In this document: positions 1-36,952 of the stretch, piece by piece
Numbering within the stretch: the stretch's first letter is position 1
How the letters are laid out: the number at the start of each line of letters is the position of its first letter
Origin: Candidatus Nanopelagicales bacterium
GTDB taxonomy: Bacteria > Actinomycetota > Actinomycetes > Nanopelagicales > Nanopelagicaceae
Reading direction: 5' to 3'
Assembly (NCBI GenBank): GCA_030834095.1
Contig: JAURGA010000014.1
Coordinates: 1-36,952, forward strand
Length of the DNA stretch: 36,952 bases
Notes under the pieces: generated by a model
What the model saw: only the letters and a program-made list of their open reading frames with translations
Database searches by the model: none
Told to the model about the DNA's origin: nothing
Translations under genes and position numbers: made by a program

Positions 1-214
1 GAAGAGTGAACGCTGGAAACTCCTTCACGGCCATCTGTTCATACCGGCCATCAAATCACTCATATGTGATGATAACTGCAACGCTAAATCCAACCGATTC
101 TTACTACGTGGGAACCGTTTCGAGTAGCGCGCAATACCTAGTTACTAGGCGGGTTGGGCGTAGGTCTTAAATGCTGAGCATTCCATGAAGATATGTTTCC
201 TAGACCGAATTAAA
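1..214. other. Left-edge stretch without a recognisable gene
   Basis: No open frame with a recognisable product, tRNA or strong hairpin is visible. The only structure noted is a short imperfect palindrome around 138-150 (CCTAGTTACTAGG). The right end runs into the leaderless promoter of the PA14 gene. Confidence 0.5.
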
Positions 215-220
215 TAGAGT
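215..220 (+). promoter_or_regulatory. -10 element (TAGAGT) of a leaderless promoter for the PA14 gene
   Basis: TAGAGT ends exactly 6 nt before the ATG at 227, and no purine-rich Shine-Dalgarno sequence lies between. The same TANNNT-N6-start arrangement occurs at seven other starts in this window, which supports a leaderless transcript and picks ATG 227 over the upstream TTG at 221. Confidence 0.6.
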
Positions 221-226
221 TTGCCC

Positions 227-1426
227 ATGAAGGTTTTTAGAGTTACAGCCCTGGCTCTAATTCTCATTGCCGTTCATAATTTATTTTTCTTGCAGTCAGC
301 AAGTGCAAATCAAGTAGGCACAGGGCTTTCCCTTTACTACAAAAATGACTCTGCTGCATGGACAACTCCACCAGCAGCTTTTACTACTTCAACATGCCAC
401 ACAGCAACGAATAACATTAACTTCAACTGGGGTGGTGGATCTCCTGGTGGAGCTTGTAATAGTGACAATTTCACTGTGTATGGCGTCGGATTTATCTTAG
501 CACCGGTGACAGGTGACGTAAATTTTTGTGAACAAACTGATGATCAGTTTTATATGAAGATAAATTCAACTTTCATTATTAATGATGCAACTGCTAAGGC
601 TGCGGCGACCGGACAGAGTTGTAATGGAACCGGGACCATGCCAATGGTTGCTGGAACTTCTTACTCAATAGAAATTTGGATGCATGAGCAAGGTGGCGGC
701 GCAGATTGGAGATTACTGTGGTCGTATCCAGGACAAAGTTCGTATGTAATTGTCCCAGTGGCTAATTTAAATGCAACAACTCTTACAGCCCCCGACACCA
801 CTGCCCCAACCTTCACTTCATCTTCCACATTCACAGCAGCCGAAAACATTGCAACATCTGCCACCGCTGCAACTATCCAAGTCTCTGAATCTGCAACGGT
901 GACAATATCTTCTGGAGCTGATGCTGCGCGCTTTAACATCACTAGGTCCGAGACTGACACTGCGATCATTAAATTCAATATTTCACCTGACTTTGAAGCC
1001 CCGGCCGATGTTGGTGGCAATAACGTCTACGAGATAACTCTGACCGCAACCGATGCGGCCTCCAATGCTGGGACGCAGTCGATAACAATTACCGTAACCG
1101 ATGTTGTCGATACCTCATCCTTTAACTCACTAGCACTGGCGGGCTCGGCAACAACTGCCAACTTTCGAACGGCAGTAGTTATAACGGCAAATGTCACTGT
1201 TGCATCAAAAGTCACTTTCAGAGTCAATGGCAAAGTCCTACCTAGGTGCAAAAACAAGCTAGCAACCGGATCTGGTTCAAGCTTTTCGGTGACATGCACT
1301 TGGCGCCCATCAAATCGCGGCCAAGTGGCGCTAACCGCAGCGGCCACACCAACTGGTGCTGGAATTAGCAGCACGGCTGCTACACCCGTAAGCATCATGG
1401 TTGGAAAGCGGGTTGGTGCGAGGTAA
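227..1426 (+). CDS. Secreted PA14-domain protein with cadherin-like and Ig-like modules
   Basis: Predicted secreted surface protein of 399 residues. Residues 1-27 form a Sec signal peptide (MKVF..., cleavage after SASA). Residues about 31-181 resemble a PA14/GLEYA carbohydrate-binding fold: an opening GTGLSLYY, an Asp-Asp pair (DDQFYMKIN, 105-112) in the position that binds calcium and sugar in this family, and a closing WRLLWSYPG followed by a VIVPVANL strand. Residues about 192-295 look like a cadherin-type repeat (AENIATSATAATI ... YEITLTATDAASNAGTQ). The last 100 residues are a beta-rich Ig-like segment with two cysteines. An in-frame TTG at 221 was rejected because the promoter hexamer points to ATG 227. 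It lies convergent to the ureohydrolase gene. Likely role is glycan binding or adhesion; ligand unknown. Confidence 0.75.
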   Translation: MKVFRVTALALILIAVHNLFFLQSASANQVGTGLSLYYKNDSAAWTTPPAAFTTSTCHTATNNINFNWGGGSPGGACNSDNFTVYGVGFILAPVTGDVNFCEQTDDQFYMKINSTFIINDATAKAAATGQSCNGTGTMPMVAGTSYSIEIWMHEQGGGADWRLLWSYPGQSSYVIVPVANLNATTLTAPDTTAPTFTSSSTFTAAENIATSATAATIQVSESATVTISSGADAARFNITRSETDTAIIKFNISPDFEAPADVGGNNVYEITLTATDAASNAGTQSITITVTDVVDTSSFNSLALAGSATTANFRTAVVITANVTVASKVTFRVNGKVLPRCKNKLATGSGSSFSVTCTWRPSNRGQVALTAAATPTGAGISSTAATPVSIMVGKRVGAR

Positions 1427-1487
1427 GTAGCCAGCTTTTTGACAAGTATCGTAAAGCGCTAGACCTTGGCGAATTGCAACACTTAAG

Positions 1488-2486
1488 TTAGCGGTCTAAA
1501 AGATTCTGCTTTGGGTTGTATGTCAAGCCATTTCGGCGCTTTGCGATTGCAGATAAGGCCTCAAGAACAACTCGGTTAGCCAGAATTGCAGTGATATCTG
1601 CGTTATCAAATGGTGGCGCAACTTCAACCAAGTCAATACCGACCACTGGAAGTTCTAAACAAATCCGACGAACCGCTTCTAGTAATTCGCGACTTGTCAT
1701 TCCCCCTGGTTCTGGTGTTCCAGTTCCTGGTGCCATGCCCGGGTCAACAACATCGATATCGACAGATAAGAAAACGCCATCACATTCATTCGTCAAAGTT
1801 GCAAATGATTCATCCAAAACTGCATTCAAACCACGGTGATGAATCTCGGTCATTTCGTATGAACGCATGCCTTGATCGCGCATCCAATTCAAAGTTTTGT
1901 CTTCTGGCCAATATCCACGTAGCCCTAGTTGCAAGAAACGATCACCACGAACATAACCGTTGTTGATCAAATTTCGCATCGGAGTTCCGTGCCCGACTAG
2001 CGCTCCAAAGTGATCTTCGCCAGTATCAGCATGAGCATCAAAGTGAATCATGGAAATTTTTCCTTTGCCGCGATGCATTGCAATGCCCGCAACATCGGCA
2101 GATGCAATTGAATGATCTCCGCCGAGAACAACTGGAATTATTCCGGCACGAGAAATCTTTTCAGTTGCAACTTTCAAAACTTCTAAAGATTTAACTAAGT
2201 CTCCCCCAGGCATCAATAAATCACCGGCATCAAAAACTTTAAGATCCTTCAAACCATCGGTGCGAAGTGCAAGATGTGGGCGAGATCCATCGTGTGGCAA
2301 ATAGTCGCCACCACGAATTGCTTGTGGTCCAAATTTGGCACCAGATCGATGTGATGTTCCGGAATCAATTGGAGCACCCAAAATAATTACATCCGCGCCC
2401 TTATATGTGGCGGAATCATCTAAATCGCAGGCTGGAATACCAAGGAAAGTGAAGGCTGGGCCATACATATTGCCGTGATTGGTCAT
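1488..2486 (-). CDS. speB: Ureohydrolase, agmatinase-type
   Basis: Mn-dependent ureohydrolase of the arginase/agmatinase superfamily, 332 residues, the usual length. The metal-binding signatures are intact: GGDHS (122-126), the DAHAD motif (150-154), and SVDIDVVDP (241-249) followed by GTGTPEPGG (254-262). These hydrolyse a guanidino group to urea plus an amine; agmatine to putrescine is the commonest assignment in actinobacteria. Guanidinobutyrase, guanidinopropionase or the recently recognised guanidine-hydrolase branch share the same motifs and cannot be separated by eye. The gene stands alone, convergent with the PA14 gene and divergent from the FGQG/lectin pair, with a leaderless promoter hexamer (TAAGAT) 6 nt before its ATG. 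No riboswitch fits in the 76 nt upstream. Confidence 0.85.
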   Translation of the reverse strand: MTNHGNMYGPAFTFLGIPACDLDDSATYKGADVIILGAPIDSGTSHRSGAKFGPQAIRGGDYLPHDGSRPHLALRTDGLKDLKVFDAGDLLMPGGDLVKSLEVLKVATEKISRAGIIPVVLGGDHSIASADVAGIAMHRGKGKISMIHFDAHADTGEDHFGALVGHGTPMRNLINNGYVRGDRFLQLGLRGYWPEDKTLNWMRDQGMRSYEMTEIHHRGLNAVLDESFATLTNECDGVFLSVDIDVVDPGMAPGTGTPEPGGMTSRELLEAVRRICLELPVVGIDLVEVAPPFDNADITAILANRVVLEALSAIAKRRNGLTYNPKQNLLDR

Positions 2487-2492
2487 GCCGAA

Positions 2493-2498
2493 ATCTTA
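2493..2498 (-). promoter_or_regulatory. -10 element (TAAGAT) of a leaderless promoter for the ureohydrolase
   Basis: On the minus strand TAAGAT is followed by TTCGGC and then ATG, giving a 6-nt spacing and no Shine-Dalgarno sequence. This matches the leaderless pattern seen at seven other genes here. Confidence 0.6.
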
Positions 2499-2562
2499 GA
2501 GCCATTTTCTGAGATTCTGGGGTCGGATAGACTTCGGGCCTATATCCAAGAGGAGCTAATTC

Positions 2563-3198
2563 GTGCCGGTTAATACAAAAGAGTATTACGACGGTGATGA
2601 GCTCGTTCCTGTTTCAAGGTCAAAAAAGTTTCGTAGGTCAAAGTTATTTATCGGATTAAGCATGGTTGGCCTTTCGGTCACCGGACTAACACTTGCAGCC
2701 AGCATCTCAATCAATGCTGGAAGCATTGAATTTGGCCAGGGTATATACAGAATTCAATCTTGCGACCAATGGATTGCAATTAACTTAGTGCCTACCGAAG
2801 CCTCTTATGATGGACTGTCACGAGTGGCAGAGATTCAGATCTCAGGTCTCGATTCAACAAGATGTCGTGGCAGCAACTTTAGGATTCAACTTTATCCAAC
2901 AGGTGGATCCACAACCCCAATGGCGCTGTTCGCCGAAGGAAGCACTCCTGTTGATCGCCTACTGCTTAGTGTTAGCTCGGATGTAACAAAGGTTCGCGCA
3001 AATGCAGTTTCTCTAATTGATGGATCTGGTCGTTTGATAACTGCAAGCCTGACTGCTGATGGTTCGGGCGTTGCCTACGATCGCTGGCAATATTTAAAAT
3101 ATGCCACATCAAATGGTGTTTATGGTGTTCTGTTCACAAGACCACTGGCAACAGGATCAGCAGTAAATAGTCTGACGGTGCAGAGTGCGACCCAATAG
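2563..3198 (+). CDS. FGQG-domain protein with N-terminal membrane anchor/leader (paralogue 1)
   Basis: Family not recognised; one of five proteins here sharing the same domain. A 26-residue charged cytoplasmic head ending KKFRRSK precedes a single hydrophobic segment (28-46), which runs into LAASISINAG and then EFGQG (56-60). Cysteines sit at 67 (10 after F57) and 101, the spacing found in all paralogues. The remainder (to residue 211) is Ser/Thr-rich and beta-predicted. GTG start at 2563 is supported by AGGAG at 2551-2555, 7 nt upstream. The stop overlaps the start of the giant lectin adhesin by 14 nt, so both are probably co-translated. By analogy with SipW substrates the leader may be cut after LAA by the signal peptidase encoded at 11312-11992; this is inference. 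Likely extracellular subunit or anchor. Confidence 0.7.
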   Translation: MPVNTKEYYDGDELVPVSRSKKFRRSKLFIGLSMVGLSVTGLTLAASISINAGSIEFGQGIYRIQSCDQWIAINLVPTEASYDGLSRVAEIQISGLDSTRCRGSNFRIQLYPTGGSTTPMALFAEGSTPVDRLLLSVSSDVTKVRANAVSLIDGSGRLITASLTADGSGVAYDRWQYLKYATSNGVYGVLFTRPLATGSAVNSLTVQSATQ

Positions 3199-6100
3199 CA
3201 GAAAGTTAATTGCTAAATTCCTTTCATTTACATTCTTTCTTTCACTATTTTCTGGATCAGAGCTTGCCTCTGCTAATACGCCTGCCGTAGCGCTTCCATC
3301 TTTTTTTAATGCCACAACTTCATTTGCAACCGTTAGTGGAATCTCAGTATCAAACTACACATCGGTGCAAGCAACAATCAGTGTGGCAAATGGAAACGTA
3401 AAGTTAACGTCAACAACAGGCTTGACTCAACCCACAGGCTATTCATCTGCTGATTGGACGAGTAACACATCAACAGTAATTTCGTTTTCTGGAACACAGG
3501 CTGATGTAAATAGCGCACTGGCCACCTTGCAATACAAGGCAAATACGATAGGGACCGCAGATACGATTACGGTTGCCACATTTGTAGTTGGTGGTGCTTA
3601 CGATCCTTCGACTGGTCGTATTTATGAAATTGTAAATAATGGTTCAGCTATTTCTTGGGAATTAGCAAGGTGTAAAGCTAAATACTCAAACTCTGATGTG
3701 TATTTAACAGCGGGGGTTTCTCTTCGTGCCAATGATCGTTGCGCTTCTAGCACTGCCTTAACAAGAAAAACTTCTGGTGGATTGAAGGGATACCTTGCAA
3801 ACATAACCAGCCTAGAAGAACACCAATTCCTTATGACAAAACTAAGTGGGGTTGGCATGATCGGTGGTGCCGATATGGATTCAGAAGGAACTTTTATTTG
3901 GATGGACGGACCCGAGTCTGGTCAGGTTTTCTTCACCCCTGGGCAGACTTCCAGGCGTGGAAATTTCACAGTTTCAGGATCTGTTGCTGGCTTTTCATAT
4001 GGCACCAATCGCTTCAACTATTTTTCAGATGGAGAACCGAATAACGCTAGCAATGAAGATTTTGTTGAATTTGGATTTGGAAGTGCCGGTGTTGGAAAGT
4101 CTTGGAACGATTGCCGAAGTGCCTGCAACCGAAACACTTATGTTGTCGAATATGGTGGCGAAGAAGGCGACACTCTTCAAGGAGCTAGCGGAACTATTCC
4201 GGTACGCACTGCTCCGACTGCGCCGACCTCAGTTACCCCAACTGCTGGCGAACTTGAAGCAAGTCTCACATGGACAGCGCCAGCCAATGTTGGCGGAACT
4301 CCGGTAACCGGTTACTTCGTTGAATACAAAGCCAGTGGCGGTTCTTGGACAACAGCAACTTCAAATACTGCAAGCGCGTCTACGAGTTACACGGTTACAG
4401 GTTTATCTGGCGGAGTTACTTACACATTTAGAGTCTCTGCGATAAATGCTGCCGGAACAAGTGCGGCCTCGACGGAATCTGATGGAGCTGCAGTAAGAAA
4501 GCGAACACAAACAGTTACTTGGTCCCCCACGACTTCAATCCGCGTGCAGCAATCACCTTTGACGCACTCGTCTTTAGCAACTGCGCTAGATACCGCAACC
4601 ATTACATACTCAGTCACCAGTGCTGGGATCACGGGATGCAGCGTTGCATCGGATACTGGGGTCCTAACTTATAACGCACCTGGCGTATGTGTTGTTCGAG
4701 CAAGTGCTGCAGAGACTGTCAGCTATGCAACAGCAACTCGAGATATAACTTTCACCATTACGAGTATTTCTCTTCACCCAACTGATGACACAACGACTGC
4801 AGGATTAACCGATTCCTTTACGATAACGACCGTCGCTGCCCCCGCTGGTTTAACCAGAGTGATCAAATGGCAAGTTGCCTCTGACACAGTAACAGCAGCT
4901 GCATCGGTCTCTTGGATTGATGTAACCAGCGGCAGCGGCTCAACAAACGGCTCTGGCTTCACAACCGAAACTTTTACCACTGCCGCTTTGACTACTGCTA
5001 TGAATAAGTATAGATATCGAGCGATTGTTACCTTTACGGGATCGGGAGCAACAGCGGGCATTACATCGGTCGAGACTTCAACGGTTGCAACCCTCACAAT
5101 TAATCCAGCCATCACAATTACGTCGAGCACATCAACAATTACAAAAAAATATGGTGCTGGTAGTGAGACCCGAACGGTGACATTTACCGGTGGTACCGAT
5201 ACCAGAACCGTATCGGCCTCATCGCTATCACTGGCAGGCGGAAAGATTACTTTTGATACAACTACTGCCCTATTTACAATCGATACCCGAACGGCAGTTG
5301 GCACCTATCTCGACACAATTACTGTGACAGATGCGAAGGGTGCAACGGCTTCCTATGTTCAGACAATTATCTTTACCGTTGCCGATACCTTAACGGTTAC
5401 ATCAGATACGCCAACTGCACTTACCTACACGGGATCCGAGGCAGTATTTACTGAAACGGTTACTGCAGTTTCAGGGTTAGTAACTGGCGATGTTATCTCT
5501 GGGGCCACCTATAACTACAGCGCAAGTGCGATTACAGGAACTGTCTCTGGTTTCGTAAATGAAGGACAAACATTAACTTTAAGTGCGCCATCAGGATCAA
5601 TTTTTACAAGTATTGCATTTGCTAGTTATGGAACACCTAACACCGGATCAACTCCCTACACGCAGAGCGCATGTCATGCCGAAAGCTCATCAACAAAAGT
5701 AGGGGATGCTTTCATTGGACTCAACTCAGCGAGCATAGGCGCAAATAACGTGATGTTTGGCGATCCCTGTAGTGGCACTGTCAAGAAATTAGCAGTTACT
5801 TTAAATTACCAAAGCACAACCTCAAATGTTAACTACGGCCCCTCAACAACGAAGCCAACAAATGCTGGAACTTATTTGATCACACCATCTGTCTTAACTT
5901 TCTCAGATGGCGCAGCCTCTAACTACGCCGCGATTACCTATCAGAGCAGCACGCTAACTATTAATAAGGCAGCGCAAGCTGCGCTTATCGTGGTTCCGCT
6001 CTATCTACCATTTAATAGCAATCCAACTTCGGCAACGCTTCTAACAACTGGTGGCTCTGATAGCGGAATAGTTACCTATGCCTATGTCTCATCGCTCTCA

Positions 6101-6589
6101 ACTGCAGGTGGCTGCGCACTCTCTGGCGCCGATAGCTCTACTCTCACAGTTACATCAGATGGCACCTGTCGCATCGTTGCAACTAAGGCTGCTACCAATA
6201 ATTATCTAATCGCTATCTCTGATACTGGAACTGTTACCTTCCATCTCTATATTTCTTATATCCCAGCGCCAAGGCCGGCTGAATATCCAGCAGAGATTGT
6301 TCTAAGTGGCGCTACTGCAATGACTAGCAATGGACTGGCGCCAACGATTACAACTACTGGCGTTGATTTCACCGCCGCCCCTGGCACAACTTTCACAATT
6401 GCTGGCTCCGGATTTGTTGGCACCAGATTGGTCAGAGTCTCAGGAACTAGCGCTGCCTTCACAGTTTTATCTGATACTTCACTACAGATAACGATGCCAA
6501 GTGGTCTAGTTGGAATCAGCGGGCCGATCTATGTTGAGAAGGCCGAGGGCTCACGGGTCTCTGAGGATTGGGTTACTGGGACTGCGTAG
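3185..6589 (+). CDS. Giant secreted adhesin with C-type lectin, FnIII, SUEL lectin and IPT/TIG modules
   Basis: Predicted secreted multidomain adhesin, 1134 residues. Residues 1-30 are a Sec signal peptide ending in ASA. After a beta-rich module (about 31-135) comes a C-type lectin-like domain (about 138-327) with an EPNN motif at 284-287, the mannose-type EPN signature, and a WND at 307-309. An FnIII domain (about 341-436) and several Ig/cadherin-like repeats follow. Residues about 788-878 match the SUEL/D-galactoside-L-rhamnose-binding lectin family: FASYGTP (812-818), a CHA, and FGDPCSGT (858-865). This domain sits inside an MBG/YDG-like repeat, whose first half precedes it and whose second half (NYGPSTTKPTNAGTY) follows it. 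The C-terminus ends in an IPT/TIG-like domain. GTG start at 3185 lies within the preceding FGQG gene. No cell-wall sorting signal or C-terminal membrane helix is visible, so attachment may depend on a partner, perhaps that upstream protein. Confidence 0.8.
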   Translation: MRPNSRKLIAKFLSFTFFLSLFSGSELASANTPAVALPSFFNATTSFATVSGISVSNYTSVQATISVANGNVKLTSTTGLTQPTGYSSADWTSNTSTVISFSGTQADVNSALATLQYKANTIGTADTITVATFVVGGAYDPSTGRIYEIVNNGSAISWELARCKAKYSNSDVYLTAGVSLRANDRCASSTALTRKTSGGLKGYLANITSLEEHQFLMTKLSGVGMIGGADMDSEGTFIWMDGPESGQVFFTPGQTSRRGNFTVSGSVAGFSYGTNRFNYFSDGEPNNASNEDFVEFGFGSAGVGKSWNDCRSACNRNTYVVEYGGEEGDTLQGASGTIPVRTAPTAPTSVTPTAGELEASLTWTAPANVGGTPVTGYFVEYKASGGSWTTATSNTASASTSYTVTGLSGGVTYTFRVSAINAAGTSAASTESDGAAVRKRTQTVTWSPTTSIRVQQSPLTHSSLATALDTATITYSVTSAGITGCSVASDTGVLTYNAPGVCVVRASAAETVSYATATRDITFTITSISLHPTDDTTTAGLTDSFTITTVAAPAGLTRVIKWQVASDTVTAAASVSWIDVTSGSGSTNGSGFTTETFTTAALTTAMNKYRYRAIVTFTGSGATAGITSVETSTVATLTINPAITITSSTSTITKKYGAGSETRTVTFTGGTDTRTVSASSLSLAGGKITFDTTTALFTIDTRTAVGTYLDTITVTDAKGATASYVQTIIFTVADTLTVTSDTPTALTYTGSEAVFTETVTAVSGLVTGDVISGATYNYSASAITGTVSGFVNEGQTLTLSAPSGSIFTSIAFASYGTPNTGSTPYTQSACHAESSSTKVGDAFIGLNSASIGANNVMFGDPCSGTVKKLAVTLNYQSTTSNVNYGPSTTKPTNAGTYLITPSVLTFSDGAASNYAAITYQSSTLTINKAAQAALIVVPLYLPFNSNPTSATLLTTGGSDSGIVTYAYVSSLSTAGGCALSGADSSTLTVTSDGTCRIVATKAATNNYLIAISDTGTVTFHLYISYIPAPRPAEYPAEIVLSGATAMTSNGLAPTITTTGVDFTAAPGTTFTIAGSGFVGTRLVRVSGTSAAFTVLSDTSLQITMPSGLVGISGPIYVEKAEGSRVSEDWVTGTA

Positions 6590-6642
6590 GGGCTGGTGAC
6601 CAACATTTAACTTAAGGTTCTTTTCTAGTAGGCTCAATCATT

Positions 6643-7341
6643 ATGGCGCGCGCAAAAAAACCTGAACTCAATTTAATTCTTGCCGATAAATTACTGGCTT
6701 GGGCCGATAAATATGATGTTACGAAGGATGGATATGTTCGTGGGTTATACGAAGCGCTAACCAGCCGCAAGAATTTGCAAATCTGGGCTAGCTTGAACCC
6801 AATCGAATACTTGCCGATGCCCGAATTAAAAGCTGGTCTCAGCATGGCTAATTGGACTCGGTTTATTACTGTGCTTCGAAATGTGCTCGTCTTCTTGCCA
6901 GTGGCTCTGACTTGGGCAGCTGTCGGCGAGGCGACCACTGCTTTCTCAACCTACTTGAAGGCCAATGGCTCTGACATCGTCAACTTCTTGGATTTCTGGC
7001 AGAACGGGTATGGCGTTCTGGATGACAAGTGGAGAATAGCCACTATCGCACTTCTCGACTTCCTGATTATTATGGTTGTAATTGTTCTGACCCTGATTGC
7101 CTCATTCTTCTCACGTCGAGTTACTGAACTTCAGATAATGTCTGAAAAAGAGACTGATCGTGAGCGGATTTTGCTCTCGGTTGAGATTGCTTCGTATCTA
7201 TTTGAAAAGCAGAAAGTTACAAATGTGACAATGAATCAATCTCTGGCAAGGGCACTCGATAAATTGCTCAATGCAACAGAATCGATTGAAGCAACCGCTA
7301 AAGCTCTTGAGAAAACGAGTAAGAGTAAAGGTCTTAACTAA
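6643..7341 (+). CDS. Two-TM membrane protein, partner of the downstream MotB-like protein
   Basis: Not recognised by family. 232 residues: a cytoplasmic N-terminal part of about 75 residues, a membrane helix at about 76-98, a short loop of about 35 residues, a second helix at about 133-156, and a charged, helical cytoplasmic tail rich in Lys/Glu. The stop codon overlaps the next start (TAATG), so the two products are probably made in fixed ratio. The next gene has a MotB-like transmembrane Asp, so this protein could be the stator or channel partner in a MotA/ExbB-like role. However, it has two helices, where ExbB and MotA have three and four, and no family motif I can name. A TAGGCT hexamer at 6629-6634, 8 nt before ATG, may be its -10 box. 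Confidence 0.55.
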   Translation: MARAKKPELNLILADKLLAWADKYDVTKDGYVRGLYEALTSRKNLQIWASLNPIEYLPMPELKAGLSMANWTRFITVLRNVLVFLPVALTWAAVGEATTAFSTYLKANGSDIVNFLDFWQNGYGVLDDKWRIATIALLDFLIIMVVIVLTLIASFFSRRVTELQIMSEKETDRERILLSVEIASYLFEKQKVTNVTMNQSLARALDKLLNATESIEATAKALEKTSKSKGLN

Positions 7342-7829
7342 TGGCGCGCAGGCGCATTGGAATTGAAGAAGAGGATGCAACTAGCCAGGCAGGTTGGCTC
7401 TTCGCAGATTCATTCTTAGCTTTGATGGTTATCTTCCTTGCAACTATTTCATTTGTTCCAGTTATCGGTGGTGGTGGCGTTCTTGGCACCGGCAAAGTTG
7501 GAAAAATTGCGGGATCCAATTATGTGGATGGGTTGGTCTTGGCCTACGAGGAAGTTGATAAGGCTCGGATTACAAATGACATAGCAACCTACATCGGGTC
7601 GAAGAATCTCTCACAAAATACCGCAGTTCTTTACGCGAAGGTTATTGGCGGATTTACTTCCGAAGAGGGCGAAGCTAAAGGTTCGCTGCAGGCTCTGACA
7701 TTTGCAGTCGATTTGCAGAAGGCCGAAATACCTTATTTTGAGAGAGCCAAGATTGATTTGGGCTCAAGTAATTTGATTCCGACGAAGACCGTGGTACTTC
7801 GACTTACGCTTTCACCAAACGGCCGATAA
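7341..7829 (+). CDS. MotB/OmpA-like membrane protein
   Basis: 162 residues. A short acidic N-terminus is followed by one membrane helix (about 18-40) that begins GWLFADSFLALMVIF. The embedded Asp23 in an A-D-x(3)-ALM context closely resembles the proton-binding Asp of MotB (YADFMTAMMAFF) and of ExbD/TolR/ZorB-type proteins. The extracellular part (about 60-158) ends with GGFTSEEGEAKGSLQALTFA, which looks like a degenerate OmpA-C fold (helix after a GhTd-like turn), but the peptidoglycan-binding Asp/Arg pair is not clear. It overlaps the upstream gene by 1 nt. A role as the proton-coupled half of a small motor or force-transducing complex is inference. No flagellar genes are present in the window. 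Confidence 0.55.
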   Translation: MARRRIGIEEEDATSQAGWLFADSFLALMVIFLATISFVPVIGGGGVLGTGKVGKIAGSNYVDGLVLAYEEVDKARITNDIATYIGSKNLSQNTAVLYAKVIGGFTSEEGEAKGSLQALTFAVDLQKAEIPYFERAKIDLGSSNLIPTKTVVLRLTLSPNGR

Positions 7830-7837
7830 TTTTATTA

Positions 7838-7852
7838 GCTTTAACTTAAAGC
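7838..7852. terminator. Palindrome at a convergent gene junction, possible weak bidirectional terminator
   Basis: GCTTTAA-C-TTAAAGC is a perfect inverted repeat between the MotB-like gene (ending 7829) and the convergent small gene ending at 7846. It is A+T-rich and short, with A/T tracts on both sides, so a terminator role is plausible but weak. Confidence 0.3.
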
Positions 7853-8199
7853 CCAATTATTCCAAACACTGAACCAAGGAATGGAATTACAGCTACTAAT
7901 TTCCCTGAAACATCTCTCTCGGATACTCGATTAAAGGTTGCACCGAGATCAACATCAACATTTCCACTAGCTGCAGATTTAACAATTCCGATTGCTTTGC
8001 CTTGACCTTTTATTTCTACAACAACTTTCGAACCAACAACTGATTGGCCACCTGGTTTGTAAATAGCAAGACTGGATTTTGCAGATCCAAGTGCGGTGCT
8101 CAGTCCTGCAACTGGATGACCTATTCTAAAACCTGCGACAAAAAATAAGATTGCGACAACTGCGATTGCAGCTACCGGCTTAATCCAACCTTTTCTCAT
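7846..8199 (-). CDS. Small membrane protein resembling a degenerate signal peptidase fold
   Basis: 117 residues. A basic N-terminus and one membrane helix (about 8-26) are followed by a beta-rich domain. Its end, DVSGKLVAVIPFLGSVF, aligns closely with DVSGVVVFKLPFIGKVL near the end of the SipW-type signal peptidase at 11312-11992, and KPGGQSVVGSKVVVEI resembles the strand after the catalytic serine of that family. The catalytic Ser-Met and Thr-His-Arg motifs are not present, so if homologous it is a non-catalytic relative. It is the last gene of the minus-strand surface island and has its own leaderless promoter hexamer (TAGAAT, 6 nt before ATG). Possible roles are a chaperone or adaptor for the peptidase substrates, or simply an unrelated anchored beta protein. 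Confidence 0.5.
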   Translation of the reverse strand: MRKGWIKPVAAIAVVAILFFVAGFRIGHPVAGLSTALGSAKSSLAIYKPGGQSVVGSKVVVEIKGQGKAIGIVKSAASGNVDVDLGATFNRVSERDVSGKLVAVIPFLGSVFGIIGL

Positions 8200-8205
8200 G
8201 GGAAA

Positions 8206-8211
8206 ATTCTA
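8206..8211 (-). promoter_or_regulatory. -10 element (TAGAAT) of a leaderless promoter for the small membrane gene
   Basis: On the minus strand TAGAAT is followed by TTTCCC and ATG (6-nt spacing, no Shine-Dalgarno). It lies immediately upstream of the gene and downstream of the stop of the Lys-rich gene. Confidence 0.55.
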
Positions 8212-8216
8212 CCTTG

Positions 8217-8924
8217 CTACTTCTTGGCCTTGGTAGTTTTCTTGGCCTTAACCACTGCCTTTTTCTTCTGAGGTGCAGACTTCGCAGACGTATTTACAGA
8301 TATCCGGCTCTTGGCTTCACTTTTACTGTTCGATTCAGCCTTTTTGATTATCTGAGCCAACCAATCATCGACATCTTCGTTGTTCTTTGACTTTGACTCC
8401 TTAGAGGACTTAAAAGCTGGCGAAGTAAAAGAAGATACTGCACTCGAAGCTGGAGAAGATGTTTGCTGTGTTGTTGGTAATCCAGAGTCAGAAGAATTTG
8501 GCTTGATCTGTTTTGAAGCACGCTTTGGAAGATTGATTTTGCCCAGCTTTATATTCTTTAGCTTTCCGACCGGTAATTTCATGAAGAATTTAGCAATTGT
8601 TTTGACTGCTCGATTGGGGATATCCAGATACTTGGCAAAGCCCTCTGGCTTCTTCTCTTTCTGTCCGCTGGCATAACCGCTTGTTTCGCTTGCATCATCT
8701 GAAAGATTTCCGGGACTCATACCCAGCATTAATCTGCTGGTTCGAGAATCTGGTCGCCCAGTTCCGCGCCAAGTCGCAACTTCGATAACGCTACCTTCGG
8801 CCATTTTGCCAATCACTAATTTCTGACCATCAGGTAGATCAATTACAAGAGGCGAATCTGAAATTGGCAGCGGCAGCTGTGAAACCTTCGCAGGCGCTTG
8901 GGGTGCAGGATTTTTTTTCGCCAT
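8217..8924 (-). CDS. Lysine-rich cytoplasmic protein, unknown function
   Basis: Not recognised. 235 residues with no signal peptide or membrane helix. A short ordered part (about 24-70) contains LVIDLPDGQKLVIG and a TWRGTGRPDSRTSRLMLGM segment. The middle contains basic KLKNIKLGKINLPKRA stretches. The C-terminal half is low complexity Ser/Lys, ending in KKKAVVKAKKTTKAKK, like histone H1-type tails. The start overlaps the stop of the collagen-like gene (TAATG), placing it in the same operon as the signal peptidase and collagen-like protein. A nucleic-acid or acidic-polymer binding role is possible from charge alone. It may also act as a cytoplasmic partner of the membrane components; nothing in the sequence decides this. 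Confidence 0.55.
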   Translation of the reverse strand: MAKKNPAPQAPAKVSQLPLPISDSPLVIDLPDGQKLVIGKMAEGSVIEVATWRGTGRPDSRTSRLMLGMSPGNLSDDASETSGYASGQKEKKPEGFAKYLDIPNRAVKTIAKFFMKLPVGKLKNIKLGKINLPKRASKQIKPNSSDSGLPTTQQTSSPASSAVSSFTSPAFKSSKESKSKNNEDVDDWLAQIIKKAESNSKSEAKSRISVNTSAKSAPQKKKAVVKAKKTTKAKK

Positions 8925-9742
8925 TAAGTTATCTCAAATCCTATTTTTCCAGTGTAATCAGAGGTGCTGATTTCATTTAATGAGAAAGAGGGCAGCGATG
9001 TCTGAGTTGTGTTAACGCAAGTTGTAGTTCCACCAATACTAAACTGAGGAATTCGAGTCGAACCAGCGGTTGGAATTGAATTCAAAGTGCATTTAATTAA
9101 ATCACCATTGCTGTAATTCCCAGACTGGAGCGGTGTCCAAGGTGCGCTTTTGATTTTGAAATAGAACTTCATAGGTTTTCCACCGCAAGTAGATTTCAAA
9201 TCGCTAACTGTAATTGTTTCAAATACAAAATCTTCACCCGTATATGCAGCTTCTAATCCAACTGTTGCACTATCTGAGCAAGCACCAACTGTTACTTGGC
9301 CATTACCAAAATCTAGAGAACCGCCGCCGCCGCTGCCTCCAACTCCGTCAGCACCTGCTGGTCCTGCTGGTCCTGCTGGTCCTGCTGGTCCTGCTGGTCC
9401 GCCTAAACCTTGCAAACCTTGTGGACCTTGCAAACCTTGCAAACCTTGCAAACCTTGTGGACCTTGCGCACCATCTTGCCCGGCAACACCTGGCGCACCA
9501 GCAATTCCTGGGATACCTTGAATTCCATCTAAACCATTTAATCCGTTTGCACCTGCAACACCTGCAGGGCCTGGAACTCCATCTTTACCAGTCAATAAAA
9601 CTAAGACTTGATTTAATGAATCCGCGCTCTGTGCAGAATCCCCAAAGATAAATGATCTTGAAGCAGGCGTTGTCTCTGCTGCATAGGCAACAGCAACACT
9701 GCCCATTGAGAGCATAATCAGGGTAATTATGAATTTCTTCAT
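8924..9742 (-). CDS. Secreted collagen-like protein with C-terminal FGQG-type domain
   Basis: 272 residues. Signal peptide 1-21 (AYA cleavage). A short segment (22-51) precedes 28 uninterrupted Gly-X-Y triplets (residues 52-135), rich in GPA, GLQ and GPQ, expected to form a collagen triple helix. After a Gly/Ser linker, residues about 142-272 form a globular part that begins [13 protein letters not shown]. The F145-to-C155 distance is 10, and the next Cys is at 186 after a [13 protein letters not shown] segment, matching the domain shared by four other proteins here. Two further cysteines are specific to this protein. The start overlaps the upstream membrane protein stop (TGATG), so both are in the signal peptidase operon. 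Unlike its relatives it has a normal Sec signal peptide. Likely a trimeric stalk presenting or docking the FGQG head; function inferred. Confidence 0.75.
9338..9589 (-). repeat. Collagen-encoding tandem 9-bp repeat tract
   Basis: Encodes the 28 Gly-X-Y triplets. Within it, five near-identical GPA codon sets and runs of GLQ/GPQ codon sets form direct 9-bp repeats (for example repeats of CCTGCTGGT on the + strand near 9356-9400). Such tracts can vary in copy number by slippage without breaking the frame. Confidence 0.8.
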
Positions 9743-11325
9743 CAGGCAATTATCTCCTGTCGATCACTCGAATCACAAGCAGCGCTATAGATTGCGTGAA
9801 TAACACCTGGAATTCCGGCCAAAATGAGGAACCATTGGGCTTTCTCTTGACTAAGTAGCGGCAGATTTGAGATTTGATTGAAAATCAGAAAAGTGATGGC
9901 AGTCGTCAAGATGCTCTCAGCGAGAATATTGCGCTTGGCCTTTGCCAGCAGCTTCGAATTAATCTCATTGAATCGAACGAGCAGAACCAAATATGGCGCG
10001 GTGAAAATCAGAGAAACTATTAGAGACTTAGATGCAGATTGGGTCCAGATAAAAGCAAATCCAAAGGCAGTCGCGAAAATAGCTAAGGCCATTCGGGGTG
10101 AAGAGACGCGGGAAATAGTTATCTCTTCTACGTGTGATTCATCCTTGAGATGTTGATTTGTATCTGCGTGCAAAATAGTTTCATCCAAAATTCCACGAAC
10201 TATCAGCGCTGTGATAATTGCGGCTATTGCCAGGACTGAAACGTTTCGCATATCTCCAAAATTTACAAGAACGCTATTCACTAACTCCTGTCCAAGGTAG
10301 AAGACTGCGCCACCAACAAAACTTGAACCAATAATTCCTAGAAGTTGGAAGCCAAAGGTTGGTTCGCCTTTTTCTTCATTGTGGAAATCTTTTGCAATCG
10401 CAGTCTGTATCAATGAGGCAAATAGAACTGGCAACAGCCAACTTATTCCAACTGAAATCATGATCAATACATCTCTAAAACTTGAGATGTTTCCAATCAG
10501 TAATTCGGTGAGCCAGAAACCAAGAACAGCTGCAAATCCCGAGTAAGCATCGAAAATTCCTAACATTGCAATTGCAATAAATATTGCTAGCCCTGAGCTT
10601 CCGATACCACCAGCGCGTTCAGTTTCATTCACCGCAATTACGCCAGCAAGGAAGCCAACGATTGGAAGCCAGCTATAAAGATTGTGTGAAAGTCTATGAA
10701 CTAATTCACCATCGCGAATAAGAAGAAAGCGCAGAATTGAATTCGGTAGACCATCGAGAGCGCGAACCCGAATGCGATATGGCGCTGATGAAATACGTTT
10801 CAAGAATGATGCACCAACTGCTGCGAAGTGGATTGATTCTTCTGGACCGGCCTGGGTAGATGTAAAGGAGATCTTTGAATATTTTCGGGCACGAAGTGCG
10901 GAGATTATTGTGGTCAAGAGAACAAATATTGAAATTAGAAACGCTAGGTCAAGTGGCTTCTTCGTAATCTTGTAAGCGTTAGATGCAACCAAGTTCACAC
11001 CAGCCACAACATTAAACTCTGATGTTTCATCGATAGCCACAATTGAATATCCCCCAAGTGGAATATCTTGGGGTACCTCTAGCGAATAAACCGCAAATCC
11101 TTGGTTGTTGACTGAACTCTTCTTAAAATTCAGTCCAGAGATTCCATTGCCCTGTAATTGAACCTGCCAATCCTCGGCTGCGGCCTGCCCCCCAAGAACA
11201 ACTTCTTGCAACTGGCCACGTTCCCAAGTTAAGAGTGGAATTTCGGCAGCACTTGCAGTGGCTGGAGCAATAATTAAAAGAAGTGCCAGAAAAGCGAAGG
11301 TTTTCTTAAATCTACTTACCATCAC
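9742..11325 (-). CDS. Large polytopic membrane protein with extracellular N-terminal domain
   Basis: Not recognised by family. 527 residues: signal peptide (1-27, cleavage near ASA), an extracellular beta-rich domain of about 95 residues, then roughly 10-11 membrane helices, the first near 128-146 and the last near 500-518, with a conspicuous hydrophilic loop (about 145-215) after the first helix. It follows the SipW-type signal peptidase with a 14-nt overlap and precedes the collagen-like gene with a 1-nt overlap, so it belongs to the same translational unit. Topology and context suggest a platform, exporter or assembly component for the FGQG/collagen proteins, but no transporter, glycosyltransferase or protease motif was found. 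An alternative ATG lies one codon downstream. Confidence 0.6.
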   Translation of the reverse strand: MMVSRFKKTFAFLALLLIIAPATASAAEIPLLTWERGQLQEVVLGGQAAAEDWQVQLQGNGISGLNFKKSSVNNQGFAVYSLEVPQDIPLGGYSIVAIDETSEFNVVAGVNLVASNAYKITKKPLDLAFLISIFVLLTTIISALRARKYSKISFTSTQAGPEESIHFAAVGASFLKRISSAPYRIRVRALDGLPNSILRFLLIRDGELVHRLSHNLYSWLPIVGFLAGVIAVNETERAGGIGSSGLAIFIAIAMLGIFDAYSGFAAVLGFWLTELLIGNISSFRDVLIMISVGISWLLPVLFASLIQTAIAKDFHNEEKGEPTFGFQLLGIIGSSFVGGAVFYLGQELVNSVLVNFGDMRNVSVLAIAAIITALIVRGILDETILHADTNQHLKDESHVEEITISRVSSPRMALAIFATAFGFAFIWTQSASKSLIVSLIFTAPYLVLLVRFNEINSKLLAKAKRNILAESILTTAITFLIFNQISNLPLLSQEKAQWFLILAGIPGVIHAIYSAACDSSDRQEIIA

Positions 11326-11992
11326 TCAACGCATCCTTAATCAACCAGATTCCAAAGGCAACGGGCACCAAAATAAATAGCATTTGGGGGTTCAAAACTT
11401 TTCCTATAAATGGCAACTTGAAAACCACAACACCACTGACATCAGCAATCTTCGGTCGCTGAACATCAGGGGTTGGGTTGTTATCGCCCTTCATGATGAA
11501 TCCATTTACGGCATCACCACCGATAATTCTGTGAGTAAAGATTCCAACCTCAGAACCATCAAATCGGCGACCGGTATATGCAGCAACATCACCAATCTTT
11601 GGCACCGAATGTGTTGTCGGATCGAGTAAGACAATATCTCCCGATCGAATCGATGGCGCCATTGAATCGGTAAGAACAACACGTGCCTTGACATATCCAG
11701 TAATGGAGAGAAGAGAGAAAGTAATTAAGACTGCGCTTAGGACATAGCCAAGGGTTTTTATGAAACCAGATGCACGTTTCTCCCAAACTTGATTTCCAGT
11801 CACGACGCGTTCTGGTGGCGCCTGCACAAACATTCGGGCCTTGCTCGGAGTAATCTCGGTTGGCGTAATCAATACAGTGGCCTCGCCGGCAGGACTTGAG
11901 ATTGTGAATAAGGTTTTGGAATCTGGGTTTACAGATTCGCCTTCAATCCAAATTTGATTATCAGGGGAATTTTCAAAAAGCTCTCTGCGCAT
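11312..11992 (-). CDS. SipW-type (Ser/His) signal peptidase I
   Basis: Signal peptidase of family S26, endoplasmic-reticulum/SipW branch, 226 residues. Catalytic Ser110 lies in LTDSMAPSIRSGD right after a membrane helix (about 77-100). The general base is His154 in FTHRIIG, not the Lys of ordinary bacterial LepB. GDNNPTPD (169-176) supplies the conserved Asp box, and a second helix closes the protein (about 203-220). An unusual 75-residue N-terminal extension, beta-rich and soluble, precedes the first helix. SipW enzymes usually process dedicated substrates encoded nearby, such as TasA and TapA in Bacillus. Here the neighbours are FGQG-domain proteins with long leaders ending AA-N or AA-S. 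It lies 19 nt after one of these and overlaps the polytopic gene by 14 nt. Confidence 0.85.
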   Translation of the reverse strand: MRRELFENSPDNQIWIEGESVNPDSKTLFTISSPAGEATVLITPTEITPSKARMFVQAPPERVVTGNQVWEKRASGFIKTLGYVLSAVLITFSLLSITGYVKARVVLTDSMAPSIRSGDIVLLDPTTHSVPKIGDVAAYTGRRFDGSEVGIFTHRIIGGDAVNGFIMKGDNNPTPDVQRPKIADVSGVVVFKLPFIGKVLNPQMLFILVPVAFGIWLIKDALSDGK

Positions 11993-12011
11993 CTATACCT
12001 ACAGAGCCCGG

Positions 12012-12698
12012 TTAAGAAGTTGCGCCGGTATGTGGGGCCGTTTCTACAGTAATTTTGTAAGCGTCCTTCGTGTCAGCAAAGTTTGAAGCATTATCGGCAT
12101 CAAATGTGATTTGAAAAGCTGTTGCATTCGTCGTGAAATCAGTCGACTCAGAGGTGTCGTTTAAGAGTTCAACATCTGTGTATTGACCACCCAGAGTTGA
12201 AACGGTCACAGAATCACTCCAGTGAAAACGGAGTGCAGTGAAAGTTTCGTAAGTGCTTACTGAGGTTGCTGAATCAGTAAGTGTTAAAGGGGCACTGTCG
12301 GTGTTGTTGTAAACCTTAATTATAAAGTCCTTTTCAACACAGTTTTGATGGACATTTTCAAGAATTATTGAATCGAGTGAGAAAAATCCGCCACCACTAG
12401 CATTCTGGAATCCTGCATATGGGGTCAATGTGATATCCACATTTCCCTGGCAATTTACAGTCTGAGTTACGCCCTGTCCGAATTCAATGCCAGTCCCGCC
12501 ACCAGAATTTATAGCAATATTGGCACCAAAAGTTATTCCGAGGGTTAAAAGAGATCCGTAGAAAGAATATGCCAAAAGGCGGCGTCCGCCGCGGGGTTGA
12601 ACTTCTTCAAAATCCGGATCATCCGTATATTCGAAGTATTCATCTTCGTTCTCAGCTTTCGAGAACTTTGCTAACTTTTTAAATTTTTCAATCGCCAT
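12012..12698 (-). CDS. FGQG-domain protein with acidic cytoplasmic leader (paralogue 2)
   Basis: 228 residues, unknown family shared with four other proteins here. The N-terminal 40 residues are strongly acidic (Asp/Glu/Tyr-rich) and end GGRR, followed by a membrane segment (about 41-59) running into GANIAINSGGG and EFGQG (72-76). Cysteines are at 83 (10 after F73) and 120. The rest is Thr/Ser/Asp-rich and beta-predicted. A strong Shine-Dalgarno sequence AGGAGGTG (12706-12713) sits 7 nt before ATG, suggesting high expression. The gene is first in the unit leading to the signal peptidase (19-nt gap), polytopic protein and collagen-like protein, and lies just downstream of a terminator-like hairpin. 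Probably a processed extracellular subunit; inference. Confidence 0.7.
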   Translation of the reverse strand: MAIEKFKKLAKFSKAENEDEYFEYTDDPDFEEVQPRGGRRLLAYSFYGSLLTLGITFGANIAINSGGGTGIEFGQGVTQTVNCQGNVDITLTPYAGFQNASGGGFFSLDSIILENVHQNCVEKDFIIKVYNNTDSAPLTLTDSATSVSTYETFTALRFHWSDSVTVSTLGGQYTDVELLNDTSESTDFTTNATAFQITFDADNASNFADTKDAYKITVETAPHTGATS

Positions 12699-12785
12699 GG
12701 CTTAACACCTCCTGACAAAAAACTAGATTGGGCCAACCCGCATAATGTAATTCAAGCTATTTATTTACTAAATCTTAAAGGCTTT

Positions 12786-12825
12786 AAAAATGACTCTAGA
12801 AGTTAACCGTTTGGCTAACTTCTAG
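12786..12825 (-). terminator. Intrinsic terminator/attenuator after the short FGQG gene
   Basis: Perfect 10-bp stem CTAGAAGTTA (12796-12805) / TAACTTCTAG (12816-12825) with a further CC/GG pair inside. On the minus strand it is followed, after 5 nt, by TTTTT (12786-12790). It lies 43 nt past the stop of the 12869-13402 gene and before the paralogue at 12012, so it could cap a single-gene transcript and limit read-through into the peptidase operon. Confidence 0.65.
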
Positions 12826-12868
12826 TGTCGGATTTTCGATCCTTATCGACTTAATGGGAGCTAATAAA

Positions 12869-13402
12869 TTACTGGCTCTCTAGTGTCAGCTTGTAGACCG
12901 CACCTGATGTTGCTTGGGTGCCTTCGAACCCAAGGGTGTAAGTTCCGTTTACAGGGGAACGATCTGCTGTTGAAATACCTGGGCTTGCCGATGAGGCAGT
13001 GGTGAACACGAAAGTAGCCTGGCTGTAAGCATCTGCAGAAACAGTTGCAATAGTTAGTGGAGTTGCACTTGTATCGCCATAAGCCTTTAGTGTGAAAACT
13101 TTATCCAAGCAAGCATATGAAACACCAGTGAATGCAACGGTTGAGAAGTTGAATCCGCCGCCACCGGCTGCGTTAACAAATGCTGCAGAAGGTGTTGATG
13201 TAATTTCTGAATCACAAGCTGTTGTAAGAGCAACGCCTTGACCGAACTCAACACCTGTTCCACTGTTAAGTGAGATGTTAGCCGCCAGAGTTGAACCCAG
13301 AAGTGCTACTGCTGCAATACCGGCAAGACCGAGAATTGCCTTTGATGAAGAACTCTTCTTACGCACTGGGCGCGAAGAGTTTTCAAATTTTAATATTTCC
13401 AT
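12869..13402 (-). CDS. Short FGQG-domain protein, candidate major subunit (paralogue 3)
   Basis: 177 residues, the smallest and simplest of the family. A basic head (RPVRKKSSSSK) is followed by a hydrophobic segment (about 22-41) ending LAA, then NISLNSGTGVEFGQG (42-56), Cys63 (10 after F53), a Gly-rich turn, and Cys98 in SYACLDK. It ends VYKLTLESQ with no tail or anchor. If cut after Ala41, a 136-residue mature protein would be released. The gene has a GGAGAG ribosome-binding sequence, a 200-nt leader region with two inverted repeats, and its own terminator, unlike the overlapping genes around it. That layout is typical of an abundantly expressed structural subunit; this is inference. TasA/camelysin-like proteins are a functional analogy, not a demonstrated homology. 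Confidence 0.7.
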   Translation of the reverse strand: MEILKFENSSRPVRKKSSSSKAILGLAGIAAVALLGSTLAANISLNSGTGVEFGQGVALTTACDSEITSTPSAAFVNAAGGGGFNFSTVAFTGVSYACLDKVFTLKAYGDTSATPLTIATVSADAYSQATFVFTTASSASPGISTADRSPVNGTYTLGFEGTQATSGAVYKLTLESQ

Positions 13403-13604
13403 TTTGTTTTACTCTCTCCATTAAGTTAGATCGAAGGATCAGTTCGATAAATCTGGTTAGCAAGCCCATCTGGACTAGCCCCCTAATTCACCCCTCACCC
13501 TTCCAGGTTGAGCCTGGATAGTCAACGCAAATGCCCTTTTGACAGGTGCCAAATAAGTGAATTTTCGTGATTTGCGAGCGCGAATTAGCCCTGGTTTTGC
13601 TGAT
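13403..13604 (-). promoter_or_regulatory. Leader region of the short FGQG gene with two inverted repeats
   Basis: The longest intergenic gap of the surface island (about 200 bp). It contains ATCGAA-N7-TTCGAT (13430-13448) and TCCAGG-N5-CCTGGA (13502-13518), both perfect. A TTGACT lies at about 13520-13525 on the minus strand, but no convincing -10 follows at 17 nt. The repeats could be operators or mRNA-stabilising hairpins. Confidence 0.35.
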
Positions 13605-14423
13605 TTAAGGGGCTGGTGTTTCTGATGGTGTTTCTGATGGTGTTTCTGATGGTGTTTCTGATGGTGTTTCTGATGGTGTTTCTGATGGTGTTTCTGATGG
13701 TGTTGCTGATGGTGTAGCTGATGGTGTAGCTGATGGCACCACTTGTGGCGTGCTTGCTGGATTATCGATAGTTTCGACTGTAGTTCTAAATACTTTTTGA
13801 CCATCGATATTTACGATTGTGGCAGTTGGATCTAAGTAGAAGGTGGCATCACCGTTTGTACTGGATAGGACCGAGCCGTCATAAACCGATGTGCCAGAAA
13901 TTGAAAGCACCGCACTTGCAACCAGGGTTGTCGAAATTGGCGCACCGATGCCGGTCAGATATGAAAGACCGAGAGTTACCGGGTCGCTCAAATTTGAAAC
14001 TGGGATTGGATTTGGTAGCGCAATCTGTAGAACCATGGATTCTTCGGTTGGGCCGAGTTTTATCTCGCTACTTGTATTATCAATCAGACGCACACGGAGC
14101 TTCTTCCCAGCGCATGCCTCAAGGTCAAGATTAGAAACTGTTACGGCGCGGACTCTGAAGTATCCCGCTGATGAATCTTCGGATGTTGGGGCGCCGTGCC
14201 ACTCTTCACCAAGAGCGACATAAATCCTTTGATCACAAGCTGTTGCCTGTTGTGAACCTTGACCGAATTCAAGTGTTCCGGTTCCCACGGTCACGCTCGC
14301 GGCAAAAGTTGATAACAAGAATGGAACAGTTGCAACTAGTGCAACACCAAAAACAACTTTTGATTTATATTTTCCAGAGCCACCAAAACCCGATGACATG
14401 CGACCGCTGAGTGGAGATTGCAT
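13605..14423 (-). CDS. FGQG-domain protein with SETP-repeat tail (paralogue 4)
   Basis: 272 residues, unknown family shared with four other proteins here. The head is Gly/Ser-rich and basic, the membrane segment is about 22-42 and ends FAA-SVTVGTG, then EFGQG (52-56), Cys63 (10 after F53) and Cys104. A beta-rich region extends to about residue 225. The C-terminus is ten perfect four-residue repeats, SATP x3 then SETP x7, ending AP. Such Ser/Thr/Pro tails are common wall-spanning stalks and O-glycosylation sites in secreted actinobacterial proteins. The Wzy/PglL-type enzyme encoded two genes upstream is a candidate glycan transferase, by inference only. The start at 14423 lacks a strong ribosome-binding site; an internal ATG at residue 9 is an alternative. 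Likely an anchored or tip subunit. Confidence 0.65.
   Translation of the reverse strand: MQSPLSGRMSSGFGGSGKYKSKVVFGVALVATVPFLLSTFAASVTVGTGTLEFGQGSQQATACDQRIYVALGEEWHGAPTSEDSSAGYFRVRAVTVSNLDLEACAGKKLRVRLIDNTSSEIKLGPTEESMVLQIALPNPIPVSNLSDPVTLGLSYLTGIGAPISTTLVASAVLSISGTSVYDGSVLSSTNGDATFYLDPTATIVNIDGQKVFRTTVETIDNPASTPQVVPSATPSATPSATPSETPSETPSETPSETPSETPSETPSETPAP
13614..13733 (-). repeat. Ten 12-bp tandem repeats encoding SATP/SETP
   Basis: A 120-bp tract of near-identical 12-bp units (GATGGTGTTTCT-type on the + strand; three units carry GATGGTGTAGCT-type changes). Copy-number change by slippage would lengthen or shorten the protein tail in steps of four residues without a frameshift. Confidence 0.9.
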
Positions 14424-14534
14424 TTAGGTTTCTCGCACCAGCCCTTCGCTTGTAAAAATCGGTTTTGCTGGAAGTCCAATCACTCCAGACACATGGCAAC
14501 TTTAGCCCGTTTAGCCAATGAAGGGCAAGAATCC

Positions 14535-15437
14535 TTACTTGAGTCGGCCGGAGCCCTTTCTTGTATCAACCTGAAGGCCCAGCGCCCGAAAAGTTAAGAC
14601 CTTGGAGTTTTCTGAACTTGCTTCGCCGCAGAAGGCTGAATCAATGGTGGGCTTGTTGGTTGCAACAACTGAGATAAAGGCGCTTCGATCCCGAAGCCCG
14701 CCACTGTTAGTGAAGGCAAATAATCCATTGCCGCTATTGATAACTGAAAGGACTTCCGCCGTGCGACCAGCAATCCTCAAGTTGGGTCCGCCATCCCCCA
14801 GTACCATCACCGTTCTCGTGTCTGAGGCATCATCGCTGACTCTCTTATTGGCTAGGTCGAAACTGATTCCATTGCCATTGAAACAGACCAACGTGTACTT
14901 AGATCCAGAAATATAGATCGAAGGAACAAAGTAGGAATTTGCTCTTGGATCAACCGCAAGAGTGTTTGGGACCTTTAGTATGTATTTTGGTTGCGGATCT
15001 AAAGGCGCATCGGCTTCAATCTTTGGTGCGACCGTTGCGGTGTCGGAGCTTGCTGGCTCAACTGAATATTCTGGGGTTGGCTCGGGGGTTTCATCGGAAG
15101 AAGCATCTGGTGTCGAAGCTTCAGGCGCTGGGCTTTCTGATGCGTTGGCCTCAAGAGTTGGTTCGGCAGTTGGTTCGGCAGATGGTTCGGTCGTTGTTTC
15201 AGTAGAGGGTTCAGTAGCGGACTCCCGGGTTGGTTCGACATAAGTTGAAACCGGTCCGGGATCATCTTGATTCAGAACTTCAGCGACTGATGGTGCAACC
15301 GTTGCGACAAGGGCTGCAACAAAAGTTAACAGGACTAAACGGCTAAGAACGCGGACGCTGGTGCGCTCGCCATAGAAAAGATCATGAAAGCTTCGCCGAA
15401 AGCGAAACCAGAAATCTTCTCTATCTCTTCTACCCAT
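14535..15437 (-). CDS. Membrane-anchored protein with Pro/Thr/Glu-rich stalk and C-terminal domain
   Basis: Not recognised by family. 300 residues: a basic cytoplasmic head (1-30), one membrane helix (about 31-53), an extracellular low-complexity stalk (about 57-150) with TEPS, AEPT and ESPAP repeats, and a compact C-terminal domain (about 150-300) that is beta-rich with two cysteines (in LVCFNGNG and SAFCGEAS). It lies 36 nt after the Wzy-type gene but has its own leaderless promoter hexamer (TATATT, 6 nt before ATG). The stalk resembles the SETP tail of the neighbouring paralogue and would be suited to crossing the cell wall. It may be a wall-spanning anchor or receptor for the FGQG proteins; alternatively it could be an envelope regulator. 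The C-terminal domain has no motif I know. Confidence 0.6.
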   Translation of the reverse strand: MGRRDREDFWFRFRRSFHDLFYGERTSVRVLSRLVLLTFVAALVATVAPSVAEVLNQDDPGPVSTYVEPTRESATEPSTETTTEPSAEPTAEPTLEANASESPAPEASTPDASSDETPEPTPEYSVEPASSDTATVAPKIEADAPLDPQPKYILKVPNTLAVDPRANSYFVPSIYISGSKYTLVCFNGNGISFDLANKRVSDDASDTRTVMVLGDGGPNLRIAGRTAEVLSVINSGNGLFAFTNSGGLRDRSAFISVVATNKPTIDSAFCGEASSENSKVLTFRALGLQVDTRKGSGRLK

Positions 15438-15443
15438 GAGAGA

Positions 15444-15449
15444 AATATA
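15444..15449 (-). promoter_or_regulatory. -10 element (TATATT) of a leaderless promoter for the stalk protein
   Basis: On the minus strand TATATT is followed by TCTCTC and ATG (6-nt spacing), with no Shine-Dalgarno sequence. It gives this gene an internal promoter within the minus-strand string. Confidence 0.55.
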
Positions 15450-15473
15450 CTTTGCGGCTTAGTAACATGGAAA

Positions 15474-17252
15474 TTATTTCTCAGGGTCTACCGGGATAGA
15501 GATAATTCCCAACTTCGCAGACTGAGAATCGACCTTCGCCATCAAGGCTTTGTCATCTGCCTTGATTGCATAGGCTCGAGCAACGAATAAAACCTCTTCA
15601 CGTGAGGGTGCCATCTCAGTCAGCGCGTATACGTATTGGCGCATTCCAGTGATATCGCCCTTGTTGTAACTGAGTTTGGCCATGTTGACCTGAGCATTTA
15701 CACATCTCTCATTGCCGGCTATTTGGGCCCGGCTGAATTTTTCAAGAGCTTCATTTCCTTGATTGTTGATTATCTTGGCTAAAGAGTCGTAATACATCGC
15801 ACATGGGATATATCTTGAATATTCGACTGCAATAACTTTAGATGCATTATTTGTAGCAAATTCATCGATCCAATTTAGATATCGAAGTTGGGCAAATGCA
15901 AAGTTGCCTGAAATAAAGAGAGTCAACGCAACAGTCACGCCAACAAAAGCTTGAAGTAATTTCTTCGGTGCACCTTCACTGCGATACGCAAGACCAACAA
16001 TAAAGCCAGCAGCGGCCCAGAAAAGATATTTGTTTGGCAGTGTGATTGGGCTTACCGCGGCATTTGTGAAGTAAACAAAGAGGAACAGTCCGATTGCTGC
16101 GATCTCTCTGCGCTTATCTGGATACTTCTCGGCAGCAAGTATTGCGGCACGAACCAAGAACGCCAATAACAGAACAAAGGCAAACACTCCAACAAAACCT
16201 AGAGTGGCCACAGTTTGTACTGGTGCTGAATGTGCATCATTTGCAAGAACGGTCTGCAAATTCTGTGCCGAATCTAGGGTCCGATAACTTTCATAATAAT
16301 TTCCATATTGATCTGGACCAACACCAAATAGTGGCGAGCTACCAAATTGCGATAATCCAGCTAGCCAGAATTCGCCACGAATCTGAACTTGAACATCGTT
16401 TCCAAGAACTGGAATATCTTTGCCAATAAATGGCATCAGGAAGATTGCCTCTGCCCAAATAATTACAATAAGAGTTAGGGCAAAAGTTTTAGCATTTAAG
16501 GTTAAGTCAGAGATAAAATCTTTTAAACGTTGTGGCAAGAATCTAAAGATCAAGAAGAGCACGATTAGAATTGTCATAACTCCAAGATCAACAAAGCCTT
16601 GAAGCGCGCCAGCCTGACTTAAACAATAAATTGATCCAAGTGCTACGACCACGAGCAGGGCTCGGCGCTTGCTCGATGCGCTAATAAATAGGTAGACAAG
16701 TAATGGAAATGTCGTTCCCAGATATGCCGAGAAGAAGTCAAGATTCCCGAAAGTCGAAACCATCCCAGCTTCACCAGGCAGATCAAAAATCATTTGATCA
16801 TGGAGAATGCCAATTATCTGAGTGACACCAACTACTCCGATGTAAAGCCAGACTAATCTCTTAAATTGCTCGAGCGTAAACCCAGCATGAAATATGGCAA
16901 CAATCAAAAGGCAGAAAAGAGAAATTGCCCCGGTAAAGCGACCAGTGTCCCCTGTCATCGAGCCAATAAAATCTGGACTGAAAATCGCTGAAAGTATTAG
17001 CGCTAGGAAAGTTATCCAAAGGGCCCAGATAACCTTTCCCGAGAATACAAAGTGGTTCCTGCGTTTAATTATCAACGTACTAAATATCACAGCAATAATT
17101 GCAAGCATAAGAAACTGTATAGGCGCATTTTTATCAAATGCGTTGGGGAAAATACCGACCGGAATTAGTGCAACGGTCAATAAAAGATTTAGAACCCCCG
17201 TAGCAATTACTAATCGATTTGCTGCGAAGGTTCTGGAAACTCTAAAAATCAT
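15474..17252 (-). CDS. Wzy/O-antigen ligase family membrane protein with soluble C-terminal extension
   Basis: 592 residues with about a dozen membrane helices up to residue 455, then a soluble helical C-terminal part (about 455-592) that looks TPR-like. The Wzy_C/O-antigen ligase signature is present: STFGNLDFFSAYL (166-178), Arg292 in RGEFWLAGL, FGVGPDQYGN (309-318), and His341 in NDAHSAPVQTVATLG. This fold moves an undecaprenyl-linked glycan to an acceptor. Known members are Wzy polymerases, WaaL ligases and PglL/PilO O-oligosaccharyltransferases, and sequence alone does not separate them. A Gram-positive-type actinobacterium has no LPS, so polymerase or protein O-glycosylation is more likely. 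Ser/Thr/Pro-rich tails encoded downstream are candidate acceptors. It overlaps the upstream PGPGW gene by 4 nt (ATGA). Confidence 0.75.
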   Translation of the reverse strand: MIFRVSRTFAANRLVIATGVLNLLLTVALIPVGIFPNAFDKNAPIQFLMLAIIAVIFSTLIIKRRNHFVFSGKVIWALWITFLALILSAIFSPDFIGSMTGDTGRFTGAISLFCLLIVAIFHAGFTLEQFKRLVWLYIGVVGVTQIIGILHDQMIFDLPGEAGMVSTFGNLDFFSAYLGTTFPLLVYLFISASSKRRALLVVVALGSIYCLSQAGALQGFVDLGVMTILIVLFLIFRFLPQRLKDFISDLTLNAKTFALTLIVIIWAEAIFLMPFIGKDIPVLGNDVQVQIRGEFWLAGLSQFGSSPLFGVGPDQYGNYYESYRTLDSAQNLQTVLANDAHSAPVQTVATLGFVGVFAFVLLLAFLVRAAILAAEKYPDKRREIAAIGLFLFVYFTNAAVSPITLPNKYLFWAAAGFIVGLAYRSEGAPKKLLQAFVGVTVALTLFISGNFAFAQLRYLNWIDEFATNNASKVIAVEYSRYIPCAMYYDSLAKIINNQGNEALEKFSRAQIAGNERCVNAQVNMAKLSYNKGDITGMRQYVYALTEMAPSREEVLFVARAYAIKADDKALMAKVDSQSAKLGIISIPVDPEK

Positions 17253-17512
17253 TGGTCGCCTTTCGGCTTTCGTTTTTTAAGTTTTCGGGGATCAACTTTT
17301 CTGGCCGATTCTTGTGCCTTAGTCAACAATGATCTGGCCCAAGTGAATTCAATAGCAAGAATAAAGAGGCCACCGATCATGAAGGGTAAGGTAAATGGAC
17401 CAGGAAGAATAATTAAGACGGTCCCGATGGCGATGAGCGTGAAGCCGATTACCAAGACAATCAATTTACGAACTGGCGCTGGGACTCCGCTCCAGATTTT
17501 CTTGTATTCCAC
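17249..17512 (-). CDS. PGPGW-family small membrane protein
   Basis: 87 residues. Two hydrophobic segments (about 17-35 and 40-56) flank ILPGPFTLPFMIGGLFILA, followed by EFTWAR. This is the pattern of the putative transmembrane PGPGW family (PF09656/TIGR02611), whose function is unknown; here the PGPGW core reads PGPFT. The C-terminus is short and strongly basic. The GTG start is set by a TAAGAT hexamer exactly 6 nt upstream, part of a symmetric divergent promoter shared with trhO. The stop overlaps the Wzy-type gene by 4 nt, so the two are likely one transcript. Confidence 0.75.
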   Translation of the reverse strand: MEYKKIWSGVPAPVRKLIVLVIGFTLIAIGTVLIILPGPFTLPFMIGGLFILAIEFTWARSLLTKAQESARKVDPRKLKKRKPKGDQ

Positions 17513-17517
17513 GTTTC

Positions 17518-17544
17518 AATCTTAACGCTTCGCTCGTTAAGATT
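17518..17544. promoter_or_regulatory. Symmetric bidirectional leaderless promoter
   Basis: A perfect inverted repeat AATCTTAACG-N7-CGTTAAGATT. Each arm carries TAAGAT pointing outward (17519-17524 on minus, 17538-17543 on plus), each followed by 6 nt and a GTG start (17512 minus, 17550 plus). Neither gene has a Shine-Dalgarno sequence, so both transcripts would be leaderless. Confidence 0.65.
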
Positions 17545-17549
17545 ATGCT

Positions 17550-18458
17550 GTGGAACTCCAGAAGATACTTCTCTACTACGGCTTTACGCCGATTGCTGAC
17601 CCAGAAGCCGTGCGCTTGTGGCAACAGGCGCTCTGTGAATCCTTGAATATCAAGGGCCGGATCTTGGTTTCAAAACATGGAATCAATGGAACTGTTGGCG
17701 GCGATATGTCCGCCTTAAAGAAATATGTAAAGACCACAAAAAAGTATCCAGGGTTTAAGAAGATCGATTTTAAGTGGTCTGGTGGAACCGGAAATGATTT
17801 TCCAAGGCTAAATGTCCGAGTCAAGGATGAGCTTGTCGCATTTGGTAGCCCTGCAGAAATTGATGTTGATGCTAATGGTGTCATAAATGGCGGAAAGCAT
17901 TTGAAGCCTTATGAAGTAGATAAGTTGGTAGAAGAGCGTGGCGACGAGGTTGTCTTCTTCGATGGTCGAAATGCATTTGAGGCCAAGATTGGTAAATTTA
18001 AGAATGCAATAGTTCCTGATGTCGAAAGCAGTCGAGATTTCATCAGCGAAATTGAGAGCGGAAAATACGATCACATTAAAGATAAACCAATCGTCACTTA
18101 CTGCACTGGTGGGATTCGTTGCGAAATCCTGTCGGCTGTAATGGTCAAACGCGGATTTAAAGAGGTCTACCAAATTGAGGGCGGCATAGTCCGATACGGA
18201 AACAAGTTTGGTGATGAATCACTTTGGGAAGGTTCGCTCTTCACCTTTGACGGTCGCATGGCAATTAATTTTTCAACCAAGACCAAGGTTATTGGCGAGT
18301 GCGAAAGATGTAGTGCCAAAACAAATACCTTCTTCAACTGCGCTACTGCAAGCTGTCACGAATTAATTCTGCTCTGCGAAGATTGTTCAAAACTTGATTC
18401 GAATTTAAGTTGTGTGCATTCTAGCGCTAATAAGCGCGATGCTGAAATGGTTGGTTAA
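17550..18458 (+). CDS. trhO: tRNA uridine 5-hydroxylase TrhO (rhodanese family, YceA/UPF0176)
   Basis: 302 residues, usual family length. TrhO (YceA) hydroxylates C5 of uridine 34 in tRNAs using molecular oxygen, the first step toward mo5U/cmo5U-type wobble bases. The N-terminal domain (about 1-95, [15 protein letters not shown] ... [11 protein letters not shown]) is characteristic of the family. A rhodanese domain follows with the catalytic loop CTGGIRCE (185-192, Cys185). The C-terminal part carries a Cys-rich region ([14 protein letters not shown] ... CEDCSK) that resembles a zinc-binding knuckle, as expected in this family. Translation probably starts at GTG 17550 on a leaderless transcript. 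The downstream IolG-type gene starts only 6 nt after the stop without a ribosome-binding site, so it may be co-transcribed. Confidence 0.9.
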
Positions 18459-18464
18459 TTCTCG

Positions 18465-19475
18465 GTGCCAGATCTAAGAGTTTGCGTAATCGGCACTGGT
18501 GCGATGGGCACCGATCATATTATTCGAATCAATACCCGAATGTCGGGCGCAATTGTCACTGCGATTGTTGAACCAGATACCAAGCGGGCTGCCGAAGCTT
18601 TAAAGTGCGCGCCAGATGCAAAACAGTTCGCAAATATTTCGGATGCAATTGCTAGCGGCTTAATTGATGCAGCACTTGTTGCAACACCAGGTACATTCCA
18701 TGAAGAAGTTCTGTTACCAATAATTGCCGCAGGGCTGCCAGTTTTATGCGAAAAGCCGATGACTCCTGATGTTCCTTCAGCGCTGCGTGTGGTCGAAGCA
18801 GAAGTTGGTGGTGGCAAAAAGATTATTCAAGTGGGCTTTATGCGCCGCTTTGACGAGGGTTACATTGAATTACAGAAGCAAATTTCTAGCTCTGCGCTCG
18901 GTGAATTACTGGCACTTCATTGTGCCCACCGAAACCCTTCGGTTCCAGATTGGTATGGCAATGAAATGTTGATTGCGGATTCGGTTTCGCATGAGATTGA
19001 TATTGTGCGTTTTCTGACTGGATCCCCAATTATTTCGGCCGAAGTCAAACAACTTAAGCGAAACAAATTGGCACCAGAGCGCTTGAATGAACCAATCTTG
19101 GTTCTTCTTGAAACTGAATCTGGTGTGATTGCAACTGTCGAAATGAATGTTTCAGTTCAATTCGGCTATCAAGTTATTACTGAAGCAGTTTTCCAGAAGG
19201 GCGTCAGTGAAATTGGACGGTCCAATGGGATGACAACATGGGAATCTGGAAGATCTAGCACTGCTGAACATATTTCGTATTTAACTAGATTTGCTCGGGC
19301 ATATGATGATGAAATTCAATCTTGGATCAACGCCGCAAAAATTGGACAAATTGGTGGTCCAACTGCATGGGACGGATATCTGTCTGTTGCAGTTGTTGAT
19401 GCTGGATTGAAATCACTTAAGACTGGTGAAAGAGTATCCGCAACATACGTAGCAAAACCTGCTCTCTATAACTAG
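18465..19475 (+). CDS. Gfo/Idh/MocA oxidoreductase, IolG-like inositol dehydrogenase 1
   Basis: NAD(P)-dependent dehydrogenase, 336 residues. The Rossmann motif is GTGAMG (10-15); the family catalytic residues are Lys97 in CEKP, Asp172 and His176 in ADSVSHEIDIVRF, the same numbering as in Bacillus subtilis IolG. It is probably a myo-inositol or related cyclitol/sugar dehydrogenase; scyllo-inositol, chiro-inositol or a sugar are alternatives, since a second IolG-type gene lies just downstream. The GTG start is 6 nt after trhO with no ribosome-binding site, suggesting coupling. The 30-nt gap to the next gene contains only its ribosome-binding site. Confidence 0.75.
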   Translation: MPDLRVCVIGTGAMGTDHIIRINTRMSGAIVTAIVEPDTKRAAEALKCAPDAKQFANISDAIASGLIDAALVATPGTFHEEVLLPIIAAGLPVLCEKPMTPDVPSALRVVEAEVGGGKKIIQVGFMRRFDEGYIELQKQISSSALGELLALHCAHRNPSVPDWYGNEMLIADSVSHEIDIVRFLTGSPIISAEVKQLKRNKLAPERLNEPILVLLETESGVIATVEMNVSVQFGYQVITEAVFQKGVSEIGRSNGMTTWESGRSSTAEHISYLTRFARAYDDEIQSWINAAKIGQIGGPTAWDGYLSVAVVDAGLKSLKTGERVSATYVAKPALYN

Positions 19476-19505
19476 GATTCAACCCTTACTGCTACCGGGG
19501 GAAAA

Positions 19506-20507
19506 ATGGCCAATAAAAATTTGAGAATCGGTGTTATCGGTGCTGGCCGAATTGGCATTGTTCACTCTGGAAGCGTTAATGACACTGCAGGTGCCGAATT
19601 AGCAATTGTTGTAGATGCAATTGAAGAGAGCGCAGCAAAGCTTGCCGCCCAATACGGCGCAAAGCACACAACTGATGTCAACGACATTTTTACCAAAGGT
19701 GATGTCGATGCAATTATCGTTGGCTCTCCTACCCCAACACATGTTGATTTAATTAGCCGATCAATTGATGCCGGTATCCACGTCTTATGTGAGAAGCCTG
19801 TTGACTTAGATATCAATCGTGCAAACACAATTAAAGATAAGGTCACAAACTCAAAGACCAATGTTTCTATTGCCTTTAACCGTCGTTATGACCCAAATTT
19901 CGCCGCAGTTTATGCGCGGGTAAAAGCTGGTGAACTTGGAAATTTAGAGCAATTGGTGCTTACAAGCCGTGATCCTGCGCCACCACCACAGTCTTACATC
20001 GCAGTTTCTGGCGGAATCTTCCGAGACCAAGTAATTCATGATTTTGATATCGCGCGTTACTTTGTTGGCGATATTGCTGAAGTAAGCACCTTTGCAACAA
20101 ATGCATTTAGCTCTGAGATTAAGGCTGAAGGCGACTTCGATACTGCTATCACTAATTTGCGAAGCACTGATGGCAAGTTGGTTTCAATCATCAACTCACG
20201 TCACTCTTCTTACGGATATGACCAACGTCTAGAAGCATTCGGTGACAAGGGAATGTTGCAAGTAACAAATGTTGCGCCAACTTCAGTTCGCAGTTTTAAA
20301 GCCGGCCACAGCGAACAACTAGATCCATATCTAAACTTCTTCTTAGAAAGATATGCTGCTTCTTATCGCAAGGAGCTTGCGCTATTTATCGAGAGTATCC
20401 AGACCGAAAAACAACTAAACCCGACTTATGAAGATGGTTGCAAAGCGTTGATACTTGCTGACGCTGCTACCGAATCTGCAAAGACGGGTAAAGTCGTAAA
20501 GCTGTAA
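19506..20507 (+). CDS. iolG: myo-Inositol 2-dehydrogenase
   Basis: 333 residues, close to the family standard. It oxidises myo-inositol to scyllo-inosose (2-keto-myo-inositol) with NAD, the first step of inositol catabolism. Visible motifs are GAGRIG (12-17), CEKP (95-98, Lys97), FNRRYDPNF (124-132) and GGIFRDQVIHDFDIARY (169-185) with Asp174 and His178; the last two motifs are typical of IolG proper. ATG is preceded by GGGGG at a good distance. The product would feed IolE, encoded convergently only 4 bp away on the other strand. No inositol transporter gene is visible in the window. Confidence 0.85.
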   Translation: MANKNLRIGVIGAGRIGIVHSGSVNDTAGAELAIVVDAIEESAAKLAAQYGAKHTTDVNDIFTKGDVDAIIVGSPTPTHVDLISRSIDAGIHVLCEKPVDLDINRANTIKDKVTNSKTNVSIAFNRRYDPNFAAVYARVKAGELGNLEQLVLTSRDPAPPPQSYIAVSGGIFRDQVIHDFDIARYFVGDIAEVSTFATNAFSSEIKAEGDFDTAITNLRSTDGKLVSIINSRHSSYGYDQRLEAFGDKGMLQVTNVAPTSVRSFKAGHSEQLDPYLNFFLERYAASYRKELALFIESIQTEKQLNPTYEDGCKALILADAATESAKTGKVVKL

Positions 20508-20511
20508 AGTT

Positions 20512-21414
20512 TTAGAAACCTTCGCTACCTAGTTCGGCTAGAACTTGACGTAAGAATTCAACGCTAGCTTTCGCATCTGCAAATGGGCCGGCACCTTCTG
20601 CCGGCTCTGCGTTTAGCGCATTATCTTGTTCCAGAACAAACCATCCGTCATAGCCAGCCATAATTAAGTTGCGGACAACAGTGCGAATATTTGCATCACC
20701 TTGTCCCAGCGGCGTGTAAAGCCCCGCCAACATTCCGTCATAGTAAGTAACATCGTGCGAACGAACCTTTGCCGCCATCGCGCTATTTACATCCTTAAGG
20801 TGTGAATGTGCGACGCGATCTGCGTGATCTTTTGAGAATGCGACGATATCTGTGCCACCAATCATCATGTGGCCAGTGTCTAAACAGAATGGAATTGTCG
20901 AACCTTTTAATACCCGATTTACGTGATCTGCAGTTTCAACCATGGTCCCAACGTGTGGGTGCAGCACTGACTTGACGCCAATTTTTGCAGCTTCGGCCTG
21001 AATCCGATTTAGATTGTTAAATAAAATAACCCATTCAGCATCAGTTAAAACTGGAAGTTTTTCATCATAACCAGTGATCCCAGAGTTTGCAGCAAGCACT
21101 AAAGTCTTTGCACCAGCAGCAACATATCCCTCTAGTTCTTTCTGAACACCAGGAATTGGATCGTGATCCGCGCGATGCAAAATAACCGGAACGAAGCCAC
21201 CGACAGCGGTCATGTTGTGTTCTTTAAGAATGGAAGCTTTTAGTGCGGGTTCCATTGGCAAGAAACCTTCAGGACCAAATTCAGTTGCACTAAATCCAAG
21301 TTCTGCCATCTCCTTTAAAACTCTTGCAGGTGACATCTGATGTCCCCAACCTGGAACTTCGCATACTCCCCATGAAATAGGTGCTGCTGCGATCTTGGCG
21401 TTCTTTGCACTCAT
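20512..21414 (-). CDS. iolE: 2-Keto-myo-inositol dehydratase
   Basis: 300 residues, TIM barrel of the xylose-isomerase-like superfamily. IolE dehydrates scyllo-inosose to 3D-(3,5/4)-trihydroxycyclohexane-1,2-dione. Supporting motifs are PISWGV (12-17), LHPHVGT (151-157), CLDTGH (177-182), SHLKDV (204-209), PLGQGD (235-240) and LEQD (261-264), which carry the metal and substrate ligands. It is the last gene of the minus-strand operon and overlaps the D-2-hydroxyacid dehydrogenase by 4 nt (ATGA). Confidence 0.85.
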   Translation of the reverse strand: MSAKNAKIAAAPISWGVCEVPGWGHQMSPARVLKEMAELGFSATEFGPEGFLPMEPALKASILKEHNMTAVGGFVPVILHRADHDPIPGVQKELEGYVAAGAKTLVLAANSGITGYDEKLPVLTDAEWVILFNNLNRIQAEAAKIGVKSVLHPHVGTMVETADHVNRVLKGSTIPFCLDTGHMMIGGTDIVAFSKDHADRVAHSHLKDVNSAMAAKVRSHDVTYYDGMLAGLYTPLGQGDANIRTVVRNLIMAGYDGWFVLEQDNALNAEPAEGAGPFADAKASVEFLRQVLAELGSEGF

Positions 21415-22367
21415 TTAGTGCTCCTGTCCTGTTTCTTTTTTAGATTAGCGATTGCTTTTGGTTTAACTCCAGTTAGAACATCGCGCGCACCTTCGGCGGC
21501 CATGACATAGGTTGCGATAGTTGCTTGATTGCTTAGGCCCATTACATGCGGGGTCAGAACTACGTTCTCGTGATCAAAAATTGGATGGTGCTTTGGTGGT
21601 TCGGGATCAAATACATCTAGACCCAAACCCCCAAGTTTTCCGCTATTCAAAGATTCAAGTGCGGCATCTAAATTGACTAAAGCGCCTCTTGAACAGTTGA
21701 TTAAAATTGCCCCAGATTTCATAGCCGCAAATTTGGATTTACTAATCAAGCCATTAGTTTCTGGGGTAAGTGGAATATGAAGAGTTACAAAATCCGAAGC
21801 CGCTAAAAGTTCAGTAATTGAATTGGCTTTATTTGAAGCTGGAATCTCTGCCATTGGATCAAAGGCGAGAATCTTCAAATCGAATACAGATGCAATATCG
21901 GCAACTTTCTTTCCGATTCGGCCATAACCAATAATTCCTAAAGTCTGGTTTGCTAAATCCCCAACTGGATATTTAGTGCGTTGATCCCACTTCCCGGTTG
22001 CAACCAATTTGGTAAGTGGTCCAAGACGCTTTGATAAGTGCAGAATCTGAGCAATTACACCTTCAGCCACCGCAACAGTATTGCTTCCAGGTGTAACAAC
22101 TACGGGGATATTTCGAGCATCGGCTTCATTCAAATCAACTAATTCGGTTCCGACTCCGGTGCGGGCAATAACTTTTAGATTTGGCATTGCATCAAATACC
22201 GATTTGTTAAACTCAAATGCTGCGCGAACAAGGGCGCCATCAGCAATTGCTAAATCTTCTGTCGTTGGATTTTCAATATAGGAAAAGCCCGAACCCAGAA
22301 CTGGAGCGACAATTTCACTGGAAATTGGTCCAAGGCCAACAATCATTGTTTTCGAAGCTTTGCTCAT
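21411..22367 (-). CDS. D-2-hydroxyacid dehydrogenase (phosphoglycerate dehydrogenase-like)
   Basis: 318 residues, NAD-dependent D-isomer-specific 2-hydroxyacid dehydrogenase. Cofactor motif GYGRIG (147-152) followed by Asp170 at the end of the next strand (NAD preference); catalytic Arg227 (CSRGALV), Glu256 (DPEPP) and His274 (LTPHVMG) are all present. It lacks the C-terminal ACT domain of biosynthetic SerA. Substrate is unknown; glyoxylate/hydroxypyruvate or a sugar-derived 2-keto acid fits a catabolic operon. It overlaps the genes on both sides (4 nt with iolE, 1 nt with the Gfo/Idh/MocA gene), so it is part of the same pathway unit, not a stray gene. Confidence 0.8.
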   Translation of the reverse strand: MSKASKTMIVGLGPISSEIVAPVLGSGFSYIENPTTEDLAIADGALVRAAFEFNKSVFDAMPNLKVIARTGVGTELVDLNEADARNIPVVVTPGSNTVAVAEGVIAQILHLSKRLGPLTKLVATGKWDQRTKYPVGDLANQTLGIIGYGRIGKKVADIASVFDLKILAFDPMAEIPASNKANSITELLAASDFVTLHIPLTPETNGLISKSKFAAMKSGAILINCSRGALVNLDAALESLNSGKLGGLGLDVFDPEPPKHHPIFDHENVVLTPHVMGLSNQATIATYVMAAEGARDVLTGVKPKAIANLKKKQDRSTK

Positions 22368-23587
22368 TATTTTTTAATTGCCGCCGTAGTGCCAGAAACT
22401 GATTTAATCGCGATCCACTTCTTTGATTCGGCCGATTCTTCTATTGCTGAAACAACTCGGGCGGCAGAAACCGCATCATGAATATTTGAATTCTTTGCTG
22501 CTCCACCAAAATATGCTTCAAGGAATTTGCGAGCTTCAACAATCTTTAAATCGTCATAGCCCATTGAAGTTCCGGCACCTGGTTGGAAGCTGCCGAAGTC
22601 CCCGAATGCTGGTGATGCCATCACGCGTTGGTATCCAACATGTTCGCCTTTGCGACCAATTGCAATTTCAATTTCATTCATTCGTTCGAAATCCCACTTG
22701 ATTGAACCTTCAGTTCCGTAAATTTCGAAGTTATAACTTGCACGTGGCCCGACGGCTACACGTGATGCCTCGATTGTTCCTACTGCGCCGGCCGCAACTG
22801 CATTATCGGCAAAACGAATAAGTGCGCCTGCATAATCTTCATTTTCTACTGGCTCTAACTTTCCGCCTTCGATTACCGCAAAGTGCGTGCCCTTACCCAT
22901 CTCTAAAACAGGGCGTTCAGTAATGATTGTTTTTGTCATTCCACTTACTTCATTAATTGGCCCAACTAAGTATTGAACTAAATCTGCCAAGTGGCCCATT
23001 AAATCACCGAGAACTCCACTGCCGGCAAATTTGCGGATGAAGCGCCAAGAGAGAGCGCCATTTGGTTCCGCTGAATAATCAGCGAAGAAAGTTCCACGAA
23101 TATTTGTGATGCGACCTAGAGCCCCACTTTCGATTAAATGTTTTGCATGTTCAACAGCCGGGGCATTTCGATAGTTAAAACCAATAGTTGTGGTTACGCC
23201 GGCTGCAATCGCAGCGGCTTCTACTGCTTCTGTTTCGGTAGCGCCGCGACCAACTGGCTTTTCGATCCAGAATGATTTTCCGGCTTTTGCTGCAGCGATA
23301 CCAATTTCGGCATGCAGAAAGTTTGGGGCACAGATTGAAACAACATCTACATCGGGATGGGAGAGAACCTCTTTGTAATCCAGGGTTGAAGTTTCATAAC
23401 CAAGAACGTTGACTGCATAGTCTGCGCGCTCTTGCACATTGTCAGCTGCAATAATCAGCCTTGGTTTAATACCGAGTTCTGGATACACAATCGGAAGTGA
23501 TTGATAGGCACGAGAATGCACCTTGCCCATCCAGCCAACACTGATTAAGCCAACACCAACTGTACGATTAGGAGTTACTTGTGACAT
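22367..23587 (-). CDS. Gfo/Idh/MocA oxidoreductase 3
   Basis: 406 residues, longer than classical IolG. Rossmann start GVGLISVGWMGKVHS, Lys110 in IEKPVG, and GVLGDLMGHLADLVQYL with Asp195 and His199 as the catalytic acid/base pair. Members of this long subfamily act on inositol isomers or sugars, for example scyllo-inositol dehydrogenases, but substrate cannot be assigned. AAGGAA precedes the ATG. It lies between the HpcH/HpaI aldolase and the hydroxyacid dehydrogenase (TAATG overlap with the latter), so it likely oxidises an alternative cyclitol or sugar entering the same pathway. Confidence 0.75.
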   Translation of the reverse strand: MSQVTPNRTVGVGLISVGWMGKVHSRAYQSLPIVYPELGIKPRLIIAADNVQERADYAVNVLGYETSTLDYKEVLSHPDVDVVSICAPNFLHAEIGIAAAKAGKSFWIEKPVGRGATETEAVEAAAIAAGVTTTIGFNYRNAPAVEHAKHLIESGALGRITNIRGTFFADYSAEPNGALSWRFIRKFAGSGVLGDLMGHLADLVQYLVGPINEVSGMTKTIITERPVLEMGKGTHFAVIEGGKLEPVENEDYAGALIRFADNAVAAGAVGTIEASRVAVGPRASYNFEIYGTEGSIKWDFERMNEIEIAIGRKGEHVGYQRVMASPAFGDFGSFQPGAGTSMGYDDLKIVEARKFLEAYFGGAAKNSNIHDAVSAARVVSAIEESAESKKWIAIKSVSGTTAAIKK

Positions 23588-23595
23588 CTGATTCC

Positions 23596-24336
23596 TTATT
23601 TCTTTAGTTGTGTTACAAGGCTCGTAATTGCGCCGGCAAGCAGCGTGGAATCTGATCCAATTGCAATGAATTTAAATCCTTGTTCGATAAATGCAGTTGC
23701 GGCAGCTGCGTCGGCAGCCAAGATTCCAGCAACTTTATTATTCGCTTTTGCAGCAGCAATAACCTTTGCACAAGCTTCGACAAATATCGGGCTCTTGAAA
23801 TCGCGTGGAACACCGAGTGCAAAACTTAAATCAAGTGGGCCCACGAATAGAAGATCGGCACCATCGACTGCCGCAATTGCTTCAACGTTTTGGAGCGCCT
23901 TTAAAGTTTCGATCTGAATTATGCAGGCGGCTTTGGCTCTCTGGGTTAGACCAGATAAATCTCGTCCCCACTTTGCGCTGCGGTTGTAAGTCGCGACTCC
24001 GCGATCGCCAAATGGTGGATAAGACATATGTTTCACAACTGCAATAACTTCTTCTGCAGTTTCAATTCTTGGAACCATTACACCGCTTGCGCCAGCATCA
24101 AGTGCTCGACCAATTCGAATTCGCTCGGATGATTCAACACGAACCAAGGTAGGAATTGAATAAGCCATACCTGCAACAACTGTTGGACCAACTAAATCTT
24201 CACCCGCGCCACCATGTTCTAAATCAACTAGAACCCAATCGACTCCCCCAACTGCAGCAATTTCTGCCGCCATCGGTGCGCCCATTCCAAGAAAGGTTCC
24301 GATTGTTACTTGGCTTGGATCGGTGAACTTGTGCAT
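23596..24336 (-). CDS. HpcH/HpaI-type class II aldolase
   Basis: 246 residues with the start at 24336, which overlaps the iolD stop as TAATG, the junction type used elsewhere in this window; an upstream ATG at 24348 would add four residues. Family residues are all present: LEHG with the His base (41), Arg66 (TLVRVE), metal-binding Glu143 (QIET) and Asp169 (GPLDLS). Known members cleave 4-hydroxy-2-oxoacids to pyruvate and an aldehyde (HpaI, GarL, RhmA). Next to iolD it could process a 2-keto-3-deoxy sugar acid. It could also stand in for the missing IolJ aldolase, although the IolJ substrate is not a typical one for this family. The second option is speculative. Confidence 0.8.
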   Translation of the reverse strand: MHKFTDPSQVTIGTFLGMGAPMAAEIAAVGGVDWVLVDLEHGGAGEDLVGPTVVAGMAYSIPTLVRVESSERIRIGRALDAGASGVMVPRIETAEEVIAVVKHMSYPPFGDRGVATYNRSAKWGRDLSGLTQRAKAACIIQIETLKALQNVEAIAAVDGADLLFVGPLDLSFALGVPRDFKSPIFVEACAKVIAAAKANNKVAGILAADAAAATAFIEQGFKFIAIGSDSTLLAGAITSLVTQLKK

Positions 24337-26300
24337 TAGGCATGCCATCTCTGAGTTGAAAGTCCATCTTCATAATCTTTACGGATCGCAGCAACCCAAG
24401 GTTGGGTTGAAACTTCAGCTGGAGCAACATCCCACCAGACATTTGATGCCGGAAGATTTGCATGTTGAATTGTCGGAACCACGATTACAACTGGGCCCTT
24501 AATTGTGCGGGCATCGCTTAGTGCCTTGCGAATTTCAGTTGGTGTTGTTGCATAAATTGCCTTGGCGCCAATGCCTTCAGACATCTTTATTAAATCGATA
24601 TTTAAGTAATCGCCTTCAAGTCTTGGTGCAGTTCCCTTAAGGCTTCCGGCTTCAGATACTGAAGGACCATCTTGGCGATATCTAAATTCATTTCCGAAGT
24701 GATTACCGACGCGCCACATCTGTAATCTGCGGATAACTTGGTAACCATGATTTTCAGAGACAACAACTGTCATGTTAATGCCCTCTTGCGCGGCTGTAAC
24801 TAATTCAGTTGGGGCCATTACAAATGTTCCATCACCAATAAAGACAAGAACTCGCTTTGCTTGGTCAGGTGTTGCGAGTCTGACACCGATTCCTGCAGGA
24901 ATTTCATAACCCATGCAAGAGAATCCAAATTCTAGATGTGCAAACTTACCCTTTGTGGCATCCCAGGCTTTCTGAATATCGCCAGGTGCGCCGCCCGCCG
25001 CAGCAATAATTACATCACCGCTCTTTGCAGTTTCATTCATCAGACCAATCAACTGGCCTTGAGTAATCACTGCATTTGTTACGGGTGAATCCGGAAGAGT
25101 CTTCTTATCGAAGACTACATCTGGATTGATTGCATCTGCCAATTGTTTAGCCCAGATTTTTACTCCAGTAGAAATCTTGGTGGCCCAATCAGATGGGACT
25201 TTGTAGCCAGCAACAGCTTCAGTTAGAGCAACCAATGAGAGCTTTGCATCTCCCAAAATTGCTACTGCGCCCTGCTTGATTGCATCATGTTCTTTGATAT
25301 TGATTGATGCAAACTTAACATCTGGATTTTGGAACATTGATTGCGATCCTGTTGCAAAATCAGTTAAACGAGTTCCGATTGAAATAATTAAATCTGCTTC
25401 AGCAACTAACTTATTTGTTTCTGGTGAGCCCTCAAGACCAAGGCCCATTAGATGCCAGTCCCCTGGGTTTTGAATTGCACCCTTGCCGCCAAAGGTTTCG
25501 GCTACCGGGATACCGGTTGCATTTGCAAAAGCTTCGAGCTCTGCAGTTGCAGAAGAGTAGTTAATTCCACCACCAGCAATAATTAGAGGCTTCTTTGCGA
25601 CCTTAATCATCTTTGCAACTTGACCAATATCTTCGCGGTCAGGAATTGCGCGACGAATCTTCCAAACACGTTCTTCAAAGAATTCTTTAGGAAAATCAAA
25701 GGCATGCGATTGCACATCTTGTGGCAGCGCTAAAACAACTGCGCCAGTTTCGGCAGGATTTGCTAAAACTCTAAAGGCATTTGGAAGCGAATATAGAAGT
25801 TGTTCTGGACGAGTAATGCGATCAAAGAATTTTGCTATTGGGCGGAAGGCATCATTAACTGAAATATCTGGACCAAGTGGATGTTCTAGTTGTTGCAGGA
25901 CCGGTCCTTGGCGACGAGTTGTGTACGAATCACCTGGAAGCAATAGAACTGGCAAGTGATTTACAGTTGCAAGACCAGCAGCAGTCACCATATTAAGTGC
26001 GCCGGGCCCAATTGATGCAGTTACTGCAAACGTTTGGGTGCGATTTGTTGCTTTTGCAAAACCAATAGCAGCATGTGTCAGGCCTTGTTCATTGCGACCT
26101 TGCACAAAGGGAAGAATGTCATTGTATTGATCAAGTGCTTGGCCAAGTCCGGCAACGTTTCCGTGTCCAAAGATTCCCATCGCAGCAGGAATGAAACGAC
26201 GTTTAACTCCATCAGCAACCGTGTGCTGGGCGGCAATAAAGCGAATAACTGCTTGCCCAACAGTCAGCCTCTCAGTTGGCCCGTAATTTGGATTTGTCAT
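24336..26300 (-). CDS. iolD: 3D-(3,5/4)-Trihydroxycyclohexane-1,2-dione hydrolase (ThDP enzyme)
   Basis: 654 residues, the usual IolD length. It hydrolyses the cyclic dione to 5-deoxy-D-glucuronate, opening the inositol ring. The ThDP-dependent architecture is clear: Glu71 (GRNEQGLTHAAIGFA) activates the cofactor, a central domain lies at about 230-370, and the C-terminal ThDP/Mg motif starts GDGTF (489-493) and ends near ENHGYQ. The tail WRVGNHFGNEFRYR is typical for IolD. ATG has a strong AAGGAG ribosome-binding site 8 nt upstream. It follows the aldehyde dehydrogenase by 15 nt and overlaps the aldolase gene. Confidence 0.92.
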   Translation of the reverse strand: MTNPNYGPTERLTVGQAVIRFIAAQHTVADGVKRRFIPAAMGIFGHGNVAGLGQALDQYNDILPFVQGRNEQGLTHAAIGFAKATNRTQTFAVTASIGPGALNMVTAAGLATVNHLPVLLLPGDSYTTRRQGPVLQQLEHPLGPDISVNDAFRPIAKFFDRITRPEQLLYSLPNAFRVLANPAETGAVVLALPQDVQSHAFDFPKEFFEERVWKIRRAIPDREDIGQVAKMIKVAKKPLIIAGGGINYSSATAELEAFANATGIPVAETFGGKGAIQNPGDWHLMGLGLEGSPETNKLVAEADLIISIGTRLTDFATGSQSMFQNPDVKFASINIKEHDAIKQGAVAILGDAKLSLVALTEAVAGYKVPSDWATKISTGVKIWAKQLADAINPDVVFDKKTLPDSPVTNAVITQGQLIGLMNETAKSGDVIIAAAGGAPGDIQKAWDATKGKFAHLEFGFSCMGYEIPAGIGVRLATPDQAKRVLVFIGDGTFVMAPTELVTAAQEGINMTVVVSENHGYQVIRRLQMWRVGNHFGNEFRYRQDGPSVSEAGSLKGTAPRLEGDYLNIDLIKMSEGIGAKAIYATTPTEIRKALSDARTIKGPVVIVVPTIQHANLPASNVWWDVAPAEVSTQPWVAAIRKDYEDGLSTQRWHA

Positions 26301-26315
26301 TTCATACTCCTTTTT

Positions 26316-27707
26316 CTACTGCCAGCTACGCCCGTGAAGGATTATGGTTTTTTCTTCAGTCATTTCATTTACGGTTGAGCGAACGCCCTCTTTACCGATT
26401 CCACTTGATTTGAGTCCACCGTATGGCATCAAATCTGCGCGCCACAATGGTGTCCAATTTATGTGAATGCTTCCGGCATCAAGTTCGCGAGCAGCTTGAA
26501 TTGAGGTATCCATATTCTTAGTGAATACGCCTGCGCCCAAGCCGTAAGGTGAGTCATTCGCGATTGAAATCGCATCTGTAATTCCAGTTGTTGAACTCAC
26601 TGCAATAGCAGGCCCAAATAATTCATCTTGTGCAAAAGCAGATTTTGGATTGACGCCACAAACGATTGCTGGCATAACAATTGCACCAGTTCTTGCGCCA
26701 CCTGTTAATAGCGTTGCACCTTCACCTACCGCTGTCGCAATTGATTTTTCAACACGGATAGCTTCTTTCTCTGAAATCAAAGTTCCAACTTTAGTATCTG
26801 CACTCTTTGGATCGCCAACCTTAATTGCTTCAACTCTTGGCTTAAGTGCATCCAAGAAATTAGCCATAACTTTCTCATGAACGATAACTCGTTGAACCGA
26901 GATACAAACCTGTCCCGCATTTATATAACCACCAAGTGCAACCGCATCTGCTGCATATTCAATATCAGCATCATCCATAACAATTACAGGACAGGAAGAA
27001 CCAAGTTCGAGTGACAATTTCTTGGCACCGGCAATAGATGCGATATGAGTGCCAGTAACAGTTGAACCTGTAAAGGAAACTTTTCGAACTCTTGGATCAG
27101 AAACTAAAGCATCCCCGAGAACTGAACCTGAACCAGTTATCACTTGCAGAACGCCGTCTGGCAGCCCCGCTTCCTTCAAATATTTTGCAATTGCAAATGC
27201 GGTAAGTGGAGTAGTTCGTGCTGGCTTTAGAATAACCGCATTTCCTACGGCAAGGGCTGGTCCGATTTTGTGAAGAACCAATAAACCTGGGTAATTGAAA
27301 GGACTGATTGCAACGACTACACCAACTGGTTGGCGAAGTGTAAAACCTAATTTGTCGAGACCGGTTCCCTTATTTGCATCAAGTGGAAGGGTTGAGCCAT
27401 AGAGTTGAGACCCTTCGAATGAAGATAGTCGGAAAATTTCACCACATCTAGATGCTTCAGCTCGCGCTTCAACAAGACTTTTACCAGTTTCGCCAGAAAT
27501 AATCTGAGCTAGCTCTTCAATGTTTTCTTCAGCGATCGTTGCAGCCTTCAAGATAATTGCGCTGCGCACATGGGCTGGAGTATTGCGCCAGAGCTTGGCA
27601 CCTACCTCGGCACGAGCTAGATATCCATCTACATCTTTGAGCGAAGCTACGGGCACCTGACCAATAACTGATCCGTCAAATGGCGATTTAATATCTTCAA
27701 GGGTCAT
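26316..27707 (-). CDS. Aldehyde dehydrogenase, CoA-independent type, in the inositol operon
   Basis: 463 residues, NAD(P)-dependent ALDH. Catalytic Cys268 (NAGQVCIS), general base Glu234 (LSLELGSS), Asn138 (ISPFNYP) and Lys161 (LKPAR) are present. The usual ALDH of inositol operons is IolA/MmsA, which makes acetyl-CoA from malonate semialdehyde, carries a GGKNH-type motif and lacks the Glu base. This protein keeps the Glu, so it is expected to release a free acid. It may therefore oxidise malonate semialdehyde to malonate, or another aldehyde such as glyceraldehyde or lactaldehyde. The start directly abuts the LacI stop. Confidence 0.8.
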   Translation of the reverse strand: MTLEDIKSPFDGSVIGQVPVASLKDVDGYLARAEVGAKLWRNTPAHVRSAIILKAATIAEENIEELAQIISGETGKSLVEARAEASRCGEIFRLSSFEGSQLYGSTLPLDANKGTGLDKLGFTLRQPVGVVVAISPFNYPGLLVLHKIGPALAVGNAVILKPARTTPLTAFAIAKYLKEAGLPDGVLQVITGSGSVLGDALVSDPRVRKVSFTGSTVTGTHIASIAGAKKLSLELGSSCPVIVMDDADIEYAADAVALGGYINAGQVCISVQRVIVHEKVMANFLDALKPRVEAIKVGDPKSADTKVGTLISEKEAIRVEKSIATAVGEGATLLTGGARTGAIVMPAIVCGVNPKSAFAQDELFGPAIAVSSTTGITDAISIANDSPYGLGAGVFTKNMDTSIQAARELDAGSIHINWTPLWRADLMPYGGLKSSGIGKEGVRSTVNEMTEEKTIILHGRSWQ

Positions 27708-28727
27708 TTAATTATTCCTTACTAGTGATTTGGAAGAATTTCTTACGATTAACTTTGGTTCCATTAAATAAGTCTTTGCTCTTTCAGCTTTATCATTCTT
27801 AAGCAATAACTGAGCTGCTTTATCTGCAATCTCAGTATTTCCGGGATCGACAGATGTTAAGGAAATTTGACGCAAGTCCGCTAGAAAAGTGTTGTCATAT
27901 CCAGTTATTGCGACAGTGCCATCAGTTGCACCCTGCGCCCCGATTGCCAGCAGATCATTAAATGCAGTGATTGCAGTTGGTGGAGTTTGCGAATTCATCA
28001 ACCTTGCGGCTGCCTCGAATCCATCGATCTCAGTCGCACTCTTTGCAAACTCAACGCTTATAAATCTAGCCAATCCTTTCTCTTTCATCACCGACTCATA
28101 GGCACCTCTGCGACTCTTTGATACGTCTCCAGCATCAACAGAGATATGAGAAATCTTCTGATGTCCGTTTTCAATAAGGTGTTCAATCAAGAGGCGCATT
28201 CCTATTTCGTCATTTGAACGTACTGTCGTTGCACGCGCAATATCTTTTGAGATTGCACTTGCGATAACAATATCAACACTCTCAGGTAAAGAGGCGAGGC
28301 GATGAAGATCTGGAATCGACCCAACTACTAAAACACTTTTTGGACGTAGATCTATTAGCGCACTTACAGTTTTAGAATCAAGAATTTGTTCGCCTTGCGA
28401 ATTAAAAAGCATGGCAGATGTCATGAAGCTGTATTCACCTTCGGCCTCAAGAGCTATACGCACCTGATCAACAATTTGGGCAAAGAGTGGGTTATGTAAA
28501 TCGGCCACCAAAATTCCGATAAAAGTTCCGGTTTCAGTTGCAAGTGATCGCGCTAAAAAGCTAGGAGAAAAACCGAGTTCGTCAGCAGCCTTCAACACCA
28601 ATTCTTTTCGATAACTACTGACAGTTTGTGGAGCAGAAAAAACAAGTGAAACTAGAGATTTTGATACGCCAGCTTTTGCAGCAACATCTCTAATAGTTGG
28701 ACGCTTGGTTCTGGCTGTTGTGCTCAT
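27708..28727 (-). CDS. LacI-family transcription regulator
   Basis: 339 residues. The N-terminal helix-turn-helix (PTIRDVAAKAGVSKSLVS, about 10-27) and the hinge region (FSPSFLARSLATE) are followed by a periplasmic-binding-like sensor domain (about 65-330, starting TFIGILVADLHNPLFAQ). It is embedded in the operon, overlapping the SDR gene by 4 nt and abutting the ALDH gene, so it is probably autoregulated and controls inositol genes. A palindrome with a central CG at 29754-29767 in the divergent iolB/SDR control region is a good candidate operator. The effector is likely an inositol-pathway intermediate; this is inference. Confidence 0.88.
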   Translation of the reverse strand: MSTTARTKRPTIRDVAAKAGVSKSLVSLVFSAPQTVSSYRKELVLKAADELGFSPSFLARSLATETGTFIGILVADLHNPLFAQIVDQVRIALEAEGEYSFMTSAMLFNSQGEQILDSKTVSALIDLRPKSVLVVGSIPDLHRLASLPESVDIVIASAISKDIARATTVRSNDEIGMRLLIEHLIENGHQKISHISVDAGDVSKSRRGAYESVMKEKGLARFISVEFAKSATEIDGFEAAARLMNSQTPPTAITAFNDLLAIGAQGATDGTVAITGYDNTFLADLRQISLTSVDPGNTEIADKAAQLLLKNDKAERAKTYLMEPKLIVRNSSKSLVRNN

Positions 28728-29695
28728 GCACGGACCTCTGGCTTAGTAATCGCAGTTATCTTTCCGGTATCAATCTCGGTTCGTAGCGCAATTAATAATT
28801 CGCGAAGTGAGGTTGGCCCAAGGCCTAATACTTTTTTAGTCAAAACATTCGATAGCGAAGTATCTACTGGCACTTGTCCCGGGAATTGATCTTCGACTGA
28901 AGGTGGGGCTTCACGTAGTAAAGTTGCATCAAGCTCAAAGATTTCGCAGATCAGTCTTGCGTAATCCATTCTTGAAATTGCATCATCGCCAACTAGATGA
29001 AAGGTGCCATGAACTTTGCGCGAGACAATCCGCTCTACCTGTGCGCCTATTTCAGAGGCCAGAGAAGGTGCAGTCACTTTATTAACTAGGTCTCCACCAA
29101 ACACTGTAAAGGTCTTTCCTGCCTTCAAATCTGCAACTAAAGCGGATGCAAAATATCCGAATCCAACATCTTGAGTTCTTGGGCCAACTTCCAAAGTCTG
29201 ATGAATTCCCATGACCCCATCGACTCTGGCAATCACACCGGTATCAGGAGCAAGATCGCGAATTACTTGTTCGCCTAAAGATTTTAAGACACCGTAGAAA
29301 TTAACTGGATTTCCAGTATCGCTCTCAAGTGCCATATGGCCGGTGCCATCCATAACCCAGCCGGTTGAAATATAAATAATTTGTGCGCCATTTTTATTTG
29401 CAACATGAGTTACTCGTTGAGTTAGACCAACAAATGAGTCGTAGGCATATTCCCGATTTTGTTGCAGTTTATTAAAATCATTTGCGATACCGCTATGAAC
29501 TATTGCAACGCAGCCTTTTGTAGCTTCAGTTATTGAAGAGACGCTTGATAAATCAGTAACCGTTGTCTTCCAGGGCAATTCTTTTTCTGGTTGGCTTCGA
29601 ACTAAGCCAATAACCTCGTGTCCAGCAGCAAGCAACATATTTGCAATGTTGCCTCCGACGAATCCATTGGATCCGGTCACTGCAATCTTGGACAT
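28724..29695 (-). CDS. NAD-dependent epimerase/reductase (extended SDR)
   Basis: 323 residues, extended short-chain dehydrogenase. The cofactor motif is TGSNGFVGG (7-15) and the active site is STGWVMDG (110-117) with Tyr134 and Lys138 (NFYGVLK). The C-terminal half resembles RmlD-type sugar-nucleotide reductases and NAD-epimerases. It is the promoter-proximal gene of the minus-strand operon, in front of the LacI regulator. In a catabolic operon it more likely acts on a free sugar, lactone or inositol derivative than on a sugar nucleotide. No leaderless hexamer or strong ribosome-binding site is apparent before its ATG. Confidence 0.75.
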   Translation of the reverse strand: MSKIAVTGSNGFVGGNIANMLLAAGHEVIGLVRSQPEKELPWKTTVTDLSSVSSITEATKGCVAIVHSGIANDFNKLQQNREYAYDSFVGLTQRVTHVANKNGAQIIYISTGWVMDGTGHMALESDTGNPVNFYGVLKSLGEQVIRDLAPDTGVIARVDGVMGIHQTLEVGPRTQDVGFGYFASALVADLKAGKTFTVFGGDLVNKVTAPSLASEIGAQVERIVSRKVHGTFHLVGDDAISRMDYARLICEIFELDATLLREAPPSVEDQFPGQVPVDTSLSNVLTKKVLGLGPTSLRELLIALRTEIDTGKITAITKPEVRA

Positions 29696-29753
29696 TTTGA
29701 TGAACCCGATTCCCCTAGTTTTCCCTATTTATTCCTGCGCTCCCCTGATATGG

Positions 29754-29767
29754 TTGGACCGCTCCAA
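29754..29767. promoter_or_regulatory. Candidate LacI-type operator between iolB and the SDR gene
   Basis: TTGGA-CCGC-TCCAA is a palindrome centred on CG, with only the 29759/29762 pair mismatched, the layout expected for LacI/GalR-family operators. It sits in the 116-bp divergent control region and would let one repressor control both iolB and the minus-strand operon. Confidence 0.45.
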
Positions 29768-29811
29768 AACAATAGCCGCAATAAGAGATTGATTCAAGAG
29801 AGAATTTGCCC

Positions 29812-30711
29812 ATGAGTGAACCCCGCTACTTCTACAAAAAGGGCGAGCTGGCCAACGGCGATTGGGATGTAATCGTCAACGACAAGCTTCCTGGTTGGAA
29901 GCACACTGGCACTCGAGTCGCCACCCTTTCGCCTGGCAAAACTTTTGAAATCGCAGCAGACAAAGTTGAGCGCTTGATCTGGCCACTCGAAGGCGAAGGC
30001 ATTGTTGTTGATTATGTTGTAAATGGTGAAAGAAAAGACCAGAAGTTATTGGGACGTAAAACTGTCTTCAGCGGTCCAACTGATGTTCTATACCTCTCGA
30101 TTGATACTTCAATAAAGATTTCTGGCGCTGGTCGATTCATTATCGCCGAAGCACCAGCGAAAAATTCTTTTCCAGATAAATATATTCCAGCAAAGAGTGT
30201 GCCCGTTTTTACTCGCGGCGCAGGCCCAGCATCAAGACAGGTTCATAACTTTGGTGATCCATCCGAACTTGCGGCTGATCGCTTTATTGTTGTTGAAATT
30301 ATTGTTCCTGCCGGAAATTGGTCGGGCTCGCCTGCCCACAAACATGACACCTATATTCCTGGAGTTGAATCAAACTTAGAAGAAATTTATTACTTCGAAG
30401 CCGCAGTGAGTAAGAATTTACCAACGCAAGAAAGTGCGGATCCGGTTGGATTTTTTAGTGGACGCGCATCTGATGAACGTGAATATGAATTAACCACCGA
30501 AGTTAAAAGTGGCGATGTTGTTCTTGTTCCCCACGGTTGGCATGGTCCAGTTATGGCACAACCTGGCTATGATCTTTATTTTATGAATGTAATGGCCGGA
30601 CCAGATCCAGACCGCTCGTGGAATGTAACTGACGACCCAACACAAGGATGGATTCGCAAAACCTGGAACGAAAAAGATATCGACCCGAGGCTGCCTTATC
30701 TAAATAATTAA
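29812..30711 (+). CDS. iolB: 5-Deoxy-glucuronate isomerase
   Basis: 299 residues from the ATG at 29812, which has AAGAGAG about 9 nt upstream; an in-frame TTG at 29806 was rejected. IolB isomerises 5-deoxy-D-glucuronate to 2-deoxy-5-keto-D-gluconate. It is a bicupin, and the family signature is clear: PAGNWSGSPAHKHD, LEEIYYFEA, GDVVLVPHGWHGPV and DLYFMNVMAGP. The C-terminus WNVTDDPTQGWI is typical. It is divergent from the operon with iolE and iolD. Its stop overlaps the convergent oxidoreductase stop by 4 bp. Confidence 0.92.
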   Translation: MSEPRYFYKKGELANGDWDVIVNDKLPGWKHTGTRVATLSPGKTFEIAADKVERLIWPLEGEGIVVDYVVNGERKDQKLLGRKTVFSGPTDVLYLSIDTSIKISGAGRFIIAEAPAKNSFPDKYIPAKSVPVFTRGAGPASRQVHNFGDPSELAADRFIVVEIIVPAGNWSGSPAHKHDTYIPGVESNLEEIYYFEAAVSKNLPTQESADPVGFFSGRASDEREYELTTEVKSGDVVLVPHGWHGPVMAQPGYDLYFMNVMAGPDPDRSWNVTDDPTQGWIRKTWNEKDIDPRLPYLNN

Positions 30712-31673
30712 GGACGGCCCATCTTTGCGAAGATGGTATCGAAGAACTTAGCGAATTTAAGTGATTGCTCCATCGGCATCAACCAATCGTTTCCACCACG
30801 AACTACGCGAGCAAATGCATCAGACATCAATTGATATGGATCGCAGGCTTCAAAGCGTTCGATTCGAGCCTTGCCATCAACTGTAATTTCTAGCGTGCTT
30901 GGACTGTTATGCGAATTAAAGGAGTCATTTCCGCCAGTGCGAAGTTCGCCCTTTGTTCCTTCGACGATGAACCAATGAGTTACTTGAATATTGTCAGAGG
31001 CTACGGTCTCGGCAACAGCGCCACCAATGTTGAAGTTAACGCGAGTTGTTTCATCAGTTCCTGCTTTGTGCCAGATAACTTTCACATCAATATCTGAAAC
31101 ATCAGCGAAGTCCATTGCCCAAAGTGGCGCAACGGTTGAGTAAGGTCCAAGGTCATAAAGAATTCCGCCACCTAGAGCTGGATCGAGGCGAATGTTTCCT
31201 TCATCAAGTCCATCGTAAGTAAAGGCAGTTCTAATGCGAGTTATCTTTCCAAGTTCTCCGGAAGCAATAATCTCTCTGATGCGTTGGCTGCGTGGGTGCC
31301 AACGATTCCAGCTTGCTTCAACAAAAATTCGTTTCGTCTCTTCAGATACCGCAATCGCCTCAGCAACTTCAGCTGCATTCATGCCGAGAGGCTTCTCGCA
31401 GAGCACATGCTTTCCGGTCCGCATCGCTTTAATTGCTAGCGGCAAGTGAAGTGAGTTTGGAAGCGAGATATAAACCGCTTCGACTTTCGGGTCAGCTAGA
31501 AGTTCGTCATAGCTGGTGTAAACAACTCCGTTTGGTGAAATTGTGAGGGCTTTTGTCTTATCGCGTGAAGCAACCGCGTAGATTTCGCCAACATTTGATT
31601 TAGAAATTGCAGGATATAAAGCCCGCTTTGCAATTCCACCGGCACCGATAAATCCCCAACGTAATTTCTCCAT
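30708..31673 (-). CDS. Gfo/Idh/MocA oxidoreductase 4 (GFOR/dihydrodiol dehydrogenase-like)
   Basis: 321 residues. The Rossmann motif is GAGGIA (10-15), Lys94 lies in CEKPLG (92-97), and the third motif reads LGGGILYDLGPYST with Asp174 and Tyr178. A Tyr instead of His at this position, and VEASWNRWHPR (118-128), place it nearer to glucose-fructose oxidoreductase and dihydrodiol dehydrogenases than to IolG. The substrate is not assignable; xylose, glucose or an inositol derivative are possible. It has its own leaderless promoter hexamer (TAGGAT, 6 nt before ATG), so it need not share regulation with iolB, with which it is convergent. Confidence 0.75.
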   Translation of the reverse strand: MEKLRWGFIGAGGIAKRALYPAISKSNVGEIYAVASRDKTKALTISPNGVVYTSYDELLADPKVEAVYISLPNSLHLPLAIKAMRTGKHVLCEKPLGMNAAEVAEAIAVSEETKRIFVEASWNRWHPRSQRIREIIASGELGKITRIRTAFTYDGLDEGNIRLDPALGGGILYDLGPYSTVAPLWAMDFADVSDIDVKVIWHKAGTDETTRVNFNIGGAVAETVASDNIQVTHWFIVEGTKGELRTGGNDSFNSHNSPSTLEITVDGKARIERFEACDPYQLMSDAFARVVRGGNDWLMPMEQSLKFAKFFDTIFAKMGRP

Positions 31674-31679
31674 TTTTGA

Positions 31680-31685
31680 ATCCTA
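31680..31685 (-). promoter_or_regulatory. -10 element (TAGGAT) of a leaderless promoter for oxidoreductase 4
   Basis: On the minus strand TAGGAT is followed by TCAAAA and ATG, 6-nt spacing, with no Shine-Dalgarno sequence. Confidence 0.55.
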
Positions 31686-31706
31686 TCCCAGTGTTTACAT
31701 TTATGG

Positions 31707-32936
31707 CTAGTGGTTTATCAATTTAACATGCGATGGATTTAGCTCTTCAAGTGAACAGACTCCAAGAAGTTTCATGGTGCGAACCATTTGGGTGCGAAGG
31801 ATTTCTAAACTGCGATCGACGCCTTCTTTGCCGCCGGCCATCAGTCCATACAGATATGCACGACCAATCCAAGTGAAATTAGCGCCAGCAGCAATACAGG
31901 CAACAACATCTGCGCCATGCATGATTCCGGTATCGGCATGTATTTCAAATTTCTTACCAAGGGCTTTACGAGCTTCAGGAATCAATAAATATGGCACTGG
32001 GGCACGATCTAATTGTCGGCCTCCGTGATTTGAAAGCGAGATTGCATCTGCACCAGCCTTTTGTGCAAGCACAGCATCATCAATATTTTGGATTCCTTTT
32101 ACCAAGAGATTTCCATCCCATTGTTTGCGAATCCACTTTAAATCTTCAAAGGTAACTGTCGGGTCAAACATCGAATCAAGAAGTTCAGCAACTGTGCCCT
32201 TCCAGCTATCAAGTGAGGCAAATTTGAGTGAATCTGTGGTCAAGAAATTGAGCCACCAAGCAGGCCTTGGCAGTGCATTTAAAATCGTTTTTGAAGTTAG
32301 TGATGGTGGAATTGTCATTCCATTTCGAACATCACGAAGCCTAGCGCCAGCTACTGGAACATCAACGGTAAGGACCAAAGTGTCAAAACCTGCGGCCTTT
32401 GCTCTATCAACTAGCGCCATTGAACGATCGCGATCTTTCCACATATATAACTGGAACCAGTTGCGGCCATCAGGTGCAATTCTTGCTACATCTTCAATTG
32501 ATCGGGTTCCCATAGTTGAAAGTGTGTAAGGAATTCCAGCATCACGAGCTGCGGTTGCACCGGCATATTCGCCTTCGGTCTGCATCATTCGAGTAAATCC
32601 GGTGGGTGCAATTCCGATTGGCATGGACATTGTTTGTCCGAGCATTTTTACTGAAATATCAACTAATGAAACATCACGCAGAATTCTTGGTTGGAATTCG
32701 ACTCTTTCAAATGTAGAGCGTGCGCGAGTTAAACTCGATTCGGAATCAGCGCCACCATCCGTGTAATCAAATGGTGCCTGTGGTGTCCGACGCTTAGCAA
32801 TATCTCGTAAATCATAAATTGTTAAGGCTCTAGATAATCTACGCTTTCGGCCATCAAAAATAGGTTTCCGGAAACGCATTAATGCGGCCAGCTCTTTGAT
32901 TCCAGGAAAGCGTCGCTTCACTTTTAATTGGCCCAT
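31707..32936 (-). CDS. FMN-dependent L-2-hydroxyacid dehydrogenase (LldD/glycolate oxidase family)
   Basis: 409 residues, (beta/alpha)8 flavoenzyme that oxidises an L-2-hydroxyacid to a 2-oxoacid. Active-site residues are present: Tyr58 (FDYTDGGAD), PTG (111-113), Lys280 (LLVKGI), and His304/Arg307 in SNHGGRQLD. Actinobacterial members of this length are usually L-lactate dehydrogenases (LldD-like) or mycofactocin-associated MftD; no mycofactocin genes are visible here. The start codon is 6 nt after TAGTAT (leaderless). It is divergent from the UxaA-like genes. Substrate could be lactate, glycolate or a sugar-derived hydroxyacid. Confidence 0.85.
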
Positions 32937-32942
32937 AGGAAA

Positions 32943-32948
32943 ATACTA
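32943..32948 (-). promoter_or_regulatory. -10 element (TAGTAT) of a leaderless promoter for the hydroxyacid dehydrogenase
   Basis: On the minus strand TAGTAT is followed by TTTCCT and ATG, with a 6-nt spacing and no Shine-Dalgarno sequence. It lies in the short region divergent from the UxaA-like genes. Confidence 0.6.
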
Positions 32949-32985
32949 CACATCTGATTTGGCTCGAGATATGCTTCGAATCCTC

Positions 32986-33288
32986 ATGACAGATAATCGC
33001 AAAATCCTGATTTTAAATGAACTGGACAATATCGCCGTCTGTCTGGTGAATATGGAAGTTGGCGAAGTCATCAGACAAGATGCCCTCAATCTCACTATTC
33101 AAAATCGAATTCCCCGTGGCCACAAAGTAGCCACAAAAGCGATTGCTAAAGATGATGGCATCATCAAATATGGCGAACGTATGGGGCATGCAACTAGCGA
33201 TATAAAAATTGGTGAACATGTTCATACCCATAATGTTCTGGGCGATCGCCTTTCCACGGAGCAAGTCAATATGGAGCAAAAAAATTGA
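32986..33288 (+). CDS. UxaA/SuyA-type SAF-domain subunit of a split dehydratase
   Basis: 100 residues from ATG 32986; ATG 32971 is an in-frame alternative, and still earlier starts would run into the divergent dehydrogenase gene. The sequence matches the N-terminal SAF domain of altronate/galactarate dehydratases and sulfolactate sulfo-lyase SuyA: LNELDNIAVCLVNMEVGE, NRIPRGHKVATKAIAKDD, IIKYGERMGHA and GEHVHTHNV. The final His-containing motif is part of the active site in this family. The stop overlaps the next start as TTGA. It is the first of three overlapping genes that together would form one enzyme. Confidence 0.8.
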   Translation: MTDNRKILILNELDNIAVCLVNMEVGEVIRQDALNLTIQNRIPRGHKVATKAIAKDDGIIKYGERMGHATSDIKIGEHVHTHNVLGDRLSTEQVNMEQKN

Positions 33289-34097
33289 GCATGAGAGGTT
33301 TTGACCACGGTAATCGCGGTATTGGAGTTCGGGATCATCAATTAATTCTGCCCTCTGTTGTCTGCTCAACAAGAGTTTCAAGTCGAATTGCAAAAGAGAT
33401 TGGCGCAATAACTTTCGCACACCAGCATGGATGTGGCTTTATCGGTAATGATGTTGGCCGAATAACTGACTACTTTGCAGCTCTGGCAAATCATCCGAAT
33501 GTTAGTTCGACACTTGTTGTAGGGCTTGGGTGCGAAACTATTCAAGGCAATGAACTAGCCGATAAATTACTTGCTAAAAATAAGTCCACAAATTACTTGG
33601 TTACTCAGGAGAGTGGCGGCGTGCAAGGGACAGTGGACTCTGGTGTCGCTGCTGCAAAGGCTTTACAGGCTTACTATCAACCAACTCCGGTTTTACTTCC
33701 GAGATTGCATTTAGGAATAGATCTTTCGAATGATGATTTAAAAGTGGATGAGATAGTTGCAGCGCTGACTAGCGTTGGCGTTGATATAACAGTTGCTGCT
33801 TCACAGAAGAATTCAGGGTTAAACTTCTCGGATTTAATGGAATCTGGAGTCCATGTGATTCTCTCATTCCCTGATGGTAATCAACCAGCTTCTGGTTTTC
33901 CATTAATTCCTACAATCAATGTTGCTAGCAATTCGCCATTGCATCTTGCGCTTTCAGATGATTTCGATCTGAGTGCGGATGCAACCAACGAGGAAATTAT
34001 GGAGAAGATTTACTCGGTAATAAATGGTGAATTAACTACGGTTGAATCTCTTGGGGCTGGGGAAATAATCGCTGGACGCGAGGTGCGAAGTGTCTAA
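33285..34097 (+). CDS. UxaA-family middle-domain protein (second subunit)
   Basis: 270 residues, TTG start at 33285 overlapping the SAF stop by 4 nt (GGAG at 33273 fits it; ATG 33291 is an alternative). It matches the middle domain of UxaA/GarD: FDHGNRGIGVRDHQLILPS, HQHGCGFIGND (46-56) and LVVGLGCETIQGNE (78-90), but stops before the C-terminal catalytic-type region. Its N-terminal part is paralogous to the same region of the next gene product, which has lost the HGCG and GCE motifs. The pair therefore looks like a duplicated and specialised middle domain. Overlaps the next gene by 8 nt. Confidence 0.75.
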   Translation: MSMRGFDHGNRGIGVRDHQLILPSVVCSTRVSSRIAKEIGAITFAHQHGCGFIGNDVGRITDYFAALANHPNVSSTLVVGLGCETIQGNELADKLLAKNKSTNYLVTQESGGVQGTVDSGVAAAKALQAYYQPTPVLLPRLHLGIDLSNDDLKVDEIVAALTSVGVDITVAASQKNSGLNFSDLMESGVHVILSFPDGNQPASGFPLIPTINVASNSPLHLALSDDFDLSADATNEEIMEKIYSVINGELTTVESLGAGEIIAGREVRSV

Positions 34098-35253
34098 GCA
34101 ATTAACTGCATTCGCCAGAGCAGATGAGAGATGGGGCCTGCGAAACCACGTATTGATTCTGCCGCTGCACTCTGCGCTCTCGGCTACTGCTAGAAAAATT
34201 GCTGACGAATCAGATGGCGCAGTTGCTGTAAGCCATGATTGGTCGGGCGAAGTTGATGGCGACTTCGATCGGATTATCAAAACTTTCTCGGGCTTTGCGG
34301 CAAATCCAAATAATTATGCAACGGTTTTCATAACAATCGGAACTCCTGGCGAATTATTGATAATTGATTTAGCTAAGAAATTAGGAATTAATAAAGCAGA
34401 AGTCTTAAATGTCGCAGAACTTGGTTCCATGAGCAAAATTGCCGGGGCTGGATTAAAGATTGCAAACTCGCTTGTAAAAGAGGCAAAAGCACAGTCTCGG
34501 ATCAGCGCCCCGTGGAGTGCAATCGCACTTGGTCAAGAGTGTGGTGGCTCGGATGCACTCTCTGGCATCACTGCAAATCCAGCACTGGGTGTAGCAAGTG
34601 ATCGCTTGGTCGAACTTGGTGCAGCATCGGTATTGGGAGAAACAACTGAAATTCTTGGCGCCGAACATTTGCTAGCCGCGCGCGCGATAACACCAGAGAT
34701 TGGTGCTCAAATTATCGAAACCGTTGCCAGATATGAGCGATCTATTAATTATGAAGGTATTGATATGCGCGGAGCCCAACCATCTCGCGGAAATATAGAA
34801 GGCGGTTTAACAACACTCGAGGAGAAATCCCTTGGCGCCGCGAAGAAAGCTGGAAGTGCACAATTTTCTGGTGTCCTGGAATATGCCGACCAAGTTCCGA
34901 AATCTGGTCTTTACTTTATGGACACACCTGGGCACGACACAGAACAACTAACCGGTTTCGCGGCAGGTGGCATAAATGTTGTCGTCTTCACTACTGGACG
35001 CGGAACTCCTACTGGTTCAGCAATTATGCCAACAATTAAATTAGCAACAAATACCACCATGGCAAGTGCGATTCCGGATTTGATTGATTTAAACGCTGGA
35101 ACCATTGCCGATGGAATTAAGACGCTCGCAGAGGTTGGTGGCGAACTCTTTGATCTCATCTTGGCGGTAGCCAACGGCCAAATCACCAAAGCTGAGCGTG
35201 GACTTCATCATGAATTTTCGCTATCCCGAATGTATAACACTGTAATCAAGTGA
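34090..35253 (+). CDS. UxaA/SuyB-type dehydratase large subunit
   Basis: 387 residues, GTG start overlapping the previous gene. The N-terminal 110 residues resemble a UxaA middle domain that has lost its Cys/His motifs. Residues 140-387 match the C-terminal domain of altronate/galactarate dehydratase and SuyB: ECGGSDALSGITANPALG (150-167), ETTEILGAEH (184-193), MDTPGHDTEQLTG (277-289), TTGRGTPTG (301-309) and IKLATN (316-321). Such enzymes remove water, or sulfite in SuyAB, from a sugar acid or 2-hydroxyacid. The substrate here is unknown; altronate-like sugar acids fit the catabolic neighbourhood. Confidence 0.8.
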   Translation: MSKQLTAFARADERWGLRNHVLILPLHSALSATARKIADESDGAVAVSHDWSGEVDGDFDRIIKTFSGFAANPNNYATVFITIGTPGELLIIDLAKKLGINKAEVLNVAELGSMSKIAGAGLKIANSLVKEAKAQSRISAPWSAIALGQECGGSDALSGITANPALGVASDRLVELGAASVLGETTEILGAEHLLAARAITPEIGAQIIETVARYERSINYEGIDMRGAQPSRGNIEGGLTTLEEKSLGAAKKAGSAQFSGVLEYADQVPKSGLYFMDTPGHDTEQLTGFAAGGINVVVFTTGRGTPTGSAIMPTIKLATNTTMASAIPDLIDLNAGTIADGIKTLAEVGGELFDLILAVANGQITKAERGLHHEFSLSRMYNTVIK

Positions 35254-35266
35254 TTAAACTTAATCT

Positions 35267-35293
35267 ACCTATTGAAATTAATAGAAAATAGGT
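35267..35293. promoter_or_regulatory. Inverted repeat upstream of the CBS gene
   Basis: ACCTATT (35267-35273) and AATAGGT (35287-35293) are perfectly complementary around a 13-nt spacer, 45 nt before the CBS start. Could be an operator or a weak hairpin after the dehydratase gene. TAGATT at about 35318 is a possible -10 box for the CBS gene. Confidence 0.3.
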
Positions 35294-35338
35294 CAACTAT
35301 TAAGGTAACTCTTACTTTAGATTACTTGGGAGACTAGC

Positions 35339-35770
35339 ATGCAAGTTTCAAGTTTACTTTCTGGGAAGCACGTCCAAACTATCGCCCCCGATGCAACAAT
35401 AAAAGAGTTGAGTCAATCTCTTGCCGAATTAAAGATTGGTGCATTGGTGGTTTCGTCTGATGGAAGAAATATTCTTGGCATCGTTTCAGAGCGCGATATT
35501 GTGCAGGCTTTGCCATCACATATGCATGAAATCGAAAAAATCCATGTGCGCGACATCATGACCGTGCATGTAATGACCTGCAAGAAAGATTCAACTGTTG
35601 CACAATTAATGGCGCTGATGACAGAGAAGAGAATTCGTCATGTTCCTGTTGTCGATGATTCTGGTGCCCTGATTTCGATAATTTCAATTGGTGATGTTGT
35701 TAAATCATATGTATCTGAAATTAATAGCGAACGAAATGCCTTACTTGAGTATGTTAAGTCTGCTGGCTAG
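35339..35770 (+). CDS. Two-CBS-domain protein
   Basis: 143 residues made almost entirely of a CBS pair (Bateman module): CBS1 about 8-65 (GALVVSSDGRNILGIVSERDIV) and CBS2 about 74-130 (RIRHVPVVDDSGALISIISIGDVV). Such stand-alone modules bind adenosine nucleotides (AMP, ATP, SAM) and sense energy state or regulate partners; no partner domain is fused. GGGAG lies 8 nt upstream of ATG. The last 30 nt overlap the 3' end of the convergent methyltransferase gene, so the two transcripts are antisense to each other at their ends. Orthologues are widespread in actinobacteria with unknown targets. Confidence 0.85.
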   Translation: MQVSSLLSGKHVQTIAPDATIKELSQSLAELKIGALVVSSDGRNILGIVSERDIVQALPSHMHEIEKIHVRDIMTVHVMTCKKDSTVAQLMALMTEKRIRHVPVVDDSGALISIISIGDVVKSYVSEINSERNALLEYVKSAG

Positions 35771-36928
35771 CGCCGGATCAATCTGCCAATCACTTAACAT
35801 TTTCTTATAGCTTTCGACATCTTTAGAGCCTGGTTCTGCGCCGGTTTTGACCGCCCGAATCATGATATTTCTCGGAGTGTGTTCGCCACCGATAAATTCA
35901 ATTATTTCAGTTCGATATCCAAGTAATTTAAGAATTTGAGCGCGAAGCGCATCTGTCATCAAATCACCAAGCCGCTCTTTCATTAATCCATGTTTAGTTA
36001 GCAGGTTCCAAGGTTCTGGAACGTTACTCATCTGGGTCTGCAAATCATGCTGGCAGCAAGGTGCAATCAATAATAATTTCGCTCCCCCGGTTACTGCCCA
36101 AGCAATTGCATCATCGGTAGCGGTATCGCATGCATGAAGTGCAATTGCCACATCACAAGATTGAATCGAAGTTTGTTCGATTGCTTCAGCCTTAAACTCA
36201 ATTGTCTTTTCAATCTTAAGTTTTTTGGCAATTTCAGTATTGCTCTTTAAGGATTCGGGTCTGATATCAATACCAATTACATGCACTGGCATATCAATGC
36301 TTCTTAGGTATTGATGCACCGCAAAAGTTAGATAGGCATTTCCGCAACCCAAATCTGCAATCACCAATGGTTTCTCAGTGGTGGGCTTGGCAATATGTTT
36401 TGCTTCAATTGCAGAATTTAAAGTCGGGACTAGTAGTCGTAGAAACTCTTCTACCTGTAGATACTTATCTGCCTTAGCTGGTTTTACTCGTCCATCAGAA
36501 TCTGAGATTCCTACTTCAATCAAAAATGAATCTGAAGCATCTAACAATCTGCTCTTTTTACGATCATGTTCTAAATTCTGTTCACGAAGGCCTTTCTCTT
36601 CGTGAACTTGGGCCTCACCTTTCTTGGTGATGCGAATCGTAAGAGCGCCACCAGTATGTTCGACCAAAATATTGGCATATCCCATCTCCAAGTAGGCCTG
36701 TGCATCAAAATCTTTAGCTTCTAAATTCTTAGTTGTAGTGACTCGACCATCATTCTGCGAAATCTGTAGAGAGATTGCACCTTTGATCGAAACTGGCCGG
36801 ATATCAATCCGTTCAAATGGAACGCTCATGTTTCGGCGTCGGCCTGAGAGAACAACTCGGACCAGCTTTGAAGTATCTGAAATTAATTGTTCTGCGCTGT
36901 TAAATGCTGCCTCTAATTCAGTAGCCAT
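35741..36928 (-). CDS. Class I SAM-dependent methyltransferase (Methyltransf_32-like)
   Basis: 395 residues. The N-terminal 180 residues are an accessory region with a charged helix (KGLREQNLEHDRKKSR, about 112-127). The C-terminal Rossmann methyltransferase has motif I DLGCGNAYLTF (192-202), motif II GIDIRP (219-224), a conserved ALHACDTATD (263-272) and APCCQHD (289-295), and ends with EHTPRNIMI. These are the hallmarks of the PF13679 group, which includes METTL25/GSTCD-like proteins and bacterial enzymes of uncertain, possibly RNA, substrate. Start ATG 36928 is near the right edge and has no clear promoter in the 24 nt left. Confidence 0.8.
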   Translation of the reverse strand: MATELEAAFNSAEQLISDTSKLVRVVLSGRRRNMSVPFERIDIRPVSIKGAISLQISQNDGRVTTTKNLEAKDFDAQAYLEMGYANILVEHTGGALTIRITKKGEAQVHEEKGLREQNLEHDRKKSRLLDASDSFLIEVGISDSDGRVKPAKADKYLQVEEFLRLLVPTLNSAIEAKHIAKPTTEKPLVIADLGCGNAYLTFAVHQYLRSIDMPVHVIGIDIRPESLKSNTEIAKKLKIEKTIEFKAEAIEQTSIQSCDVAIALHACDTATDDAIAWAVTGGAKLLLIAPCCQHDLQTQMSNVPEPWNLLTKHGLMKERLGDLMTDALRAQILKLLGYRTEIIEFIGGEHTPRNIMIRAVKTGAEPGSKDVESYKKMLSDWQIDPALASRLNILK

Positions 36929-36952
36929 TTAGAGGCTTTTCATTATTCGAGC

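Follow-up and report, generated by a model that had tools for sequence, protein, structure and literature searches.

A SUEL lectin domain nested in a split MBG-like repeat of a predicted actinobacterial adhesin

The window analysed here is the whole 36,952-nucleotide stretch of contig JAURGA010000014.1 from a Candidatus Nanopelagicales bacterium, the source assembly of which comprises 53 contigs. On its plus strand, an open reading frame at 3185..6589 with a GTG start encodes a 1,134-amino-acid protein with a signal-peptide-like N terminus, hereafter the adhesin. From N to C terminus, the adhesin carries a C-type-lectin-like domain, a fibronectin type III (fn3) domain, an Ig-like region, a split MBG-like repeat holding a SUEL lectin domain, and an IPT/TIG domain. 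The N terminus and this domain content suggest that the protein is exported and located at the cell surface. The C-type-lectin-like domain spans residues about 197–314 (3773..4126, plus strand, in the region 3572–4195), with an EPN motif at 4034–4042 and a WND motif at 4103–4111; it resembles CD23 and DC-SIGN-type CRDs (phmmer, best 5.3e-6) and scores 14.6 bits against Pfam Lectin_C, under the cut-off of 22.6. The fn3 domain (PF00041, 51.3 bits) occupies residues 349–432 (4229..4480, plus strand), and the IPT/TIG domain (PF01833, 24.6 bits, cut-off 20.9) lies near the C terminus at 6368..6538 (plus strand). A Pfam scan of the whole protein found no RTX family. At 221–1426 of the window, a neighbouring gene encodes a secreted-looking protein of 401 amino acids with a PA14 domain, another sugar-binding type. 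Two small genes without a Pfam match follow the adhesin gene at 6643–7829; the first recurs in eight other members of the genus beside other genes, so its fixed neighbour is not the adhesin.

The original prediction placed a SUEL/rhamnose-binding lectin domain at 5546–5818 (plus strand). These positions translate exactly to residues 788–878 (SGFVNEGQ...NYQST), and profile and fold both confirm a SUEL domain there. PF02140 (SUEL_Lectin, cut-off 31.4) matches residues 800–873 (5582–5803; model positions 2–78 of 80) with 36.4 bits when the whole adhesin is searched and 41.9–42.4 bits for the domain. Its nearest relatives of solved structure, found by sequence with phmmer, are the urchin lectin SUL-I (5h4s, 3e-27), CSL3 (4.9e-11) and a chain of 8gl6 labelled RemA (1.5e-10). 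The 8gl6 entry presumably stems from the study PMC10994853. The trapped substrate in that study is RemZ, a RemA homologue, which is well resolved only in its C-terminal domain (PMC10994853); 8gl6 may offer no structural template for the adhesin SUEL domain. In the AlphaFold2 model, pLDDT in 10-residue blocks is mostly 88–97 in the SUEL core and 70–73 around loop1. The model has the five strands (50–58, 62–66, 71–82, 114–118 and 134–143), one long helix (101–109) and two long loops of the family fold, in the same strand and helix order as the latrophilin-1 RBL domain (compared with PMC2430599), and a Foldseek search with it returned CSL3 at 5.8e-6, with the CSL3, latrophilin and SUL-I structures all at probability 1.00. 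The prediction had spoken of an animal lectin family, which is right in that the family is best known from animals, but bacterial SUEL domains were already known (RemA) and the domain is frequent in phage contigs.

In latrophilin-1, rhamnose is contacted by Glu42, Tyr63, Gly117 and Lys120 (PMC2430599). All four residues are present in the adhesin SUEL domain: by alignment, E793 (5561..5563), Y815 (5627..5629), and G864 and K867 of a GTVK stretch (5774..5785), all on the plus strand, are their respective equivalents. We compared 87 distinct SUEL domains, from 13 bacterial genome loci, one plasmid, the adhesin itself and 72 IMG/VR sequences; of these 87, 84 retain the equivalent of Glu42, 85 that of Tyr63, 81 that of Gly117 and 86 that of Lys120.

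The cysteines of the domain are as predicted, with only those of the CHA motif (C830, 5672..5674, plus strand) and the DPC motif (C862, 5768..5770, plus strand) left and the CxGKNSC pair replaced by FIGLNSA. The predicted pairing agrees with the latrophilin-1 numbering of PMC2430599, in which C830 and C862 correspond to the Cys83–Cys115 disulfide between loop1 and loop2, which is retained, and the lost pair corresponds to Cys96–Cys102. Two further disulfides, Cys41–Cys71 and Cys50–Cys128, are also lost and had been missed. Animal rhamnose-binding lectins have four disulfides and the adhesin domain has the Cys83–Cys115 equivalent only, so we file it as a prokaryotic SUEL domain rather than as an animal RBL domain. 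Across the comparison set, the C4–C7 pair (CHA and DPC) is present in 83 of 87 domains, absent from three and cut off in one. Both C1 and C3 occur in 25 domains and neither occurs in 60, with one discordant domain each way, one of these a truncated row (Fisher p = 1.5e-19, uncorrected for kinship). The myxobacterial domain L033 is alone in having two or more cysteines between C4 and C7. Paired absences of C1 and C3 in L028, L120, L156 and L206 fall inside a clade whose other members have the pair, and this points to more than a single event. The idea of a coordinated cysteine loss thus stands in that partners come and go together, but the pattern is general among prokaryotic and phage SUEL domains (n = 87) and not specific to the adhesin.

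The flanks of the SUEL domain are the two halves of one repeat, as had been proposed. We built a repeat profile of 102 positions from 32 natural uninterrupted repeats of the same bacterial family, excluding the adhesin. The N-terminal half (residues 733–787, 5381..5545, plus strand) matches profile positions 1–53 with 36.6 bits, and the C-terminal half (residues 880–936, 5822..5992, plus strand) matches positions 56–101 with 63.3 bits. When joined, the halves match positions 1–101 with 97.2 bits, approximately the sum of the two, and joined repeats with a shuffled C-terminal half reached at most 37.1 bits. This comparison rules out a beads-on-a-string arrangement. An assembly chimera is unlikely, given the open frame and the way the two halves continue each other in one repeat. 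One repeat is interrupted by a complete second domain, and uninterrupted homologues of the repeat exist. The proposed MBG identity holds less firmly: the joined repeat aligns with Pfam MBG_2 (PF18676) end to end (positions 2–72 of 72), but at 18 bits against a cut-off of 25, and we therefore call it MBG-like. No stretch in a profile of the complete joined repeat is sufficiently conserved to serve for scanning contigs. Its pLDDT in the AlphaFold model is below 50, so the fold of the carrier, presumably a beta sandwich, is assigned from sequence. In the open-licence literature, we found no paper on MBG repeats with Lcl_C or SUEL domains.

We searched the genomes of the bacterial family and found MBG-like repeats in 39 of 296. 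Counting covered 40 stretches besides the adhesin locus and gave 42 contiguous matches. Three of these are left halves of split repeats with an overextended match; in the remaining 39, the largest insert is 13 amino acids. Among about 55 repeats in the family genomes, 39 are thus empty, 15 hold an Lcl_C-like domain and one, that of the adhesin, holds a SUEL domain. The left halves of the 16 split repeats mostly end near profile positions 47–54, with a few matches extending into the insert, and no inserts were found at other positions of the repeats read in these genomes. The Lcl_C-like inserts are about 140–195 amino acids long and share the pattern CAxGGxCxxGDxGPGGGxVFY...WYLPS...VRAIRAF. Two that were scanned score approximately 29 bits against Pfam Lcl_C (E about 1e-6), short of its 34.9 cut-off, and searching genomes with that family also hit three of the split loci. 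Close orthologues and identical copies (L072 and L073) occur among the 15 Lcl_C-bearing repeats, so independent insertions number fewer than 15. Lcl_C also occurs in proteins of approximately 400 amino acids in the same genus, so the hairpin is not its sole home. The C-terminal domain of Legionella Lcl, which adopts a C-type-lectin-like fold, binds sulphated glycosaminoglycans (PMC11162425). Collagen-like repeats accompany Lcl_C in Legionella Lcl, and the window encodes a collagen-like, secreted-looking protein at 8924–9742 (minus strand). Because the same hairpin is empty or Lcl_C-bearing in relatives, it acts like a slot whose binding domain can be exchanged, an exchange read from two cargo types, with 15 of 16 occupants from one family.

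SUEL domains also interrupt repeats in other proteins. At two Bacteroidota loci, L022 (5842–7095) and L023 (5839–7347), tandem repeats are exactly 80 amino acids long and the SUEL-bearing copies measure 178 and 184 amino acids; a third SUEL-split tandem-repeat locus, likewise from Bacteroidota, is L026. Flanks joined across the SUEL domain align to intact copies in the same protein with scores of 372 (L022), 297 (L023) and 601 (L026), compared with maxima of 193, 168 and 357, respectively, when the downstream flank was shuffled. The SUEL domain therefore splits three kinds of repeat: the MBG-like repeat, the 80-amino-acid type of L022 and L023, and the L026 repeat. Self-alignment did not establish nesting in RemA-like Flavobacterium proteins, L025, L024/L034 or L033. 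L024 and L034 are 529-amino-acid proteins with a central SUEL domain, near-identical in genomes labelled Rhodospirillaceae and Micavibrio, and may represent a further nesting in an unfamiliar carrier. In a model of the L022 repeat, strands 42–57 and 133–149 run continuously between the carrier, which is of low confidence, and strands beta1 and beta5 of SUEL. Strands beta1 and beta5 of latrophilin-1 belong to a single sheet (PMC2430599), and the topology of the SUEL and L022 models would agree with cargo ends that lie next to each other.

The SUEL domain is rare among the relatives of this bacterium. Of 296 genomes of the family or order, 395 sampled from the class and 246 sampled from the phylum, this one alone has a PF02140 match above the cut-off; two weak sub-threshold matches were found elsewhere in the family. 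In IMG/VR, two scans returned over 100 SUEL loci, some on contigs found twice; these scans are pattern-based and their contig counts do not measure abundance. The loci include L035–L038 and L121–L221. The best pairwise match of the adhesin SUEL domain is L035 (49 of 81 residues), and its nearest relatives are mostly phage-contig proteins. In four tested IMG/VR contigs (L035, L037, L038 and L138), a terminase large subunit gene is close to the SUEL gene, while the SUEL protein of L169 has a match to a virion structural family. PA14, fn3 and SUEL domains occur together in the L035 protein, and its gene sits between a recombinase-like gene and the terminase large subunit gene. A search of INPHARED gave no SUEL match, and one match was found in a Hymenobacter plasmid. 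In a SUEL tree built from few columns, most Bacteroidota domains group in a supported clade that does not include the adhesin domain, whose own placement within the tree is unsupported. Base composition gave no signal of recent acquisition, as the SUEL segment ranks at the 15th percentile for GC3 among windows of the adhesin gene. It is plausible that SUEL domains have been transferred with phages, in either direction.

Taken together, these observations make it probable that residues 733–936 form a split domain, in which an MBG-like hairpin holds a SUEL cargo for adhesive glycan binding and serves as an exchangeable slot. Following this logic, the hairpin at about position 54 of 102 would be opened to hold the complete lectin, and the first and last SUEL strands, lying side by side, would let both ends leave and re-enter it. 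By analogy with other split domains, the SUEL domain would project from the stalk, with the sugar pocket (E793, Y815, G864 and K867) facing away from it. The adhesin could then attach the cell to particles, algae or other cells through their galactose- or rhamnose-type glycans, and the N-terminal C-type-lectin-like domain may provide a second sugar-binding head. The SUEL domain and its fold, the splitting of the repeat, the slot common to relatives and the conserved contact residues are observations, whereas projection from the stalk, sugar binding, the adhesive role and exchange as an evolutionary process are inferred. A broader proposal is that the MBG-like hairpin is a dedicated slot in which small-genome, aquatic actinobacteria swap unrelated glycan-binding folds, with SUEL circulating between phage and host; 'aquatic' is a reading of gene content, relatives and the small genome, and we regard the proposal as tentative and rather doubtful.

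The SUEL domain could instead have a structural or protein-binding role and bind no sugar, as is the case for several RBL domains of animal receptors. Sugar binding is not expected of receptor RBL domains in which Glu or Lys is altered, a lone latrophilin domain binds sugar only weakly (PMC2430599), and three of four disulfides are missing in the adhesin domain. However, its four contact residues are intact and near-invariant in prokaryotic and phage SUEL domains, and the disulfide that ties the two pocket loops together is kept, making a non-binding module unlikely. The hairpin, for its part, could be a tolerant or recombination-prone site where occupants are held without selection for function, in keeping with a slot that is empty in most repeats and patchily occupied across genomes. 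We consider this quite unlikely, as the occupants are intact domains in open frames, from two families that both have binding-type folds, and no inserts were found elsewhere in the repeats read.

The adhesin gene or its SUEL segment might also have come recently from a phage, with a protein that works for the phage or a prophage instead of the cell. The domain finds its best pairwise matches in IMG/VR contigs, several with a terminase nearby, its position in the tree is apart from most Bacteroidota domains, and other sampled genomes of the family, class and phylum lack above-threshold SUEL matches. Against this, no phage family was found among the window genes scanned with Pfam, the segment stays within the range of its gene in base composition, the MBG-like carrier and the C-terminal region are common to cellular relatives, and a scan of IMG/VR found no relative of the C-terminal half of the repeat. 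A recent arrival of this kind with a phage-serving protein appears very unlikely. The preferred reading remains a split domain that displays a putative sugar-binding cargo for the cell.

On this reading, split-domain display of binding heads is not confined to RTX adhesins but also occurs in another bacterial lineage, on another carrier. The MBG-like repeat looks like a reusable holder for adhesive domains, because relatives hold another glycan-binding-type domain at the same spot, and inserts at the hairpin offer a sequence-only rule for finding binding domains. A domain best known from animals also proves frequent in phage-contig proteins. If swapping is real, the slot could help predict from sequence which glycans a planktonic bacterium attaches to.

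The adhesin domain shares with the SUEL/rhamnose-binding lectins SUL-I (5h4s), CSL3 (2zx0) and latrophilin-1 (2jx9) the fold, the PF02140 profile, the E/Y/G/K site and the loop1–loop2 disulfide; it differs from the animal lectins in lacking the other three disulfides and in being a single nested copy on a bacterial stalk. RemA, the mobile gliding lectin of Flavobacterium johnsoniae, is likewise a bacterial adhesin whose SUEL domain lacks the CxGKxxC pair, and its overexpression leads to cell aggregation through galactose-containing EPS (PMC8481357). RemA is, however, a T9SS protein, and many of its homologues have the C1–C3 pair that is absent here. The Lcl_C/DUF1566 domain, represented by the C-terminal domain of Legionella Lcl, occupies the same hairpin in 15 related repeats, but it is a larger insert than SUEL with a C-type-lectin-like fold, and glycosaminoglycan binding is documented here for Legionella only. 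A close architectural parallel is with the split domains of RTX adhesins, in which a complete ligand-binding domain, its two ends close together, interrupts a beta domain of Ig-like or similar type. Those are Gram-negative adhesins with a CBM, PA14 or vWFA cargo, whereas the protein described here has an MBG-like carrier, a SUEL cargo (Lcl_C-like in relatives) and no RTX repeats detected by Pfam. It is best read as a known split-domain architecture, here with a new carrier and a new cargo.
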